Under the pieces are notes generated by a model. It was not told the DNA's origin. It saw only the letters and a list, made by a program, of their open reading frames with translations, and ran no database searches. A stretch of DNA of 47,520 bases from contig JAFVZS010000042.1 in NCBI GenBank assembly GCA_017508015.1, positions 1 through 47,520 on the forward strand, written 5' to 3'. Source of the DNA: Lentisphaeria bacterium (GTDB lineage: Bacteria; Verrucomicrobiota; Lentisphaeria; Victivallales; Victivallaceae). Shown in pieces: positions 1 through 47,520 of the stretch (position 1 is its first letter; every line of letters begins with the position of its first letter). The position numbers and the translations under genes were made by a program.

Positions 1-364
1 AATCTTTTTTTGAATAACTTTACCAAGTGCCGCTTCTTTTGGTTACTTTTCTTTTTCCGTAAAAATAAACTCCCATTTTGAGTCATTACAATCGGGAGTT
101 TTGCCAAGCTTTTTCAAAAAGCGTCGATCAAGGTTTGCCACCGGCAAACCGCGACACCCCGTTTGTTTTGCGTCCCTTGTCAAAGTTCTCAAAAAATCTT
201 AAACTTTTTTACTGCGATCTGATGCCGGAGCGTTTTCGGCTGGTTACTTGTCAGTAGCCGCCTCAAACTACCGGCATCATCTCATCATTGAAAAAAATTT
301 AATCTTTTTTTGAATAACTTTGCCAAGTGCCGCACTTTTGGTTACTTTTCTTTTTCCGTAAAAA
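1..364. repeat. Direct repeat pair and hairpins, left-end repeat block
   Basis: Bases 1-65 and 301-364 are near-identical direct copies (one substitution, a small change with a 1-nt indel) 300 bp apart. Between them lie an 8-bp inverted repeat (67-74 with 94-101), a segment at 96-132 that is the reverse complement of a segment at 5090-5129, and a tight hairpin with stem GGTTTGCC (132-139 with 143-150). No convincing gene is visible in 1-373. The parts recur in other combinations at 5016-5200, so this is a modular interspersed repeat family. Copy 1 lacks the right arm of the hairpin that copy 2 has at 341-374. Confidence 0.85.
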
Positions 365-374
365 GAAAAGTAAC
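341..374. repeat. 15-bp perfect hairpin at the stop codon of the serine hydrolase gene
   Basis: GTTACTTTTCTTTTT (341-355) pairs perfectly with 360-374 across a 4-nt loop. Base 374 is also the last base of the minus-strand stop codon (TAG), so the hairpin starts exactly where the gene ends. The same GTTAC-type hairpin begins one base after the stop codon of the sugar kinase gene at 5016. The stem is A/T-rich, so a role as an ordinary GC-rich intrinsic terminator is uncertain; a REP-like 3'-end element is the better description. Confidence 0.85.
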
Positions 375-1429
375 TACCAGAAGCGGGTAGGCACTTCGAG
401 GGCGTGAGAGATAAGATCACGGACAGGGTGATCCGGATGATTCGGGGAAAGCCGGTTTTTGGTAAAGGCAAAGGCGATTTTTTCGTCAGGCATGTAAAAT
501 GCTTCAGAACCGGCGGCACCGCCGTGACCGATGAACATTCTGCGGTTATGGTCGGGGCCGCGAAGTACGACTCCGAGGGCAAAGCGGCTCCATTCATTAT
601 TTTTTACCGGATCATCCGGAGAGCGGAAAAGTTTTCCGGTAGCGAAGTCAAAGGTTTCCGGCGAAACAATATTTTCCGGCAGCTGGCGGTAAAATTCTGC
701 CAGGCCTGCGGCATTGGCAATGCCATTAAATGAGGGAATACAGCAAGCCTGGATTGCCGGATCATTCATTGTGACCGCCTCCCATGACGGACGATTGGGG
801 ATTCGGGAATCATCAATGGGAATGATACGGGGCATCTGATTTTGCGGTATTCCGAAAAACACCGAGTTTTCGACACCGGCGATCTGGAGAACATATTTAT
901 TCAATAAATATTGCAAGGGGAAGCCGGTCGCCAATTCGAGAGTATGCCCGAGCAGCCAGGCGAAAGTAAGCGGGTGATAGTGGCATTTTTTTCCCGGCAG
1001 ATTGCGTGGCGGCATAGCGGCGATCAAGCTGCACATTTTTTCCCAATCGGTCAAATCCGGTTTTCCGGAAGGCAGCAGATACATTCCGGCCCGGTGTGAA
1101 AGCAGATGCTCGATCGTGATACCGGCTTTGTCCGGGGCAGAGAATTCTTTCCAGTATTTGCCGACCGGGTCACTGAAACAGATGATGTCATTTTCTGCCA
1201 GCACCCATGCCAAAGCTGCCAGAAAAGGTTTCCCTGAGGAAAAAACCGGGAACAGGTCATCCGTGGAGCATGGCGTAACTCCATCGGCACGAAATCCGGC
1301 GGCCAAATCGATAACTACTTCACCATGGTCGATAATGCACAGCTGGCACGCTGCTTCATTGCCGTTGGCGACTTCGGAATAGAGAATCTGCTGTAATACC
1401 GGTCGTAAAGAATTCCAATTTCGATTCAT
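374..1429 (-). CDS. Serine hydrolase, beta-lactamase / class C-like family
   Basis: 351-residue protein of the penicillin-binding-like serine hydrolase family, which includes EstB-type esterases and DD-peptidase relatives. The nucleophile motif SxxK is visible as S64-S-G-K67 in FPVFSSGKPF. A second block, YHPLTFAWLLG, fits the tyrosine motif region of EstB-like enzymes, and HGGAAGS near the C-terminus fits the third conserved motif. There is no signal peptide, so a cytoplasmic esterase or peptidase is more likely than a secreted beta-lactamase. The start lies 3 bp after the rsmA stop, which implies co-transcription with fmdB-rsmA. The substrate cannot be told from sequence. The gene ends on a repeat-family hairpin. 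Confidence 0.8.
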   Translation of the reverse strand: MNRNWNSLRPVLQQILYSEVANGNEAACQLCIIDHGEVVIDLAAGFRADGVTPCSTDDLFPVFSSGKPFLAALAWVLAENDIICFSDPVGKYWKEFSAPDKAGITIEHLLSHRAGMYLLPSGKPDLTDWEKMCSLIAAMPPRNLPGKKCHYHPLTFAWLLGHTLELATGFPLQYLLNKYVLQIAGVENSVFFGIPQNQMPRIIPIDDSRIPNRPSWEAVTMNDPAIQACCIPSFNGIANAAGLAEFYRQLPENIVSPETFDFATGKLFRSPDDPVKNNEWSRFALGVVLRGPDHNRRMFIGHGGAAGSEAFYMPDEKIAFAFTKNRLSPNHPDHPVRDLISHALEVPTRFW

Positions 1430-1432
1430 GAT

Positions 1433-2290
1433 TTACCCTTTTATATCAGCAACTCCGGCATTGACTGCGGCTTCGGCCAACCGGATAAATTCCGCAACAG
1501 CAAGTTTATCCGGCCGCAATTCGGTGGAAAAACCGCATGAAGCCAATATATTTGCGGCGGCATCTTTACTGCCGCAAATCTGTCCGAGGACTTTGCCGAT
1601 CTGTTTGCGGCGCTGATTGAAAAGATTTCTGACCAGCGGAGTGAAAATTTTTGCCGCAGTTTCCGGAATATCCGGATATCGGGCGGATAATTTGAATGAA
1701 ACCAGAGCCGAATCGACCTCCGGCGGCGGACAGAATACCTGCGGCGGTACGATTTTGTCAACGGCGACATCATAGAGCAGTTGCGTGCGTACCGAAAGTG
1801 CGCCGTAAGCCTTGGTTCCGGGGGAAGCGGCGAGGCGTTCCCCCATCTCTTTTTGAAGCATAAAAAACATGCTCGACGGAGGATTGATACATTCCAGCAT
1901 TCTGGCAATAAAAACCGAACTGATGGCATAAGGCAGATTAGCCACGGCCCGGTAGTTGGTTCCTGCGGGAAAAAGTTCATTGAAATCCACTTTGCAGGCA
2001 TCGGCCTCAATCAACTTGAAATTCGCGGCACCGGCAAATTTTTTTCTCAGAAAACCGGCCAGCCGGTGATCAAATTCAATGGCTGTTACATTGAATTTTG
2101 CCGCAACCATTTTTTCGGTCAACGCTCCGAATCCGGGGCCGACTTCCAGCACGTTTTCTCCGGCTGAAGCCCCGCAATTGCGAACGATCCATTCCAGCAA
2201 ATTGGCATCGAGCAGAAAGTTCTGTCCCAAACCTCTGCCCGGCCGCATACCGAGAGATTCTAACGTGTCAATAAGTTCTTTTTTATTCAT
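1433..2290 (-). CDS. rsmA: 16S rRNA (adenine1518-N6/adenine1519-N6)-dimethyltransferase
   Basis: 285 residues, normal for RsmA/KsgA. It dimethylates the two adjacent adenines in the 3'-terminal hairpin of 16S rRNA during small-subunit maturation, using S-adenosylmethionine. Visible motifs: GLGQNFL near residue 20, the SAM-binding loop VLEVGPGFG (47-55), an acidic motif II (IEFD), and the catalytic motif NLPY (118-121). The ATG at 2290 gives the standard MNKKELI start 2 bp after the fmdB-like stop; a start further upstream would run into that gene. It is the middle gene of a tight minus-strand trio. Confidence 0.95.
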   Translation of the reverse strand: MNKKELIDTLESLGMRPGRGLGQNFLLDANLLEWIVRNCGASAGENVLEVGPGFGALTEKMVAAKFNVTAIEFDHRLAGFLRKKFAGAANFKLIEADACKVDFNELFPAGTNYRAVANLPYAISSVFIARMLECINPPSSMFFMLQKEMGERLAASPGTKAYGALSVRTQLLYDVAVDKIVPPQVFCPPPEVDSALVSFKLSARYPDIPETAAKIFTPLVRNLFNQRRKQIGKVLGQICGSKDAAANILASCGFSTELRPDKLAVAEFIRLAEAAVNAGVADIKG

Positions 2291-2292
2291 AA

Positions 2293-2526
2293 TCAATGTT
2301 TCCCGCATCCGCAAGTGCCGCTGCAGCAATGTCCGGCCGAAGGACATTGCTCCATCATGCCGCAGTGTTTGCCGGAATTGCCTCCGGAGATGGCACCGAT
2401 CCGGTTCGGTTGTTTTTCCAAACCGGTTTCACCGCATTGCGGACACTCTGCCGGAGAATCAAAACGTGAGAGCAGCAACTCAAAATCCGCCCCGCATCCG
2501 GGGCAGTGATAACGGAATATCGGCAT
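2293..2526 (-). CDS. FmdB-family zinc ribbon protein
   Basis: 77-residue small protein. The N-terminus MPIFRYHCPGCGADFE with a second CPQC knuckle near residues 33-36 is the classic FmdB/CxxC_CxxC_SSSS zinc ribbon, predicted to bind one zinc ion with four cysteines. The C-terminal tail is rich in Cys, His and Gly (CCSGTCGCGKH) and may bind extra metal. FmdB proteins are named as putative regulators, but their role is not settled. It is first in a run with rsmA (2-bp gap) and the serine hydrolase. Confidence 0.85.
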   Translation of the reverse strand: MPIFRYHCPGCGADFELLLSRFDSPAECPQCGETGLEKQPNRIGAISGGNSGKHCGMMEQCPSAGHCCSGTCGCGKH

Positions 2527-2673
2527 AACAAAACCTTTGCAGTTGAATTTTTTCAGAATGTATACTATATTAACAGAAGGTAATTGCCGGAGATTTCAAA
2601 CTTTGATTGAAAAACTTCTGCAATTAACTCAAACAACAATATATAATATAGCACCGGATAGTGAGGTTGTAAA

Positions 2674-3828
2674 ATGGCCGGACGAAAAAAATTCTTTGAC
2701 CGCTTAAGTGCCCGGTTTGAATCGCTGGATGCCACCAGCCGTCAGGCCGGATTATCACTGCTGATGAAAGAACGCGGCTTCTTTGAAACTGTTTTCAACT
2801 GTATCGAAGACGGCATTCTGGTTATCGATCACGAATTGCACTTGCGTTATTTCAACCGGGCCGCCAAAGAGCTGCTTGCGTTACCTGAAAATACTTCAAA
2901 TCTGCGGCTCAATCAGCTTTTACCCGATGTGGATTGGCAGCAGATCCTGCCGGAAAACTCCAGCCAATGGAACCGTACCACCCGACAGGAACTGCAAATA
3001 TTTTATCCTGAAGCAAGATTTCTGCAATTTTATCTTACGCCGCTTGGTGATGATGCCGGGGCCACCGTTATCCTGCGCGATGTCACCGAGAGCCGCCGCC
3101 GGGCAACCAGCGATCTGGAACGGGAAACCGTAAAAGCGGTTTCACATCTGGCTGCCGGAGTCGCTCATGAGATCGGCAATCCTTTAAATTGCCTTTCCAT
3201 GAATTTACAGCTGCTTGAGCGCGGTCTGGAAGACCCCGATGAACCGCTGGTATCATCTGAAGCAATTCGGATGATCCGCCGTTGTGAAAGCGAAGTTGAA
3301 CGTCTGGACAGCATAATCCACTCTTTTTTGACTGCGATCCGCCCGGGAAAAGCAGATTTCATGCCGGTGGATTTGCAGGAAACGGTTTTTGATGTACTTA
3401 ATTTCATGCGGCCGGAAATCGAAGCCAGACGGGTTTCGGTAAAGTGCCAGTGGGATGGCGGCAGTCAGCAGATTTCCGGAGATGCCGCACAGTTGAAACA
3501 GGCATTTTACAATATTATCCGAAACGCTGTTCAGGCAATGAGTAACGGCGGTACGCTGGAAATATTCGGATATTCCACCGCCGAATTCCGGGTGCTGGAA
3601 TTCGCAGATTCCGGCAGAGGTATGTCACCGGATGATCTGCGCGAGATGTTCGTGCCTTTCCGAACCACCAAGGCCGGCGGAAATGGTATCGGCACAATGA
3701 TCATCGAAAGAGTCTGCCGGGAGCACGGTGCTGAATTCGGTGTCGTTTCCGCCGAAGAAAGAGGTACTGTATTTCAACTCAAATTCCCCAATGGCCGGCG
3801 GAGAATGAGAATGCTGCCGGGAAATTAA
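2674..3828 (+). CDS. Orphan sensor histidine kinase (PAS-HisKA-HATPase, NtrB-like)
   Basis: 384 residues with no membrane segment, so a cytoplasmic sensor. A PAS-like region spans about 36-140 (ETVFNCIEDGILVID...). The dimerisation/phosphoacceptor helix has AHEIGNP with the phosphorylated histidine at H165. The ATP-binding domain shows an N box (N280, N284), a G1 box DSGRGM (312-317) and a G2 box GNGIGT (336-341). The layout resembles NtrB/AtoS-type kinases that act on sigma54 activators. No response regulator lies beside it: upstream is the divergent fmdB-rsmA run and downstream a sugar kinase with its own promoter. The signal and partner are unknown. Confidence 0.88.
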   Translation: MAGRKKFFDRLSARFESLDATSRQAGLSLLMKERGFFETVFNCIEDGILVIDHELHLRYFNRAAKELLALPENTSNLRLNQLLPDVDWQQILPENSSQWNRTTRQELQIFYPEARFLQFYLTPLGDDAGATVILRDVTESRRRATSDLERETVKAVSHLAAGVAHEIGNPLNCLSMNLQLLERGLEDPDEPLVSSEAIRMIRRCESEVERLDSIIHSFLTAIRPGKADFMPVDLQETVFDVLNFMRPEIEARRVSVKCQWDGGSQQISGDAAQLKQAFYNIIRNAVQAMSNGGTLEIFGYSTAEFRVLEFADSGRGMSPDDLREMFVPFRTTKAGGNGIGTMIIERVCREHGAEFGVVSAEERGTVFQLKFPNGRRRMRMLPGN

Positions 3829-3860
3829 GGTTTTTAATTGAATTTATCCGCTGAATACAG

Positions 3861-3888
3861 TTGTTTTTACAACTTTGTGTGTTATATT
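3861..3888 (+). promoter_or_regulatory. Putative sigma70 promoter of the sugar kinase gene
   Basis: -35 TTGTTT (3861-3866), 16-bp spacer, -10 TATATT (3883-3888), followed by a leader of about 40 nt and the ribosome site AAAGGAAA ahead of the ATG at 3936. Confidence 0.6.
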
Positions 3889-3935
3889 ATCAAAGTCGAT
3901 CCTTGTGTCAACATCTAACAAAAAGGAAAATCACA

Positions 3936-5015
3936 ATGGCTGTTGAACTTAAAAAAGATGCCGCTTACTCTCTTCTCGTACCGACCAGTATGGGGGTCCG
4001 ACTGACTCCGGTCAATGGTCAGCCCTTTCACTGCAGCGATACATTTCAAATGCAGGTGACCAGTGCTGAAACCAACGTCGCCAGTATCGCTTCATATCTT
4101 GGTCTTAAAGTAAAAGTTTTGACCGCCTTTGTCAAAGACAGTCCCGTTGCCCGGATGATCAAGGACAACCTCGCCAGCCGCCATATGGATTATGAAGGCC
4201 CGGAAATCGAACAGGGAGGCCCCTGGGGATACCGTCACCAATTCAACCTCGCTGACAGCGGTTACGGCAGTCGCGGGCCGCGGGTCCAAAATGACCGCGC
4301 CGGTGAAGTCGGCCGTCTGCTCAATGTTAAATATTTTGATCTTGACCGGATTTTCGGTAAAGAAGGTGTCCAGATCGTTCATCTTTCCGGTTTGATCGCT
4401 TCCATGAGCCCGGATACCAGCAGATTCTGTCTGGAACTGGCCCGTGCCGCAAAAAAATACGGAACCAAAATCAGTTTCGACCTCAACTACCGCGCCTCAT
4501 TCTGGAAAGGCCGTGAAGAAGAACTCAGTGCGATTTTCGCTGAAATCGCTTCCCTTTCCGATATTCTTATCGGCAATGAAGAGGACTTTCAGCTCTGTTT
4601 GAAAATCCAGGGCCCCGAAGCCGGCGGCAAAGGTATTTCCGCCAAAATCGACAGCTTCAAAGAAATGGTCGAGCGCGTCAAAGCCGCTTATCCCAATGCC
4701 GTTGCCTTTGCCACCACTTTGCGCCAGGTTATCAATACCAACGCTCATTTGTGGGGCGCAATTACCAATGTTGACGGCGTCTGGCAGGTCGTGGAACCCC
4801 GCGAAATCCACGTGCTCGACCGCCTCGGCGGCGGTGACGGATTCGTCGGCGGTTTCCTCTACAGTATCCTTCGCGGCTGGGAACCGGAAAAATGGACCCA
4901 GTTCGGTTGGGCCACTGGTGCTTTGGCTACCACTCATCTCACCGACTACGCTCAGCCTGCTGACGAAGAACAAGTCTGGAGTATCTGGAACGGCAACGCC
5001 CGTGTCAAACGCTGA
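3936..5015 (+). CDS. PfkB-family sugar kinase, 2-keto-3-deoxygluconate kinase type
   Basis: 359 residues. PfkB/ribokinase-family enzymes transfer phosphate from ATP to a sugar or sugar acid; the length and overall pattern best fit KdgK-like kinases of the Entner-Doudoroff or uronate route. The anion-hole/catalytic motif DRLGGGDGFVGG is present with the catalytic base at D301, and FDLNYR near the middle is the family substrate/ATP region. The ATG at 3936 was chosen because it follows AAAGGAAA at proper spacing; in-frame sequence upstream overlaps the promoter. Third codon positions are unusually rich in C, which fits high expression. The stop is followed at once by the repeat hairpin at 5016. 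The substrate assignment is inference. Confidence 0.82.
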   Translation: MAVELKKDAAYSLLVPTSMGVRLTPVNGQPFHCSDTFQMQVTSAETNVASIASYLGLKVKVLTAFVKDSPVARMIKDNLASRHMDYEGPEIEQGGPWGYRHQFNLADSGYGSRGPRVQNDRAGEVGRLLNVKYFDLDRIFGKEGVQIVHLSGLIASMSPDTSRFCLELARAAKKYGTKISFDLNYRASFWKGREEELSAIFAEIASLSDILIGNEEDFQLCLKIQGPEAGGKGISAKIDSFKEMVERVKAAYPNAVAFATTLRQVINTNAHLWGAITNVDGVWQVVEPREIHVLDRLGGGDGFVGGFLYSILRGWEPEKWTQFGWATGALATTHLTDYAQPADEEQVWSIWNGNARVKR

Positions 5016-5200
5016 GTTACTTTTCTTTTCACGGGAAAAGAAAAGTAACCAAAAGAAAAGCGGGAAGTCGCGCCGCTTCGTTGTCGCGGCTTGATCGACG
5101 CTTTTTTCAAAAAAGCTTGGCAAAAACTCAGTGGAGTAACACCCGCTGGGTTTTTCTTTTTCACGGGAAAAGAAAAGTAACCAAAAGAAAAGCGGGAAGT
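5016..5200. repeat. Post-stop hairpin and duplicated repeat modules
   Basis: A perfect 14-bp hairpin (5016-5029 with 5036-5049, 6-nt loop) starts one base after the sugar kinase stop. A 39-bp stretch is present twice without mismatch, at 5030-5068 and 5162-5200; the second copy keeps only a 9-bp version of the hairpin (5152-5160 with 5168-5176). After each copy comes a different short GC hairpin followed by CTTGAT. Module 5090-5129, with the internal palindrome GCTTTTTTCAAAAAAGC, matches the reverse complement of 96-132. Same family as the block at 1-374. Confidence 0.85.
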
Positions 5201-5416
5201 TGCACTGTTGCTTCGCAACGGCTTGATTGGTCGGGTGGCTTGCACCGCCATTGACAGAGGCTCTGCCCCTATTGCCCCGGTGAATTTTTACAGCGGAAAC
5301 AGGCCGCAGATTGGGGCGGCAGAGTGGCAAAAAAATGGGAGATTTTGGGAAGTTATGAGAGGTTGTGAGAGTCACAAACACCCACGGCCTTATCTCTCAA
5401 AAATTCCCACAATTTC

Positions 5417-5520
5417 CCACAAACTCCCACTTGCCCGCTCCACCCGGCGGCCCGCAGTCAACGGCTTGTTTGCGCCACAAATTCCCACTTGCTTTGCTCC
5501 ACCCGGCGGCCTGCAGTCAA
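5417..5520. repeat. Pair of 45/46-bp direct repeats
   Basis: Bases 5417-5461 and 5475-5520 are near-identical copies separated by 13 bp. Both contain CTCCACCCGGCGGC and end GCAGTCAA. They differ from the GTTAC repeat family and are not inside a recognisable gene. Confidence 0.75.
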
Positions 5521-5646
5521 TGATAAAAAACGATTTTTTTAAATAAAATAAAGAAAATGCATATTTTATTTTACAAAAAGCTTGAAAATTACTTATCATC
5601 ACGCTATATTGAACAGTGTAGCGCAAGCCGAGGAGTAATTGTGAAG

Positions 5647-5689
5647 AGGCCCGCCCGCACCATTCCCCCCCTTGGGTGCGGGCGGGCCT
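5647..5689. repeat. 15-bp perfect GC-rich inverted repeat
   Basis: AGGCCCGCCCGCACC (5647-5661) pairs perfectly with 5675-5689 across a 13-nt C-rich loop. No U-run follows on either strand, so it does not look like an intrinsic terminator. It lies just before the recF-like fragment. Confidence 0.8.
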
Positions 5690-5717
5690 TCGGCTGCGGA
5701 GGAGACGGCATTGGGGC

Positions 5718-5876
5718 AAAATCAGTTGCGATGATGCCGGAGATGTTTTTGATGGCATAAAAGGGCCGATAAAGAATAAAGCGGTTTTGCAGCTTGAAAA
5801 AATACCCAATCGGGTGTATGTTACAGCAACAGAATATCGTAACTGGCAACAGGAGGTTCACGGCATAAAGCAATAA
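5718..5876 (+). pseudogene. Possible 3' remnant of a recF-like ATPase gene
   Basis: The frame ending at the TAA at 5874-5876 reads DDAGDVFDGIKG then, about 20 residues later, RVYVTATE, followed by a short tail. The DD-x5-D pattern and the VTATE ending resemble the Walker B/D-loop region and C-terminal end of RecF (LDD..SELD ... QVFITTTD). Nothing upstream in any frame supplies the N-terminal ATPase half, and a GC hairpin sits immediately before it. I read it as a decayed fragment. The match is by eye and short; chance similarity is possible. Confidence 0.35.
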
Positions 5877-5933
5877 CGTTTTTTTTGAAAATCACATCGC
5901 CATCATAATTGATGGTATGACATATACACACCA

Positions 5934-6062
5934 CTGAGAGAAACCGCCAAATATTTTTAATAGCAGTGTGTAGTAAGTCGGTCTGAGCTTACGGTCCGGC
6001 TTATTGTACTGCTATGGGCCTTGGCGGGCCTCTCTCAGGCAATGAGTCGGGGCCGTCTTTTT
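5934..6062 (+). ncRNA. Rod-like structured leader, candidate attenuator of the SLOG gene
   Basis: The sequence folds on paper into a long rod. CTGAGAGA (5934-5941) pairs with 6031-6038; CCGCCAA (5944-5950) pairs with 6021-6027; ATAGCAG (5960-5966) pairs with 6009-6015; this continues through G-U pairs to GTCGG (5977-5981) with 5996-6000, leaving a 14-nt loop. A 9x5 asymmetric internal bubble separates lower and upper stems. The 3' side of the lower stem can instead form a terminator-like hairpin (6027-6054). Such mutually exclusive folds are typical of attenuators and riboswitches. Alternatives are a stand-alone small RNA or an inverted-repeat element. Confidence 0.5.
6027..6062 (+). terminator. 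Terminator-like hairpin with U-run ahead of the SLOG gene
   Basis: GGCCTC (6027-6032) pairs with 6049-6054 including one G-U pair; CTC (6034-6036) pairs with GAG (6044-6046) around a 7-nt loop. GTC and TTTTT (6058-6062) follow. It shares bases 6027-6038 with the lower stem of the rod fold, so only one of the two can form. Confidence 0.45.
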
Positions 6063-6099
6063 GTATCCCCGTCTTGTGACAGCAACGGGGAGTTTTTCT

Positions 6100-6549
6100 G
6101 TGAAACTTGGCATTACCGGCAGCAGGAGCAATGATTTTTTTGATTTTTCGGCACTTTTCAGCCGCCGCATCAGGGAATTTAATGCTTTTCTCGGCAGAAA
6201 GCGTATTACTTTGATCATTACCGGCGGAGCCAGAGGAATTGACCGGCAGGCCGAAATTTGTGCTGAAAAAATGAATATCCCCTGCCGGATCATCCGTCCG
6301 GATTATGCCCGTTACCGCCGCGGGGCTCCGCTGAAAAGAAATTTGACGATCATTGATCAATGCGACGCTTTGCTGGCAGTATGGAATGGTGATTTTCGCA
6401 GTCGCGGTACGATTTATACGGTAACCAACGCCTTGAAGTCCGGCAAAAGGGTGTTTGTCATATCATCCTGTTCAATGGATACAATTGAGTGTATCGGTGA
6501 AGTAAATTCTCCGGAAGTTCTGCTCAAAGCTTCAGCCCCAAAAAGGTAA
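6100..6549 (+). CDS. SLOG-superfamily protein, DUF2493 / YspA-like
   Basis: 149 residues. The start LGITGSRS, the central IITGGARGIDRQAE and the C-terminal motif AVWNGDFRSRGTIYT match the SLOG fold of DUF2493 and DprA/YpsA relatives, a Rossmann-like domain that binds nucleotides or nucleotide-derived ligands. GTG at 6100 is chosen as start because GGGGAG sits 7 nt upstream; an in-frame TTG at 6061 would fall inside the terminator U-run. The gene stands alone, preceded by the structured leader at 5934-6062 and followed by the divergence-free LacI promoter region. DUF2493 proteins are often found on mobile DNA; the ligand here is unknown. Confidence 0.75.
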   Translation: MKLGITGSRSNDFFDFSALFSRRIREFNAFLGRKRITLIITGGARGIDRQAEICAEKMNIPCRIIRPDYARYRRGAPLKRNLTIIDQCDALLAVWNGDFRSRGTIYTVTNALKSGKRVFVISSCSMDTIECIGEVNSPEVLLKASAPKR

Positions 6550-6595
6550 TTTGCCGTTTTACCGGTAAAAAATTCACTTTATTTTATTTTAATGC

Positions 6596-6624
6596 TTGTA
6601 TTTTCTTTTTTAAAGTGTTATTAT
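6596..6624 (+). promoter_or_regulatory. Putative promoter of the LacI-DUF4434-DUF4838 genes
   Basis: -35 TTGTAT (6596-6601), 17-bp spacer, -10 TATTAT (6619-6624). The region is strongly A/T-rich. Start of transcription would be near 6631. Confidence 0.5.
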
Positions 6625-6642
6625 AAATTGTAATAATAAATT

Positions 6643-6660
6643 TGGTTCAACGTTAAATCA
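6643..6660. promoter_or_regulatory. Possible LacI-type operator
   Basis: TGGTTCAACGTTAAATCA is an imperfect dyad (7 of 9 positions symmetric) with a central CG, as expected for LacI/GalR operators. It lies about 12 nt past the predicted transcription start and 7 nt before the regulator's start codon, a place suited to autorepression. Inference only. Confidence 0.35.
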
Positions 6661-6666
6661 GTAAAA

Positions 6667-7686
6667 ATGGGGGCTCTGTTGGTCACCTTAAAAGACATCG
6701 CCAATCGTCTTGGTGTATCGATCCGCACCGTTTCTCATGCGGTTAACGGTACCGGGCGTCTTGCTCCGCAGACCCGCAAGGCGATTTTGGAAACTGTGGC
6801 GGAAATGGGGTATTTTCCCAACGCCGCTGCCCGTTCACTGGTCACACATAAAAGCAAGCTTATCGGAGTGCTGGTTCCTTTTCTGTCGGCAAGCTTTTAC
6901 AGTTTGATCATCAGCGGACTTGAAAGGCTGGTCAGGCAGCACGGCTACACATTATTGCTGCTCAATCCGCCGGTAGACAGCGGTGATCCGCAGGAAATTT
7001 GCTGGCAGATGATGCAGAGAAAGGTCGACGGCATTATTTTATATCCGTCAAAGCAGATTCAAAAAGCGGCGGCATTCATCCGTAAAACCGGCATCCCGGT
7101 GGTGCAGTTGATGGATCATACTCCGGAGATCGGTGATTGTTTTGTGGCGGTCGCCAATTTCAAAGCGGCCAAAGAAGCGGTGCAGGCTCTTTGTGACAGC
7201 GGCTGCTGCAATATCGCTATGATATCGCACAACGCCAACTCTCCGGAAGTGGCTGACCGCTGCCGCGGTTTTATAGAGGCGGTTTCTGAAAGACTGCCGG
7301 GGTTCAAGCCGGTCATCGTGGAAAGTGCCGTTGATACTGCTGATGCGAAAGAGGCGGCGATGAAACTGTTGACCTCCCACCCGGAAACCGATGCGGTTTT
7401 TGCCGCCAGTGATTTTGCCGCTCTCGGCGTGGCACAGGCGGCTTTGGAATTGGGTAAAAAAATTCCTGAAGAGTTGTCGGTCATCGGGTTTGATAATTTG
7501 GATATCGCTTCGGAACAGCTGCTTTATGCGCTGTCCACCGTGGCACAGCCCAAAGAGGAGATCGGCAGACGGGCAGGGGAGATGATCATTGATCTGATCA
7601 ATGGCAGAGCGGTCGCTCCGGTGATACTGGATGCGCCGTTGATATTGCGTAAAACAACCAGAAACATACGAGGTGAAAAATGTTGA
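6667..7686 (+). CDS. LacI/GalR-family transcriptional regulator
   Basis: 339 residues, the usual family length. The N-terminal helix-turn-helix reads TLKDIANRLGVSIRTVSHAVNG, followed by a hinge and a periplasmic-binding-protein-like effector domain (KLIGVLVPF..., VIGFDNLDIAS near the C-terminus). ATG at 6667 is used; TTG at 6679, with GGGGGC upstream, would give a more standard LVTLKDIA start and is a fair alternative. It overlaps the DUF4434 gene by 7 nt and very likely controls that gene and DUF4838 in response to a sugar ligand. The ligand cannot be read from sequence. Confidence 0.9.
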   Translation: MGALLVTLKDIANRLGVSIRTVSHAVNGTGRLAPQTRKAILETVAEMGYFPNAAARSLVTHKSKLIGVLVPFLSASFYSLIISGLERLVRQHGYTLLLLNPPVDSGDPQEICWQMMQRKVDGIILYPSKQIQKAAAFIRKTGIPVVQLMDHTPEIGDCFVAVANFKAAKEAVQALCDSGCCNIAMISHNANSPEVADRCRGFIEAVSERLPGFKPVIVESAVDTADAKEAAMKLLTSHPETDAVFAASDFAALGVAQAALELGKKIPEELSVIGFDNLDIASEQLLYALSTVAQPKEEIGRRAGEMIIDLINGRAVAPVILDAPLILRKTTRNIRGEKC

Positions 7687-8609
7687 AAATAACTGGAACC
7701 TTTCTCGACGAAATAAGTTGGGATATCCCCCATCATAATTGGGGTGTCAAAGAGTGGGATCGGGACTTCCAAAGTATGAAAGCCATCGGCATTGATACGG
7801 TGATCATGATCCGTTGCGGTCTGCGGAAATATCAGACCTATCCGTCGCAGGTGCTGATGAAACGGGAAAATTGTCTGACACCCTTCTGCGATCTGGTGGA
7901 TATGTTTCTGACTTTGGCCGAGAAGTATGATATGGCATTCTATTTCGGTACCTACGATGCCGCCCGTCCGTTGGAAACGGTGGATTTTCAGTGGGAAGTT
8001 GATACCAATAAAATGGTCATAGAGGAAGCGTGGCAGCGTTACGGTCACCGCAAGGCATTCAAAGGTTGGTATTTGAGTACTGAAATATCCCATAAAACCG
8101 GCAATGTTGCTGAAACTTATGCTGCGGTCGGCGGATTCTGCAAAGAGGTCTCCGGCGGACTTCCGGTGCTGATTTCACCGTTTATTCAGGGGATAAAAGC
8201 CAATGCTGATCTGGGGGTCGATGCCGGCTCGATCGCTCTGGATGAACATGAAAGACAGTGGGATGATATATTTTCCTGTATCGCCGGATCGGTCGATGCC
8301 ATCGCTTTTCAGGATGGGCATGTGGAACTTCAGGAACTGGAAGATTATCTGAAAATCAATATGCGTCTGGCAAAGAAATATAATGTGGAATGCTGGACGA
8401 ATTGTGAAACATTTGACCGGGATATGCCGATCCACTTTTTACCGATCAAGTGGGAAAAGATGTGGCATAAACTCCAGGCTGCCGAGCGTGTCGGAATAGA
8501 AAAAGCGATCACTTTTGAATTTTCTCATTTTATGAGTCCGAATTCAGCGTATATCCAGGCGCATGGTCTGTATGACCGTTACCGGGAGTATGCCGGATTG
8601 TTGAAATAA
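7680..8609 (+). CDS. DUF4434-like TIM-barrel protein, glycosidase-related
   Basis: 309 residues. The opening ITGTFLDEISWDIPHHNW, the segment MKAIGIDTVIMIRCG and the later VDAIAFQDG fit DUF4434 proteins, which are predicted TIM barrels related to glycoside hydrolases. No signal peptide, so cytoplasmic as written. Acidic residues at strand ends (for example in STEISH and CETFD) could be catalytic, but this cannot be shown here. ATG at 7680 overlaps the end of the LacI gene, which shows translational coupling. The next gene encodes an exported DUF4838 protein; together they look like a polysaccharide or glycan degradation unit. No enzymatic function is established for the family that I can name. 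Confidence 0.7.
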   Translation: MLKITGTFLDEISWDIPHHNWGVKEWDRDFQSMKAIGIDTVIMIRCGLRKYQTYPSQVLMKRENCLTPFCDLVDMFLTLAEKYDMAFYFGTYDAARPLETVDFQWEVDTNKMVIEEAWQRYGHRKAFKGWYLSTEISHKTGNVAETYAAVGGFCKEVSGGLPVLISPFIQGIKANADLGVDAGSIALDEHERQWDDIFSCIAGSVDAIAFQDGHVELQELEDYLKINMRLAKKYNVECWTNCETFDRDMPIHFLPIKWEKMWHKLQAAERVGIEKAITFEFSHFMSPNSAYIQAHGLYDRYREYAGLLK

Positions 8610-8630
8610 CCGGAAAGGAGAAGTGTGATA

Positions 8631-11048
8631 ATGAAAAAATTTTCCGTAGTCATGTTGACACTCCTGCTGACAGTGACTGTCAACGCCATAGATCTGCTGA
8701 AAGACGGCAAGTGGCAGATCCGGGGGGTGGTTATCCGGCCGGATGCCGGACGCAGCGAAGTGCATGCTGCAAATGAGTTGCGCAATCACCTTGCCAAAGT
8801 TGCCGGTATTTCTGCTCCGGCTTTGCTGCGGGATGATGGAAAACTGGCCTCCGGCAGTTATATTTTCCTCGGCAGTACTGCTTCCACTCAAAAAGTTGTG
8901 ACTTTACCGCAAAATATGGTGAAAAGTTACGGCGAAATCGTGGTGTCCGGTGATGATATCTATATTTGCGGTAAAGATGATGCCGGCAACTGGCAATGGG
9001 ATATCTCTCAGGGAACGCTTTTTGCCACCTATGAATTTATTGAAAAATATCTCGGTGTACGCTGGTTGTGGCCGGGGGATCTCGGTACTTACGCTCCCCG
9101 GAAAAGTGATATAAGCGTACCTGCCGGCAGGCAGGTCGTAACTCCCCGGCTGGCCGCCAGCAGATGGCGTATGCCGCGTTCCGGCAATGGTTGGAAAAGC
9201 AAGGATTCGGAGTTCCGCTTCCGTGCCAACTGGCAGTTGTTTTTGAAACGGCACCGTTTCTCGTGGGATTTTGCCTATCAGCACGGCCATGCATTTACCG
9301 GATTTTACGCTAAATACGGTAAAAATCATCCGGAGTTTTTCAATTTGCTGCCCGATGGCAGCCGTCGACCCAATCCCCATGGCACGACCAAAGGAATCGC
9401 TTCGCTGATCTCCATGTGCCCGACCAGTATGCCTCTGGCGCAGGAAATCGTGAGATTGTGGGCGGCTGATCCCAAACGCGGCCGGGTGATCAATGTCAAT
9501 GAAAATGACACTAATGGAGTTTGCGTGTGTGACAGTTGTCTGGCGGCGGATAATGCATCAGAAGCATCTGCTGCCCGCCGGCAGGCTGCCGCAGAATTGT
9601 TTGCCAAAGGCGATGCCATGTGGTCGGCTCCGCTGGGATCGGTCAGTGACCGTTACTGCCGGTTCTATCTCAATGTGCAGCAGGAGGCGGCAAAAATCGA
9701 TCCGCAGGCGATCATATTCGGTCTGGCTTATGCCAATTACAGTGCGGCTCCGAGCAGCCGGATCAAACTGAATGACCGGATAGTTCTGCGCTATTGTCCG
9801 CAGATCATGTATCCGTGGAGCGACAGTGCCGTAGAGCAATTCAAGCGCGAATGGAAAGGCTGGTCTGATTCCGGTGCCAAATTGTTGTTCCGCCCCAATT
9901 TTACCAGTGACGGACAGGCGTTCCCGGTGCAGTATCACCGGGAATATTATGAAGTATTCAATTTTGCTGCTGCCAACGGCATGATCGGCAGTGATCTTGA
10001 TTCCTGTACCGGCAACTGGGCTTCTCAGGCGTTGGTCAACTTTATTGTTGCCCAGATCAACCATGATTCGACAAGTTCTGTTGAAACTTTGGAAAATGAG
10101 TTTTATCAGGCTTTCGGACCGGCAAAGGATTTAGTCAGGGAGTACTTCGAATACATTACACAAGTGACGATGAAATCCGGTTACAAAAGTCCGTTCAAGG
10201 GGGATACTATCGAGGGTGGAGTGCTCTTTCTGGATATGCTTCTGGTGGCAGACGGACTTTTTACCGAAGAGGTGTTGAATCGTTGTTACTCATTGCTCCG
10301 GCGGGCACAGCGGGTCGGCGGTTTGAGCCGGGATGAAAGCTACCGTCTGATATTTTTGCTGGCCGGTCTGGACAATGTGAAAATGATGATCGAAGCACAA
10401 CGGGAATTCCGTAAATATCAGGCTGGCGGCGACGTTGCACCTTTTGCCCAGGCAGTGGAAAGACTTGACCGTTTCCGCAATTCAGTGGAATTTCTCGGCG
10501 GTATCAATATCGGTTTTCTGCAATATCTGGAAGGCCGCCACTGGCCGTCGCGTGAGATGCTTAAGCTTTACGCCCGCGAGGCCGTGAAATTGGAAAATTG
10601 GCAAATCCGCTTTGACCCGTCGGAAATCGGTCTGCGGCAGAATTGGCAATCAATGCAGGCTGATTGGAGCGGAGCTGCGGCCATTGGAACTGACAGCCAT
10701 TGGGAACAACAGCCTTACGGTCGGCAGTGGAAAGCAGAAAAGGGCAGTGACTTTAAGGGGGTCGGCTGGTATCGTACGACCTTTGATGTGAAAGATCCGG
10801 CCAAAGCGCATGAATTGGTTTTTATTGCGGTTGACGGCACTGCGACATTCTATCTCAATGGTCGTCAGATCGGCATGCGTCCCTATCCGTTTGAGGGAAA
10901 TCCGCACTCATGGCGTGATTCATTCAAAGTGCAGATCCCTGCCGGTTTGCTGAAAGAAAAAGGAAATGTTCTGACTGTCCGGATCGACAAGCGCATCGGT
11001 TTGTGCGGCATTTGGCGACCGGTCTTTATTGCTCCGATCAATCAATAA
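8631..11048 (+). CDS. Exported DUF4838 protein with N-terminal glucuronidase-like and C-terminal beta-sandwich domains
   Basis: 805 residues. A signal peptide is visible (MKKFSVVMLTLLLTVTVNA, then IDLL). Residues about 25-130 resemble the N-terminal domain of alpha-glucuronidases and hexosaminidases (AANELRNHLAKVAG, YIFLGST). The centre (about 270-560) is the DUF4838 barrel with VNENDTNGVCVC and DRYCRFYLNVQQ. The last 160 residues look like a GH2-type jelly-roll sugar-binding domain (GVGWYRTTFDV, TATFYLNGRQIG). ATG at 8631 is preferred over GTG at 8625 because AAAGGAG (8614-8620) is better spaced. It lies 21 bp after DUF4434 and probably acts on glycans outside the cytoplasm. Confidence 0.8.
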   Translation: MKKFSVVMLTLLLTVTVNAIDLLKDGKWQIRGVVIRPDAGRSEVHAANELRNHLAKVAGISAPALLRDDGKLASGSYIFLGSTASTQKVVTLPQNMVKSYGEIVVSGDDIYICGKDDAGNWQWDISQGTLFATYEFIEKYLGVRWLWPGDLGTYAPRKSDISVPAGRQVVTPRLAASRWRMPRSGNGWKSKDSEFRFRANWQLFLKRHRFSWDFAYQHGHAFTGFYAKYGKNHPEFFNLLPDGSRRPNPHGTTKGIASLISMCPTSMPLAQEIVRLWAADPKRGRVINVNENDTNGVCVCDSCLAADNASEASAARRQAAAELFAKGDAMWSAPLGSVSDRYCRFYLNVQQEAAKIDPQAIIFGLAYANYSAAPSSRIKLNDRIVLRYCPQIMYPWSDSAVEQFKREWKGWSDSGAKLLFRPNFTSDGQAFPVQYHREYYEVFNFAAANGMIGSDLDSCTGNWASQALVNFIVAQINHDSTSSVETLENEFYQAFGPAKDLVREYFEYITQVTMKSGYKSPFKGDTIEGGVLFLDMLLVADGLFTEEVLNRCYSLLRRAQRVGGLSRDESYRLIFLLAGLDNVKMMIEAQREFRKYQAGGDVAPFAQAVERLDRFRNSVEFLGGINIGFLQYLEGRHWPSREMLKLYAREAVKLENWQIRFDPSEIGLRQNWQSMQADWSGAAAIGTDSHWEQQPYGRQWKAEKGSDFKGVGWYRTTFDVKDPAKAHELVFIAVDGTATFYLNGRQIGMRPYPFEGNPHSWRDSFKVQIPAGLLKEKGNVLTVRIDKRIGLCGIWRPVFIAPINQ

Positions 11049-11072
11049 CTCAAAAAAAGAAAGGAAACGAAG

Positions 11073-11822
11073 ATGAACAAAAGTTTTTTACTCTCCCATG
11101 GGAGAGTAAACCGGGTACGGTTTACTCTTATTGAACTCCTCGTAGTCATTGCGATTATCGCTATTCTGGCGGCGATTTTGCTCCCCGCATTGAATAGTGC
11201 CCGTGAACGCGGGCGGACAGCTTCATGTATCAGCAACTTGAAGCAGATCGGTACAGCTCAGGCAATGTATTCAGACGCCAATGAGGGATATTTCGTGGAG
11301 TTTCAACCGCGGATGTTCCGCGGCAAAACGCTGAATTTCTTGAAATGGCCCCATGCATTGGATGATTATACTCCGATGGTTGAGTTTGTCAGCAACAGTG
11401 ATTATGCCAAATGTCTGGATATTTTGCAGTGTCCGAGTGATCCGGATTTCAACAGTAAATATTTTGCCGGAGACCTGGCCGGCGTGGAAGATAACCCATC
11501 TTATGCATACAATTTCAAGCTGTGTTCTATTGTTGACAATGGAACTATTCAAACTGTCTGGAAGTATGACCGGATTAAATCACCTTCACGCAAATTGATG
11601 TTTGCCGACGGGTTGCATCAGAATGCCGGTGCAGAAAAATCTTCTTCACCTGCATGTAAACTTAAAAATCCGAAAGATGTGGCCAAACGTCATGCCGGAG
11701 GAGCAAATATTTTGTTTGTTGCCGGACATGTGGAAAACTTACCTGAATCTGAAGTCGATTTGATCCGTGACAGTGAGGGTGGGGATAACAGTGCATATCT
11801 TTATCCCGGGTTTGACATCTGA
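11073..11822 (+). CDS. Pseudopilin-like protein, N-terminal methylation domain with H-X9-DG-like C-terminus
   Basis: 249 residues. The type II/IV pilin leader and hydrophobic helix ([19 protein letters not shown], residues 17-35) is followed by [13 protein letters not shown], typical of the large pseudopilin families of Planctomycetes and Lentisphaerota. The C-terminal motif is [17 protein letters not shown], close to the family RHxGGxNxLFxDGHV but with AGH in place of DGH. The residue before Phe is Arg, not the usual Gly of prepilin peptidase sites. It sits 24 bp after DUF4838 with AAAGGAAA as ribosome site and may belong to the same unit. Codons 5-18 contain overlapping inverted repeats. 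Confidence 0.88.
11087..11125. repeat. Overlapping 24-bp palindrome and 8-bp hairpin inside the pseudopilin leader
   Basis: Bases 11087-11110 form a perfect 24-bp palindrome centred on CCATGG. GTAAACCG (11106-11113) also pairs with CGGTTTAC (11118-11125) across a GGTA loop. The two structures share 11106-11110 and so exclude each other in RNA. They lie 14-52 nt after the start codon. Confidence 0.85.
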
Positions 11823-11868
11823 AACCGCGGCACCCCGGAAAATCCCGTCGCTTTTTGAGGAAACGCTG

Positions 11869-11897
11869 TTGACAAAACCGTTGTGTAACGGTATCTT
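11869..11897 (+). promoter_or_regulatory. Putative sigma70 promoter of the MBL-fold gene
   Basis: Consensus -35 TTGACA (11869-11874), 17-bp spacer, -10 TATCTT (11892-11897). The start codon is about 70 nt downstream of the expected transcription start. Confidence 0.65.
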
Positions 11898-11975
11898 AAA
11901 TACAGAACATTTTTCCGCTTGAAACGGCGGGATTTTTGTGTGTGAAAATTATGGTCAATATAAGGTGAACTCATT

Positions 11976-12725
11976 ATGAAAATGTTGTTTCTCGGTTGCG
12001 GAGCTGCTGACTATGATTGGTCCCGTTACGGTGAAGAGGGGATTTTAGGCAGTACTTCCACTTTGCTTAATGATACGATTCTGCTGGATTGCGGGCCGAC
12101 GGTTACTGCGGCGATGAAGCGTTTCAATGTGCCGTTGGAAAACATCACCGATATTGTCAACACCCACAATCACAGTGACCATTTGAATTTTGATGAAGTC
12201 CGCAAGATTGCTGCGGTCAGCCGGATCAATTTTTACGGTTCCAAAGAAGCCTGTGCGGAATTAAGCGACTGCTGCGATGTGCATCCATTGACATATGGCG
12301 ATAAATTCACTGTACAGGCAGTGGAGTTTTTGGCGCTGCCCTCAAATCATGCGGTGCAGAATATCCGGGAAGAGACATTCAACTATCTTGTTTCCGGAGA
12401 CAAGACTCTGCTCTATGCGCTGGATACTGCATGGATGCTGACCAAAGCCAGACTTTTGATCGGCAAATCCCATATTGATGCCATCGTGTGGGATGCCACC
12501 ATGTCAGAACCGGATAACTGGCGTATTTTTGAACACAGCGATCCGGTGATGTTCGCCAATATCCGCCGGGTGTTGAAACAGACCGGCAACATTGACGATA
12601 ATGTGAAAATCTGGTTTGATCACCGGGCATTGACTCTCTGGCCGCAGGATACCGCAGCGCAGGAGGCGATCGCCCGCCGGGAAGATGTCATGCTTGCTCA
12701 TGAAGGCGAGACTGTGATCATTTAA
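11976..12725 (+). CDS. MBL-fold metallohydrolase (PhnP / RNase Z-like group)
   Basis: 249 residues. The metal-binding motif THNHSDH (H64-x-H66-x-D68-H69) is intact, a later His follows LPSNHAV, and Asp appears in LYALDTAW. This pattern fits the phosphodiesterase branch (PhnP-like cyclic phosphodiesterases, RNase Z relatives) with two zinc or manganese ions. No phn genes are nearby, so the substrate is open. The gene has its own promoter and its last 8 nt overlap the end of the convergent kinase-fusion gene. Confidence 0.82.
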   Translation: MKMLFLGCGAADYDWSRYGEEGILGSTSTLLNDTILLDCGPTVTAAMKRFNVPLENITDIVNTHNHSDHLNFDEVRKIAAVSRINFYGSKEACAELSDCCDVHPLTYGDKFTVQAVEFLALPSNHAVQNIREETFNYLVSGDKTLLYALDTAWMLTKARLLIGKSHIDAIVWDATMSEPDNWRIFEHSDPVMFANIRRVLKQTGNIDDNVKIWFDHRALTLWPQDTAAQEAIARREDVMLAHEGETVII

Positions 12726-13914
12726 GGATCAGATCTGCCTGTTCTTTTATTCCGAAGTGCCGGATATAGGTCTCTTCCAGAGGGATCCAGCGTGATTTGA
12801 AAATTTGCGCCGCCTGATGACCGTTGCGTGCGGTTATGCGGCGCATTTGTTCTTCCGGATCAATGTCATAAAAGACGGTCATATCAGCGTAGGTGCCGAA
12901 TTCGGGGTGCATACTGTATGCCCCTTCGACAATGCGCCAATCCGATGACCAGACTATCCGGCTGCCGAAAGAGTTGGTGTGGCAGTCGAAGTTTTTGTAG
13001 GTAAATGCGTTGCGACGGTTGAGATGCGGGAGCACTTCCAATTTGAACCGCTCATAATGGACATTGCCGCCGGGTTCATTGTAACGCAGCGGATTGCGCA
13101 TCGATGGCGGTAAAAAGAAGTCATCCATGTGTATCACCTGAGCGTTGAGCACCAGTTTGAGCTGGTCGGCCAGAGTGGTTTTTCCGGAAGCTGATCTGCC
13201 GTCGATTGCGATTATCCGTGGAGTGTGATTGGTCGCCTGCAACAGTTTGGCGGCGGCAAAAAGCACCGGCATCGTATGCAGATAACGGGTGTTGATCACC
13301 CGGTAAAGCGGAGTTTTTTCCCGGTAGGAAGCTGTGTGAAACAGGTGCGGCCGGGGGGAGGCGGCCAGATAATCATTGACCGCTTTTTGAAACTCTTCAG
13401 CGGTGAAACCGACTCCGGATTCAGGAAGCAGCTGCCGTGCAATCAGGGCATATTCACGCAGTTTGTCATCGCCATCGTGATAGGCACTTTCAATGACACT
13501 CATGCGCAGCAGCCACTCCGGGGGCAATGCGGCACTTTTCCAGGCTCCGAGATTGACTCTGGCAGTGTCTGGCGAGGTCACCTTGATCAGCGGAAGATCC
13601 GGATCCGATGGCGCATCATCGAAATCGTTGTAAAATTCCTCTCTGGCATTTTGCGGCAAATTATCCACTCCGTATGCCGCCTGCACACAGAATTTCAACA
13701 GATCGGCGCACTCCATTTCCGGGTGGGCATCAAATTCAGCTTGCAAAAATCCGGCAAAATCCCAAGGGGTCGAATCACAGTATAATTCAGTGCGTTCACC
13801 GGTGAACCGCATTGAAAATTCATCGTAATCCGGTACGCCGCCAAACCAGCTGCAGCCGCTGAACAGCAGTACAGAGAGCAAAAAAAGCAAGGCGAAACAA
13901 GGATGTTTTGTCAT
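12718..13914 (-). CDS. Lipoprotein-signal protein fused to a uridine-kinase-like P-loop NTPase
   Basis: 398 residues. The N-terminus MTKHPCFALLFLLSVLLFSGC reads as a lipoprotein signal with C21 as lipidation site. A middle helical domain (about 55-210; ADLLKFCVQAAYG, RVNLGAWKSAALPPEW) resembles one I associate with large uridine-kinase-like proteins. The C-terminal domain has a P-loop GRSASGKTT (about 235-243), HMDDFF and YDIDPEEQ, as in uridine kinase/phosphoribulokinase-type enzymes. A nucleotide kinase outside the cytoplasm would lack ATP, so either the signal is not used or the role is not classical. ATG at 13914 is used; an upstream in-frame start would run through the promoter. It ends in an 8-nt overlap with the MBL gene. 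Confidence 0.7.
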   Translation of the reverse strand: MTKHPCFALLFLLSVLLFSGCSWFGGVPDYDEFSMRFTGERTELYCDSTPWDFAGFLQAEFDAHPEMECADLLKFCVQAAYGVDNLPQNAREEFYNDFDDAPSDPDLPLIKVTSPDTARVNLGAWKSAALPPEWLLRMSVIESAYHDGDDKLREYALIARQLLPESGVGFTAEEFQKAVNDYLAASPRPHLFHTASYREKTPLYRVINTRYLHTMPVLFAAAKLLQATNHTPRIIAIDGRSASGKTTLADQLKLVLNAQVIHMDDFFLPPSMRNPLRYNEPGGNVHYERFKLEVLPHLNRRNAFTYKNFDCHTNSFGSRIVWSSDWRIVEGAYSMHPEFGTYADMTVFYDIDPEEQMRRITARNGHQAAQIFKSRWIPLEETYIRHFGIKEQADLILK

Positions 13915-13950
13915 AAGTAAAAGTTCTCTCCCGTCATCAAAACAGATATT

Positions 13951-13977
13951 CCGGATATAATATACACCGGTATCCGG
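13951..13977. promoter_or_regulatory. 7-bp dyad over the kinase-fusion promoter, possible operator
   Basis: CCGGATA (13951-13957) and TATCCGG (13971-13977) form a perfect inverted repeat that brackets the -10 box. This is a natural place for a repressor site; no regulator can be named. Confidence 0.45.
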
Positions 13978-13987
13978 ATGATTGCAA
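13959..13987 (-). promoter_or_regulatory. Putative promoter of the kinase-fusion gene
   Basis: Read on the minus strand: -35 TTGCAA (13982-13987), 17-bp spacer, -10 TATATT (13959-13964), leader of about 38 nt to the ATG at 13914. Confidence 0.55.
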
Positions 13988-14007
13988 TTTACCGGCATGA
14001 TATCCAA

Positions 14008-14814
14008 TCACAATGCCAGAGAAACGGCCATTATCAGCATGCCGGAGATCAAGCCGAGGATTGACAGATGGTGTTCACCGTACTCTTCGGCCAGCGGAAG
14101 CAATTCGTCAAATGAGATGAATACCATGATCCCGGCTACTCCGGCAAAGATCATGCCGAGCAGAGCCGTTGTGATGAATGGCGCGAATATCAGCCATGCC
14201 GCCAGTGCTCCGAGCGGTTCGGCAATCCCGGAAAGAGTCGACCAGAGAAATGCTTTTTTCCGGTTGCCGGTAGCATGATAGACCGGTACGGAAACGGTGA
14301 TCCCTTCCGGGATGTTGTGAATGGCGATCGCTATGGCAATGGATATACCGGTAGCGGGATCGGCCAGAGAAGCCATGAATACCGCCATACCTTCCGGAAA
14401 GTTATGGATACCCACTGCCAGCGCAAAGAGCAGGCCGCTGCGCAGCATGCGGTCGTTGTGTTTCGGAGTATCCATCTCTTCCACAGCCCGGAATTCGTGC
14501 GGATTTTCACCGTTGGGAACCAGCCGGTCGATCAGCATGGCCAGAGCTATACCGGCAAAAAAAGCCCCGATGGTGCAGAATGAACCGGGGCGGTGACCGT
14601 AGATGCCGATCAGAGAATTTCTGGCTTCAGCGAGCAATTCGGCAAAGGAAATGTAAATCATCACTCCGCCGGATAATCCGAGGGAAAATGAGAGAAATTT
14701 ACGGTCGGAGTGTTTGAAAAAGAATGCGATGAAACTGCCGATACCGGTGGCAAGTCCGGCTCCGAGAGTCAGCAGCAGGCCGACGATGATTTGCGAAGAA
14801 GTTATGGATGTCAT
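14008..14814 (-). CDS. zupT: ZIP-family metal transporter, ZupT-like
   Basis: 268 residues, about eight membrane helices. Takes up divalent metal ions, mainly zinc, across the inner membrane. The two signature motifs HNFPEG and HNIPEG that build the metal site in helices 4 and 5 are both present, and SFAELLAEA and SGIAEPLGA match the family. AAGGAG (complement of 14823-14828) precedes the ATG at 14814. It has a near-consensus promoter and lies upstream of the kinase-fusion gene, which has a second promoter of its own. Confidence 0.9.
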   Translation of the reverse strand: MTSITSSQIIVGLLLTLGAGLATGIGSFIAFFFKHSDRKFLSFSLGLSGGVMIYISFAELLAEARNSLIGIYGHRPGSFCTIGAFFAGIALAMLIDRLVPNGENPHEFRAVEEMDTPKHNDRMLRSGLLFALAVGIHNFPEGMAVFMASLADPATGISIAIAIAIHNIPEGITVSVPVYHATGNRKKAFLWSTLSGIAEPLGALAAWLIFAPFITTALLGMIFAGVAGIMVFISFDELLPLAEEYGEHHLSILGLISGMLIMAVSLAL

Positions 14815-14845
14815 TGATTGAACTCCTTAAAGGTTGCTGTTATCA

Positions 14846-14874
14846 AAAATAAGCTGCGAGAGTATTTTTGTCAA
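14846..14874 (-). promoter_or_regulatory. Putative sigma70 promoter of zupT
   Basis: Minus strand: consensus -35 TTGACA (14869-14874), 17-bp spacer, -10 TATTTT (14846-14851). The leader is only about 25 nt and carries the ribosome site. No Zur-like dyad was obvious. Confidence 0.65.
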
Positions 14875-15083
14875 GCAGAATTATTTCAAAAGTTGCCAAA
14901 AAATCTTGAAATCCACTGTTGCCCCCGGAATATGCGGTGAATATATGTTTCAAACTTTGTTTGAATGACTTTCCCGGTTATTTTTATTTCTGAAAAGTTT
15001 TGAAATAACTGCGCTGCAGCAGAATTTTACGGGATGTGTCACTTTTTTTACGGTATAACTCTGCAAATTAATTGAAAATGCTC

Positions 15084-15112
15084 TTGACGGAATGCCAGGG
15101 CGCAAGTATATT
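15084..15112 (+). promoter_or_regulatory. Putative sigma70 promoter of the ffh run
   Basis: -35 TTGACG (15084-15089), 17-bp spacer, -10 TATATT (15107-15112); about 50-nt leader with AGGGA before the ATG. Confidence 0.65.
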
Positions 15113-15169
15113 AAGAGATGATATTGTATTTTAGTATAGGGTTAGTATATATAAATCAGGGAAAAGAAA

Positions 15170-16615
15170 ATGTTTGATTCGTTGAGTGACAGACTCCACG
15201 GGATCTTTAAAAAGCTCCGTGGAGAGAGCCGCCTTTCGGAATCCAACATCGCCGAAGCGATGCGCGATATCCGTCTGGCACTGCTGGAAGCCGATGTAAA
15301 TGCGGCCATCGCCGATGAGTTTATTGCGGCAGTCAAAGAATCCTGTCTGGGACAGGAAGTTTTGAGAAGCGTCACCCCGGGGCAGCAGATCGTCAGGATC
15401 GTTCATGACCGGATGGTCGAATTGCTCGGCGGCGGTGCCGGTGAATTGGAGTTGAAAAACCGGCCGTCGGTGATCATGCTGGTCGGTCTTCACGGCAGCG
15501 GTAAAACCACCACCGCCGGTAAACTTGCGCTGAAGCTGCGTCAGGATGGCCGCAAGGTAATGCTGGTCGCCGGTGATGTGTACCGTCCGGCGGCTATCGA
15601 TCAGTTGGAAACGCTCGGTCAGCAGATTAATGTGCCGGTTCATGTGGAGCGGACAAGTGTCAATGTGGCGGCGATAGCCTGTGATGCAGTGGCGGTGGCC
15701 AAACGGGAAAATTTTGATTGCGTGATCATTGATACTGCCGGACGGCTGCAAATTGATGAAACGATGGTTCAGGAGCTTATCCGCATCCGTCAGGCGGTCA
15801 ATCCTGATGAGATACTGCTGGTCGCTGATGCGGCGTTGGGCCAGGAAGCGGTATCTGTCGCTGAAAACTTTCATAAGGCATTGGCACTTACCGGTTTCAT
15901 TCTTACCAAACTGGATGGCGATGCCCGCGGCGGTGCGGCGTTATCGATCCGCAAAGTGACCGGAGTGCCGGTGAAATTTGCCGGTTTCGGTGAAAAACTT
16001 GAGGCTCTTGAGGTGTTCCATCCGGATCGGATGGCTGGCCGGATCCTCGGCATGGGTGATGTGGTTTCGCTCGTTGAAAAAGCTGCAGCTGAAATTGACG
16101 AGGAAGAGGCCCGGAAGCTTCAGGAAAAGCTTAAAAAAAATAAATTTGACTACGATGATTTTCTTGCCCAGCTCAAACAGATCAGCCGTTTGGGCGGCAT
16201 GGAAGGCATTTTGAAGTTTCTTCCCGGCGGCAAACAGATCAGCAATGCGCTTTCAAGTGTGGATAAAAAGCAATTTGCCCGTATGGAAGCGATGGTGCAT
16301 TCCATGACTAAAGCTGAACGGGCCAATCCGGATTTGATCGATTTTTCCCGGCGTAAACGTATTGCCCGCGGTTGCGGTTTGCCGACGGAAGCGGTCAGTT
16401 CTTTCGTCAAACAGTTTGAAATGATGCGTAAAATGATGCGTCCCGGCGGCATGCTCGGTCGTATGGCGGCAACCGGAACTATGCCGGAGTTTACCCCCGG
16501 CGGCGGTATTGTCGGTGCTCCGGCGGCAATCAGCAAAAAAGCGCAGGAACATAAAAAGAAGCTGGCTAAACTGGCTAAAAAAGAGCGTGCCAAACAGCGT
16601 AAACGTAAAAAATAA
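15170..16615 (+). CDS. ffh: Signal recognition particle protein Ffh
   Basis: 481 residues. Ffh binds SRP RNA and signal peptides of nascent membrane proteins and delivers ribosomes to FtsY, with GTP hydrolysis. Domains: N helical bundle (1-90), G domain with GLHGSGKTT (106-114), DTAGR, and TKLDGDARGG, then the M domain (about 330-450) with methionine-rich MMRKMMRPGGMLGRM. The C-terminal tail is very basic (many Lys/Arg after residue 455), longer than in many Ffh proteins, and could add RNA affinity. It heads a plus-strand run with the membrane TPR-like gene 15 bp downstream. Confidence 0.97.
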   Translation: MFDSLSDRLHGIFKKLRGESRLSESNIAEAMRDIRLALLEADVNAAIADEFIAAVKESCLGQEVLRSVTPGQQIVRIVHDRMVELLGGGAGELELKNRPSVIMLVGLHGSGKTTTAGKLALKLRQDGRKVMLVAGDVYRPAAIDQLETLGQQINVPVHVERTSVNVAAIACDAVAVAKRENFDCVIIDTAGRLQIDETMVQELIRIRQAVNPDEILLVADAALGQEAVSVAENFHKALALTGFILTKLDGDARGGAALSIRKVTGVPVKFAGFGEKLEALEVFHPDRMAGRILGMGDVVSLVEKAAAEIDEEEARKLQEKLKKNKFDYDDFLAQLKQISRLGGMEGILKFLPGGKQISNALSSVDKKQFARMEAMVHSMTKAERANPDLIDFSRRKRIARGCGLPTEAVSSFVKQFEMMRKMMRPGGMLGRMAATGTMPEFTPGGGIVGAPAAISKKAQEHKKKLAKLAKKERAKQRKRKK

Positions 16616-16630
16616 GACAGAGGTATTGAG

Positions 16631-17428
16631 ATGTTGGGTTTTATCGTTGTTATTGCTTTGGGTGCGGTAACCGGATATTTTTCGTATGAAGCATGGGGAA
16701 TGGGTTGGGGTATAACCTGTTCGGTATTGGCGATGATCCTCGGCTGGGCGGTCATCGGTTTGACATTGCGCCGTTTTATCGGTGTACGTCAGATGAAGAT
16801 TCAGGAGATCATGCAGGATGCCCAGAATAAAGTCAACCGGCAGTTGGAGATTTTCAACCGCCGTCCGCCGTCAAGTATGAAAGCTGCCCGGGAAATTCTG
16901 GAAAATCTTCAATTTTCCGCCATCCGCAAATCGTTGGCTGAGCTTGAAGGTTACAAAAAATATTATCTGTGGAATGCCATGCTTGCCAAGCAGGTCAATG
17001 CGATGAAAGTGCAGCTCTATTTCCAGTTGCGTGAATACGACAAAGTTGACGGATTGCTGCCCAAAGCACTGCTCTTTGATCCGCAGAGCATCGCTATCAA
17101 AATGGTGCGTATGTATAAGAATAATGACAGTAAACTGGATAAATTTTTCCGGCTCAAATGCTGGCGGTTCAAAGGTGAGAACGGAGCTTTTCTTGCCTGC
17201 GTTTACGCTTGGATCAAGCTGAAGCAGGAAAAGCCGGAAGCGGCTCTGGAAGCATTGAAAAATGCGGCCAAATCCAGCGATAATCAGGTTTTGATCGAAA
17301 ATATTGACCATTTGACCAATGGCAAGATCAAGCACTTCAGCAACTCCGGATTCGGAGATAACTGGTATGCTCTGGCTCTGGAAGAGCCGAAAATGAAAAA
17401 ACAGCGTCAGCAGGGACGGATGTTCTGA
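16631..17428 (+). CDS. Membrane-anchored helical-repeat protein, function unknown
   Basis: 265 residues, not assigned to a named family. Two hydrophobic segments (about 2-22 and 26-47) anchor it in the membrane; the remaining 215 residues are predicted mostly helical and look TPR-like (paired Ala/Leu/Tyr patterns, AWIKLKQEKPEAALEALKNAAKSS). Placed 15 bp after ffh and 18 bp before a Minf_1886 gene, so probably co-transcribed. A scaffold or assembly role is possible but not shown. Confidence 0.7.
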   Translation: MLGFIVVIALGAVTGYFSYEAWGMGWGITCSVLAMILGWAVIGLTLRRFIGVRQMKIQEIMQDAQNKVNRQLEIFNRRPPSSMKAAREILENLQFSAIRKSLAELEGYKKYYLWNAMLAKQVNAMKVQLYFQLREYDKVDGLLPKALLFDPQSIAIKMVRMYKNNDSKLDKFFRLKCWRFKGENGAFLACVYAWIKLKQEKPEAALEALKNAAKSSDNQVLIENIDHLTNGKIKHFSNSGFGDNWYALALEEPKMKKQRQQGRMF

Positions 17429-17446
17429 ATGGCGGAGTGTTGAATA

Positions 17447-17842
17447 ATGGAATCTGAATTCAGCCGTAAAGTTGCCTTGCTGAAAGCACAGGATCCCCGC
17501 TTTACCGGAGAAGCGTATCATTTTATTGCCGATGCCGTGACCTTTACCGTATCCCGGTTGACTGCACACCGGCATGTTTCTGCTGCCGAATTGCTCGATG
17601 GCATCCGGGATTTTGCTGTCAGCCGTTTCGGTGCGGTTGCCGCACCGGTGTTGACCAGTTGGGGAATGGAAAAAGAGGATGATGCCGGTGCGGTGGTCTA
17701 TTTGCTGATCGGAGCCGGATTGCTGCGGGCATCGGAAAATGATTCCCCGGATGATTTCAAAACCGGACGGCCGTTGATGCCGGGGATGCCGCTTATCCGC
17801 AGTGTCCGGCGTAAGACGGATAAACTTCCCTTTATTGATTAG
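17447..17842 (+). CDS. Minf_1886-family conserved protein
   Basis: 131 residues. The pattern HFIADAVTFTVSRL, HVSAAELLDGIRDFAVSRFG and LTSWGMEKEDDAGAVVYLLIGAGLL matches the small protein family named after Minf_1886, known chiefly from Verrucomicrobia, Planctomycetes and relatives. Its function is not known to me. It is useful as a taxonomic marker for the PVC group. It lies between the ffh-linked membrane protein and the M16 peptidase (10-bp gap). Confidence 0.75.
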   Translation: MESEFSRKVALLKAQDPRFTGEAYHFIADAVTFTVSRLTAHRHVSAAELLDGIRDFAVSRFGAVAAPVLTSWGMEKEDDAGAVVYLLIGAGLLRASENDSPDDFKTGRPLMPGMPLIRSVRRKTDKLPFID

Positions 17843-17852
17843 AGGCAAGATC

Positions 17853-20372
17853 ATGGGAATTTTGAGCAGAACAGTTACAACAGAGTTGGATAATGGTATC
17901 CGGCTCTGTTGTTTTCATCGTCCGGGGGCCTCGGTTGAGTTTCAATTTTATGTGACGACCGGCAGTATTCATGAGGGGAAGAATCTGGGATGCGGATTAT
18001 CCCATTTTCTGGAACACATGGCTTTTCAGGGGTGTGCCGGTTATCCGGAGCGCAGTGTGGCGGAAACTGTCAATGCGCTTGGTGGAGATGTCAATGCTTA
18101 TACCAGCTATGACCGCACCTGTTACACCATGCAAATGCCGGTGAATCATTGGCGCAAAGCTGTGGATATACTGTCTGCCATGGTGCGTCACCCGGAGTTT
18201 CCGGAGGCCCGTTTCCTTGCGGAAAAAGAGGTTATTTTGCGGGAATGTGAAAGGGGCAATGATGACCCGGGGCGTAAGATGCATGAGCGTTTTCTCCGTA
18301 TGATGTTCATGACTCATCCGATGCGGCATCCGGTGATCGGTTATCCGGAAATGATCTCCACGGTCAGCCGGGAAATGATGCTGGAATATCATCGGGCCTG
18401 TTACACTCCGGAACGTTGTGTGATCGTGGCGGTAGGTGATTTGAATGCGGCTGATTTTTTTGAAGCGGTAAATGAGAAACTTGGTGACTGGCCGCGTTGC
18501 GGACTTGAGGTACAGAGTTTTCCGCTTGAAGCACTGCCGGTATCGGCCAGACGCAGTGAATTGATTTTTCCGGATTCCGTTGAACGTCTTTTTTATGGGG
18601 TTCGCGGACCGTGGTTCGGTGAGGCGGATGCTCCGGCTTTTGAATTGCTTTTCGGTGTGCTCGGCACCGGTGAAGGTTCCATACTGAATCGGCATTTGGT
18701 GTTGGAAAATCAACTTGCGCTCGGCGTCAGCAGTTTTTGTTACTCGTTGTGCGGTTCATCATTTGCCGGAGTTACGGCCAAATGTGAATCCGGAAAACTG
18801 GATAAACTGCACTCCGCTTTGCTTAAAGAATTGGAAAAAGTCGCCAGAGGGAATATCCGCAAATCGCATGTGGAGCGTGAAAAAGGTCAACTTTATGCTG
18901 ATTATTTGCGTAATTTGCGTGAACCGGCCAATATCGCCGGGGAAATTGCCGGCGGCATGATATACGATAATTCTCCGGAAACCGGGGACCGGTATTTGAA
19001 ACAGCTGCAAAAGACCGGATTTGACGAAGTGCGTAGCGCAGCGGAAAAGTATCTGGATACTTCCCGCTGGGTGTGCGTGTGTCAGCGCAACAAGGCTGTA
19101 AACGTAAAAAAGCCAGGGGCATCCCGGGGTATTCCGATGGATAAATTTTTTACATCCGGAGATGTTCCGGTACTTTATGTGCCGGATGGTCAACTGCCGC
19201 TTTGCAGCTTTTTTATGGTGATTTCCGGGGGGATTCTCCATGAACCGGCCGGATGTTACGGTATTTCCCGGCTGTTGGCTGCGGTTTTTACTTCCGGCGG
19301 CGGCAGATATGATGAAGAAACGTTGCTGGAAAAATTCGATGAGTGCGGTATGGAGTTGAATGTTTCTCCCGGAGCGAACTCCATAACCATTGAATTTTCC
19401 GCGCCGAAACGTAAAATGAATCGGGCGATGGAGTTGATCTGCACTGTTTTGCGGGAGCCGCATTTTGAAGCCGATGCAGTTGAGCGTGAGAAAAAACGCT
19501 GCCTTGAAGCGATCAGTGAAAGAGCTGCCGTTCCGGTGCGTGCGGCTTTTGACCGTGCATCCCGGTTGCTGTATGGTTCACATCCTTATGCGTTTGCCAA
19601 GACCGGCGATGCCGGGGATCTGGCACTGCTGGATCGTGAAAAGGTGGCGGAGTTTTTCCGTCACTGCTGTGCCGGGCCGAAAGCTTACGGATTCGGCGGG
19701 GATTGCAAAATTCAGGATGTGAAAAAATGGAGTGAAATGCTGGATGATGCTCTCGATGGCAAAGGCGGAACGGTATTGAAACGTCCGGCACTGCCGGTGT
19801 TCCCGGAATGCATTCAGTCTGAATCTTTCTCTTTGCCCCGGGAACAGACGGTGGTTCTCCGGATGCTGCCGGGAATTGCCAGTGCCGGTGATCCGGATAT
19901 CGATCTGCTGGAAATTTTGCATCATGCTGAAAATGGTTTGGCTTCCAAGTTATTCAAAAGTATCCGTGAAGATCATGCTTTAAGTTATTCAGTGGGAATG
20001 AGCTTTTTTGCCGGATTTCACCCCGGAGCAATAAGTTTTTATGCGATGACTGCCGCCGGTGCTGAAAATGAAGTTCTCGATCTTATTGAAAAAGAGATCC
20101 GGCGTCTGGCAGAGAATGGTTTGAGTGAGGAAGAATTCAAGGCCGCTCAAAGCGGAATGATTTTTGACCTTGACAGAATGTTTGACTCCGCAGAAAATCT
20201 GTTGCGCAATGCGGTGATGGATGCTTACTACGGCCGGGATGCCGATGAATTGAGAAAACGCAAAGAGCATATCATGGCTTTGGATGCCGCTGAATTTAAC
20301 CGGAGAATACGGAAATTCTTTAAAGAGGCCGCCGGTGTGAAATTGATTGTTTTGCCGGATGGTAAAAATTGA
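17853..20372 (+). CDS. M16 family zinc metallopeptidase (insulinase/pitrilysin type)
   Basis: 839 residues, composed of two homologous M16 halves. The inverted zinc motif HFLEH is at 51-55 (H51, E54, H55) with the third ligand E131 exactly 76 residues after H55, as expected. The second half (from about 440) starts VPVLYVPDGQLPLCSFFM and lacks HxxEH, the usual inactive C-terminal partner domain. No signal peptide is evident. ATG at 17853 follows AGAGGCAA; an earlier in-frame start would overlap the Minf_1886 gene. The stop codon falls at the junction of a 13-bp tandem duplication. Likely role: degradation of peptides. Confidence 0.9.
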   Translation: MGILSRTVTTELDNGIRLCCFHRPGASVEFQFYVTTGSIHEGKNLGCGLSHFLEHMAFQGCAGYPERSVAETVNALGGDVNAYTSYDRTCYTMQMPVNHWRKAVDILSAMVRHPEFPEARFLAEKEVILRECERGNDDPGRKMHERFLRMMFMTHPMRHPVIGYPEMISTVSREMMLEYHRACYTPERCVIVAVGDLNAADFFEAVNEKLGDWPRCGLEVQSFPLEALPVSARRSELIFPDSVERLFYGVRGPWFGEADAPAFELLFGVLGTGEGSILNRHLVLENQLALGVSSFCYSLCGSSFAGVTAKCESGKLDKLHSALLKELEKVARGNIRKSHVEREKGQLYADYLRNLREPANIAGEIAGGMIYDNSPETGDRYLKQLQKTGFDEVRSAAEKYLDTSRWVCVCQRNKAVNVKKPGASRGIPMDKFFTSGDVPVLYVPDGQLPLCSFFMVISGGILHEPAGCYGISRLLAAVFTSGGGRYDEETLLEKFDECGMELNVSPGANSITIEFSAPKRKMNRAMELICTVLREPHFEADAVEREKKRCLEAISERAAVPVRAAFDRASRLLYGSHPYAFAKTGDAGDLALLDREKVAEFFRHCCAGPKAYGFGGDCKIQDVKKWSEMLDDALDGKGGTVLKRPALPVFPECIQSESFSLPREQTVVLRMLPGIASAGDPDIDLLEILHHAENGLASKLFKSIREDHALSYSVGMSFFAGFHPGAISFYAMTAAGAENEVLDLIEKEIRRLAENGLSEEEFKAAQSGMIFDLDRMFDSAENLLRNAVMDAYYGRDADELRKRKEHIMALDAAEFNRRIRKFFKEAAGVKLIVLPDGKN

Positions 20373-20383
20373 TGGTAAAAATT
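20358..20383 (+). repeat. 13-bp tandem duplication across the M16 stop codon
   Basis: GATGGTAAAAATT occurs twice back to back (20358-20370, 20371-20383). The first copy encodes the last residues DGKN and the stop TGA is made across the junction. Confidence 0.8.
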
Positions 20384-20395
20384 CTTTGCGGCCCC

Positions 20396-20424
20396 TTGCC
20401 GGAAAAGAGTTGAAAAGGTATATT
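20396..20424 (+). promoter_or_regulatory. Putative promoter of the pyrRBC run
   Basis: -35 TTGCCG (20396-20401), 17-bp spacer, -10 TATATT (20419-20424), with a second possible -10 TATAAT at 20424-20429. A leader of about 75 nt precedes pyrR (GGAG ribosome site). It contains the loop sequence CAGAGAGG at 20431-20438. Confidence 0.5.
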
Positions 20425-20505
20425 ATAATTCAGAGAGGGGATTTTTCAGAATTAAAGAAAATTTTGTAAATCACCTTAAAATGTAAAAATTTCCGGAGAA
20501 AAAGT

Positions 20506-21048
20506 ATGACTTCATCACAACTTTTTGATGCGGAACAGATGATGTCCGGCATCCGGGATCTTGCCCGGCAGATCGCGGATCACTTTACTGATTCCGATCG
20601 TGACATCGCTCTGGTGGGGATTCACCAGCTCGGAGTGCCGCTGGCCCGTCTGCTCCATGAGGAATTGGGGAAACTCAATTTGAAAACCGAATTCGGAATG
20701 CTGGATATCACCATGTACCGTGATGACATCGGTACCCGCAGCATGCTGCCGAGGATCCATGAAACGGTGATTTCCTTTGATGTAAATGATAAGGAGATCA
20801 TTCTGGTCGATGATGTACTGTCTACCGGCAGAACGATCCGGGCGGCTCTGGATGCTTTGACCGATTACGGCCGGCCGGGATTGATCCGGCTGGCGGTGTT
20901 GGTCGACCGTGGAGAACCGGAATTCCCGATCCGGGCGGATTTTGTCGGTTTCAAGATCGCTCTGCCGGCAGAACGCAAGGTGTTGGTGAATTTTGAGGCC
21001 GTTCCCGGCATGAGTGCCGGAATATTTGATGTTAACTGGCAAAAATAA
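20506..21048 (+). CDS. pyrR: Bifunctional pyr operon regulator / uracil phosphoribosyltransferase
   Basis: 180 residues. PyrR binds pyr mRNA in response to UMP/UTP and also makes UMP from uracil and PRPP. The PRPP-binding loop is clear as ILVDDVLSTGRT (about 98-109). The N-terminal dimer region and the basic segment around RMIHETV-type positions (here PRIHETVISF) fit the family. It is first in the run pyrR-pyrB-pyrC. No terminator/antiterminator pair is obvious in the leader, so if it regulates here the mechanism is not the standard Bacillus attenuation. Confidence 0.92.
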   Translation: MTSSQLFDAEQMMSGIRDLARQIADHFTDSDRDIALVGIHQLGVPLARLLHEELGKLNLKTEFGMLDITMYRDDIGTRSMLPRIHETVISFDVNDKEIILVDDVLSTGRTIRAALDALTDYGRPGLIRLAVLVDRGEPEFPIRADFVGFKIALPAERKVLVNFEAVPGMSAGIFDVNWQK

Positions 21049-21071
21049 AAATAACAGAAACGGGAATTACG

Positions 21072-21995
21072 ATGCAGTGGAAAAGAAAAGACTTGCTCGG
21101 TCTGTATGACTTGAGTGCCGAAGAGATCACATTTATCCTCGACACTGCCGCCGAATTTAAAAAAGTTTCTGAGCGGAGAGTGAAAAAAGTCCCCGCTCTG
21201 CGCGGCATGACGGTGGTGAATTTTTTTGTTGAACCCAGTACCCGTACCCGGGTTTCATTTGAACTTGCTGAACAGCGTCTGAGTGCGGATATTGTCAATA
21301 TGCAGGCGCAGGCCAGCAGTTTGCTTAAAGGTGAAACCATGTTGGATACGGTGAAAAATATTGAAGCTCTTCAGGTCGATCTGGTCGTTATGCGTCACAG
21401 TGCCACCGGAGCGCAGAATTTTATCGCCGACCGCCTTAAATGCGGAGTGATCAATGCCGGTGACGGTGCTCATGAACATCCTACTCAGGGATTGCTTGAT
21501 TTGTTTACCATCCGGGAAAAGAAGGGCGGTTTCAAGGGACTTAATGTTTCCATTGTCGGCGATATCCTTCACAGCCGGGTCGCCAGAAGCAATATCTGGG
21601 GATTGCTGAAACTCGGGGCGAATGTTACCGTGGCCGGTCCTTCGACACTTGTTCCCCGGGAATTTGAAGAGATCGGTGTGCGGGTGTGTCACAATTTGAA
21701 AGATGCTGTTGCCAATGCTGATGTGGTCAATTTGTTGAGGATCCAGCATGAAAGACAGAATAACGGCTTTTTCCCCGGTATCGGTGAATATTCTGCGAAT
21801 TTCGGGGTGAAAGCGGCCACGATGGAGTGGATGAAACCGGATACATTGATTATGCATCCCGGGCCGATCAACCGGGATGTCGAGTTGGCCGGTGAAGTTG
21901 CCGACGGAGAAAATTCCGTGATTTTGGAACAGGTTACCAATGGTCTTGCCGTGCGTATGGCGGTGTTGTTTTTAGTAGCGGGGTGCCGGAAATGA
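21072..21995 (+). CDS. pyrB: Aspartate carbamoyltransferase, catalytic subunit
   Basis: 307 residues, normal length. Makes N-carbamoyl-L-aspartate from carbamoyl phosphate and aspartate, the committed step of pyrimidine synthesis. Carbamoyl-phosphate binding motif PSTRTR (about 54-59), the loop HPTQGLLD, and HPGPINRDVE near the C-terminus are all present. No pyrI regulatory gene follows. Its TGA overlaps the ATG of pyrC. Confidence 0.96.
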   Translation: MQWKRKDLLGLYDLSAEEITFILDTAAEFKKVSERRVKKVPALRGMTVVNFFVEPSTRTRVSFELAEQRLSADIVNMQAQASSLLKGETMLDTVKNIEALQVDLVVMRHSATGAQNFIADRLKCGVINAGDGAHEHPTQGLLDLFTIREKKGGFKGLNVSIVGDILHSRVARSNIWGLLKLGANVTVAGPSTLVPREFEEIGVRVCHNLKDAVANADVVNLLRIQHERQNNGFFPGIGEYSANFGVKAATMEWMKPDTLIMHPGPINRDVELAGEVADGENSVILEQVTNGLAVRMAVLFLVAGCRK

Positions 21996-23266
21996 GTGAA
22001 TTGTTGTTGAAAAATGCCCGGATCATTGATCCGGTGCGCAATCTTGATGAAATTGGCGATATTGCCATTGCCGATGGCGTGATTGTGGAATCCGGGGCCC
22101 TGAAATCACCGGAAGTGATCGATTTGACCGGAAAAGTTCTCTCCCCCGGATTTATTGATGTGCATGTGCATTTGCGTCAGCCGGGGAATACAACGGCTGA
22201 AACGATCGCCAGCGGTACGGCGGCTGCCGCCGCCGGCGGATTTACTTCCATTGTAGCCATGCCCAATACCAGTCCGTCAGCGGATACCGCCGGCGCGATC
22301 GAATATCTCCGGAGAATCGCCGTTGAACAGGGCGTAGTCAAAGTTCTGCCTTGCGGCAATATGACCAAAGGCGGCAAGGGCGAGGAAATGGCCGGGATCG
22401 GTTCCTTGAAAAATGCCGGAGTGGTCGCATTGAGCGATGATGGTAAATGTATTCAGGATCACGGTTTGATGCGTCATGTCGTCGAATATGCCAAAAGTTT
22501 TGACCTGCCGATCCTCGACCACTGCGAAGAGACCACACTGGCGGCCGGCGGCGTGATGAATGAGGGTAAATGGTCGGTTCTGCTGGGCATGAATGGCATC
22601 CCCGGAGCTTCAGAAGAATTGATCATTGCCCGCAATATCATTTTTGCCAGAGAGATCAATTGGAAAATCCATATGCAGCATGTCAGTACCCGTGAGAGTG
22701 TGGATATGTTGCGCCGTGCCAGAGCTAAAGGTATTCCGGTGACCGGAGAAGCCACTCCGCATCACTTGAGTCTGACTGATGAGTATGTCAAAAAATTTGA
22801 CACCAACTATAAAATGAATCCGCCGTTGCGCAGTGAGGATGACCGGCAGGCTTTGATTGAGGGTATCGCTGACGGTACGATTACGGTGATAGCCACCGAC
22901 CACGCACCGCACACGCAGACGGCCAAGCTGGTTGAATTTGACCATGCTCCATTTGGTATTATCGGTTTGGAAACTGCGTTGCCGGTTTGTTTTACCCGGC
23001 TGGTAGTGCCGGGTATCATCACGATTCCGCAGTTGATTTCCAAGCTCACCGCCGGTCCGGCGGAGGTGTTGGGGATCAGAGATTATTCTCTGGCTGCCGG
23101 GCATGCGGCGGATATTACGGTATTTGATCCGGAAGCTGAATATGTGATCGACAAAAATACCTTCCGTTCCAAATCCCGCAATACGCCATTTGACGGTATG
23201 AAGGTACGGGGCAAGATCAACCTGACCGTGGTTGACGGCAGGATCGTCTATCGGGAAGGGTGCTGA
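21992..23266 (+). CDS. pyrC: Dihydroorotase
   Basis: 424 residues, class I (PyrC/AllB-like, long form). Closes carbamoyl-aspartate to dihydroorotate with a two-zinc centre. Zinc ligands visible in DVHVHLRQPG, DHCEE, MQHVS and the catalytic Asp in ATDHAPH. The start ATG at 21992 overlaps the pyrB stop (ATGA), which implies translational coupling; GTG at 21983 is also in frame but would extend into pyrB. Confidence 0.95.
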   Translation: MSELLLKNARIIDPVRNLDEIGDIAIADGVIVESGALKSPEVIDLTGKVLSPGFIDVHVHLRQPGNTTAETIASGTAAAAAGGFTSIVAMPNTSPSADTAGAIEYLRRIAVEQGVVKVLPCGNMTKGGKGEEMAGIGSLKNAGVVALSDDGKCIQDHGLMRHVVEYAKSFDLPILDHCEETTLAAGGVMNEGKWSVLLGMNGIPGASEELIIARNIIFAREINWKIHMQHVSTRESVDMLRRARAKGIPVTGEATPHHLSLTDEYVKKFDTNYKMNPPLRSEDDRQALIEGIADGTITVIATDHAPHTQTAKLVEFDHAPFGIIGLETALPVCFTRLVVPGIITIPQLISKLTAGPAEVLGIRDYSLAAGHAADITVFDPEAEYVIDKNTFRSKSRNTPFDGMKVRGKINLTVVDGRIVYREGC

Positions 23267-23270
23267 ACTT

Positions 23271-24422
23271 ATGGAAATGGATGCCGCATTTCTTTCTGAA
23301 ATAGCTGATTTCCGCAAGGAATTGCACCGGATCCCGGAAACCAGTGGTTTGGAATTTAAAACCTGCGAAGTTATCCGTCGGGAATTGGCGAAAATCCCCG
23401 GAGTGCGGGTATTGCCGCCGTTTTTGCAAACGGATACAGTGGCATTTATCGACGGTTGTGCGCCGGGTAAAAATGTGACACTGCGTGCTGACATTGATGC
23501 GTTGGCAGTTCCGGAGGAGACCGGGGTGGATTTTGCCTCGGAAACTCCGGGGCAGATGCATGCTTGCGGCCATGATGTGCATTGTGCCATTTTGCTGGGA
23601 GCTGCGAAAATTCTGGCGGCGAAACGCCATGAATTCAATGGATCGGTGCGTTTGGTTTTTCAGCCCGGTGAAGAAGGGACCGCAATGGCACGTGATCTGA
23701 TCGCTGCCGGAGCATTGAATGAACCGAGACCGGATTTTGTGACGGCGCTTCATGTGGAACCGGGAATCGGCCTGGGAAGCATCGGCTTGCGTGAAGGCTG
23801 TATGGCCAGCTCCTGTTTGCATTACAAGGTGGTATTTACCGGAAAAGGCGGTCACGGCAGTATGCCGCATCTTTCGCGTAATCCGATTCTTGCTGCCGCG
23901 GCGGCAATCGGAGAATTGCAGTATGTTGTGACCAACCGGATCGATGTGAAAAAACCGGCAGTGATGAGTATCTGCAACATCATCGGCGGAGCAATGGATA
24001 ATGTGATCCCTGAAAGTTGCGAATTTGGCGGTACATTACGCAGCTTGGATAATGAAACGGCCAAAGAACTTTACCAGGCATTGCAGGAAATTTGTCATGG
24101 CATTGCTGAAGTGCACCGCTGCCGGTGTGATATTTCCATCAGCGGTGATTATCCGGCCGTGATCAACTCTGCCAGCGGAGTTGAAGTGGCGGTAAAAGCG
24201 GCGCAGAGGGCCGGTCTCAGTATCCGGATGCTGCCGTCTTCGGCAATGAGTTCAGAAGATTTCGCCTGCTTTTTGATGGATGCTCCGGATGGTGTATTTG
24301 TCCGTCTCGGTGTGGGTGAAAATTTACCGCCGCTGCATAATGTGAAGTTTTTACCGCCGGAAGAGGCCTTCAAGCCGGGGATTGAATACATGGTTTCAGC
24401 CGCATTGACGGCTCTGGAGTGA
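23271..24422 (+). CDS. M20-family amidohydrolase (N-acyl amino acid / hippurate hydrolase type)
   Basis: 383 residues. This peptidase branch removes acyl groups from amino acids or related amides. Metal ligands and family motifs: RADIDALAVPEETG, HACGHDVHCAILLG, FQPGEEG, ALHVEPG. The ATG at 23271 lies 4 bp after pyrC with GGGAAGGG upstream, so it is in the pyr run, though its substrate need not be a pyrimidine intermediate. A hydantoinase/carbamoylase-type activity is less likely because the motif set fits the IAA-amino acid hydrolase/hippuricase branch. Confidence 0.88.
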   Translation: MEMDAAFLSEIADFRKELHRIPETSGLEFKTCEVIRRELAKIPGVRVLPPFLQTDTVAFIDGCAPGKNVTLRADIDALAVPEETGVDFASETPGQMHACGHDVHCAILLGAAKILAAKRHEFNGSVRLVFQPGEEGTAMARDLIAAGALNEPRPDFVTALHVEPGIGLGSIGLREGCMASSCLHYKVVFTGKGGHGSMPHLSRNPILAAAAAIGELQYVVTNRIDVKKPAVMSICNIIGGAMDNVIPESCEFGGTLRSLDNETAKELYQALQEICHGIAEVHRCRCDISISGDYPAVINSASGVEVAVKAAQRAGLSIRMLPSSAMSSEDFACFLMDAPDGVFVRLGVGENLPPLHNVKFLPPEEAFKPGIEYMVSAALTALE

Positions 24423-24429
24423 TCCGGCA

Positions 24430-25503
24430 GTGAATTGTTATATCCATGTGCCGTTTTGTGCCGCTAAGTGCGGATATTGTGCATTTTATTCCGAAACCGG
24501 AGCGCAAACAGAGCAAATGGAGGCTTATCTGGATCATCTGTCAGAGGTGATCATACCGGAAAGATTGAGTACACTTTATGTCGGCGGCGGTACACCGACA
24601 TATTTGAGTGATTCCGGATTGTTGCGGCTGGTTGAAATTTTACGCAATAAATTTTCTTTTGTTCCCGGTGCGGAAATATCTGTGGAAGCCAATCCGGAAA
24701 CTTTAACGGAAAAAAAAGTCGGTATCTTACGGGATTTTTTTACCAGAATCAGTCTGGGAATTCAAAGTTTTGATGCGCAGTTGCGGCATAAAATCGGGCG
24801 GAAATGTTCCGATACGGCGTTGACCCGGGCATTGAAACTGGTGCACGAGGCCGGTTTTGAGCATTGGAATTGTGACCTGATTTACTCTTTGCCGGATGAA
24901 AATTTGAGTCAGTGGGAGCGGGATTTGCATTTGGCCGCTGAATGCGGGCCCGATCATATATCATGTTATTCGCTTACTCCGGAACGCAGTGCATTGCTGG
25001 GAAAAAGTTTCGCGGTCGATGATGAACGGGAAACTGCTATGTATGAAAAAGCTCAGGAAATATTATCCGTTTACGGCATAAATCGTTATGAGGTATCAAA
25101 TTATGCAAAAGAAGGGGCACAGTGCCGTCACAATATGAATGTGTGGCGCGGCGGATTGCTGCGGGGTTACGGGCCGGGAGCAGCCGATTTTGACGGTACT
25201 GACCGTCACATCGGAGTTGAGTCTTTGTTCCGATGGCTCAACGGGGCTGAACCGGAAACCGATTCGATTCCGCATGAAGCGCGGCTCAATGAGATATTTG
25301 CAGTCAATTTGCGTACCTTATTTGGGTGGACACCGGAATTGTGGGATAAAGTTCCCGGGGCTGATTCCTGGGATAAACGGTTGCTGGCGGCACAAAAAAG
25401 TGCCCGGCAAAATCCGGAGTGCTGGTCGATATCTCCGGAAAGAATCTGTTTGTCAGGTAAGGGGTTGTTGTGGTGGAATGATATTGCATCAGATTTATTA
25501 TAG
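24430..25503 (+). CDS. hemW: HemW-like radical SAM heme chaperone
   Basis: 357 residues, shorter than HemN. The radical SAM cysteines are C10, C14 and C17 (CAAKCGYC); there is Phe rather than the fourth Cys that HemN has two residues on, which marks HemW. LGIQSFDAQLRHKIGR and SNYAKEGAQCRHN are further family blocks. HemW binds heme and is thought to load it into apoproteins. Starts at GTG 24430, with GGAG at the end of the previous gene as ribosome site. Confidence 0.88.
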   Translation: MNCYIHVPFCAAKCGYCAFYSETGAQTEQMEAYLDHLSEVIIPERLSTLYVGGGTPTYLSDSGLLRLVEILRNKFSFVPGAEISVEANPETLTEKKVGILRDFFTRISLGIQSFDAQLRHKIGRKCSDTALTRALKLVHEAGFEHWNCDLIYSLPDENLSQWERDLHLAAECGPDHISCYSLTPERSALLGKSFAVDDERETAMYEKAQEILSVYGINRYEVSNYAKEGAQCRHNMNVWRGGLLRGYGPGAADFDGTDRHIGVESLFRWLNGAEPETDSIPHEARLNEIFAVNLRTLFGWTPELWDKVPGADSWDKRLLAAQKSARQNPECWSISPERICLSGKGLLWWNDIASDLL

Positions 25504-25512
25504 AGGTTGAAT

Positions 25513-25893
25513 ATGAAAAAGTCACAGTTGCCGGAAAAGGCCGCAGAGTTGTTGGAAAACGGTTCGGTATTGATTACCGGAGCGGATGTGAAAGATGGGG
25601 TCGTTGAGCGGATCCAGGTTTATTTTGCAGATGATGGTGAAGCGGTAATGGATATTATTTCCAAGGATGATCTGGTTCAGAATTTTCCGGAAGAGGGTGT
25701 TTTTGCGCTTTATACTGCGGAAAATGGCATGAGCGGTGAATTTAAGCAAGTGGAGATGTTTGAAGGTCAGGAAGATATGTATTTCCGCACTGATAACACC
25801 AAAACCGAATGTGATGAATTTGCCGGGGTGCCGACGGTCAGCTTTATGGAAACCGTTGAAAATATCTGTTCGCTTAAATTGAAAAAGGCGTGA
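25513..25893 (+). CDS. Small conserved-looking acidic protein, function unknown
   Basis: 126 residues, acidic, no signal peptide or membrane segment. Not recognised. Segment GVVERIQVYFADDGEAVMDIISKDDL looks like a beta-strand-rich fold. ATG at 25513 is used (TTG at 25507 is in frame). Lies 9 bp after hemW and ends 2 bp before the truA start, so it is co-transcribed with both. No function is proposed. Confidence 0.7.
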   Translation: MKKSQLPEKAAELLENGSVLITGADVKDGVVERIQVYFADDGEAVMDIISKDDLVQNFPEEGVFALYTAENGMSGEFKQVEMFEGQEDMYFRTDNTKTECDEFAGVPTVSFMETVENICSLKLKKA

Positions 25894-25895
25894 CA

Positions 25896-26717
25896 ATGGG
25901 CATTGAACCGACCCCCTATATCCCGGTAAAACGGTATTTGATGGAAATTGCCTTTGACGGCGGCAATTATCGCGGCTGGCAGATCCAGCCGCATTGTCTG
26001 GCGGTACAGCAGGTAATTCAGGAGCATCTGACCAAATTGTATGACAAACAGCCGATCCATTTGATCGGCAGCAGCCGTACAGATGCCGGAGTGCATGCGC
26101 AGAATTTTGCGGCAAGCTTTCTGGTTCCGGCTCAGCCGGCGATTACGATGGAAAGGTTATTCAAAGCGTTGAACCGCCGTTTGCCGCCGGATATAAAAAT
26201 CCACACGATAAAGGAAGTGCCGTTGGAGTTTCATTCGCGTTACGATACATTCGGCAAAGCTTACACCTATGTGCTGAATCTGGGCGAAGAATCACCATTT
26301 GTCGGCCGTTATGCGTGGCATCCGTGGCGGAAAGTTGATGTGGAACGCATCAAACTTGCTGCCGCAAGATTGGTCGGCACGCATGACTATTCCAGTTTTG
26401 TGGTTGAAAGGCGGGAAATTGATGATGCAGTGCGCACGATCTACCGTATCGAAGTGCATGAAACCGGTCAATTCTGCTGTGTTACTTTTGTCGGCAATGG
26501 ATTTTTATACAAGATGATCCGCTGTTTGATGGGGATGATCGAAGCTGTCGGGGCAGGGGTGGCGACCCCGGATGATGTGACCCGGATATTGGAAGCAAGA
26601 GACCGGACTCTGGCTCCGGAAACTGCTCCGCCGAACGGGTTGTTTTTGATGAAAGTTTTCTACAGCGAAGAAGACCGGGAAAATTTTAAATTTCCCGGCC
26701 TGCCGTTTCTGTTCTGA
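25896..26717 (+). CDS. truA: tRNA pseudouridine(38-40) synthase
   Basis: 273 residues. Converts U38-U40 of the tRNA anticodon arm to pseudouridine. Catalytic motif SSRTDAGVHA with the nucleophile D63; further family blocks are FDGGNYRGWQIQP near the N-terminus and GNGFLYKMIRCLMG near the C-terminus. ATG at 25896 follows the previous stop by 2 bp; GTG at 25890 would overlap it. Last gene of the run; it converges on the GH92 gene with 19 bp between and no clear terminator. Confidence 0.94.
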   Translation: MGIEPTPYIPVKRYLMEIAFDGGNYRGWQIQPHCLAVQQVIQEHLTKLYDKQPIHLIGSSRTDAGVHAQNFAASFLVPAQPAITMERLFKALNRRLPPDIKIHTIKEVPLEFHSRYDTFGKAYTYVLNLGEESPFVGRYAWHPWRKVDVERIKLAAARLVGTHDYSSFVVERREIDDAVRTIYRIEVHETGQFCCVTFVGNGFLYKMIRCLMGMIEAVGAGVATPDDVTRILEARDRTLAPETAPPNGLFLMKVFYSEEDRENFKFPGLPFLF

Positions 26718-26736
26718 TTCTGTCATTTCCTGAATT

Positions 26737-28755
26737 TTACAGCCAGTCTGGGATGACTGAATCTCTCTGCGGTTGATCGCTGAGGGTGAATTTCAGAATT
26801 CCGCCGGCATGCAGTTCGGTGATGGGCATATATGGTTCAGAGAACTTTCTGCCGTTAAACTCATAACCCGCCGGATAAATTGCAGACGGAGTTTCTCTTT
26901 CAACATTGATCGTCAGGATTTTGCCGCCAATATCAATGCTTGCTTCCGACACTTCCGGGGTGGTCAACAGGCAATATTCTGTTCCGGTCAGGGGGTAAAG
27001 GCCCAGACAGCTTAATACATACCATGAACTCAAGCCGCCTGAATCATTATTTCCGGGGCATCCTCCCGGGCCGTCAAGGAACATATAACGGCGGATCGTC
27101 TGGTGGATTTCTGCCTGTTTATCAGCTCTGCCGCACCACAGATATGCTGCCGGAGTTTCCATATCGGATTCATTATTCATGCCTTCAAAACGATGCGGGA
27201 TCATCGGGCGCACCCGGTCATATACATCTGTACAGTTGAAACCGAAAAATTTATCGAGCATTGCTTCAAAATTTTCACGACCTCCGGCAAGAGCGATCCT
27301 TTCATCCATTTGGCAATGCGGCCGGAATGAGTAGTTCCAGTGGGTTCCTTCGTAATACGGTGCATCGGCGGTCAGTAAGCCGGTATTCCGGTCATAGGCT
27401 GTGCGCCAAACTTGACTTTTCTGCTGTAAAAGTGCCGCAAAATCATCATCATGGCAAGTTGTGGCAACCAGATAAGCCGCGTGAGCCGCTCCGGCAAGAT
27501 CGAGAATGTGAGTCGGTGATTTGTTTTCCGTGGAAGCATGGGCGAATTCCAATTCAAAAACTTCTTTAAGTTCCGGGTAATCCGCCGGTGTCAGCAAATT
27601 GCGGAAGAATCCGTCACACAATGTGTACACTGCCAATGCTGTGGCCTGCATATCGTGACGGCGATAATCCCGGCTCATCAAATAAGCACAGGGGAAAAAT
27701 CCGACACGTTTGATCGTTTTGATCATTGAACGGAGCATTTTTCCGGCTTCTTCCGGAGCGATCATCATCATCAGCGGCAACTGGGTACGGTAAATATCCC
27801 ACATGGTCTGGAAATCGGTATATTCACAACCGGCATCCACCGGTTTTACCAGCGAGTGATAGAGCGCACTGTAAAAGATATTCTGTTTCTGAGCATCCGG
27901 AAGTGTCGCATTGATCTTGCTGAGGATATTTTCCCAGGCGTTTTCGGCCTGTTTTCTGGTGTTGTCAAATCCTTTTTGCCGGGTTTCTTCAGCTCTGTTT
28001 CTGGCTTCTTCCGTGGAAATCAGCGAAAAGGCGATGATACTTTCGGCATTGCTGCCATTGATATCAAATTCGATAATTCCATTGAATATTGCCTGTTTGC
28101 GGATGTCGGCAATCACCTTCAAGGCGAAAAATATTTCAACACCATTGGCTGTGATAAAACCTTCGACCCAGCCGTCACCGCAATTTACACAATGGTTATT
28201 GTAAATTTCTTCCCGGTACAAATTGATCGGGATTTTTAAGCCGATTTGAGTGGTGTCAACACTTATTTTGCCGCTGTTTCCGGCTAAACGGCAACGGTGA
28301 TATGCCGCGTATTTATTGGCAGTCAATTCAAAATCGACTCCGTAATCGACCAATTTGCCGGAGTAATAACCGGGGTGGGCAACCTCATCGGTCAATTCTG
28401 AAAGGTGGGCGGTATTGCTGTTGCAAGTGGCGATCTGAATGAGAAAATAGTTGTAAAATTCACCGAGAAATCCGGTTCCGCTGGTATGGAAATGGCTGAA
28501 TCCGTAAGCGCATTTGCGGTCGGAAACTTGCGGAGTAACTCCATCGCTGGATGCTCCATTACAGCCGTAACCGCTGGAATAAGCTCCGCTGAAAGGCAGT
28601 ACCGAAACCCAGCCGAAAGGCATCAATGCTCCCGGATGGGTGTTGCCGGTTTGAGCTTTGAGCCAATTCCAGTGACCGGCCAGATTTTCACCGGCAGGAG
28701 CTGCACATGGACCGTTTCCCCAAAAAGGATCGGCAAGTTCAATGAAATTTTTCAT
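26737..28755 (-). CDS. GH92-family glycoside hydrolase (alpha-mannosidase type)
   Basis: 672 residues. GH92 enzymes are calcium-dependent exo-alpha-mannosidases. Family features: an N-terminal beta-sandwich (MPFGWVSVLP, SSGYG), MWDIYRTQLPLMMM, ESDMETPAAYLWCGR, and the C-terminal block GGCPGNNDSGGLSSWYV, where most relatives read GNDD; the Asp-to-Asn change may alter the active site. No signal peptide is seen, unusual since many GH92 enzymes are exported. Divergent from the aldolase/dehydrogenase/esterase genes and probably under common control with them. Substrate class is inference. Confidence 0.85.
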   Translation of the reverse strand: MKNFIELADPFWGNGPCAAPAGENLAGHWNWLKAQTGNTHPGALMPFGWVSVLPFSGAYSSGYGCNGASSDGVTPQVSDRKCAYGFSHFHTSGTGFLGEFYNYFLIQIATCNSNTAHLSELTDEVAHPGYYSGKLVDYGVDFELTANKYAAYHRCRLAGNSGKISVDTTQIGLKIPINLYREEIYNNHCVNCGDGWVEGFITANGVEIFFALKVIADIRKQAIFNGIIEFDINGSNAESIIAFSLISTEEARNRAEETRQKGFDNTRKQAENAWENILSKINATLPDAQKQNIFYSALYHSLVKPVDAGCEYTDFQTMWDIYRTQLPLMMMIAPEEAGKMLRSMIKTIKRVGFFPCAYLMSRDYRRHDMQATALAVYTLCDGFFRNLLTPADYPELKEVFELEFAHASTENKSPTHILDLAGAAHAAYLVATTCHDDDFAALLQQKSQVWRTAYDRNTGLLTADAPYYEGTHWNYSFRPHCQMDERIALAGGRENFEAMLDKFFGFNCTDVYDRVRPMIPHRFEGMNNESDMETPAAYLWCGRADKQAEIHQTIRRYMFLDGPGGCPGNNDSGGLSSWYVLSCLGLYPLTGTEYCLLTTPEVSEASIDIGGKILTINVERETPSAIYPAGYEFNGRKFSEPYMPITELHAGGILKFTLSDQPQRDSVIPDWL

Positions 28756-28811
28756 AAGAAATACCTCATCTGTTGTGTTCTTTACAATTTTTTGAAGTAT
28801 GCAGTCAGTAA

Positions 28812-28836
28812 ATACTGCGGGATAATATACTGCGGG
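28812..28836. repeat. 10-bp direct repeats over the GH92 promoter
   Basis: ATACTGCGGG occurs at 28812-28821 and 28827-28836, flanking and entering the -10 box of the minus-strand promoter. A dyad CAGTA-AA-TACTG overlaps the first copy (28806-28817). Possible regulator binding sites. Confidence 0.55.
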
Positions 28837-28851
28837 AAAAATTTTTTACAA
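28824..28851 (-). promoter_or_regulatory. Putative promoter of the GH92 gene
   Basis: Minus strand: -35 TTGTAA (28846-28851), 16-bp spacer, -10 TATATT (28824-28829); start codon about 60 nt downstream of the expected transcription start. Confidence 0.55.
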
Positions 28852-28905
28852 TATTCTGTGGTGAAAATCTTTTATTTTTTTGACTGATGAAGTTGATGAA
28901 AAGTG

Positions 28906-28933
28906 TTGAAAATGTGAATGTAAGTGCTATATT
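28906..28933 (+). promoter_or_regulatory. Putative promoter of the aldolase-dehydrogenase-esterase genes
   Basis: -35 TTGAAA (28906-28911), 16-bp spacer, -10 TATATT (28928-28933). Diverges from the GH92 promoter with about 55 bp between the two -35 boxes. Confidence 0.55.
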
Positions 28934-28975
28934 ATCAGTTACGAATACCGGTATAAAAAACAGGGGATGCAGGAT

Positions 28976-29728
28976 ATGGTTAATCGATTTAAAGAAAATT
29001 TGGCTTCCGGAAAAATTTCATTGGGCAGCGTGATCACACTTTCTGATTTGTGTGTCAGCGAGTTGGCCGGAGACTGCGGCATGGATTTCTGCTGGATAGA
29101 TGCTGAACATGCACCGCATACGATCGAGGGTGTTCACCGGCATTTGATCGCTTTGCGCGGAACCGGATGTGCCGGATTGGTACGGGTCAGAGCCAATGAT
29201 CCGATGTTGATAAAACCTTATCTTGATCTTGCTCCGGATGGGGTGATAATTCCGATGGTCAACTCTGCTGAAGAAGCCGCCCGGGCGGTTGCCGCCTGCC
29301 GTTATCCATTGACGGGTATCCGCGGTTGCGGGGTTCGCCGGGCAGTGCGTTACGGTGCGGCGGATTTTTTTGATTATGTGAAAGAATCTGAAACAGAACC
29401 GCTGGTGATCATTCAGATCGAACATATTGATGCAGTCCGTAATCTGGATGAGATACTGGACGTTCCCGGAATCGGCAGTATTTGTGTCGGTCCGTGTGAC
29501 CTTTCCGGGAGTATGGGTATCCTGAACCGGATGGATGATGAAAAGCTTAATAAAGTACTGGATGAAGTTTGCGCCAAGGTCAAAGACCGGGGATTGCTGC
29601 TTGGTACGGCTGCCGGAGATTTTGCCGGATGGAAAGCGCGCGGAGTTGATTGGTTCGCCGGTATCAGTGACTGGGGAGCGATGGCCGCCGGATTGAGGGC
29701 TTTCAGAAAGGAGTGCGAAAATGCTTGA
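28976..29728 (+). CDS. HpcH/HpaI-family class II aldolase
   Basis: 250 residues. Metal-dependent aldolases of this family (GarL, RhmA, HpaI) split 2-keto-3-deoxy sugar acids or related compounds to pyruvate plus an aldehyde. Visible: IDAEHAPH (metal-site Glu), RVRANDP (catalytic Arg region), PDGVIIPMVNSAEEA, and SICVGPCDLSGSMG. ATG at 28976 is chosen because AGGGG (28962-28966) is 9 nt upstream; the in-frame ATG at 28967 directly abuts that site. Overlaps the dehydrogenase gene by 8 nt. Confidence 0.88.
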   Translation: MVNRFKENLASGKISLGSVITLSDLCVSELAGDCGMDFCWIDAEHAPHTIEGVHRHLIALRGTGCAGLVRVRANDPMLIKPYLDLAPDGVIIPMVNSAEEAARAVAACRYPLTGIRGCGVRRAVRYGAADFFDYVKESETEPLVIIQIEHIDAVRNLDEILDVPGIGSICVGPCDLSGSMGILNRMDDEKLNKVLDEVCAKVKDRGLLLGTAAGDFAGWKARGVDWFAGISDWGAMAAGLRAFRKECENA

Positions 29729-30635
29729 AATAGCCATGGTGTCTGCCGCCGAAGAGCGTTTCCCGGAATCCTGTATTTCCCGGATCCGGGAAGTTGCCCG
29801 GATCAATTGCCGGCGTTGCAATGATCCGGATGAATTGGCCGGATTTGCCGCCAATGCGGATATTATCTGGATGTTCGGGGCCAATGTCGCCGTAAAAGAG
29901 GAAGCTTTGTCGCGTTTGCCAAATTGCCGGGCAATTTTGCGCAGCGGCAGCGGGCTGGATGCTTTACCGTTGGAATTTTGCAAAGCAAATAATATTCAGG
30001 TTTTCAACACTCCGGAATCAATCAGTGAATCAGTTGCTGAACATGCGGTATCCATGCTTTTTGCTCTGGCCCGCAATCTGGTGCAGTTTGACCGTCAGGT
30101 ACGCTCCGGAGTGTGGGATTCGTCGGGAAATCAGACCAAATGGCACTTGAGCGGCCGTACTTTGGGAGTCGTCGGCTATGGCCGGATCGCCCGGACGGTG
30201 GAAAAGCTGGTTTCCGGTTTCAATATGAATGTGTTGCATTATGATCCGTGGCAGGAGAATTCAACTCCGCTGGATGAGCTGCTGAAAGAGTCGGATTTTG
30301 TATCTCTGCATTGTCCTTTATCCGAAGACACCCGGAATTTAATGAGTGAAGAGAAATTCAATATAATGAAAGACGGGGCATTGCTGGTCAATACTTCCAG
30401 AGGAGAGGTGATTGATGAAACGGCGTTATTCAATGCCTTGACATCCGGCAAACTCGGTGGGGCGGCACTGGATGTGCTGTGTGATGAACCGCCGGTTGCA
30501 GATAATCCGCTGTTGAAGTGTGACCGGGTCATTTTTTCGCCTCATGCTGCCGCGTTTTCAGCAGATTTTGAGAAAAATTTCTGGTATTATTCTGCGGAGA
30601 AACTGGTGGAAATCTGCCGTAAGCTGGAGGCGTGA
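29721..30635 (+). CDS. D-isomer-specific 2-hydroxyacid dehydrogenase
   Basis: 304 residues. NAD(P)-dependent reduction/oxidation of 2-keto and 2-hydroxy acids. Rossmann motif GVVGYGRIA (GxGxxA), the catalytic Arg in NTSRGEVID, Glu in CDEPP, and His in SPHAA are all present. AAGGAG lies before the ATG inside the aldolase gene. Together with the aldolase it could process sugar-acid or glycolate/glyoxylate-type products; the exact substrate is not known. Confidence 0.9.
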   Translation: MLEIAMVSAAEERFPESCISRIREVARINCRRCNDPDELAGFAANADIIWMFGANVAVKEEALSRLPNCRAILRSGSGLDALPLEFCKANNIQVFNTPESISESVAEHAVSMLFALARNLVQFDRQVRSGVWDSSGNQTKWHLSGRTLGVVGYGRIARTVEKLVSGFNMNVLHYDPWQENSTPLDELLKESDFVSLHCPLSEDTRNLMSEEKFNIMKDGALLVNTSRGEVIDETALFNALTSGKLGGAALDVLCDEPPVADNPLLKCDRVIFSPHAAAFSADFEKNFWYYSAEKLVEICRKLEA

Positions 30636-30636
30636 A

Positions 30637-31848
30637 ATGGTAAAAGCAGGGTGTTTTCCGGTACGGGCATCCCGTAAAAGTGCGGTGTATTTCTGCGGGG
30701 AGGAAATCTGTTTTAAGAGTGTACCCGGGGCCAGGGGGATTTATATTGTAAACGATGGTGAAAAAGATTCTTTGCCGGTGGAGTTTCATGGTGATATCAT
30801 GATCCACGCTTCCAAACCGGGGTTTATTCTGCTGAAAGTGCAGGGGCGTTACCGCAATGGCAGAGCATTTGAAACATTGGCCGGAGCGGCTGTCGAACCG
30901 GAAAAAATCGTACCGGGAACCCGTTGTCCGGCAGATTTTGATGAATTCTGGCAGATCGAACTTTCCCGTCTCAAGGCCGGTGAGTTGCAGGTGACTTCCT
31001 GCAAACCGGTTGATGAAAAGTTTTTGCCGGGGGATATCACGGCATTTGATGTGCATTTGTCCCGCAACGGTATTGAAGCTTCCGGATTTTTGGCGATGCC
31101 GCGGAATGCCGGATGCGGCAGTTTGCCGGGTGTGTTGAGTTTTCTGGGGGCCAGTAAAGTTTCCGGAGAGTTGGAGATTGCTGTCAAAGATGCCCGTAAG
31201 CTTCAGGCGGCGGCATTCAATCTCAATTTTCACGGATTGGAAAATTTTCCGGAACGTCTTTCGCAACTGCTTGCTCCGGCTCAACGGCAGGTGGCAAATT
31301 ATCAGTTTATTTCAGCCGACGATCCGCAAAAATATGCAATGCGGAAAATATTTCTCAGGGGAGTTATCGCGGCGGACTTTATTAAGAGTTTGCCGCAATA
31401 CAACGGCAATTTATCTGTCTGGGGCGGCAGTCTGGGCGGCTGCCAGAGCATTGTTGCCGCAGTGCTGAATCCGGATGTGAAATTCTGTTGGGCAACAGCC
31501 AGTGCCATGAGTGATCACCACGGCAGGGCGGCAGGACATTTACCCGGTTGGCCGGATCTTTTGGCATCTCCGTTGACTGCCGATGGGGCCGCCGCGGTTT
31601 CGCCGTACTTTGATGTGGTGAATTTTGCTTCCCGGATCAAGTGTCCGGTGGTAATGGGGGTTGGCTTTATCGACCGGCTTACCCCACCGGCTTCTACCTA
31701 TGCTGCTTACAACAGTTTGACTGTCAAACGCAAGCGTATGCTTCATACGGTTACCGGCGGGCACGGACCGCTGCTGGATAAACGGGAAGTGTGCGTTTTT
31801 GATCTGGGCAGGGAATTTTTTGAAAAAGCAGTGAAAAAACAGCACTGA
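30637..31848 (+). CDS. Acetyl xylan esterase / cephalosporin-C deacetylase-like alpha/beta hydrolase
   Basis: 403 residues. An N-terminal beta domain (1-95) precedes an AXE1-type hydrolase domain opening with PADFDEFW. Catalytic parts: nucleophile S265 in WGGSLGGC, acid in GFIDRLTPP, His in GGHGPLL. AXE1 enzymes take acetyl groups off sugars. ATG at 30637 follows CTGGAGG one base after the dehydrogenase stop. No signal peptide, so it would act on imported, small acetylated sugars. Fits the divergent GH92 cluster. Confidence 0.87.
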   Translation: MVKAGCFPVRASRKSAVYFCGEEICFKSVPGARGIYIVNDGEKDSLPVEFHGDIMIHASKPGFILLKVQGRYRNGRAFETLAGAAVEPEKIVPGTRCPADFDEFWQIELSRLKAGELQVTSCKPVDEKFLPGDITAFDVHLSRNGIEASGFLAMPRNAGCGSLPGVLSFLGASKVSGELEIAVKDARKLQAAAFNLNFHGLENFPERLSQLLAPAQRQVANYQFISADDPQKYAMRKIFLRGVIAADFIKSLPQYNGNLSVWGGSLGGCQSIVAAVLNPDVKFCWATASAMSDHHGRAAGHLPGWPDLLASPLTADGAAAVSPYFDVVNFASRIKCPVVMGVGFIDRLTPPASTYAAYNSLTVKRKRMLHTVTGGHGPLLDKREVCVFDLGREFFEKAVKKQH

Positions 31849-31865
31849 ATAAAAATTCATTTTTC

Positions 31866-31907
31866 GTGATCCGGCATCCCGGTCTGCGGATTCAGAGATT
31901 TTTTCTT
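31866..31907 (+). terminator. Weak terminator-like hairpin after the esterase gene
   Basis: ATCC-g-GCA pairs with TGC-GGAT around an 8-nt loop (about 31869-31891), followed after a few bases by a T-run near 31900. It lies between the convergent esterase and DUF4105 genes. Short stem with a bulge; low confidence. Confidence 0.3.
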
Positions 31908-32890
31908 ATTGCCGCAGAATAATTTTTGTCGCAGTCGAGGTATAAATTTACTTTGCGCCGTGCTTTCAAGCTGGCAAAAGATTCGCCGTCACGGTGGGCA
32001 AGAAATCCCAGGTCATAGAGCAGTTTATCGGAAAAGCCATTGATCAGCAAACGGATATCTCCGGAAAAAGACGGTTCTATCCAGCGCAGCATCGGGGCCA
32101 GAGAGGTGGTGCAATTCCGGGTGATGGTGTTGTAAAATTGCGGATCGGCATATTGTTCATTAATTGATTGCAGCAGTTTTTTCAATATCAGTTGCGATTG
32201 AGCCGGTGTGGCATTGGTGCGGTAGAGAAATAATTCCTCCTTGCGGTAATTGGTCCGCAGTTTGTAGAGGTCATTTTCGGTAGCAATTACCGGCAGCAAT
32301 TCATATTGTTTGTATAATCCGGCGATGGCATTTTGTTCAACTCCCTGCGGCAGTCTGGTTTCCATGGAAAATGCCACATGTTGTCCATCTGAAAAAACAA
32401 ACGAGAGCATGGTGTGTGCCACCGCCTCAAGTTTATCCCAGTGAGAAACGGCCAGATCCACATGGATTACTTTATTGATATCGACAGTAATAGTACGATA
32501 GCGGCTATCATAGTCATCAGTTGACCGGTAGTGAAAATCCCGCACATGGTGGAGTGTTGCCAGCGAACCGTTGAAGGTGATATATGGCCGTTGTTGCCAT
32601 GGCATCTGCCATTGGGTGTTGTGGAATTGATCCTGCGGTGTAAGCAGTAAAAAATGGTGGATCACCAGTAATTCGATGATCATCAGATCCAGTGCAAATA
32701 CGATATTGCTGCGCACTGCCAGAAAAATCAAAACGATGACGATCCCACCAAACAGGATCGAACCGGGAAGCCGGGGAAGAAAATCGTGCCAGCTTGCGGT
32801 GTAATACAATGCGCCGATGCACCAGATGCCGGTAAGCAGCAGCACTATCAGCCAAATATATTTACAAATCGATAAAAAAGACAGACACAT
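31892..32890 (-). CDS. DUF4105-domain membrane protein
   Basis: 332 residues. Two to three membrane helices lie in the first 95 residues (about 9-30, 44-62, 65-83), followed by a soluble domain with the DUF4105 pattern: VDLAVSHWDKLEAVAHTML, FSMETRLPQG, LRTNYRKEELFLYR and FYNTITRNCTTS. The Cys-containing NCTTS and the early His suggest a cysteine-peptidase-like site, as proposed for this family. ATG at 32890 has a strong ribosome site (AGGAGG read on minus, about 9-16 nt upstream). Stands alone; role unknown. Confidence 0.8.
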   Translation of the reverse strand: MCLSFLSICKYIWLIVLLLTGIWCIGALYYTASWHDFLPRLPGSILFGGIVIVLIFLAVRSNIVFALDLMIIELLVIHHFLLLTPQDQFHNTQWQMPWQQRPYITFNGSLATLHHVRDFHYRSTDDYDSRYRTITVDINKVIHVDLAVSHWDKLEAVAHTMLSFVFSDGQHVAFSMETRLPQGVEQNAIAGLYKQYELLPVIATENDLYKLRTNYRKEELFLYRTNATPAQSQLILKKLLQSINEQYADPQFYNTITRNCTTSLAPMLRWIEPSFSGDIRLLINGFSDKLLYDLGFLAHRDGESFASLKARRKVNLYLDCDKNYSAAIRKNL

Positions 32891-33020
32891 AAAACGGCTC
32901 CTCCTGCTGAAATATAGCACAAATAGGGAAATTTTACAAGTAAATTTTTTTTTCAGCTTGTAAAAAAACAGCAATGGTGTTACATTCTATGCCGAACATA
33001 TTCAAGGGGAATAAAAAAAT

Positions 33021-33914
33021 ATGACATTTACCGCTTTTATTTTGGTATTTATTTCGGTTTTCATGCATGCCGGATGGAATTTTCTTGGCAAGAAAGAGAG
33101 TCCATCGGCGGCATTTTTTCTTTTGGCCGCATTCGCCGGAACTCTTTTCTGTCTGCCGTTTGCGCTTTGCAGCGGGGTGGATTTTTTTGCAATACCGCTG
33201 AAATTCTGGAGGCTGCTGATCATAAGTATTTTATTCAATTTGGTTTACTTTGTGGCACTGGCCAGAGGTTATCGCTGTGGAGATATTTCACTGGTTTATC
33301 CGCTGGGCAGGGCCTTGCCGGTTTTATTGACGGCGATAGTTACTTCTCTTTGCGGTATCGGTAAAGATTTGTCCGATTGTGCCTTCGCCGGAATGGTGAC
33401 AGTTTTTGCCGGATGTATCATTATGCCTTTGCAGCAATGGCGTGATTTCAAGTTGAAAACCTATTTTTCCAAAGTGTCGCTTTGGATTTTGCTGATAAGC
33501 ATCGGCACGACCGGATATACGATCTTTGACAGCATGGATATGGAAATTTTGAAGCAGATTTATTTCAAAAATACCATTCTGCAAGCCATATTTTATATGG
33601 GAGCAGCGGATGCGCTCATTACTTTCGGTATGTTCTGGATTGTGATTTTCAGCCGCAATGAACGCCGGGAGTTAATGCGGATCTCCCGTTCTTATGCACC
33701 GTATATTGCCGGAATTTTTACGGCATCTGCCTACATATTGGTGCTTCTGGCGATGAATCATGTTGATAATGTCTGCTATATTCAGGCATTCCGGCAGATG
33801 AGTCTGCCGGTCGGTATGCTGGCCGGGGTATTGATTCTCAAGGAATCCTGTTCTCTTCCCAAAATAATTGGAATCCTGCTGGTGATCAGCGGTTTGATAA
33901 TGACCTCACTTTGA
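33021..33914 (+). CDS. EamA/DMT-family transporter
   Basis: 297 residues with about ten hydrophobic helices in two repeats. Typical DMT features: FISVFMHAGWNFLGKK at the start, YPLGRALPVLLTA in repeat one, and SLPVGMLAGVLILKES in repeat two. Exports or takes up small metabolites; substrate unknown. Its last 9 nt overlap the convergent tcdA gene. Confidence 0.85.
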   Translation: MTFTAFILVFISVFMHAGWNFLGKKESPSAAFFLLAAFAGTLFCLPFALCSGVDFFAIPLKFWRLLIISILFNLVYFVALARGYRCGDISLVYPLGRALPVLLTAIVTSLCGIGKDLSDCAFAGMVTVFAGCIIMPLQQWRDFKLKTYFSKVSLWILLISIGTTGYTIFDSMDMEILKQIYFKNTILQAIFYMGAADALITFGMFWIVIFSRNERRELMRISRSYAPYIAGIFTASAYILVLLAMNHVDNVCYIQAFRQMSLPVGMLAGVLILKESCSLPKIIGILLVISGLIMTSL

Positions 33915-34607
33915 GAGCATGTGCCGGATCGCTGCTGCGGCGCAGAAACAGCCGAATATTGCCGGCATGTAGCTTATGCTGCCGATTTTCTTCTCTGAAA
34001 ATGAGCGTTGCGGCAATTCCGGGGAGTAAACGGTCAAGACTCCTTTGCTGATACCGAGGCTTTTGAGTTTTCCTCTCATGACTCTGGCCAGCGGGCAGCC
34101 GCAAGTTTTACTTAAATCGGCAATTTTTACTTGTGCCGGATCGATTTTACCACCGGCGCCCATAGCTGAAACAAATGGGATACCGGAATGTTTCAACTGC
34201 CGGATAAGTTCCACTTTCACCGGTACATCGTCGATCGCATCGACCACAAAATCGTAGTTGTTCTGCAGAATCAGGGTGATATCTTCCGGAGTTCTTAAAA
34301 AAGTATTGAATGCATTGAATGTGCCGTCGGGGTTGATTTCCTGACAACGTGCTGCCAATACTTGTGCTTTGGCTTCGCCGATGGTGGAAGTTAAAGCGAT
34401 GATCTGCCGGTTGCAGTTGGATATATCCACCGTGTCGCCATCCAGCAGATCGACAGTTCCGACTCCGCTGCGGGCGATATTCTCTGCGGCATATCCACCG
34501 ACTCCACCGACTCCGACGACCAGCACCCGCTTGACAGCCAGTATGCTTGAAGCATCACTGCCAAAGAGCAAATCGGTGCGGGAAAATCTTTCAAACGGCT
34601 CAGTCAT
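33906..34607 (-). CDS. tcdA: tRNA threonylcarbamoyladenosine dehydratase
   Basis: 233 residues, ThiF/E1-like. TcdA uses ATP to cyclise t6A37 in tRNA to ct6A. Opening FERFSRTDLLFG, nucleotide loop VGVGGVGGYAAENIARSG, the Asp-bearing LLDGDTVDISNCNRQ, and KTCGCPLARVMR match the family. ATG at 34607 is used; an upstream in-frame start would enter the TatD gene. Last of the pfp-gatC-gatA-ruvC-tatD-tcdA run. Confidence 0.9.
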   Translation of the reverse strand: MTEPFERFSRTDLLFGSDASSILAVKRVLVVGVGGVGGYAAENIARSGVGTVDLLDGDTVDISNCNRQIIALTSTIGEAKAQVLAARCQEINPDGTFNAFNTFLRTPEDITLILQNNYDFVVDAIDDVPVKVELIRQLKHSGIPFVSAMGAGGKIDPAQVKIADLSKTCGCPLARVMRGKLKSLGISKGVLTVYSPELPQRSFSEKKIGSISYMPAIFGCFCAAAAIRHMLSK

Positions 34608-34609
34608 AG

Positions 34610-35221
34610 TCAAATCTCCAAAAAATCGGCAAAACACCGGTCAGTGAATTTTTCAACATCTCTGATATTGAATAATGTTTTTACTTTGTCCAGCAGTTGC
34701 ATTACATTGCATTCCGGATCATCATCGCTCTCAAATCCGTATGCGCCGCCGGCATTGCCGAGCTTATTCATCAGAGAAATTTTATCTGTCGCTTTTCTGC
34801 TGAATGATACGGTAATATTCCTTTTCCACAGCTCATCAAGCATTTCCGGCGAAGAGTTGAAGCCGTGAAGCATCACTTTTATTCCGGAAAAATGTTTTAA
34901 TGCGGCAAACAATTCCTGAAATGCGTGTACACAGTGAATAACCACCGGTTTCTGGCAATCTGCGGCAAGAGACAGCAAGGCATGCAAATAGTGCTGTTGA
35001 ATATCATTTCCCGGTCCACGGAGTTTATCGATACCGATTTCTCCCAGGGCGGCAAAATCCGGTAAAAGATCCGGCGACGGTAAAATTTGCGAATCGAATA
35101 TTTCCGGAAGCTGCCAGGGGTGGAATTCCAATGAAGTGAATCTGCCGGGCAGAGGTATCGATGAAGAGATCAATGCCCGTACTTCTGTATCCGGATTGTG
35201 GGTATGAAAGTCGCTCGCCAT
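34610..35221 (-). CDS. TatD-family metal-dependent hydrolase, short form
   Basis: 203 residues, about 50 shorter than usual TatD. The metal motif HxH is at H6 and H8 (DFHTHNP), with LGEIGID, PVVIHCVHAF and a C-terminal GFESDDDPE that match the metal ligands of the family. Deoxyribonuclease or deacylase activity is known for relatives. Its ATG shares one base with the ruvC stop. Confidence 0.82.
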   Translation of the reverse strand: MASDFHTHNPDTEVRALISSSIPLPGRFTSLEFHPWQLPEIFDSQILPSPDLLPDFAALGEIGIDKLRGPGNDIQQHYLHALLSLAADCQKPVVIHCVHAFQELFAALKHFSGIKVMLHGFNSSPEMLDELWKRNITVSFSRKATDKISLMNKLGNAGGAYGFESDDDPECNVMQLLDKVKTLFNIRDVEKFTDRCFADFLEI

Positions 35222-35733
35222 CAGAGACTCTTTCCAATGCCATTAAAATCAGGGAAACGCAACCGCTGAATATGACACATCGCCAATGCCAGAGCATCGG
35301 TACTGTCCAACGGTATTTTTTCTGTTTCAATGCCGAATTCGGCCGCCAGAATAAAGGCGATCTGTTTTTTATCGGCACTTCCGCAGCCGGTCGCGGCGCG
35401 CTTGGCCACGCTGGGCGCATAGGCGTAAGCGGGAATTTGACAATTGGCCAGCGCAGTCAGTATACCGCCGCGGGCCATACCGAGAATAATTGCGGTTTTG
35501 GCGTTCCGTCCGAGAAAAGGCTCTTCCAAAACGGCACAATCCGGTGAATAAAGTGAAATCAATTCACAAATGCCGCCGTGCAGACGGCGCAAACACTCAG
35601 TATGCGGCATGGAAGGCTTGTTGCAGATGACTCCGCAATCAAGAATTTCCATGCCGTCACCGGCGGATGGATCGACTTTTATCACTCCGTATCCGGTGGT
35701 CCGGATCGCCGGGTCTATACCGAGGATTACCAT
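35221..35733 (-). CDS. ruvC: Holliday junction endonuclease RuvC
   Basis: 170 residues. Resolves Holliday junctions with RuvAB during recombination. Active-site acids are visible: D7 (GIDPAIRTTG), E70 (VLEEPF), and D143/D146 (DSTDALALAMCH); GSADKKQI is another conserved block. ruvA and ruvB are not nearby. Two bp after gatA, overlapping tatD by one base. Confidence 0.95.
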   Translation of the reverse strand: MVILGIDPAIRTTGYGVIKVDPSAGDGMEILDCGVICNKPSMPHTECLRRLHGGICELISLYSPDCAVLEEPFLGRNAKTAIILGMARGGILTALANCQIPAYAYAPSVAKRAATGCGSADKKQIAFILAAEFGIETEKIPLDSTDALALAMCHIQRLRFPDFNGIGKSL

Positions 35734-35735
35734 AA

Positions 35736-37175
35736 TTACTTCATAAAAGCCGCGGCAGCTTCAAGCATGACTTTTTCACCGAGTGCCGGAGCCATAAGCT
35801 GGGCCGCAACCGGCATTTTGGTCGCTTCATCGATACCGGCGGGGATACTGATCCCGCAGTGACCGGATAAGTTGAGCGCGATGGTGAAAATATCAGACAG
35901 ATACATCTGAAGCGAGTCGCTTTTTTCATTGAATTTGAATGCCACTTGCGGTGTGACCGGAGTCAACAGCAGATCGCATTGCTTGAATGCCTCTTCAAAG
36001 TCGCGGCTTATCAGAGTGCGTACCCGCTGGGCACGCAGGTAATAGGCATCGTAATATCCGCTGGAAAGCACATAAGTGCCCAACAGTATCCGCCGTTTGA
36101 CCTCATCACCGAAACCGGCTCCCCGTGATTTATAATAGGTATCTACCAGACCATTTGCCTCCTGACGGCTGCCGTAACGGATACCGTCAAAGCGGGCGAG
36201 GTTGGCACTGGCTTCTGCGGTGGCAATGATGTAATACACCGCCACGGCATATTTGGTATGGGGCAGGGATACTTCAACGATTTCACCGCCGAGAGCTTTG
36301 ATTTTGGCGATTGTTTCATCCATCACTTTGGCAACCGCATCGCTTAACCCGCCGCTGAAATACTCTTTGGGCAAACCGAATTTCAATCCGGTCAAAGAAC
36401 CGGAGGCCGCTCCTTTGCGGGCCGCATCGGCATAACCGCCGGCAGGATCGGGTAAAGTCGTCGAGTCATGCGGATCAAAGCCGGAAATCGCATCGAGAAT
36501 GATTCCGGCATCTTCAGCATCATTGCACAATGGGCCGATTTGATCCAGGCTGGAAGCAAACGCCACCAAACCGTATCGGGAAACTCTGCCGTAAGTCGGT
36601 TTTACTCCGACAACACCGCAAAATGCCGCCGGCTGACGGATGGAGCCGCCGGTATCTGATCCGAGGGCTGCCGGAGCGAAATCTGCGGCGATACAGGCGG
36701 CAGAACCACCGGATGAACCGCCTGGGACCCGGGAAGTATCCAGAGGATTTTTTGTTTGCTTGAATGCACTGTTTTCACAGCTTGATCCCATGGCAAACTC
36801 ATCCATATTCAATCTGCCGAAAGGGATGAATCCCTGTTTTTTCAGCAATTCAACGGCGGTTGCATCGTACGGTGACTTTACCGGCTCAAGCAGTTTGGAA
36901 GCGCATGAACAGCGTTCACCTCTGACGCAGATATTGTCTTTTACCGCAATCGGAATGCCGTCAAAATCCCCGAGGGCTTGGCCATTCTGACGCCGGATGT
37001 CGGCGGCTTTTGCGGCATTTAGCATATTTTCCCGGTCGATTTCCAGGAAGGCACCGATTTCACTGTCGCGGTTGTCGATATTTTTCAGATATTCCCGGCA
37101 GAGTTCTTCCGAGGAAAAAACGCCGTCTTTGAGATTTCGGCTCAAGGCGTGAATGGTTGATTTTTTCAAATCCAT
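35736..37175 (-). CDS. gatA: Glutamyl-tRNA(Gln)/aspartyl-tRNA(Asn) amidotransferase subunit A
   Basis: 479 residues. GatA frees ammonia from glutamine for transamidation of mischarged tRNA. Ser-Ser-Lys triad: K79 (IAVKDN), cis-Ser around 154-155 (GGSSGGS), and S178 (GSDTGGS). The partner gatC is 3 bp upstream; gatB is not in the window. Confidence 0.96.
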   Translation of the reverse strand: MDLKKSTIHALSRNLKDGVFSSEELCREYLKNIDNRDSEIGAFLEIDRENMLNAAKAADIRRQNGQALGDFDGIPIAVKDNICVRGERCSCASKLLEPVKSPYDATAVELLKKQGFIPFGRLNMDEFAMGSSCENSAFKQTKNPLDTSRVPGGSSGGSAACIAADFAPAALGSDTGGSIRQPAAFCGVVGVKPTYGRVSRYGLVAFASSLDQIGPLCNDAEDAGIILDAISGFDPHDSTTLPDPAGGYADAARKGAASGSLTGLKFGLPKEYFSGGLSDAVAKVMDETIAKIKALGGEIVEVSLPHTKYAVAVYYIIATAEASANLARFDGIRYGSRQEANGLVDTYYKSRGAGFGDEVKRRILLGTYVLSSGYYDAYYLRAQRVRTLISRDFEEAFKQCDLLLTPVTPQVAFKFNEKSDSLQMYLSDIFTIALNLSGHCGISIPAGIDEATKMPVAAQLMAPALGEKVMLEAAAAFMK

Positions 37176-37178
37176 TAT

Positions 37179-37478
37179 TTATTCCTCCTCACTGGGCAGA
37201 ACCCGCGGCACTTTGATCAGATCGCCGTGAACGATTCCCGGAGCATTGGCCAGCATGACCTCTCTGGGGAAGGAACTTTTGGCTTCATCCTGCCGCCAGA
37301 CGTTGGTCAATTGTGCCGCATGAGCGGTGGGTTCGACACCGGTGACGTCAACTTCGCCGAGTTCAGCGATGTATTCGACCACACGGCCGAGCTCCTGCTG
37401 AAGCTTTTCGGCTTGTTCAGCAGAGAGATCGAGCCGGGCGAGATCGGCAACATATTTGATGTCGATTTCAGAACTCAT
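37179..37478 (-). CDS. gatC: Aspartyl/glutamyl-tRNA amidotransferase subunit C
   Basis: 99 residues. Small helical subunit that wraps GatA and GatB. Typical start IDIKYVADLARLDLSAEQAE and the later VDVTGVEPTAH. Two bp after pfp and 3 bp before gatA. Confidence 0.93.
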   Translation of the reverse strand: MSSEIDIKYVADLARLDLSAEQAEKLQQELGRVVEYIAELGEVDVTGVEPTAHAAQLTNVWRQDEAKSSFPREVMLANAPGIVHGDLIKVPRVLPSEEE

Positions 37479-37480
37479 TT

Positions 37481-39139
37481 TCAGATCGAGCCGCCTTTTT
37501 CCAGAGTCAAAGTTTTGGTGACCAGGTCACAGACGCAGGAAGGACCGAAATACTGGATCGGACCGGGATAGACAAAACTGGTCTCTTTGGCCCACAGTGC
37601 ACGTTTGGCGGCGAATTCTTTGAATGGTGCGCCATCCAGTTCGACCAGAGCTTTGCGGATAACCGGTTTATCGGCACCGTGACGGCGTTCCATATTGAGC
37701 ATCATGGTGATCGGAATACCTCCGGCGATCCATTCTGCTGCCGGTTTGATGGTATTGCGGACACTTGACATGTAACCGGTACGTCCGGCTCCGATCAATG
37801 CCGCTGCATTGTAACCGAGGCTGTAACAGTAGTCGGCATCGTAGTTGGAAGGAGCCGCGCAACGGCCTTCATAGCCGAAAAAGTGGGTCTGGGTGGCAAA
37901 TTTACCTTTGTAAGTACCGGCGGCCTTCATGGCTTTCAGTTTGGTGCCGACCATTTCGGCGAGCATTTTTTCGGTTTCGATCAAAGAGACCTGCACGTTG
38001 CCGTGGGGGTCGCGGTCATTGCAGAGCTGCATCTGGATACCGGCGGGCAGTGAAGCGAAAACTTTGGCGGATTCAGCAGAGAGTTTTCCGGCGGCAAAGG
38101 CGACCTTTTCATTTTTATCCATCGCTTCAACAGCTTCGGCATTTTCCGCCAGCAGGTCGTTGAGTTCGGCGATAAGAACTTTGATTTCCGGGATGAATTC
38201 GACCAGACCTTCCGGGATGAGGGCGACACCGAAATTCATGCCGATAGCGGCTCTGCCGGCGACGATGGCGGCGAGATCATCAACGATTTGGCCAAGGGTC
38301 ATTTTTTTGGCCGCGACTTCTTCAGAAATGATTGCAGCATTGGGCTGGGTCTGCAGAGCGCATTCCAAAGCGATATGTGAAGCGGAACGGCCCATCAATT
38401 TGATGAAGTGCCAATATTTTTTTGCAGAATTGGCATCGCGGCCGATATTACCGATCAATTCGCTGTACACCCGGCAGGCGGTATCGAAACCGAAACTGGC
38501 TTCGATCCACTCATTTTTGAGGTCGCCGTCGATGGTTTTGGGGCAGCCGATGACCTGAATTCCGACATTGTTGCTTTTGAAGTATTCCGCCAGCACGCAG
38601 GCGTTGGTATTGGAGTCATCACCGCCGATGATGACCAGCGCGGAAATACCGGCTTTTTCGCAGTTGGCTTTGGCAGCTTCAAACTGCTCTTCGGTTTCCA
38701 GTTTGGTGCGTCCGGAACCGATCATATCAAAACCGCCGGTATTGCGGTAAGCATCGATGATGTCAGCGGTCAATTCCATGAATTCACCTTTGACCAGACC
38801 ATCGGGGCCTTTGAGGAATCCGAAAAGGCGGCTGTTTTCATTCAGAGATTTGAGGCCGTCAAAAAGACCGGCGATAACGTTGTGTCCGCCGGGGGCCTGT
38901 CCGCCGGAAAGGATCACGCCGACATTGATCGCAGCTTTTTTCTCACCGCAACCGGGAGCAAAGGTCAGCACCGGGCTGCCGAAAGTGCTTTTGAAGAGAG
39001 CTTGAATCTTTTCGACATCGGCAACTGCGGTGGTGGCTCCGCCTTCCTGAACGCAGACGGCTGCGCCTTTCTGCAAAGCGGCGGGGAGTTTCGGGGCATA
39101 GGCGGCACGTGCCTCCTGCAACGGAGAGATCTTACTCAT
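37481..39139 (-). CDS. pfp: Diphosphate-dependent fructose-6-phosphate 1-phosphotransferase, long form
   Basis: 552 residues. Reversible glycolytic step using pyrophosphate in place of [19 protein letters not shown], the GGDDSNTNA loop (Asp at the position that sets PPi use), and [12 protein letters not shown] with the catalytic Asp are all present; length matches the PfpB/TP0108-type long group. Many codons end in C or G, suggesting strong expression. First gene of the run to tcdA, with its own promoter. Confidence 0.94.
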
Positions 39140-39205
39140 TTTTGTTGTTCCTTTTTTTTAATAATCAATGGTTGATTGTTGACCGATAAAAAATGACATC
39201 TACAT

Positions 39206-39234
39206 AAGATAATTCAAAACCGCCGATTAATCAA
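39206..39234 (-). promoter_or_regulatory. Putative promoter of the pfp-gatCA-ruvC-tatD-tcdA run
   Basis: Minus strand: -35 TTGATT (39229-39234), 17-bp spacer, -10 TATCTT (39206-39211), with the -35 inside the last codons of the glycosyltransferase gene. Confidence 0.5.
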
Positions 39235-40003
39235 GGTTTTTTTCCGGTTTTTTCAGAACTTCTTCCCAGGGACGGCGGAAACTTTTTTCATCGCTGGAAA
39301 AGCAGTTGAAACGGATAATGTGCCACAAAGCTGCAAAACCATCCTTCCAGCCGATTTTTTTACCTTCATCGTAACGGCGCGGCTGGTAGGAGATTGGCAC
39401 TTCCCAAATTCTCAACTTGCGGGAACGTGCCAGCTTGGCGGTCAATTCCACTTCGATGCCGAAACGCTCGGAAGTAAGCTTCAGGTTTTGAATGACCTCT
39501 CTGCGGAATGCCTTGTAGCAGGTCTCCATATCCGACAGATGGATATCGGAAAAAACATTGGATAAGAATGTGAGAAACTTATTTCCCATTTCATGCCGGA
39601 AATAACGCACCTGACCGGGGGAATTCATGAATCTTGCTCCGTACACCGCATCGGCTTTACCGTTGACCAGCGGCTGGATAACTTGCGGATAATCTTCCGG
39701 AGTGTATTCAAAGTCGGCATCCTGAACAATCACGTAATCTTTTGAAGCGGCGGCAAATCCCCGGATGATTGCGGCACCTTTACCGTGGTTGACTTCCTGC
39801 TGAAGCAGTTTTACCCGCGGGTCATCCCGGAATTTTTGCAGTGCCTGCCAGCTGCCGTCTTTGGAAGCGTCATCGATAATGAGCAATTCGCCGACTTCCG
39901 GACGGGCCAGTACGAGGGAAACGATTTCACAGATGGTCGCCTCCTCATTGTAGACCGGCATCACCACTGACAGAGAGGCTTCGGGAATGGGAATATTTTT
40001 CAT
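39227..40003 (-). CDS. Family 2 glycosyltransferase, dolichol-phosphate mannosyltransferase-like
   Basis: 258 residues, no membrane segment. SVVMPVYNEEATI and the metal-binding DADFEY (DxD) fit GT2; the later FRREVIQNL and the PRRYDEGKKIGWKDG block fit DPM1/Ppm1-like enzymes that load a sugar on a polyprenyl phosphate. Lying after uppP and proC, it may act on the same lipid carrier that uppP recycles. Acceptor unknown. Confidence 0.88.
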   Translation of the reverse strand: MKNIPIPEASLSVVMPVYNEEATICEIVSLVLARPEVGELLIIDDASKDGSWQALQKFRDDPRVKLLQQEVNHGKGAAIIRGFAAASKDYVIVQDADFEYTPEDYPQVIQPLVNGKADAVYGARFMNSPGQVRYFRHEMGNKFLTFLSNVFSDIHLSDMETCYKAFRREVIQNLKLTSERFGIEVELTAKLARSRKLRIWEVPISYQPRRYDEGKKIGWKDGFAALWHIIRFNCFSSDEKSFRRPWEEVLKKPEKNLD

Positions 40004-40006
40004 GAT

Positions 40007-40810
40007 TCAATTCTTTCCTAATTCTCTGGAACGTTCAGCGGCGGCCCGTACCGCTTTGATGACTGTTCCGGAAAAAGCTTGGGCGGCAAGCACTTCCAAT
40101 GCTCTTGATGTGGTTCCTCCCGGACTGGTGACCTGATCTTTCAATGTGGTCGGGTGGATTCCGGTCTGAAGGACCATTTCAGCTGCTCCGATCACCGTCT
40201 GGGCGGCGAGCTGCAAAGCAGTGTTCCGGGGCAGTCCTTCGGCAACTCCGCCGTCTGCCAGAGCCTGAATGAATTCAAAAACATAGGCCGGTCCGCTGCC
40301 GGAAAGAGCTGTCACTGCATCAAGATCATTTTCTTTCAGTTCCATGGCAATGCCGAATGAAGAAAGTATTTGTCCGGCCAGAGCTTTTTCCTCAATTGTG
40401 ACTGATTCGCTTGCCGCATAGCCGGAAGCTCCTCTGCCGACCAGAGCCGGAGTATTGGGCATAACTCTGATGATCCGGGCTGCTCCGGTGATTTCCTGCA
40501 GGCGGGCAATTGATATACCGGCGGCAATGGAGATGATAAGTTTATCCTTGAGCAGAGCCTGATAAGGCATCAATGCGGCACCGATCACTTGCGGTTTTAC
40601 TGCCACCAGAATATTTTCCGCTCCGGCGATTTTTTTTGCCGGATCGGTTGTATCAACTTCAATGCCGCTGGCGGAAGAAAAAAGTTTTGCAGCATTGGCG
40701 TCCGGGTCAAAAGCCCCCAACTCTCCGGGATGGAAACAACCGGATTTCACCAGTCCCCCGGCAATGGCGGCGGCCATTTTTCCGCTGCCGATAAAGTATA
40801 ATTTTTTCAT
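40007..40810 (-). CDS. proC: Pyrroline-5-carboxylate reductase
   Basis: 267 residues. Last step of proline synthesis (P5C to proline with NAD(P)H). N-terminal IGSGKMAAAIAGGL nucleotide loop; VMPNTPALVG, ALSGSGPAYVF and DQVTSPGGTTSRAL at the C-terminus are diagnostic. Three bp before the GT2 gene and 7 bp after uppP. Confidence 0.95.
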   Translation of the reverse strand: MKKLYFIGSGKMAAAIAGGLVKSGCFHPGELGAFDPDANAAKLFSSASGIEVDTTDPAKKIAGAENILVAVKPQVIGAALMPYQALLKDKLIISIAAGISIARLQEITGAARIIRVMPNTPALVGRGASGYAASESVTIEEKALAGQILSSFGIAMELKENDLDAVTALSGSGPAYVFEFIQALADGGVAEGLPRNTALQLAAQTVIGAAEMVLQTGIHPTTLKDQVTSPGGTTSRALEVLAAQAFSGTVIKAVRAAAERSRELGKN

Positions 40811-40817
40811 AAACAGA

Positions 40818-41630
40818 TCAGCCTTTGCTTAAAGAGATTATCTGCCACACCATGATTGATGCTCCGAGCAGAAACAAGTACCATGAGAAATAAGAAAGTT
40901 TGCGCTTTTTGATCAATTTGATCAGCAAGCCCAAACTGGCGAAACTTACTGTTGCAGAGATCGCAAACCCCAGAAACAATTGTCCGGCAGAGAAGCGGCC
41001 GAGTTGAAATCCACTGTCTGCCAGATCAATGATTTCCAGTAAAGTTGCACCGGCGATCGCCGGCAGAGCCAGCAGAAAAGAAAAGGTCGCCGCCGATTCA
41101 AAACGGATGCCGGAAAGAATCCCGGCGGCAATGGTACTGCCGGAGCGGGATACGCCGGGGATAATGGCGAATGCCCGAGCGAATCCCACTGTCAGTGACT
41201 GGCGCAAAGTGATCTCTTTCAGTTCAGTATTGCTGTGTGAACGGAGTTTTTCCTTGCCGGTCAGGCGCAGTATTGATGCGGTGATGAGAAAACCCATGGC
41301 AACAGAGAGCATATCGCCGAATAACTCCTGAGCCAGCCCGGTTTTTTTCAAAATGATACCGGCGATACCGGCCGGAATGGAACCGGTGATCACCATGCCG
41401 AGCAAATGCAGCTGATCTTTTTTGAGAAATCCCAGAAGAGTTCTGAAGTAAAAGGCAACGATTGCCAGCAGAGATCCGGCATGGAGTACGATGCTGAATG
41501 CGGCTCCTTCATTTTCCGGAAGATCGAATAGTGAACTGAGTACTGCCAGATGTCCGGATGAACTTATGGGCAGAAATTCTGCAATACCCTGCAATGCGGC
41601 GAGGATGACAACGATAAACCAGATATTCAT
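40818..41630 (-). CDS. uppP: Undecaprenyl-diphosphatase
   Basis: 270 residues, polytopic membrane protein (BacA/UppP). Removes phosphate from undecaprenyl diphosphate to recycle the cell-wall lipid carrier. Both active-site blocks are present: ALQGIAEFLPISSSGHL and PGVSRSGSTIA. ATG at 41630 chosen; upstream in-frame residues are hydrophilic and overlap the small membrane gene. Confidence 0.95.
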   Translation of the reverse strand: MNIWFIVVILAALQGIAEFLPISSSGHLAVLSSLFDLPENEGAAFSIVLHAGSLLAIVAFYFRTLLGFLKKDQLHLLGMVITGSIPAGIAGIILKKTGLAQELFGDMLSVAMGFLITASILRLTGKEKLRSHSNTELKEITLRQSLTVGFARAFAIIPGVSRSGSTIAAGILSGIRFESAATFSFLLALPAIAGATLLEIIDLADSGFQLGRFSAGQLFLGFAISATVSFASLGLLIKLIKKRKLSYFSWYLFLLGASIMVWQIISLSKG

Positions 41631-41649
41631 GATAATTGAATGTACTTTC

Positions 41650-41844
41650 TCAAAACACTTTGATTTTTTCAAGAACCCGGTCACCGGATTCTTTGGTTTG
41701 TTCCCATTTGCTTTCGATTTGTTCCACCCCTTGGGCTTTTATTTCCGGTTTGTCCTTGAGGTAGAAGTAATAAAAAACTGCTCCGCCGAGTGCGACAGCG
41801 AGGATGAAACCGATGAATATTCCACAGGCGCAAGACAATTTCAT
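41650..41844 (-). CDS. Small single-span membrane protein, function unknown
   Basis: 64 residues: one hydrophobic helix (about 5-27) after a short N-terminus with two Cys, then a charged helical tail. Not recognised. The Cys at C7 is not in a clear lipobox. Lies between the XRE regulator (6-bp gap) and uppP (19 bp), so likely co-transcribed. Confidence 0.6.
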   Translation of the reverse strand: MKLSCACGIFIGFILAVALGGAVFYYFYLKDKPEIKAQGVEQIESKWEQTKESGDRVLEKIKVF

Positions 41845-41850
41845 TATCGA

Positions 41851-42666
41851 TCATCTCCCGGCATTTCCGTCGATATGCAACGGGGTGATTGTAAATTCCA
41901 GCACGGTGGCATCCCACTTCTTTTTCCGTGAAACGTTGCGGCGCGGTTTGGAAAACAACGATTCCAAATGGTTGAAATCCCGTTCTCCTTCGTGAAGGAT
42001 CACCTGATAAGAGCCATCGGTGTATGCTTCCAGAGTGAGTGCCGAAAAGGAGTGCGGTGTATCCTGTGAAACTACCAGCTGCACCGGGCCGGGATAGTTC
42101 AAACCGACGAGGCAGCCGGCGGTTTTGATGATCACCGGTGAGCCGAGGGAACCGTAATCCCGGATCGCAGTATCATGGACATTGAGCATGGCATATTCAT
42201 AAAGATTCATCCCCTTATCCATACCGTTGAGGGTAAACAAATCGACAATGGGAATGCCTGTTTCGTTCAATTCGGCAAAGATCAGCGGAGCCTGCCGGAG
42301 CTCATCGTCATACTCCTTGAAAAGTTTGTTGAAATTTTTTTGATCATTCTGCTCCTGATCGTCACCGTTTTCATCGTCATCGGCGGCGGTCTGTTCATCC
42401 CAGTCGATGGTTTCAGCCTCCCAATTTTCACCGGCCTCTTCGATTGCAAGATTCAAAAGACGGTGAAGTGTGGCGCATCCGGTATCCGGTACGCACAGCA
42501 ACAGCAGTATTTCGTTGAGTTGTTCCGGGCGCGGAAGGGCGGTGCCGTGGATGAATTGTGACAAGGCCGACGAAGACATGCCGAGAGCCTGAGCGATGAT
42601 CGTCTTGCGTATGCCGGATTCCTGAATGATATTGTACAATTCGTTGGCAAATGCTTCTCTGCTCAT
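41851..42666 (-). CDS. XRE-type helix-turn-helix protein with acidic linker
   Basis: 271 residues. Residues 1-60 are an HTH domain (IIAQALGMSSSALSQFIHG). An acidic low-complexity stretch follows (about 88-108, many Asp/Glu/Asn). The C-terminal 150 residues are not recognised; they are beta-rich by eye (PVIIKTAGCLVGLNYPGPVQLVVSQD) and end in a basic patch PRRNVSRKKKW. First gene of the run that includes uppP, proC and GT2; it may control it. Ligand unknown. Confidence 0.75.
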   Translation of the reverse strand: MSREAFANELYNIIQESGIRKTIIAQALGMSSSALSQFIHGTALPRPEQLNEILLLLCVPDTGCATLHRLLNLAIEEAGENWEAETIDWDEQTAADDDENGDDQEQNDQKNFNKLFKEYDDELRQAPLIFAELNETGIPIVDLFTLNGMDKGMNLYEYAMLNVHDTAIRDYGSLGSPVIIKTAGCLVGLNYPGPVQLVVSQDTPHSFSALTLEAYTDGSYQVILHEGERDFNHLESLFSKPRRNVSRKKKWDATVLEFTITPLHIDGNAGR

Positions 42667-42761
42667 GTGATTGCAAGCCTCCGGTTGATTTTGTAAAAAA
42701 TATAAAGACTTTTCAGCGGCAATTGCAAAAAAAGTCAGTTTCTGAAATCGCTTTCTTATAT

Positions 42762-42790
42762 AATATATCTCTTTTATTTTCAGATATCAA
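42762..42790 (-). promoter_or_regulatory. Putative promoter of the XRE-uppP-proC run
   Basis: Minus strand: -35 TTGATA (42785-42790), 17-bp spacer, -10 TATATT (42762-42767); about 90-nt leader. Confidence 0.55.
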
Positions 42791-42825
42791 CCTGTGAGAG
42801 CTTTTTTTATGAAAATTTAAAATAA

Positions 42826-42872
42826 TAAGAAACGGGGCGGCGGCTCCGGGGAGAAGCCTTGATGCCGCCCCG
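42826..42872 (-). terminator. Intrinsic terminator of the decarboxylase run
   Basis: A 9-bp perfect GC stem (42833-42841 with 42864-42872) encloses a nested GGCT/AGCC stem. Read on minus it is followed by TTTCTTATTATTTT. It lies 40 bp after the decarboxylase stop and closes the three-gene unit. Confidence 0.85.
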
Positions 42873-42912
42873 TGGGTGTGGGGGCTGGAAAAAACGGCCG
42901 GAACCGTTTGAT

Positions 42913-45192
42913 TTATTCTGAAGCGATACAGGCGATGTGATATATTCCGTCGATAACAGAAGCTCCTTCGGTGACATGCTCAAAACCGGGGAATTGTTTA
43001 TCCCATGCGGCAAGTGACTTCAGATAAGCCATATGCGGGTTGTCCGGGCCGCCGAATCTTTCTCCGGAAATCACCATCGGTATGCCCGGAGGGTAGGGGA
43101 TCAGGGCATTGGCGGCAATCCTTCCGGCGAGGCGATCTGCGGGGACCAATTCGGTATTGCCTCTTACCAGTTCCATATAGGCCTGTCTGGGAGTCATTGC
43201 CGGAACCGGCAGGGTTTCAAATGCGGCATTGAGTTTGGAGTCCGGGCGGAATTGTTTCAAATAGTTGAACATTTTTTCGCCCAGAGTACGGATGCCTGTC
43301 GAGGCGTATTTTTCCGGATGCGCCTGAACCAATTCCGGGAAAATTTCATCCATTGGAGTGTCGCGGTCATACAACTCTTTGAACCGCAAAAGCGCATTGA
43401 GCAGCGTGGCCCATTTGCCGCGGGTGATGCCGATGGAAAAGAGAAACATCAGTTGGAAATCAGTCGTTCTGGTCGGCACGATACCGGCATTGTAGATGAA
43501 ACTCGAAACCAGGGCCGCCGGTACTCCATCGGGCAGGATGTTGCCGTCATCTCCCATGCCGGGGGAAAGGATACTGACTTTGATCGGATCGAGCATGACC
43601 CATGCATCATCCGGCAGATTTTTAAATCCGTGCCATGTATCATCCGGCCGCAGATGCCAGCACTGCTGATCGTTGACCAGCAATTCGGGTGGAGCATCGG
43701 CAAAATCGTAGACCTTGCCGCTTTTCCGGTCAGTGACTTTCGGCGGATTCCAGACTTTGAAAAACCATGAACCGGATTCATTGAATTCTCTTTCAAGGCG
43801 GGCCAGAGCCTGACGGAAATCCACGGCTTCTTCGATCACCTGAGTGGTGAGAGCGTTGCCGTTGTCGGCCATCATCTTTACTGCTACATCATTGGAACTG
43901 CAAATTGCATAGAGCGGGGAGGTCGAGGCATTGAGCATATATCCCTGATTGAGCTGATCGAAATCCGGAGACTTTCTGCCTTTGCGCATGTGTAAATAAC
44001 TGGCTTGTGACAAGGCGGTCAGCAGTTTGTGAGTGGAGTGAGTGGCAAAGATGGTCGCTCCGTGATGATCTTTGGCACATCCCCGCATGGCGAAATGCTT
44101 TCCGTAAATTTTGTTGAATCTGGCATAAGCGTACCATGCCTCATCGAAGTGTATGCGGTCCACTGATTGAGAAAGGGTATTTTCCACTTCTTCAGCATTG
44201 TAGCAAAGGCCGTCGTAGGTGCAGTTGGTCACTACGGAATATGCCCGTTTGTCTCCGGTGATTTTGAATGGTATCCCGGCGGCTTTTTCTTCGATGGCTT
44301 TGGGAGTCATTTCGGATGGCAGTATCGGTCCGATGATCCCGTAGCGGTTCCGGGTAGGTTTCAAATAGATCGGAATCGCTCCGGTGTTGATCAATCCCTG
44401 TTCGATGGATTTGTGACAATTACGGTCGCAGATCGCCAGATCGCCTTCAGTGAGGCAAGCCTGCATGATGGAGCGGTTGGAGCCGGAAGTGCCGACGATG
44501 CCGGAAAAAGAGATATCTGCACCAAATACTTTGGCGGCAAATTTTTCACTTTTGCCGAAAGCTCCGGTATGGTCGAGCAGGGAACCGATACTTGATCTTT
44601 CGATGCCGGTATCAGTGCGGAAGAGATTTTCCCCGTAGAAATCATAGAATTTTTTTCCGGCTTGAGATTTGGTGAATCCCCGTCCGCCCTGATGTCCGGG
44701 GGCCGCCCAGGAGTATTCGAGATTTTTTTCATTGTATTCCCAGATTGCCCGCATCAGAGGCGGGAGAAGTTTACTGCGGAATCTTTCCACCGCGGCGATG
44801 ATCCTGCCGGCGATAAATACCGGACTGTCTTCAAAGATCCAGATGAATTCCGTGGAGTGAGCCATCAGTTTTGCGGAAATGTGTTTGGCCGCACTTTCCC
44901 GGTCGGAGAGCATGAAAAGCGGTACTCCATGCTGCCATTGGGAGATGGAATTCAGCAAAATTTCCATTTCGGCGACCGGGCGTTTGTCGTCATCCGGATC
45001 GGCGGCCAGCAAAATGGCATCGATATCCATATCAGTTTCAACCAGCGGCATGGCTTCGGCGTAGGAGGCGGCCCGGAGGATGAAGTATTCACTTTTGCCG
45101 AGGGTGCGGCAGAGCGTGTTGATGGCTGAACTCATTACATTGCTGTCAGTTACAGTGCGGTCTTCAATGATCAGTACTTTGCGGTTGCTCAT
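42913..45192 (-). CDS. Orn/Lys/Arg decarboxylase, large inducible type (arginine decarboxylase-like)
   Basis: 759 residues. An N-terminal receiver-like wing domain (1-130), a PLP fold-type I core (about 140-590) and a C-terminal domain match the biodegradative AdiA/CadA/SpeC family. The PLP lysine is K389 in THSTHKLL; HFDEAWYAYARF carries the Asp that holds the PLP ring. Decarboxylation uses up a proton, which raises cytoplasmic pH. Arginine is the likeliest substrate given the neighbour antiporter, but lysine or ornithine cannot be excluded. Confidence 0.88.
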   Translation of the reverse strand: MSNRKVLIIEDRTVTDSNVMSSAINTLCRTLGKSEYFILRAASYAEAMPLVETDMDIDAILLAADPDDDKRPVAEMEILLNSISQWQHGVPLFMLSDRESAAKHISAKLMAHSTEFIWIFEDSPVFIAGRIIAAVERFRSKLLPPLMRAIWEYNEKNLEYSWAAPGHQGGRGFTKSQAGKKFYDFYGENLFRTDTGIERSSIGSLLDHTGAFGKSEKFAAKVFGADISFSGIVGTSGSNRSIMQACLTEGDLAICDRNCHKSIEQGLINTGAIPIYLKPTRNRYGIIGPILPSEMTPKAIEEKAAGIPFKITGDKRAYSVVTNCTYDGLCYNAEEVENTLSQSVDRIHFDEAWYAYARFNKIYGKHFAMRGCAKDHHGATIFATHSTHKLLTALSQASYLHMRKGRKSPDFDQLNQGYMLNASTSPLYAICSSNDVAVKMMADNGNALTTQVIEEAVDFRQALARLEREFNESGSWFFKVWNPPKVTDRKSGKVYDFADAPPELLVNDQQCWHLRPDDTWHGFKNLPDDAWVMLDPIKVSILSPGMGDDGNILPDGVPAALVSSFIYNAGIVPTRTTDFQLMFLFSIGITRGKWATLLNALLRFKELYDRDTPMDEIFPELVQAHPEKYASTGIRTLGEKMFNYLKQFRPDSKLNAAFETLPVPAMTPRQAYMELVRGNTELVPADRLAGRIAANALIPYPPGIPMVISGERFGGPDNPHMAYLKSLAAWDKQFPGFEHVTEGASVIDGIYHIACIASE

Positions 45193-45204
45193 GATAAAAC
45201 TCCT

Positions 45205-46668
45205 TTACAGTGAAAGTTTCCCGGTAACAGCAGCGATGATTGCCAACAGGGCGATGAGGACGATCAGGATGGCACTGGCCAATTCGATCCCGGTGAATAA
45301 CTTCTGTTTTTCACCGGTTCCGGCATTTTTCTGGGCCCAGATGAAAACCGGAATTCCCAGTGCCAGAAAAATAAAGGCCATGGCCAGATATTCCAGTCCG
45401 GCGGCGTAGATCATCCACAGTGCGTAGATAGACCCGGCGACACCGCAAAGGGTTGCGAATCCCAGTTTGACCGATGCGGTTGCCGGATAGTTTTTTGCGG
45501 CGCAGCGTTTCCAGAGGTAGAGAGTGCAGCCGAAGTAAGGCGGCAGGATCATGACACTGGTGATGCTGAGCATGGTATTCCAGGCGTTATTGGCGAAGTA
45601 TACCATGATCATGGTCAATTGCATGATGGCACTGGTGACAAAGAGGGATACATCCGGGGCGCCGCAATGATTTTCGTGGGCGAAAATTCCGGGGAAAGTG
45701 CCATCTTTTGCTGCGGCATAAGGTATCTGGGCGATCATGATGGTGAAAGCCAGCCAGCTGGTCAGCAGGGCGATGATCACGCCGAGATTCATCAGCACAC
45801 CGCCCCACTTGCCGTGAACGGCGTTTTGCAGCAGTTCGGCGGTTGAAGGATTATTCAATGCGGCCAATTCGCCTTGAGTCATGCGGCCGAAAGGCAGCAG
45901 TGAAAGAAGAATATATATGCTCAGGCATCCGAGGAAACCGATCATGGTAGCCCTTCCGACAGCCTGTTGGCTTTCTGCTCCGGCGGAGATAACGACAGCA
46001 CCTTCGATACCGATGAATGCCCATAAGGTCACCATCATTGTTGATTTGATCTGACCGAGAAAACTGCCCAGCGGTTTAAGTTCAAGGGCCGGAATGGTTT
46101 CGGTGCCGAACATATCGGTGGAAAAGGTTTTCCAGCGGAAGACAAAAATCATGACCACAATGAATATTGCCAGCGGAATAAGTTTGCAGATCGTGCCGAC
46201 GGTATTGATTCCGGCGGCCTGTCTGGTTCCGCGTAATACGGCAAAATTCATCAACCAGATGACCAGAGAGCCGCCGATGACCGACCAGAGATTGTTGCCG
46301 CCGGTGAAAGTGCCGGGAAAGAAATAATTCATTGCATCCATGAGCAGTACGGCGTAGGCGACATTGCCGAAAATATTGCACAGCCAGTAGGCCCAGGCGA
46401 TTTGGAACCCGGCAAATTTTCCGAAGCCGATCCGGGAGTATGCGTAAATACCGGCGGTGGCATCCGGCTGGATCTCTGCGAGGATCCGGAAGGTGCTGGC
46501 CAGAAAGAATATTCCGATTCCGGAGATCACCCAGGCGGCGATCACCGCCATTACCGATGCTCCCTGAGCGATGTTTTGCGGCATACTGAATATGCCGCCG
46601 CCGATCATGGCACTGATTACCAGTGCGGCAAGGGCGAATACTCCGAGTTTTTTACTTTTTTCAGACAT
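45205..46668 (-). CDS. APC-family basic amino acid antiporter (arginine:ornithine/agmatine type)
   Basis: 487 residues, about 12 membrane helices. The first helix motif SAMIGGGIFSMPQNIA is characteristic of ArcD/AdiC-type exchangers, with GIYAYSRIGFGKFAGF and WAFIGIEGAVV following. It would bring in the amino acid and export its product for the decarboxylase encoded 12 bp downstream. Which exchange pair is used is inference. Confidence 0.88.
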   Translation of the reverse strand: MSEKSKKLGVFALAALVISAMIGGGIFSMPQNIAQGASVMAVIAAWVISGIGIFFLASTFRILAEIQPDATAGIYAYSRIGFGKFAGFQIAWAYWLCNIFGNVAYAVLLMDAMNYFFPGTFTGGNNLWSVIGGSLVIWLMNFAVLRGTRQAAGINTVGTICKLIPLAIFIVVMIFVFRWKTFSTDMFGTETIPALELKPLGSFLGQIKSTMMVTLWAFIGIEGAVVISAGAESQQAVGRATMIGFLGCLSIYILLSLLPFGRMTQGELAALNNPSTAELLQNAVHGKWGGVLMNLGVIIALLTSWLAFTIMIAQIPYAAAKDGTFPGIFAHENHCGAPDVSLFVTSAIMQLTMIMVYFANNAWNTMLSITSVMILPPYFGCTLYLWKRCAAKNYPATASVKLGFATLCGVAGSIYALWMIYAAGLEYLAMAFIFLALGIPVFIWAQKNAGTGEKQKLFTGIELASAILIVLIALLAIIAAVTGKLSL

Positions 46669-46687
46669 TTTTGCTGCCTTCGTGTTG

Positions 46688-47167
46688 TTATTTGGTGATA
46701 TTTTCGAGAAATTTCACACACTCTTCCCGGCGGTATTCCCGGGCGAAATCCAATGCGGTTTTGCCTTGATGGTCGGTTGCATCTGCTTTGGCTCCGCGCT
46801 GTAAAAGTTCTTTGAGCAATCCGGAATCTCCGGCGATGGCGGCGAACATCAGAGCGGTGCGGTTGGCAAAATCTGTCAGATTGATATCTGCATCGAGAGA
46901 GAACAGAATTTCTCTGGCGTGCCGGTTGCCGTAATAAATGCTGTAAATCAGAGGAGTCCAGCCATCCGGTTCATCCTGATAATCAATGAGTGCTCCCTGC
47001 CGGATGAATTCTTTGACTTCACTGTTATCGTGCCGGAGAATCGCCATGCATAATTTTGAACTCAACTGTGCACTTTCCGGAACCCGGATGTTATCCATGC
47101 CGAACTTGCGTGCAGTCAGTGATGTTGCAAGCGGCAGCTGCTTGCTGTTTCGGAAAACGATATCCAT
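46688..47167 (-). CDS. Ankyrin-repeat protein
   Basis: 159 residues. At least three ankyrin repeats (about 60-155): DGWTPLIYSIYYGNRHAREIL, then NRTALMFAAIAGDSGLLKELLQRGAKADATD, then GKTALDFAREYRREECVKFL. No signal peptide. First gene of the unit with the antiporter (19-bp gap) and decarboxylase. A protein-binding or regulatory role is possible; its link to acid resistance is by position only. Confidence 0.8.
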   Translation of the reverse strand: MDIVFRNSKQLPLATSLTARKFGMDNIRVPESAQLSSKLCMAILRHDNSEVKEFIRQGALIDYQDEPDGWTPLIYSIYYGNRHAREILFSLDADINLTDFANRTALMFAAIAGDSGLLKELLQRGAKADATDHQGKTALDFAREYRREECVKFLENITK

Positions 47168-47314
47168 AATTACCTCTGTGAATTTTGTTCGCTGAAATCC
47201 AATCTAAATGAATTTGCGGAAAACTCAAGAGGTGTTACAAAAAATAAATGCAGTTTTTTTGTATTTAATTTTATATGTATGGCAACGAATCTGCTTTTTT
47301 GAATTGCATGCAGA

Positions 47315-47520
47315 TCAATTCAAATCGATGATGATTCTGGCACAGTAATCTGTTTCCGGTTGGCTGAGCATTTCCGGTTGAAGTGTGTATTTCCGACCGG
47401 CACCGCAATCGACAGTGAATGGTTTTTGAATATCTCCCATTTGCGGAGCAAGATAAATGGCAAAACGGTTGACATTTTCGACTGAAACGGCAAAACGGTT
47501 GCTGCCGCAATTTTCAGCAA
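47315..47520 (-). CDS. C-terminal fragment of an unidentified protein, cut by the window edge
   Basis: An open frame enters at 47520 and runs 68 codons to a TGA (complement of 47315-47317). It reads FAVSVENVNRFAIYLAPQMG, then DIQKPFTVDCG and ending ARIIIDLN. The composition looks coding and no other frame is as good. The pattern hints at a beta-rich C-terminal domain as found after some esterases, but the family is not certain. The start lies outside the window. Confidence 0.5.
   Translation of the reverse strand, partial: AENCGSNRFAVSVENVNRFAIYLAPQMGDIQKPFTVDCGAGRKYTLQPEMLSQPETDYCARIIIDLN

Follow-up and report, generated by a model that had tools for sequence, protein, structure and literature searches.

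A covarying leader with two exclusive folds ahead of a SLOG gene and many other genes in Lentisphaeria, a probable family of transcription attenuators

What a long, self-complementary leader does ahead of a short coding region is the question raised by one locus of a Lentisphaeria genome. The window, i.e., the whole stretch of 47,520 nucleotides that was analysed, carries at 6100–6549 a gene for a DprA/YspA-like SLOG protein; this gene and the parts of its leader described below lie on the forward strand. The SLOG assignment draws on homologues and on Pfam matches to DNA_processg_A (E value 3e-5) and YAcAr (E value 6e-5), both weak and below the cut-offs. The homologues start with MKLG at the position of the GTG codon at 6100, and a GGGGAG sequence at 6087–6092, 7 nt before this codon, is the likely ribosome-binding site. 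Leaders of the same shape, though of different letters, precede most SLOG relatives in other Lentisphaeria genomes.

Folding of the leader gives a rod at 5934–6038, much as an earlier note on this DNA had described it, i.e., a fold of about 105 nt with stem blocks and an internal bubble. The rod is made up of P1 (5934–5941/6031–6038), P2 (5944–5950/6021–6027), and P3 with the apical stem (5960–5985/5992–6015), and includes the internal bubble. In a 129-nt stretch its energy is -55.1 kcal/mol compared with -37.1 ± 3.6 for dinucleotide shuffles (z = -5.0), none of 200 shuffles being as stable. The same note had proposed covariation across homologues as a check, and the rod passes it: among 105 aligned matches, pairs are kept in 93.3% of the cells, double changes occupy 1491 cells against 418 in shuffles, and the covariation score is 0.929 compared with 0.228 for shuffled alignments and at most 0.134 for slid versions. 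Three of the 105 rows are doubtful, two because they match the same palindromes on the opposite strand and one as a weak second match (L191); with these removed, the median pairwise identity among the 102 rod sequences is 45%. Strong conservation in the leader is confined to AAA, the P2 positions, GG, C, and the U-run. The conserved AAA, GG, and C sit in internal loops of the rod, and P2 itself covaries.

The extent of the family was established with covariance models. Two small alignments of SLOG-gene leaders contained 38 and 41 consensus pairs, ten in each showing double changes. Because MAFFT alignments of all seven leaders put P1 in the wrong place, models were built for each subgroup separately. 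Those from two leader groups each recover the other group together with many more copies. A third model gave matches in 95 of the 198 genomes of the class and in 121 of 388 across the phylum; E values came from a shortened calibration, and nearly all of the sequences are metagenome-assembled. The family occurs in gut bacteria of Lentisphaeria and related classes, before many different genes. None of 299 genomes in the phylum of Angelakisella was matched. This result, the low share of doubtful rows (3/105), and the distant matches listed and inspected, in which the P2 core and the T-arm pairing described below are present, mostly together with a U-run, led us to reject the idea that a lax model had picked up generic palindromes. 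The window's own genome holds a second, weaker copy (L221, C87). Downstream of it lie a degenerate partial repeat of the start of the element and, at a distance of 339 nt, an acetyltransferase-like gene. No Rfam family reaches the gathering score in the window, comparison of 5780–6110 at E values up to 5 yielded no meaningful match, and at 20 loci only neighbouring tRNA and rRNA genes were matched, the element itself remaining without a match. Given this absence of covariance-model matches, a known Rfam class was rejected, in line with the earlier note, whose author had not recognised a known riboswitch. A limited search of the open-access literature returned no description of this leader family. 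The leader is a previously uncatalogued RNA family with no match in Rfam 15.

A second fold competes with the rod. Region 3 (5991–6007), which forms the 3' side of the apical stem and is common to both structures, pairs with region 4, or T arm (6039–6056), the 3' strand of a terminator-like stem. Between them lies an inner hairpin (6016–6031) whose loop exposes some of the P2 3' strand, and the structure is closed by a U-run at 6058–6062; in 95 of 96 copies this run counts no fewer than four U. The position of the U-run, about 38 nt before the GTG, had been given correctly, as had the presence of two exclusive folds ahead of a gene, the rod and the terminator-like fold both being conserved. 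The strand proposed to be shared, 6027–6038, was misplaced: the conserved stem uses 5991–6007 with 6039–6056 instead, and 6027–6038 falls mostly within its large loop. Among 137 copies, a set that includes related ones, the pairing of each region 3 with its own region 4 amounts to -26.3 ± 3.5 kcal/mol, compared with -15.0 ± 3.9 for shuffled segments, -16.6 with segments of other copies, and -10.1 for a downstream control; it reaches -18 kcal/mol or better in 135 of the 137. With the 3' half folded by itself, all 96 copies pair 10 or more of the 17 bases that precede the U-run. Covariation of 3:4 scores 0.237 against 0.139, and at most 0.09 for slid pairings, in an alignment fitted to the rod and not to this pairing. 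The inner hairpin is paired in 87.8% of the cells and scores 0.364 (0.229 shuffled; at most 0.19 slid). A simple terminator scan, which considers only loops of 3–8 nt, does not report the 3:4 hairpin. With the U-run behind it, this hairpin looks like an intrinsic terminator. A possible third pairing, CGGGG/CCCCG, was seen by eye within 6048–6071 (6048–6052/6067–6071), with the U-run in its loop; similar pairings were seen by eye in several relatives and subgroups.

At the 5' side, arm A (region 1; TACACAC, 5925–5931) is complementary to 5966–5972. The mean energy of pairing between the upstream arm and the 5' side of the apical stem (region 2) is -18.2 over 135 copies, compared with -13.0 for cross pairings and -12.6 for shuffled ones. 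The evidence for 1:2 is much weaker than that for the rod or for 3:4, yet consistent. A hairpin P0 (5895–5919), whose 3' strand abuts arm A or overlaps it, folds in the window at -10.6 against -2.5 for shuffles, and P0-like hairpins with changed pairs occur in many copies, not all. The conserved AAA, GG, and C of the rod loops are the bases that would be paired in the inner hairpins of the alternative structure, the fit to the 5' inner hairpin being taken from reading the sequences. The arm, the rod, and the terminator-like hairpin thus give a layout of three successive pairings, 1:2, 2:3, and 3:4. The mean free energy is -68.2 kcal/mol for the rod and -57.2 kcal/mol for the two hairpins; the rod is favoured in nearly all copies, and 131 of 137 end with the rod present. 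Since the rod is thermodynamically favoured, termination would need a signal.

A sigma-70-like promoter (TTGAAA-N17-TATGTT) is predicted at 5794–5822. It is the sole promoter-like site within 5700–6120, where one is expected by chance, and the same scan found no such site in 6040–6100. In relatives the best promoter-like site is similarly placed, with the -35 hexamer at a median of -124 from the rod, and the mean score is 10.2 compared with 7.1 for shuffled sequences. A purine-rich, Shine-Dalgarno-like AGGAGG lies at 5851–5856; a motif of this kind occurs near -72 in 73 of 133 copies, compared with 14% for shuffles, and no conserved start codon or open reading frame follows it. Leader-peptide attenuation of the trp type was rejected for want of a conserved reading frame after this orphan motif. 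Immediately upstream of the -35 box, a CCATGCARACAGA-like motif was observed in L113, L118, L154, L171, L172, L176, L210, L214, and L215; it stands before different genes and is likely an operator, which suggests a common transcription factor in this subgroup. By eye, a gene resembling Hanks-type Ser/Thr kinases lies upstream of the leader in L089, L109, L111, L112, L113, L118, and L125, and a sigma-factor-like gene in L072 and L090. Further upstream in the window, a GC-rich hairpin at 5643–5700 (gcccgcccgcacc...gggtgcgggcgggc), which precedes the predicted promoter, is apparently not related to the leader family, and ttttcttttcacgggaaaagaaaagtaaccaaaagaaaagcgggaag near-repeats at 5000–5250, which have the look of a dispersed repeat, lie downstream of a gene for a PfkB kinase.

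The leader thus offers two exclusive conserved folds, one of them ending in a U-run, in an element placed between a predicted promoter and a co-oriented gene. We propose, with a probability of roughly two in three, that it belongs to a new family of cis-acting two-state attenuators that switch between the rod and two hairpins. By default the rod would form and RNA polymerase would read through into the gene. A signal, i.e., a protein, a ligand, a ribosomal subunit or another RNA, might favour 1:2 or block zipping of the rod; region 3 would then pair with region 4 and transcription would stop. Where the start codon directly follows the U-run, 3:4 would also mask the sole plausible ribosome site. 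Of the attenuator reading in the earlier note, the exclusive folds ahead of a gene are supported, as is the covariation across homologues for which it asked, whereas its terminator pairing and the sensing of a SLOG ligand are not supported. Such sensing was rejected as the main idea, since the same leader precedes nucleases, membrane proteins, a methylase, and others; given this diversity of targets, the signal is probably not specific to SLOG.

Among the 11 closest SLOG genes, nine have the leader, two of these copies being cut by a contig end; those of G084 (L005/L014) and G371 (L015/L033) are without it. L014 (SLOG 65%) lacks this leader, and in L015 and L033 a different rod-like leader with a U-run was observed before the SLOG homologue. 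Secreted endonucleases are also among the targets, PF01223-type enzymes lying downstream in about eleven copies (two scanned with Pfam, the rest assigned by sequence similarity or by eye), and an SNase-like lipoprotein was found at an E value of 0.009, below the cut-off. Further targets include zinc-ribbon membrane proteins, an HSDR_N/N6_Mtase restriction-type methylase, and Sel1, LRR_5, WYL, and histidine-kinase proteins, and many downstream proteins match no family. A recurring helical-looking protein (DEFI..YL...GI.NP..V...I) was noticed downstream, near the leader, in L117, L118, L209, and L215.

A stand-alone gene for a trans-acting small RNA of about 230 nt, with its own promoter and its end at the U-run, would make the downstream genes mere neighbours or recipients of read-through. 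Closely related copies keep the promoter and the leader and often diverge just after the U-run, the RNA is bracketed by promoter and terminator, and genomes hold several copies, all of which would suit such a gene. However, downstream reading frames are oriented with the leader in a ratio of 62:12 by simple ORF calling, at short distances, and the leader stays with most full-length SLOG loci and with about eleven endonuclease genes across species, one locus (L165) having the order leader-SLOG-leader-endonuclease. Moreover, in four copies (L067, L068, L069, and L165) an ATG directly follows the U-run and there is no other ribosome site, so that the mRNA must carry the element. We consider the small RNA unlikely.

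A metabolite-binding riboswitch built on the same two-state platform would share the terminator/antiterminator layout, and the conserved core around P2 (AAA, GG, CC) could be read in its favour. The conserved unpaired nucleotides are nevertheless few and suit the alternative fold, P2 covaries, the targets are functionally mixed, and no Rfam class is matched; this explanation, too, seems improbable to us.

The element might instead be a mobile or duplicating DNA module, MITE-like or recombination-site-like, that combines promoter and palindrome and whose fold acts in DNA. Two identical 410-bp copies lie 1.1 kb apart in one contig of G009, the near-identical modules L111 and L112 (97.8%) stand before different genes, and many copies are found at contig ends. 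Against this, the strand-specific U-run, the promoter-like site, and the gene orientation point to an RNA function, and old copies retain their pairs at 45% identity. The integron attC cores RYYYAAC and GTTRRRY occur at the ends of 3 and 3 of 135 copies, none with both, compared with 5.4 and 6.7 in shuffles, so an attC identity was discarded; carriage by phages or plasmids was likewise rejected, the plasmids searched giving no match and the three pattern matches in viral contigs failing the model. Mobility and RNA function are not exclusive and can coexist, but as an explanation of the fold the DNA module is very unlikely. Least likely of all is a structural 5' UTR in which the rod shields the mRNA or serves as a substrate of RNase III and the T arm is the by-product of an old duplication: the long near-perfect duplex and the rod as free-energy minimum agree with it, but 135 of 137 copies retain a T arm complementary to the apical stem, nearly always with a U-run at its end, and a by-product would have decayed.

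Within the preferred attenuator reading, the two hairpin loops, which carry the complementary P2 strands, could kiss, as their sequences would allow. We therefore raise, as a tentative extension, a portable promoter-plus-RNA switch, its hairpins kissing through P2 or merging into the rod, that might co-regulate across the lineage a large set of accessory genes (nucleases, SLOG, membrane zinc-ribbon proteins) by one common signal. Under this extension the signal might be, instead of a metabolite, a protein or the small ribosomal subunit, the latter bound at the orphan Shine-Dalgarno-like motif. If the attenuator proposal is right, the leader would be among the commoner structured RNA leaders of Lentisphaeria and related classes, with an unusually clear record of compensatory changes in two exclusive folds, and would define a regulon linking SLOG proteins, secreted nucleases, and membrane proteins; compensatory mutants and the short and long transcripts would provide a handle for finding the signal.

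The only named Lentisphaerae RNA motif met in our limited open-access search is Acido-Lenti-1 (RF01687), like the leader a candidate structured RNA of this group. It is listed as not cis-regulatory (PMC2864571), and, although expected in the scanned Rfam library, it gave no match, not even at E values up to 5 on the leader of the window. With integron attC sites the leaders share long imperfect palindromes and several similar copies per genome; they differ in the absence of core sites and in having a U-run and a promoter-like site. As in terminator-type riboswitches, exclusive antiterminator and terminator folds occupy a 5' leader, here without a recognisable aptamer or Rfam class and before mixed target genes. 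The layout is also close to that of the trp-operon attenuators, where likewise four regions pair in turn, 2:3 excludes 3:4, and the gene is preceded by the 3:4 hairpin and its U-run. Unlike these, the leader has no leader peptide, its 2:3 structure extends over 105 nt as a rod that includes three additional conserved helices, and a single family is found in front of many genes that are not related to one another.
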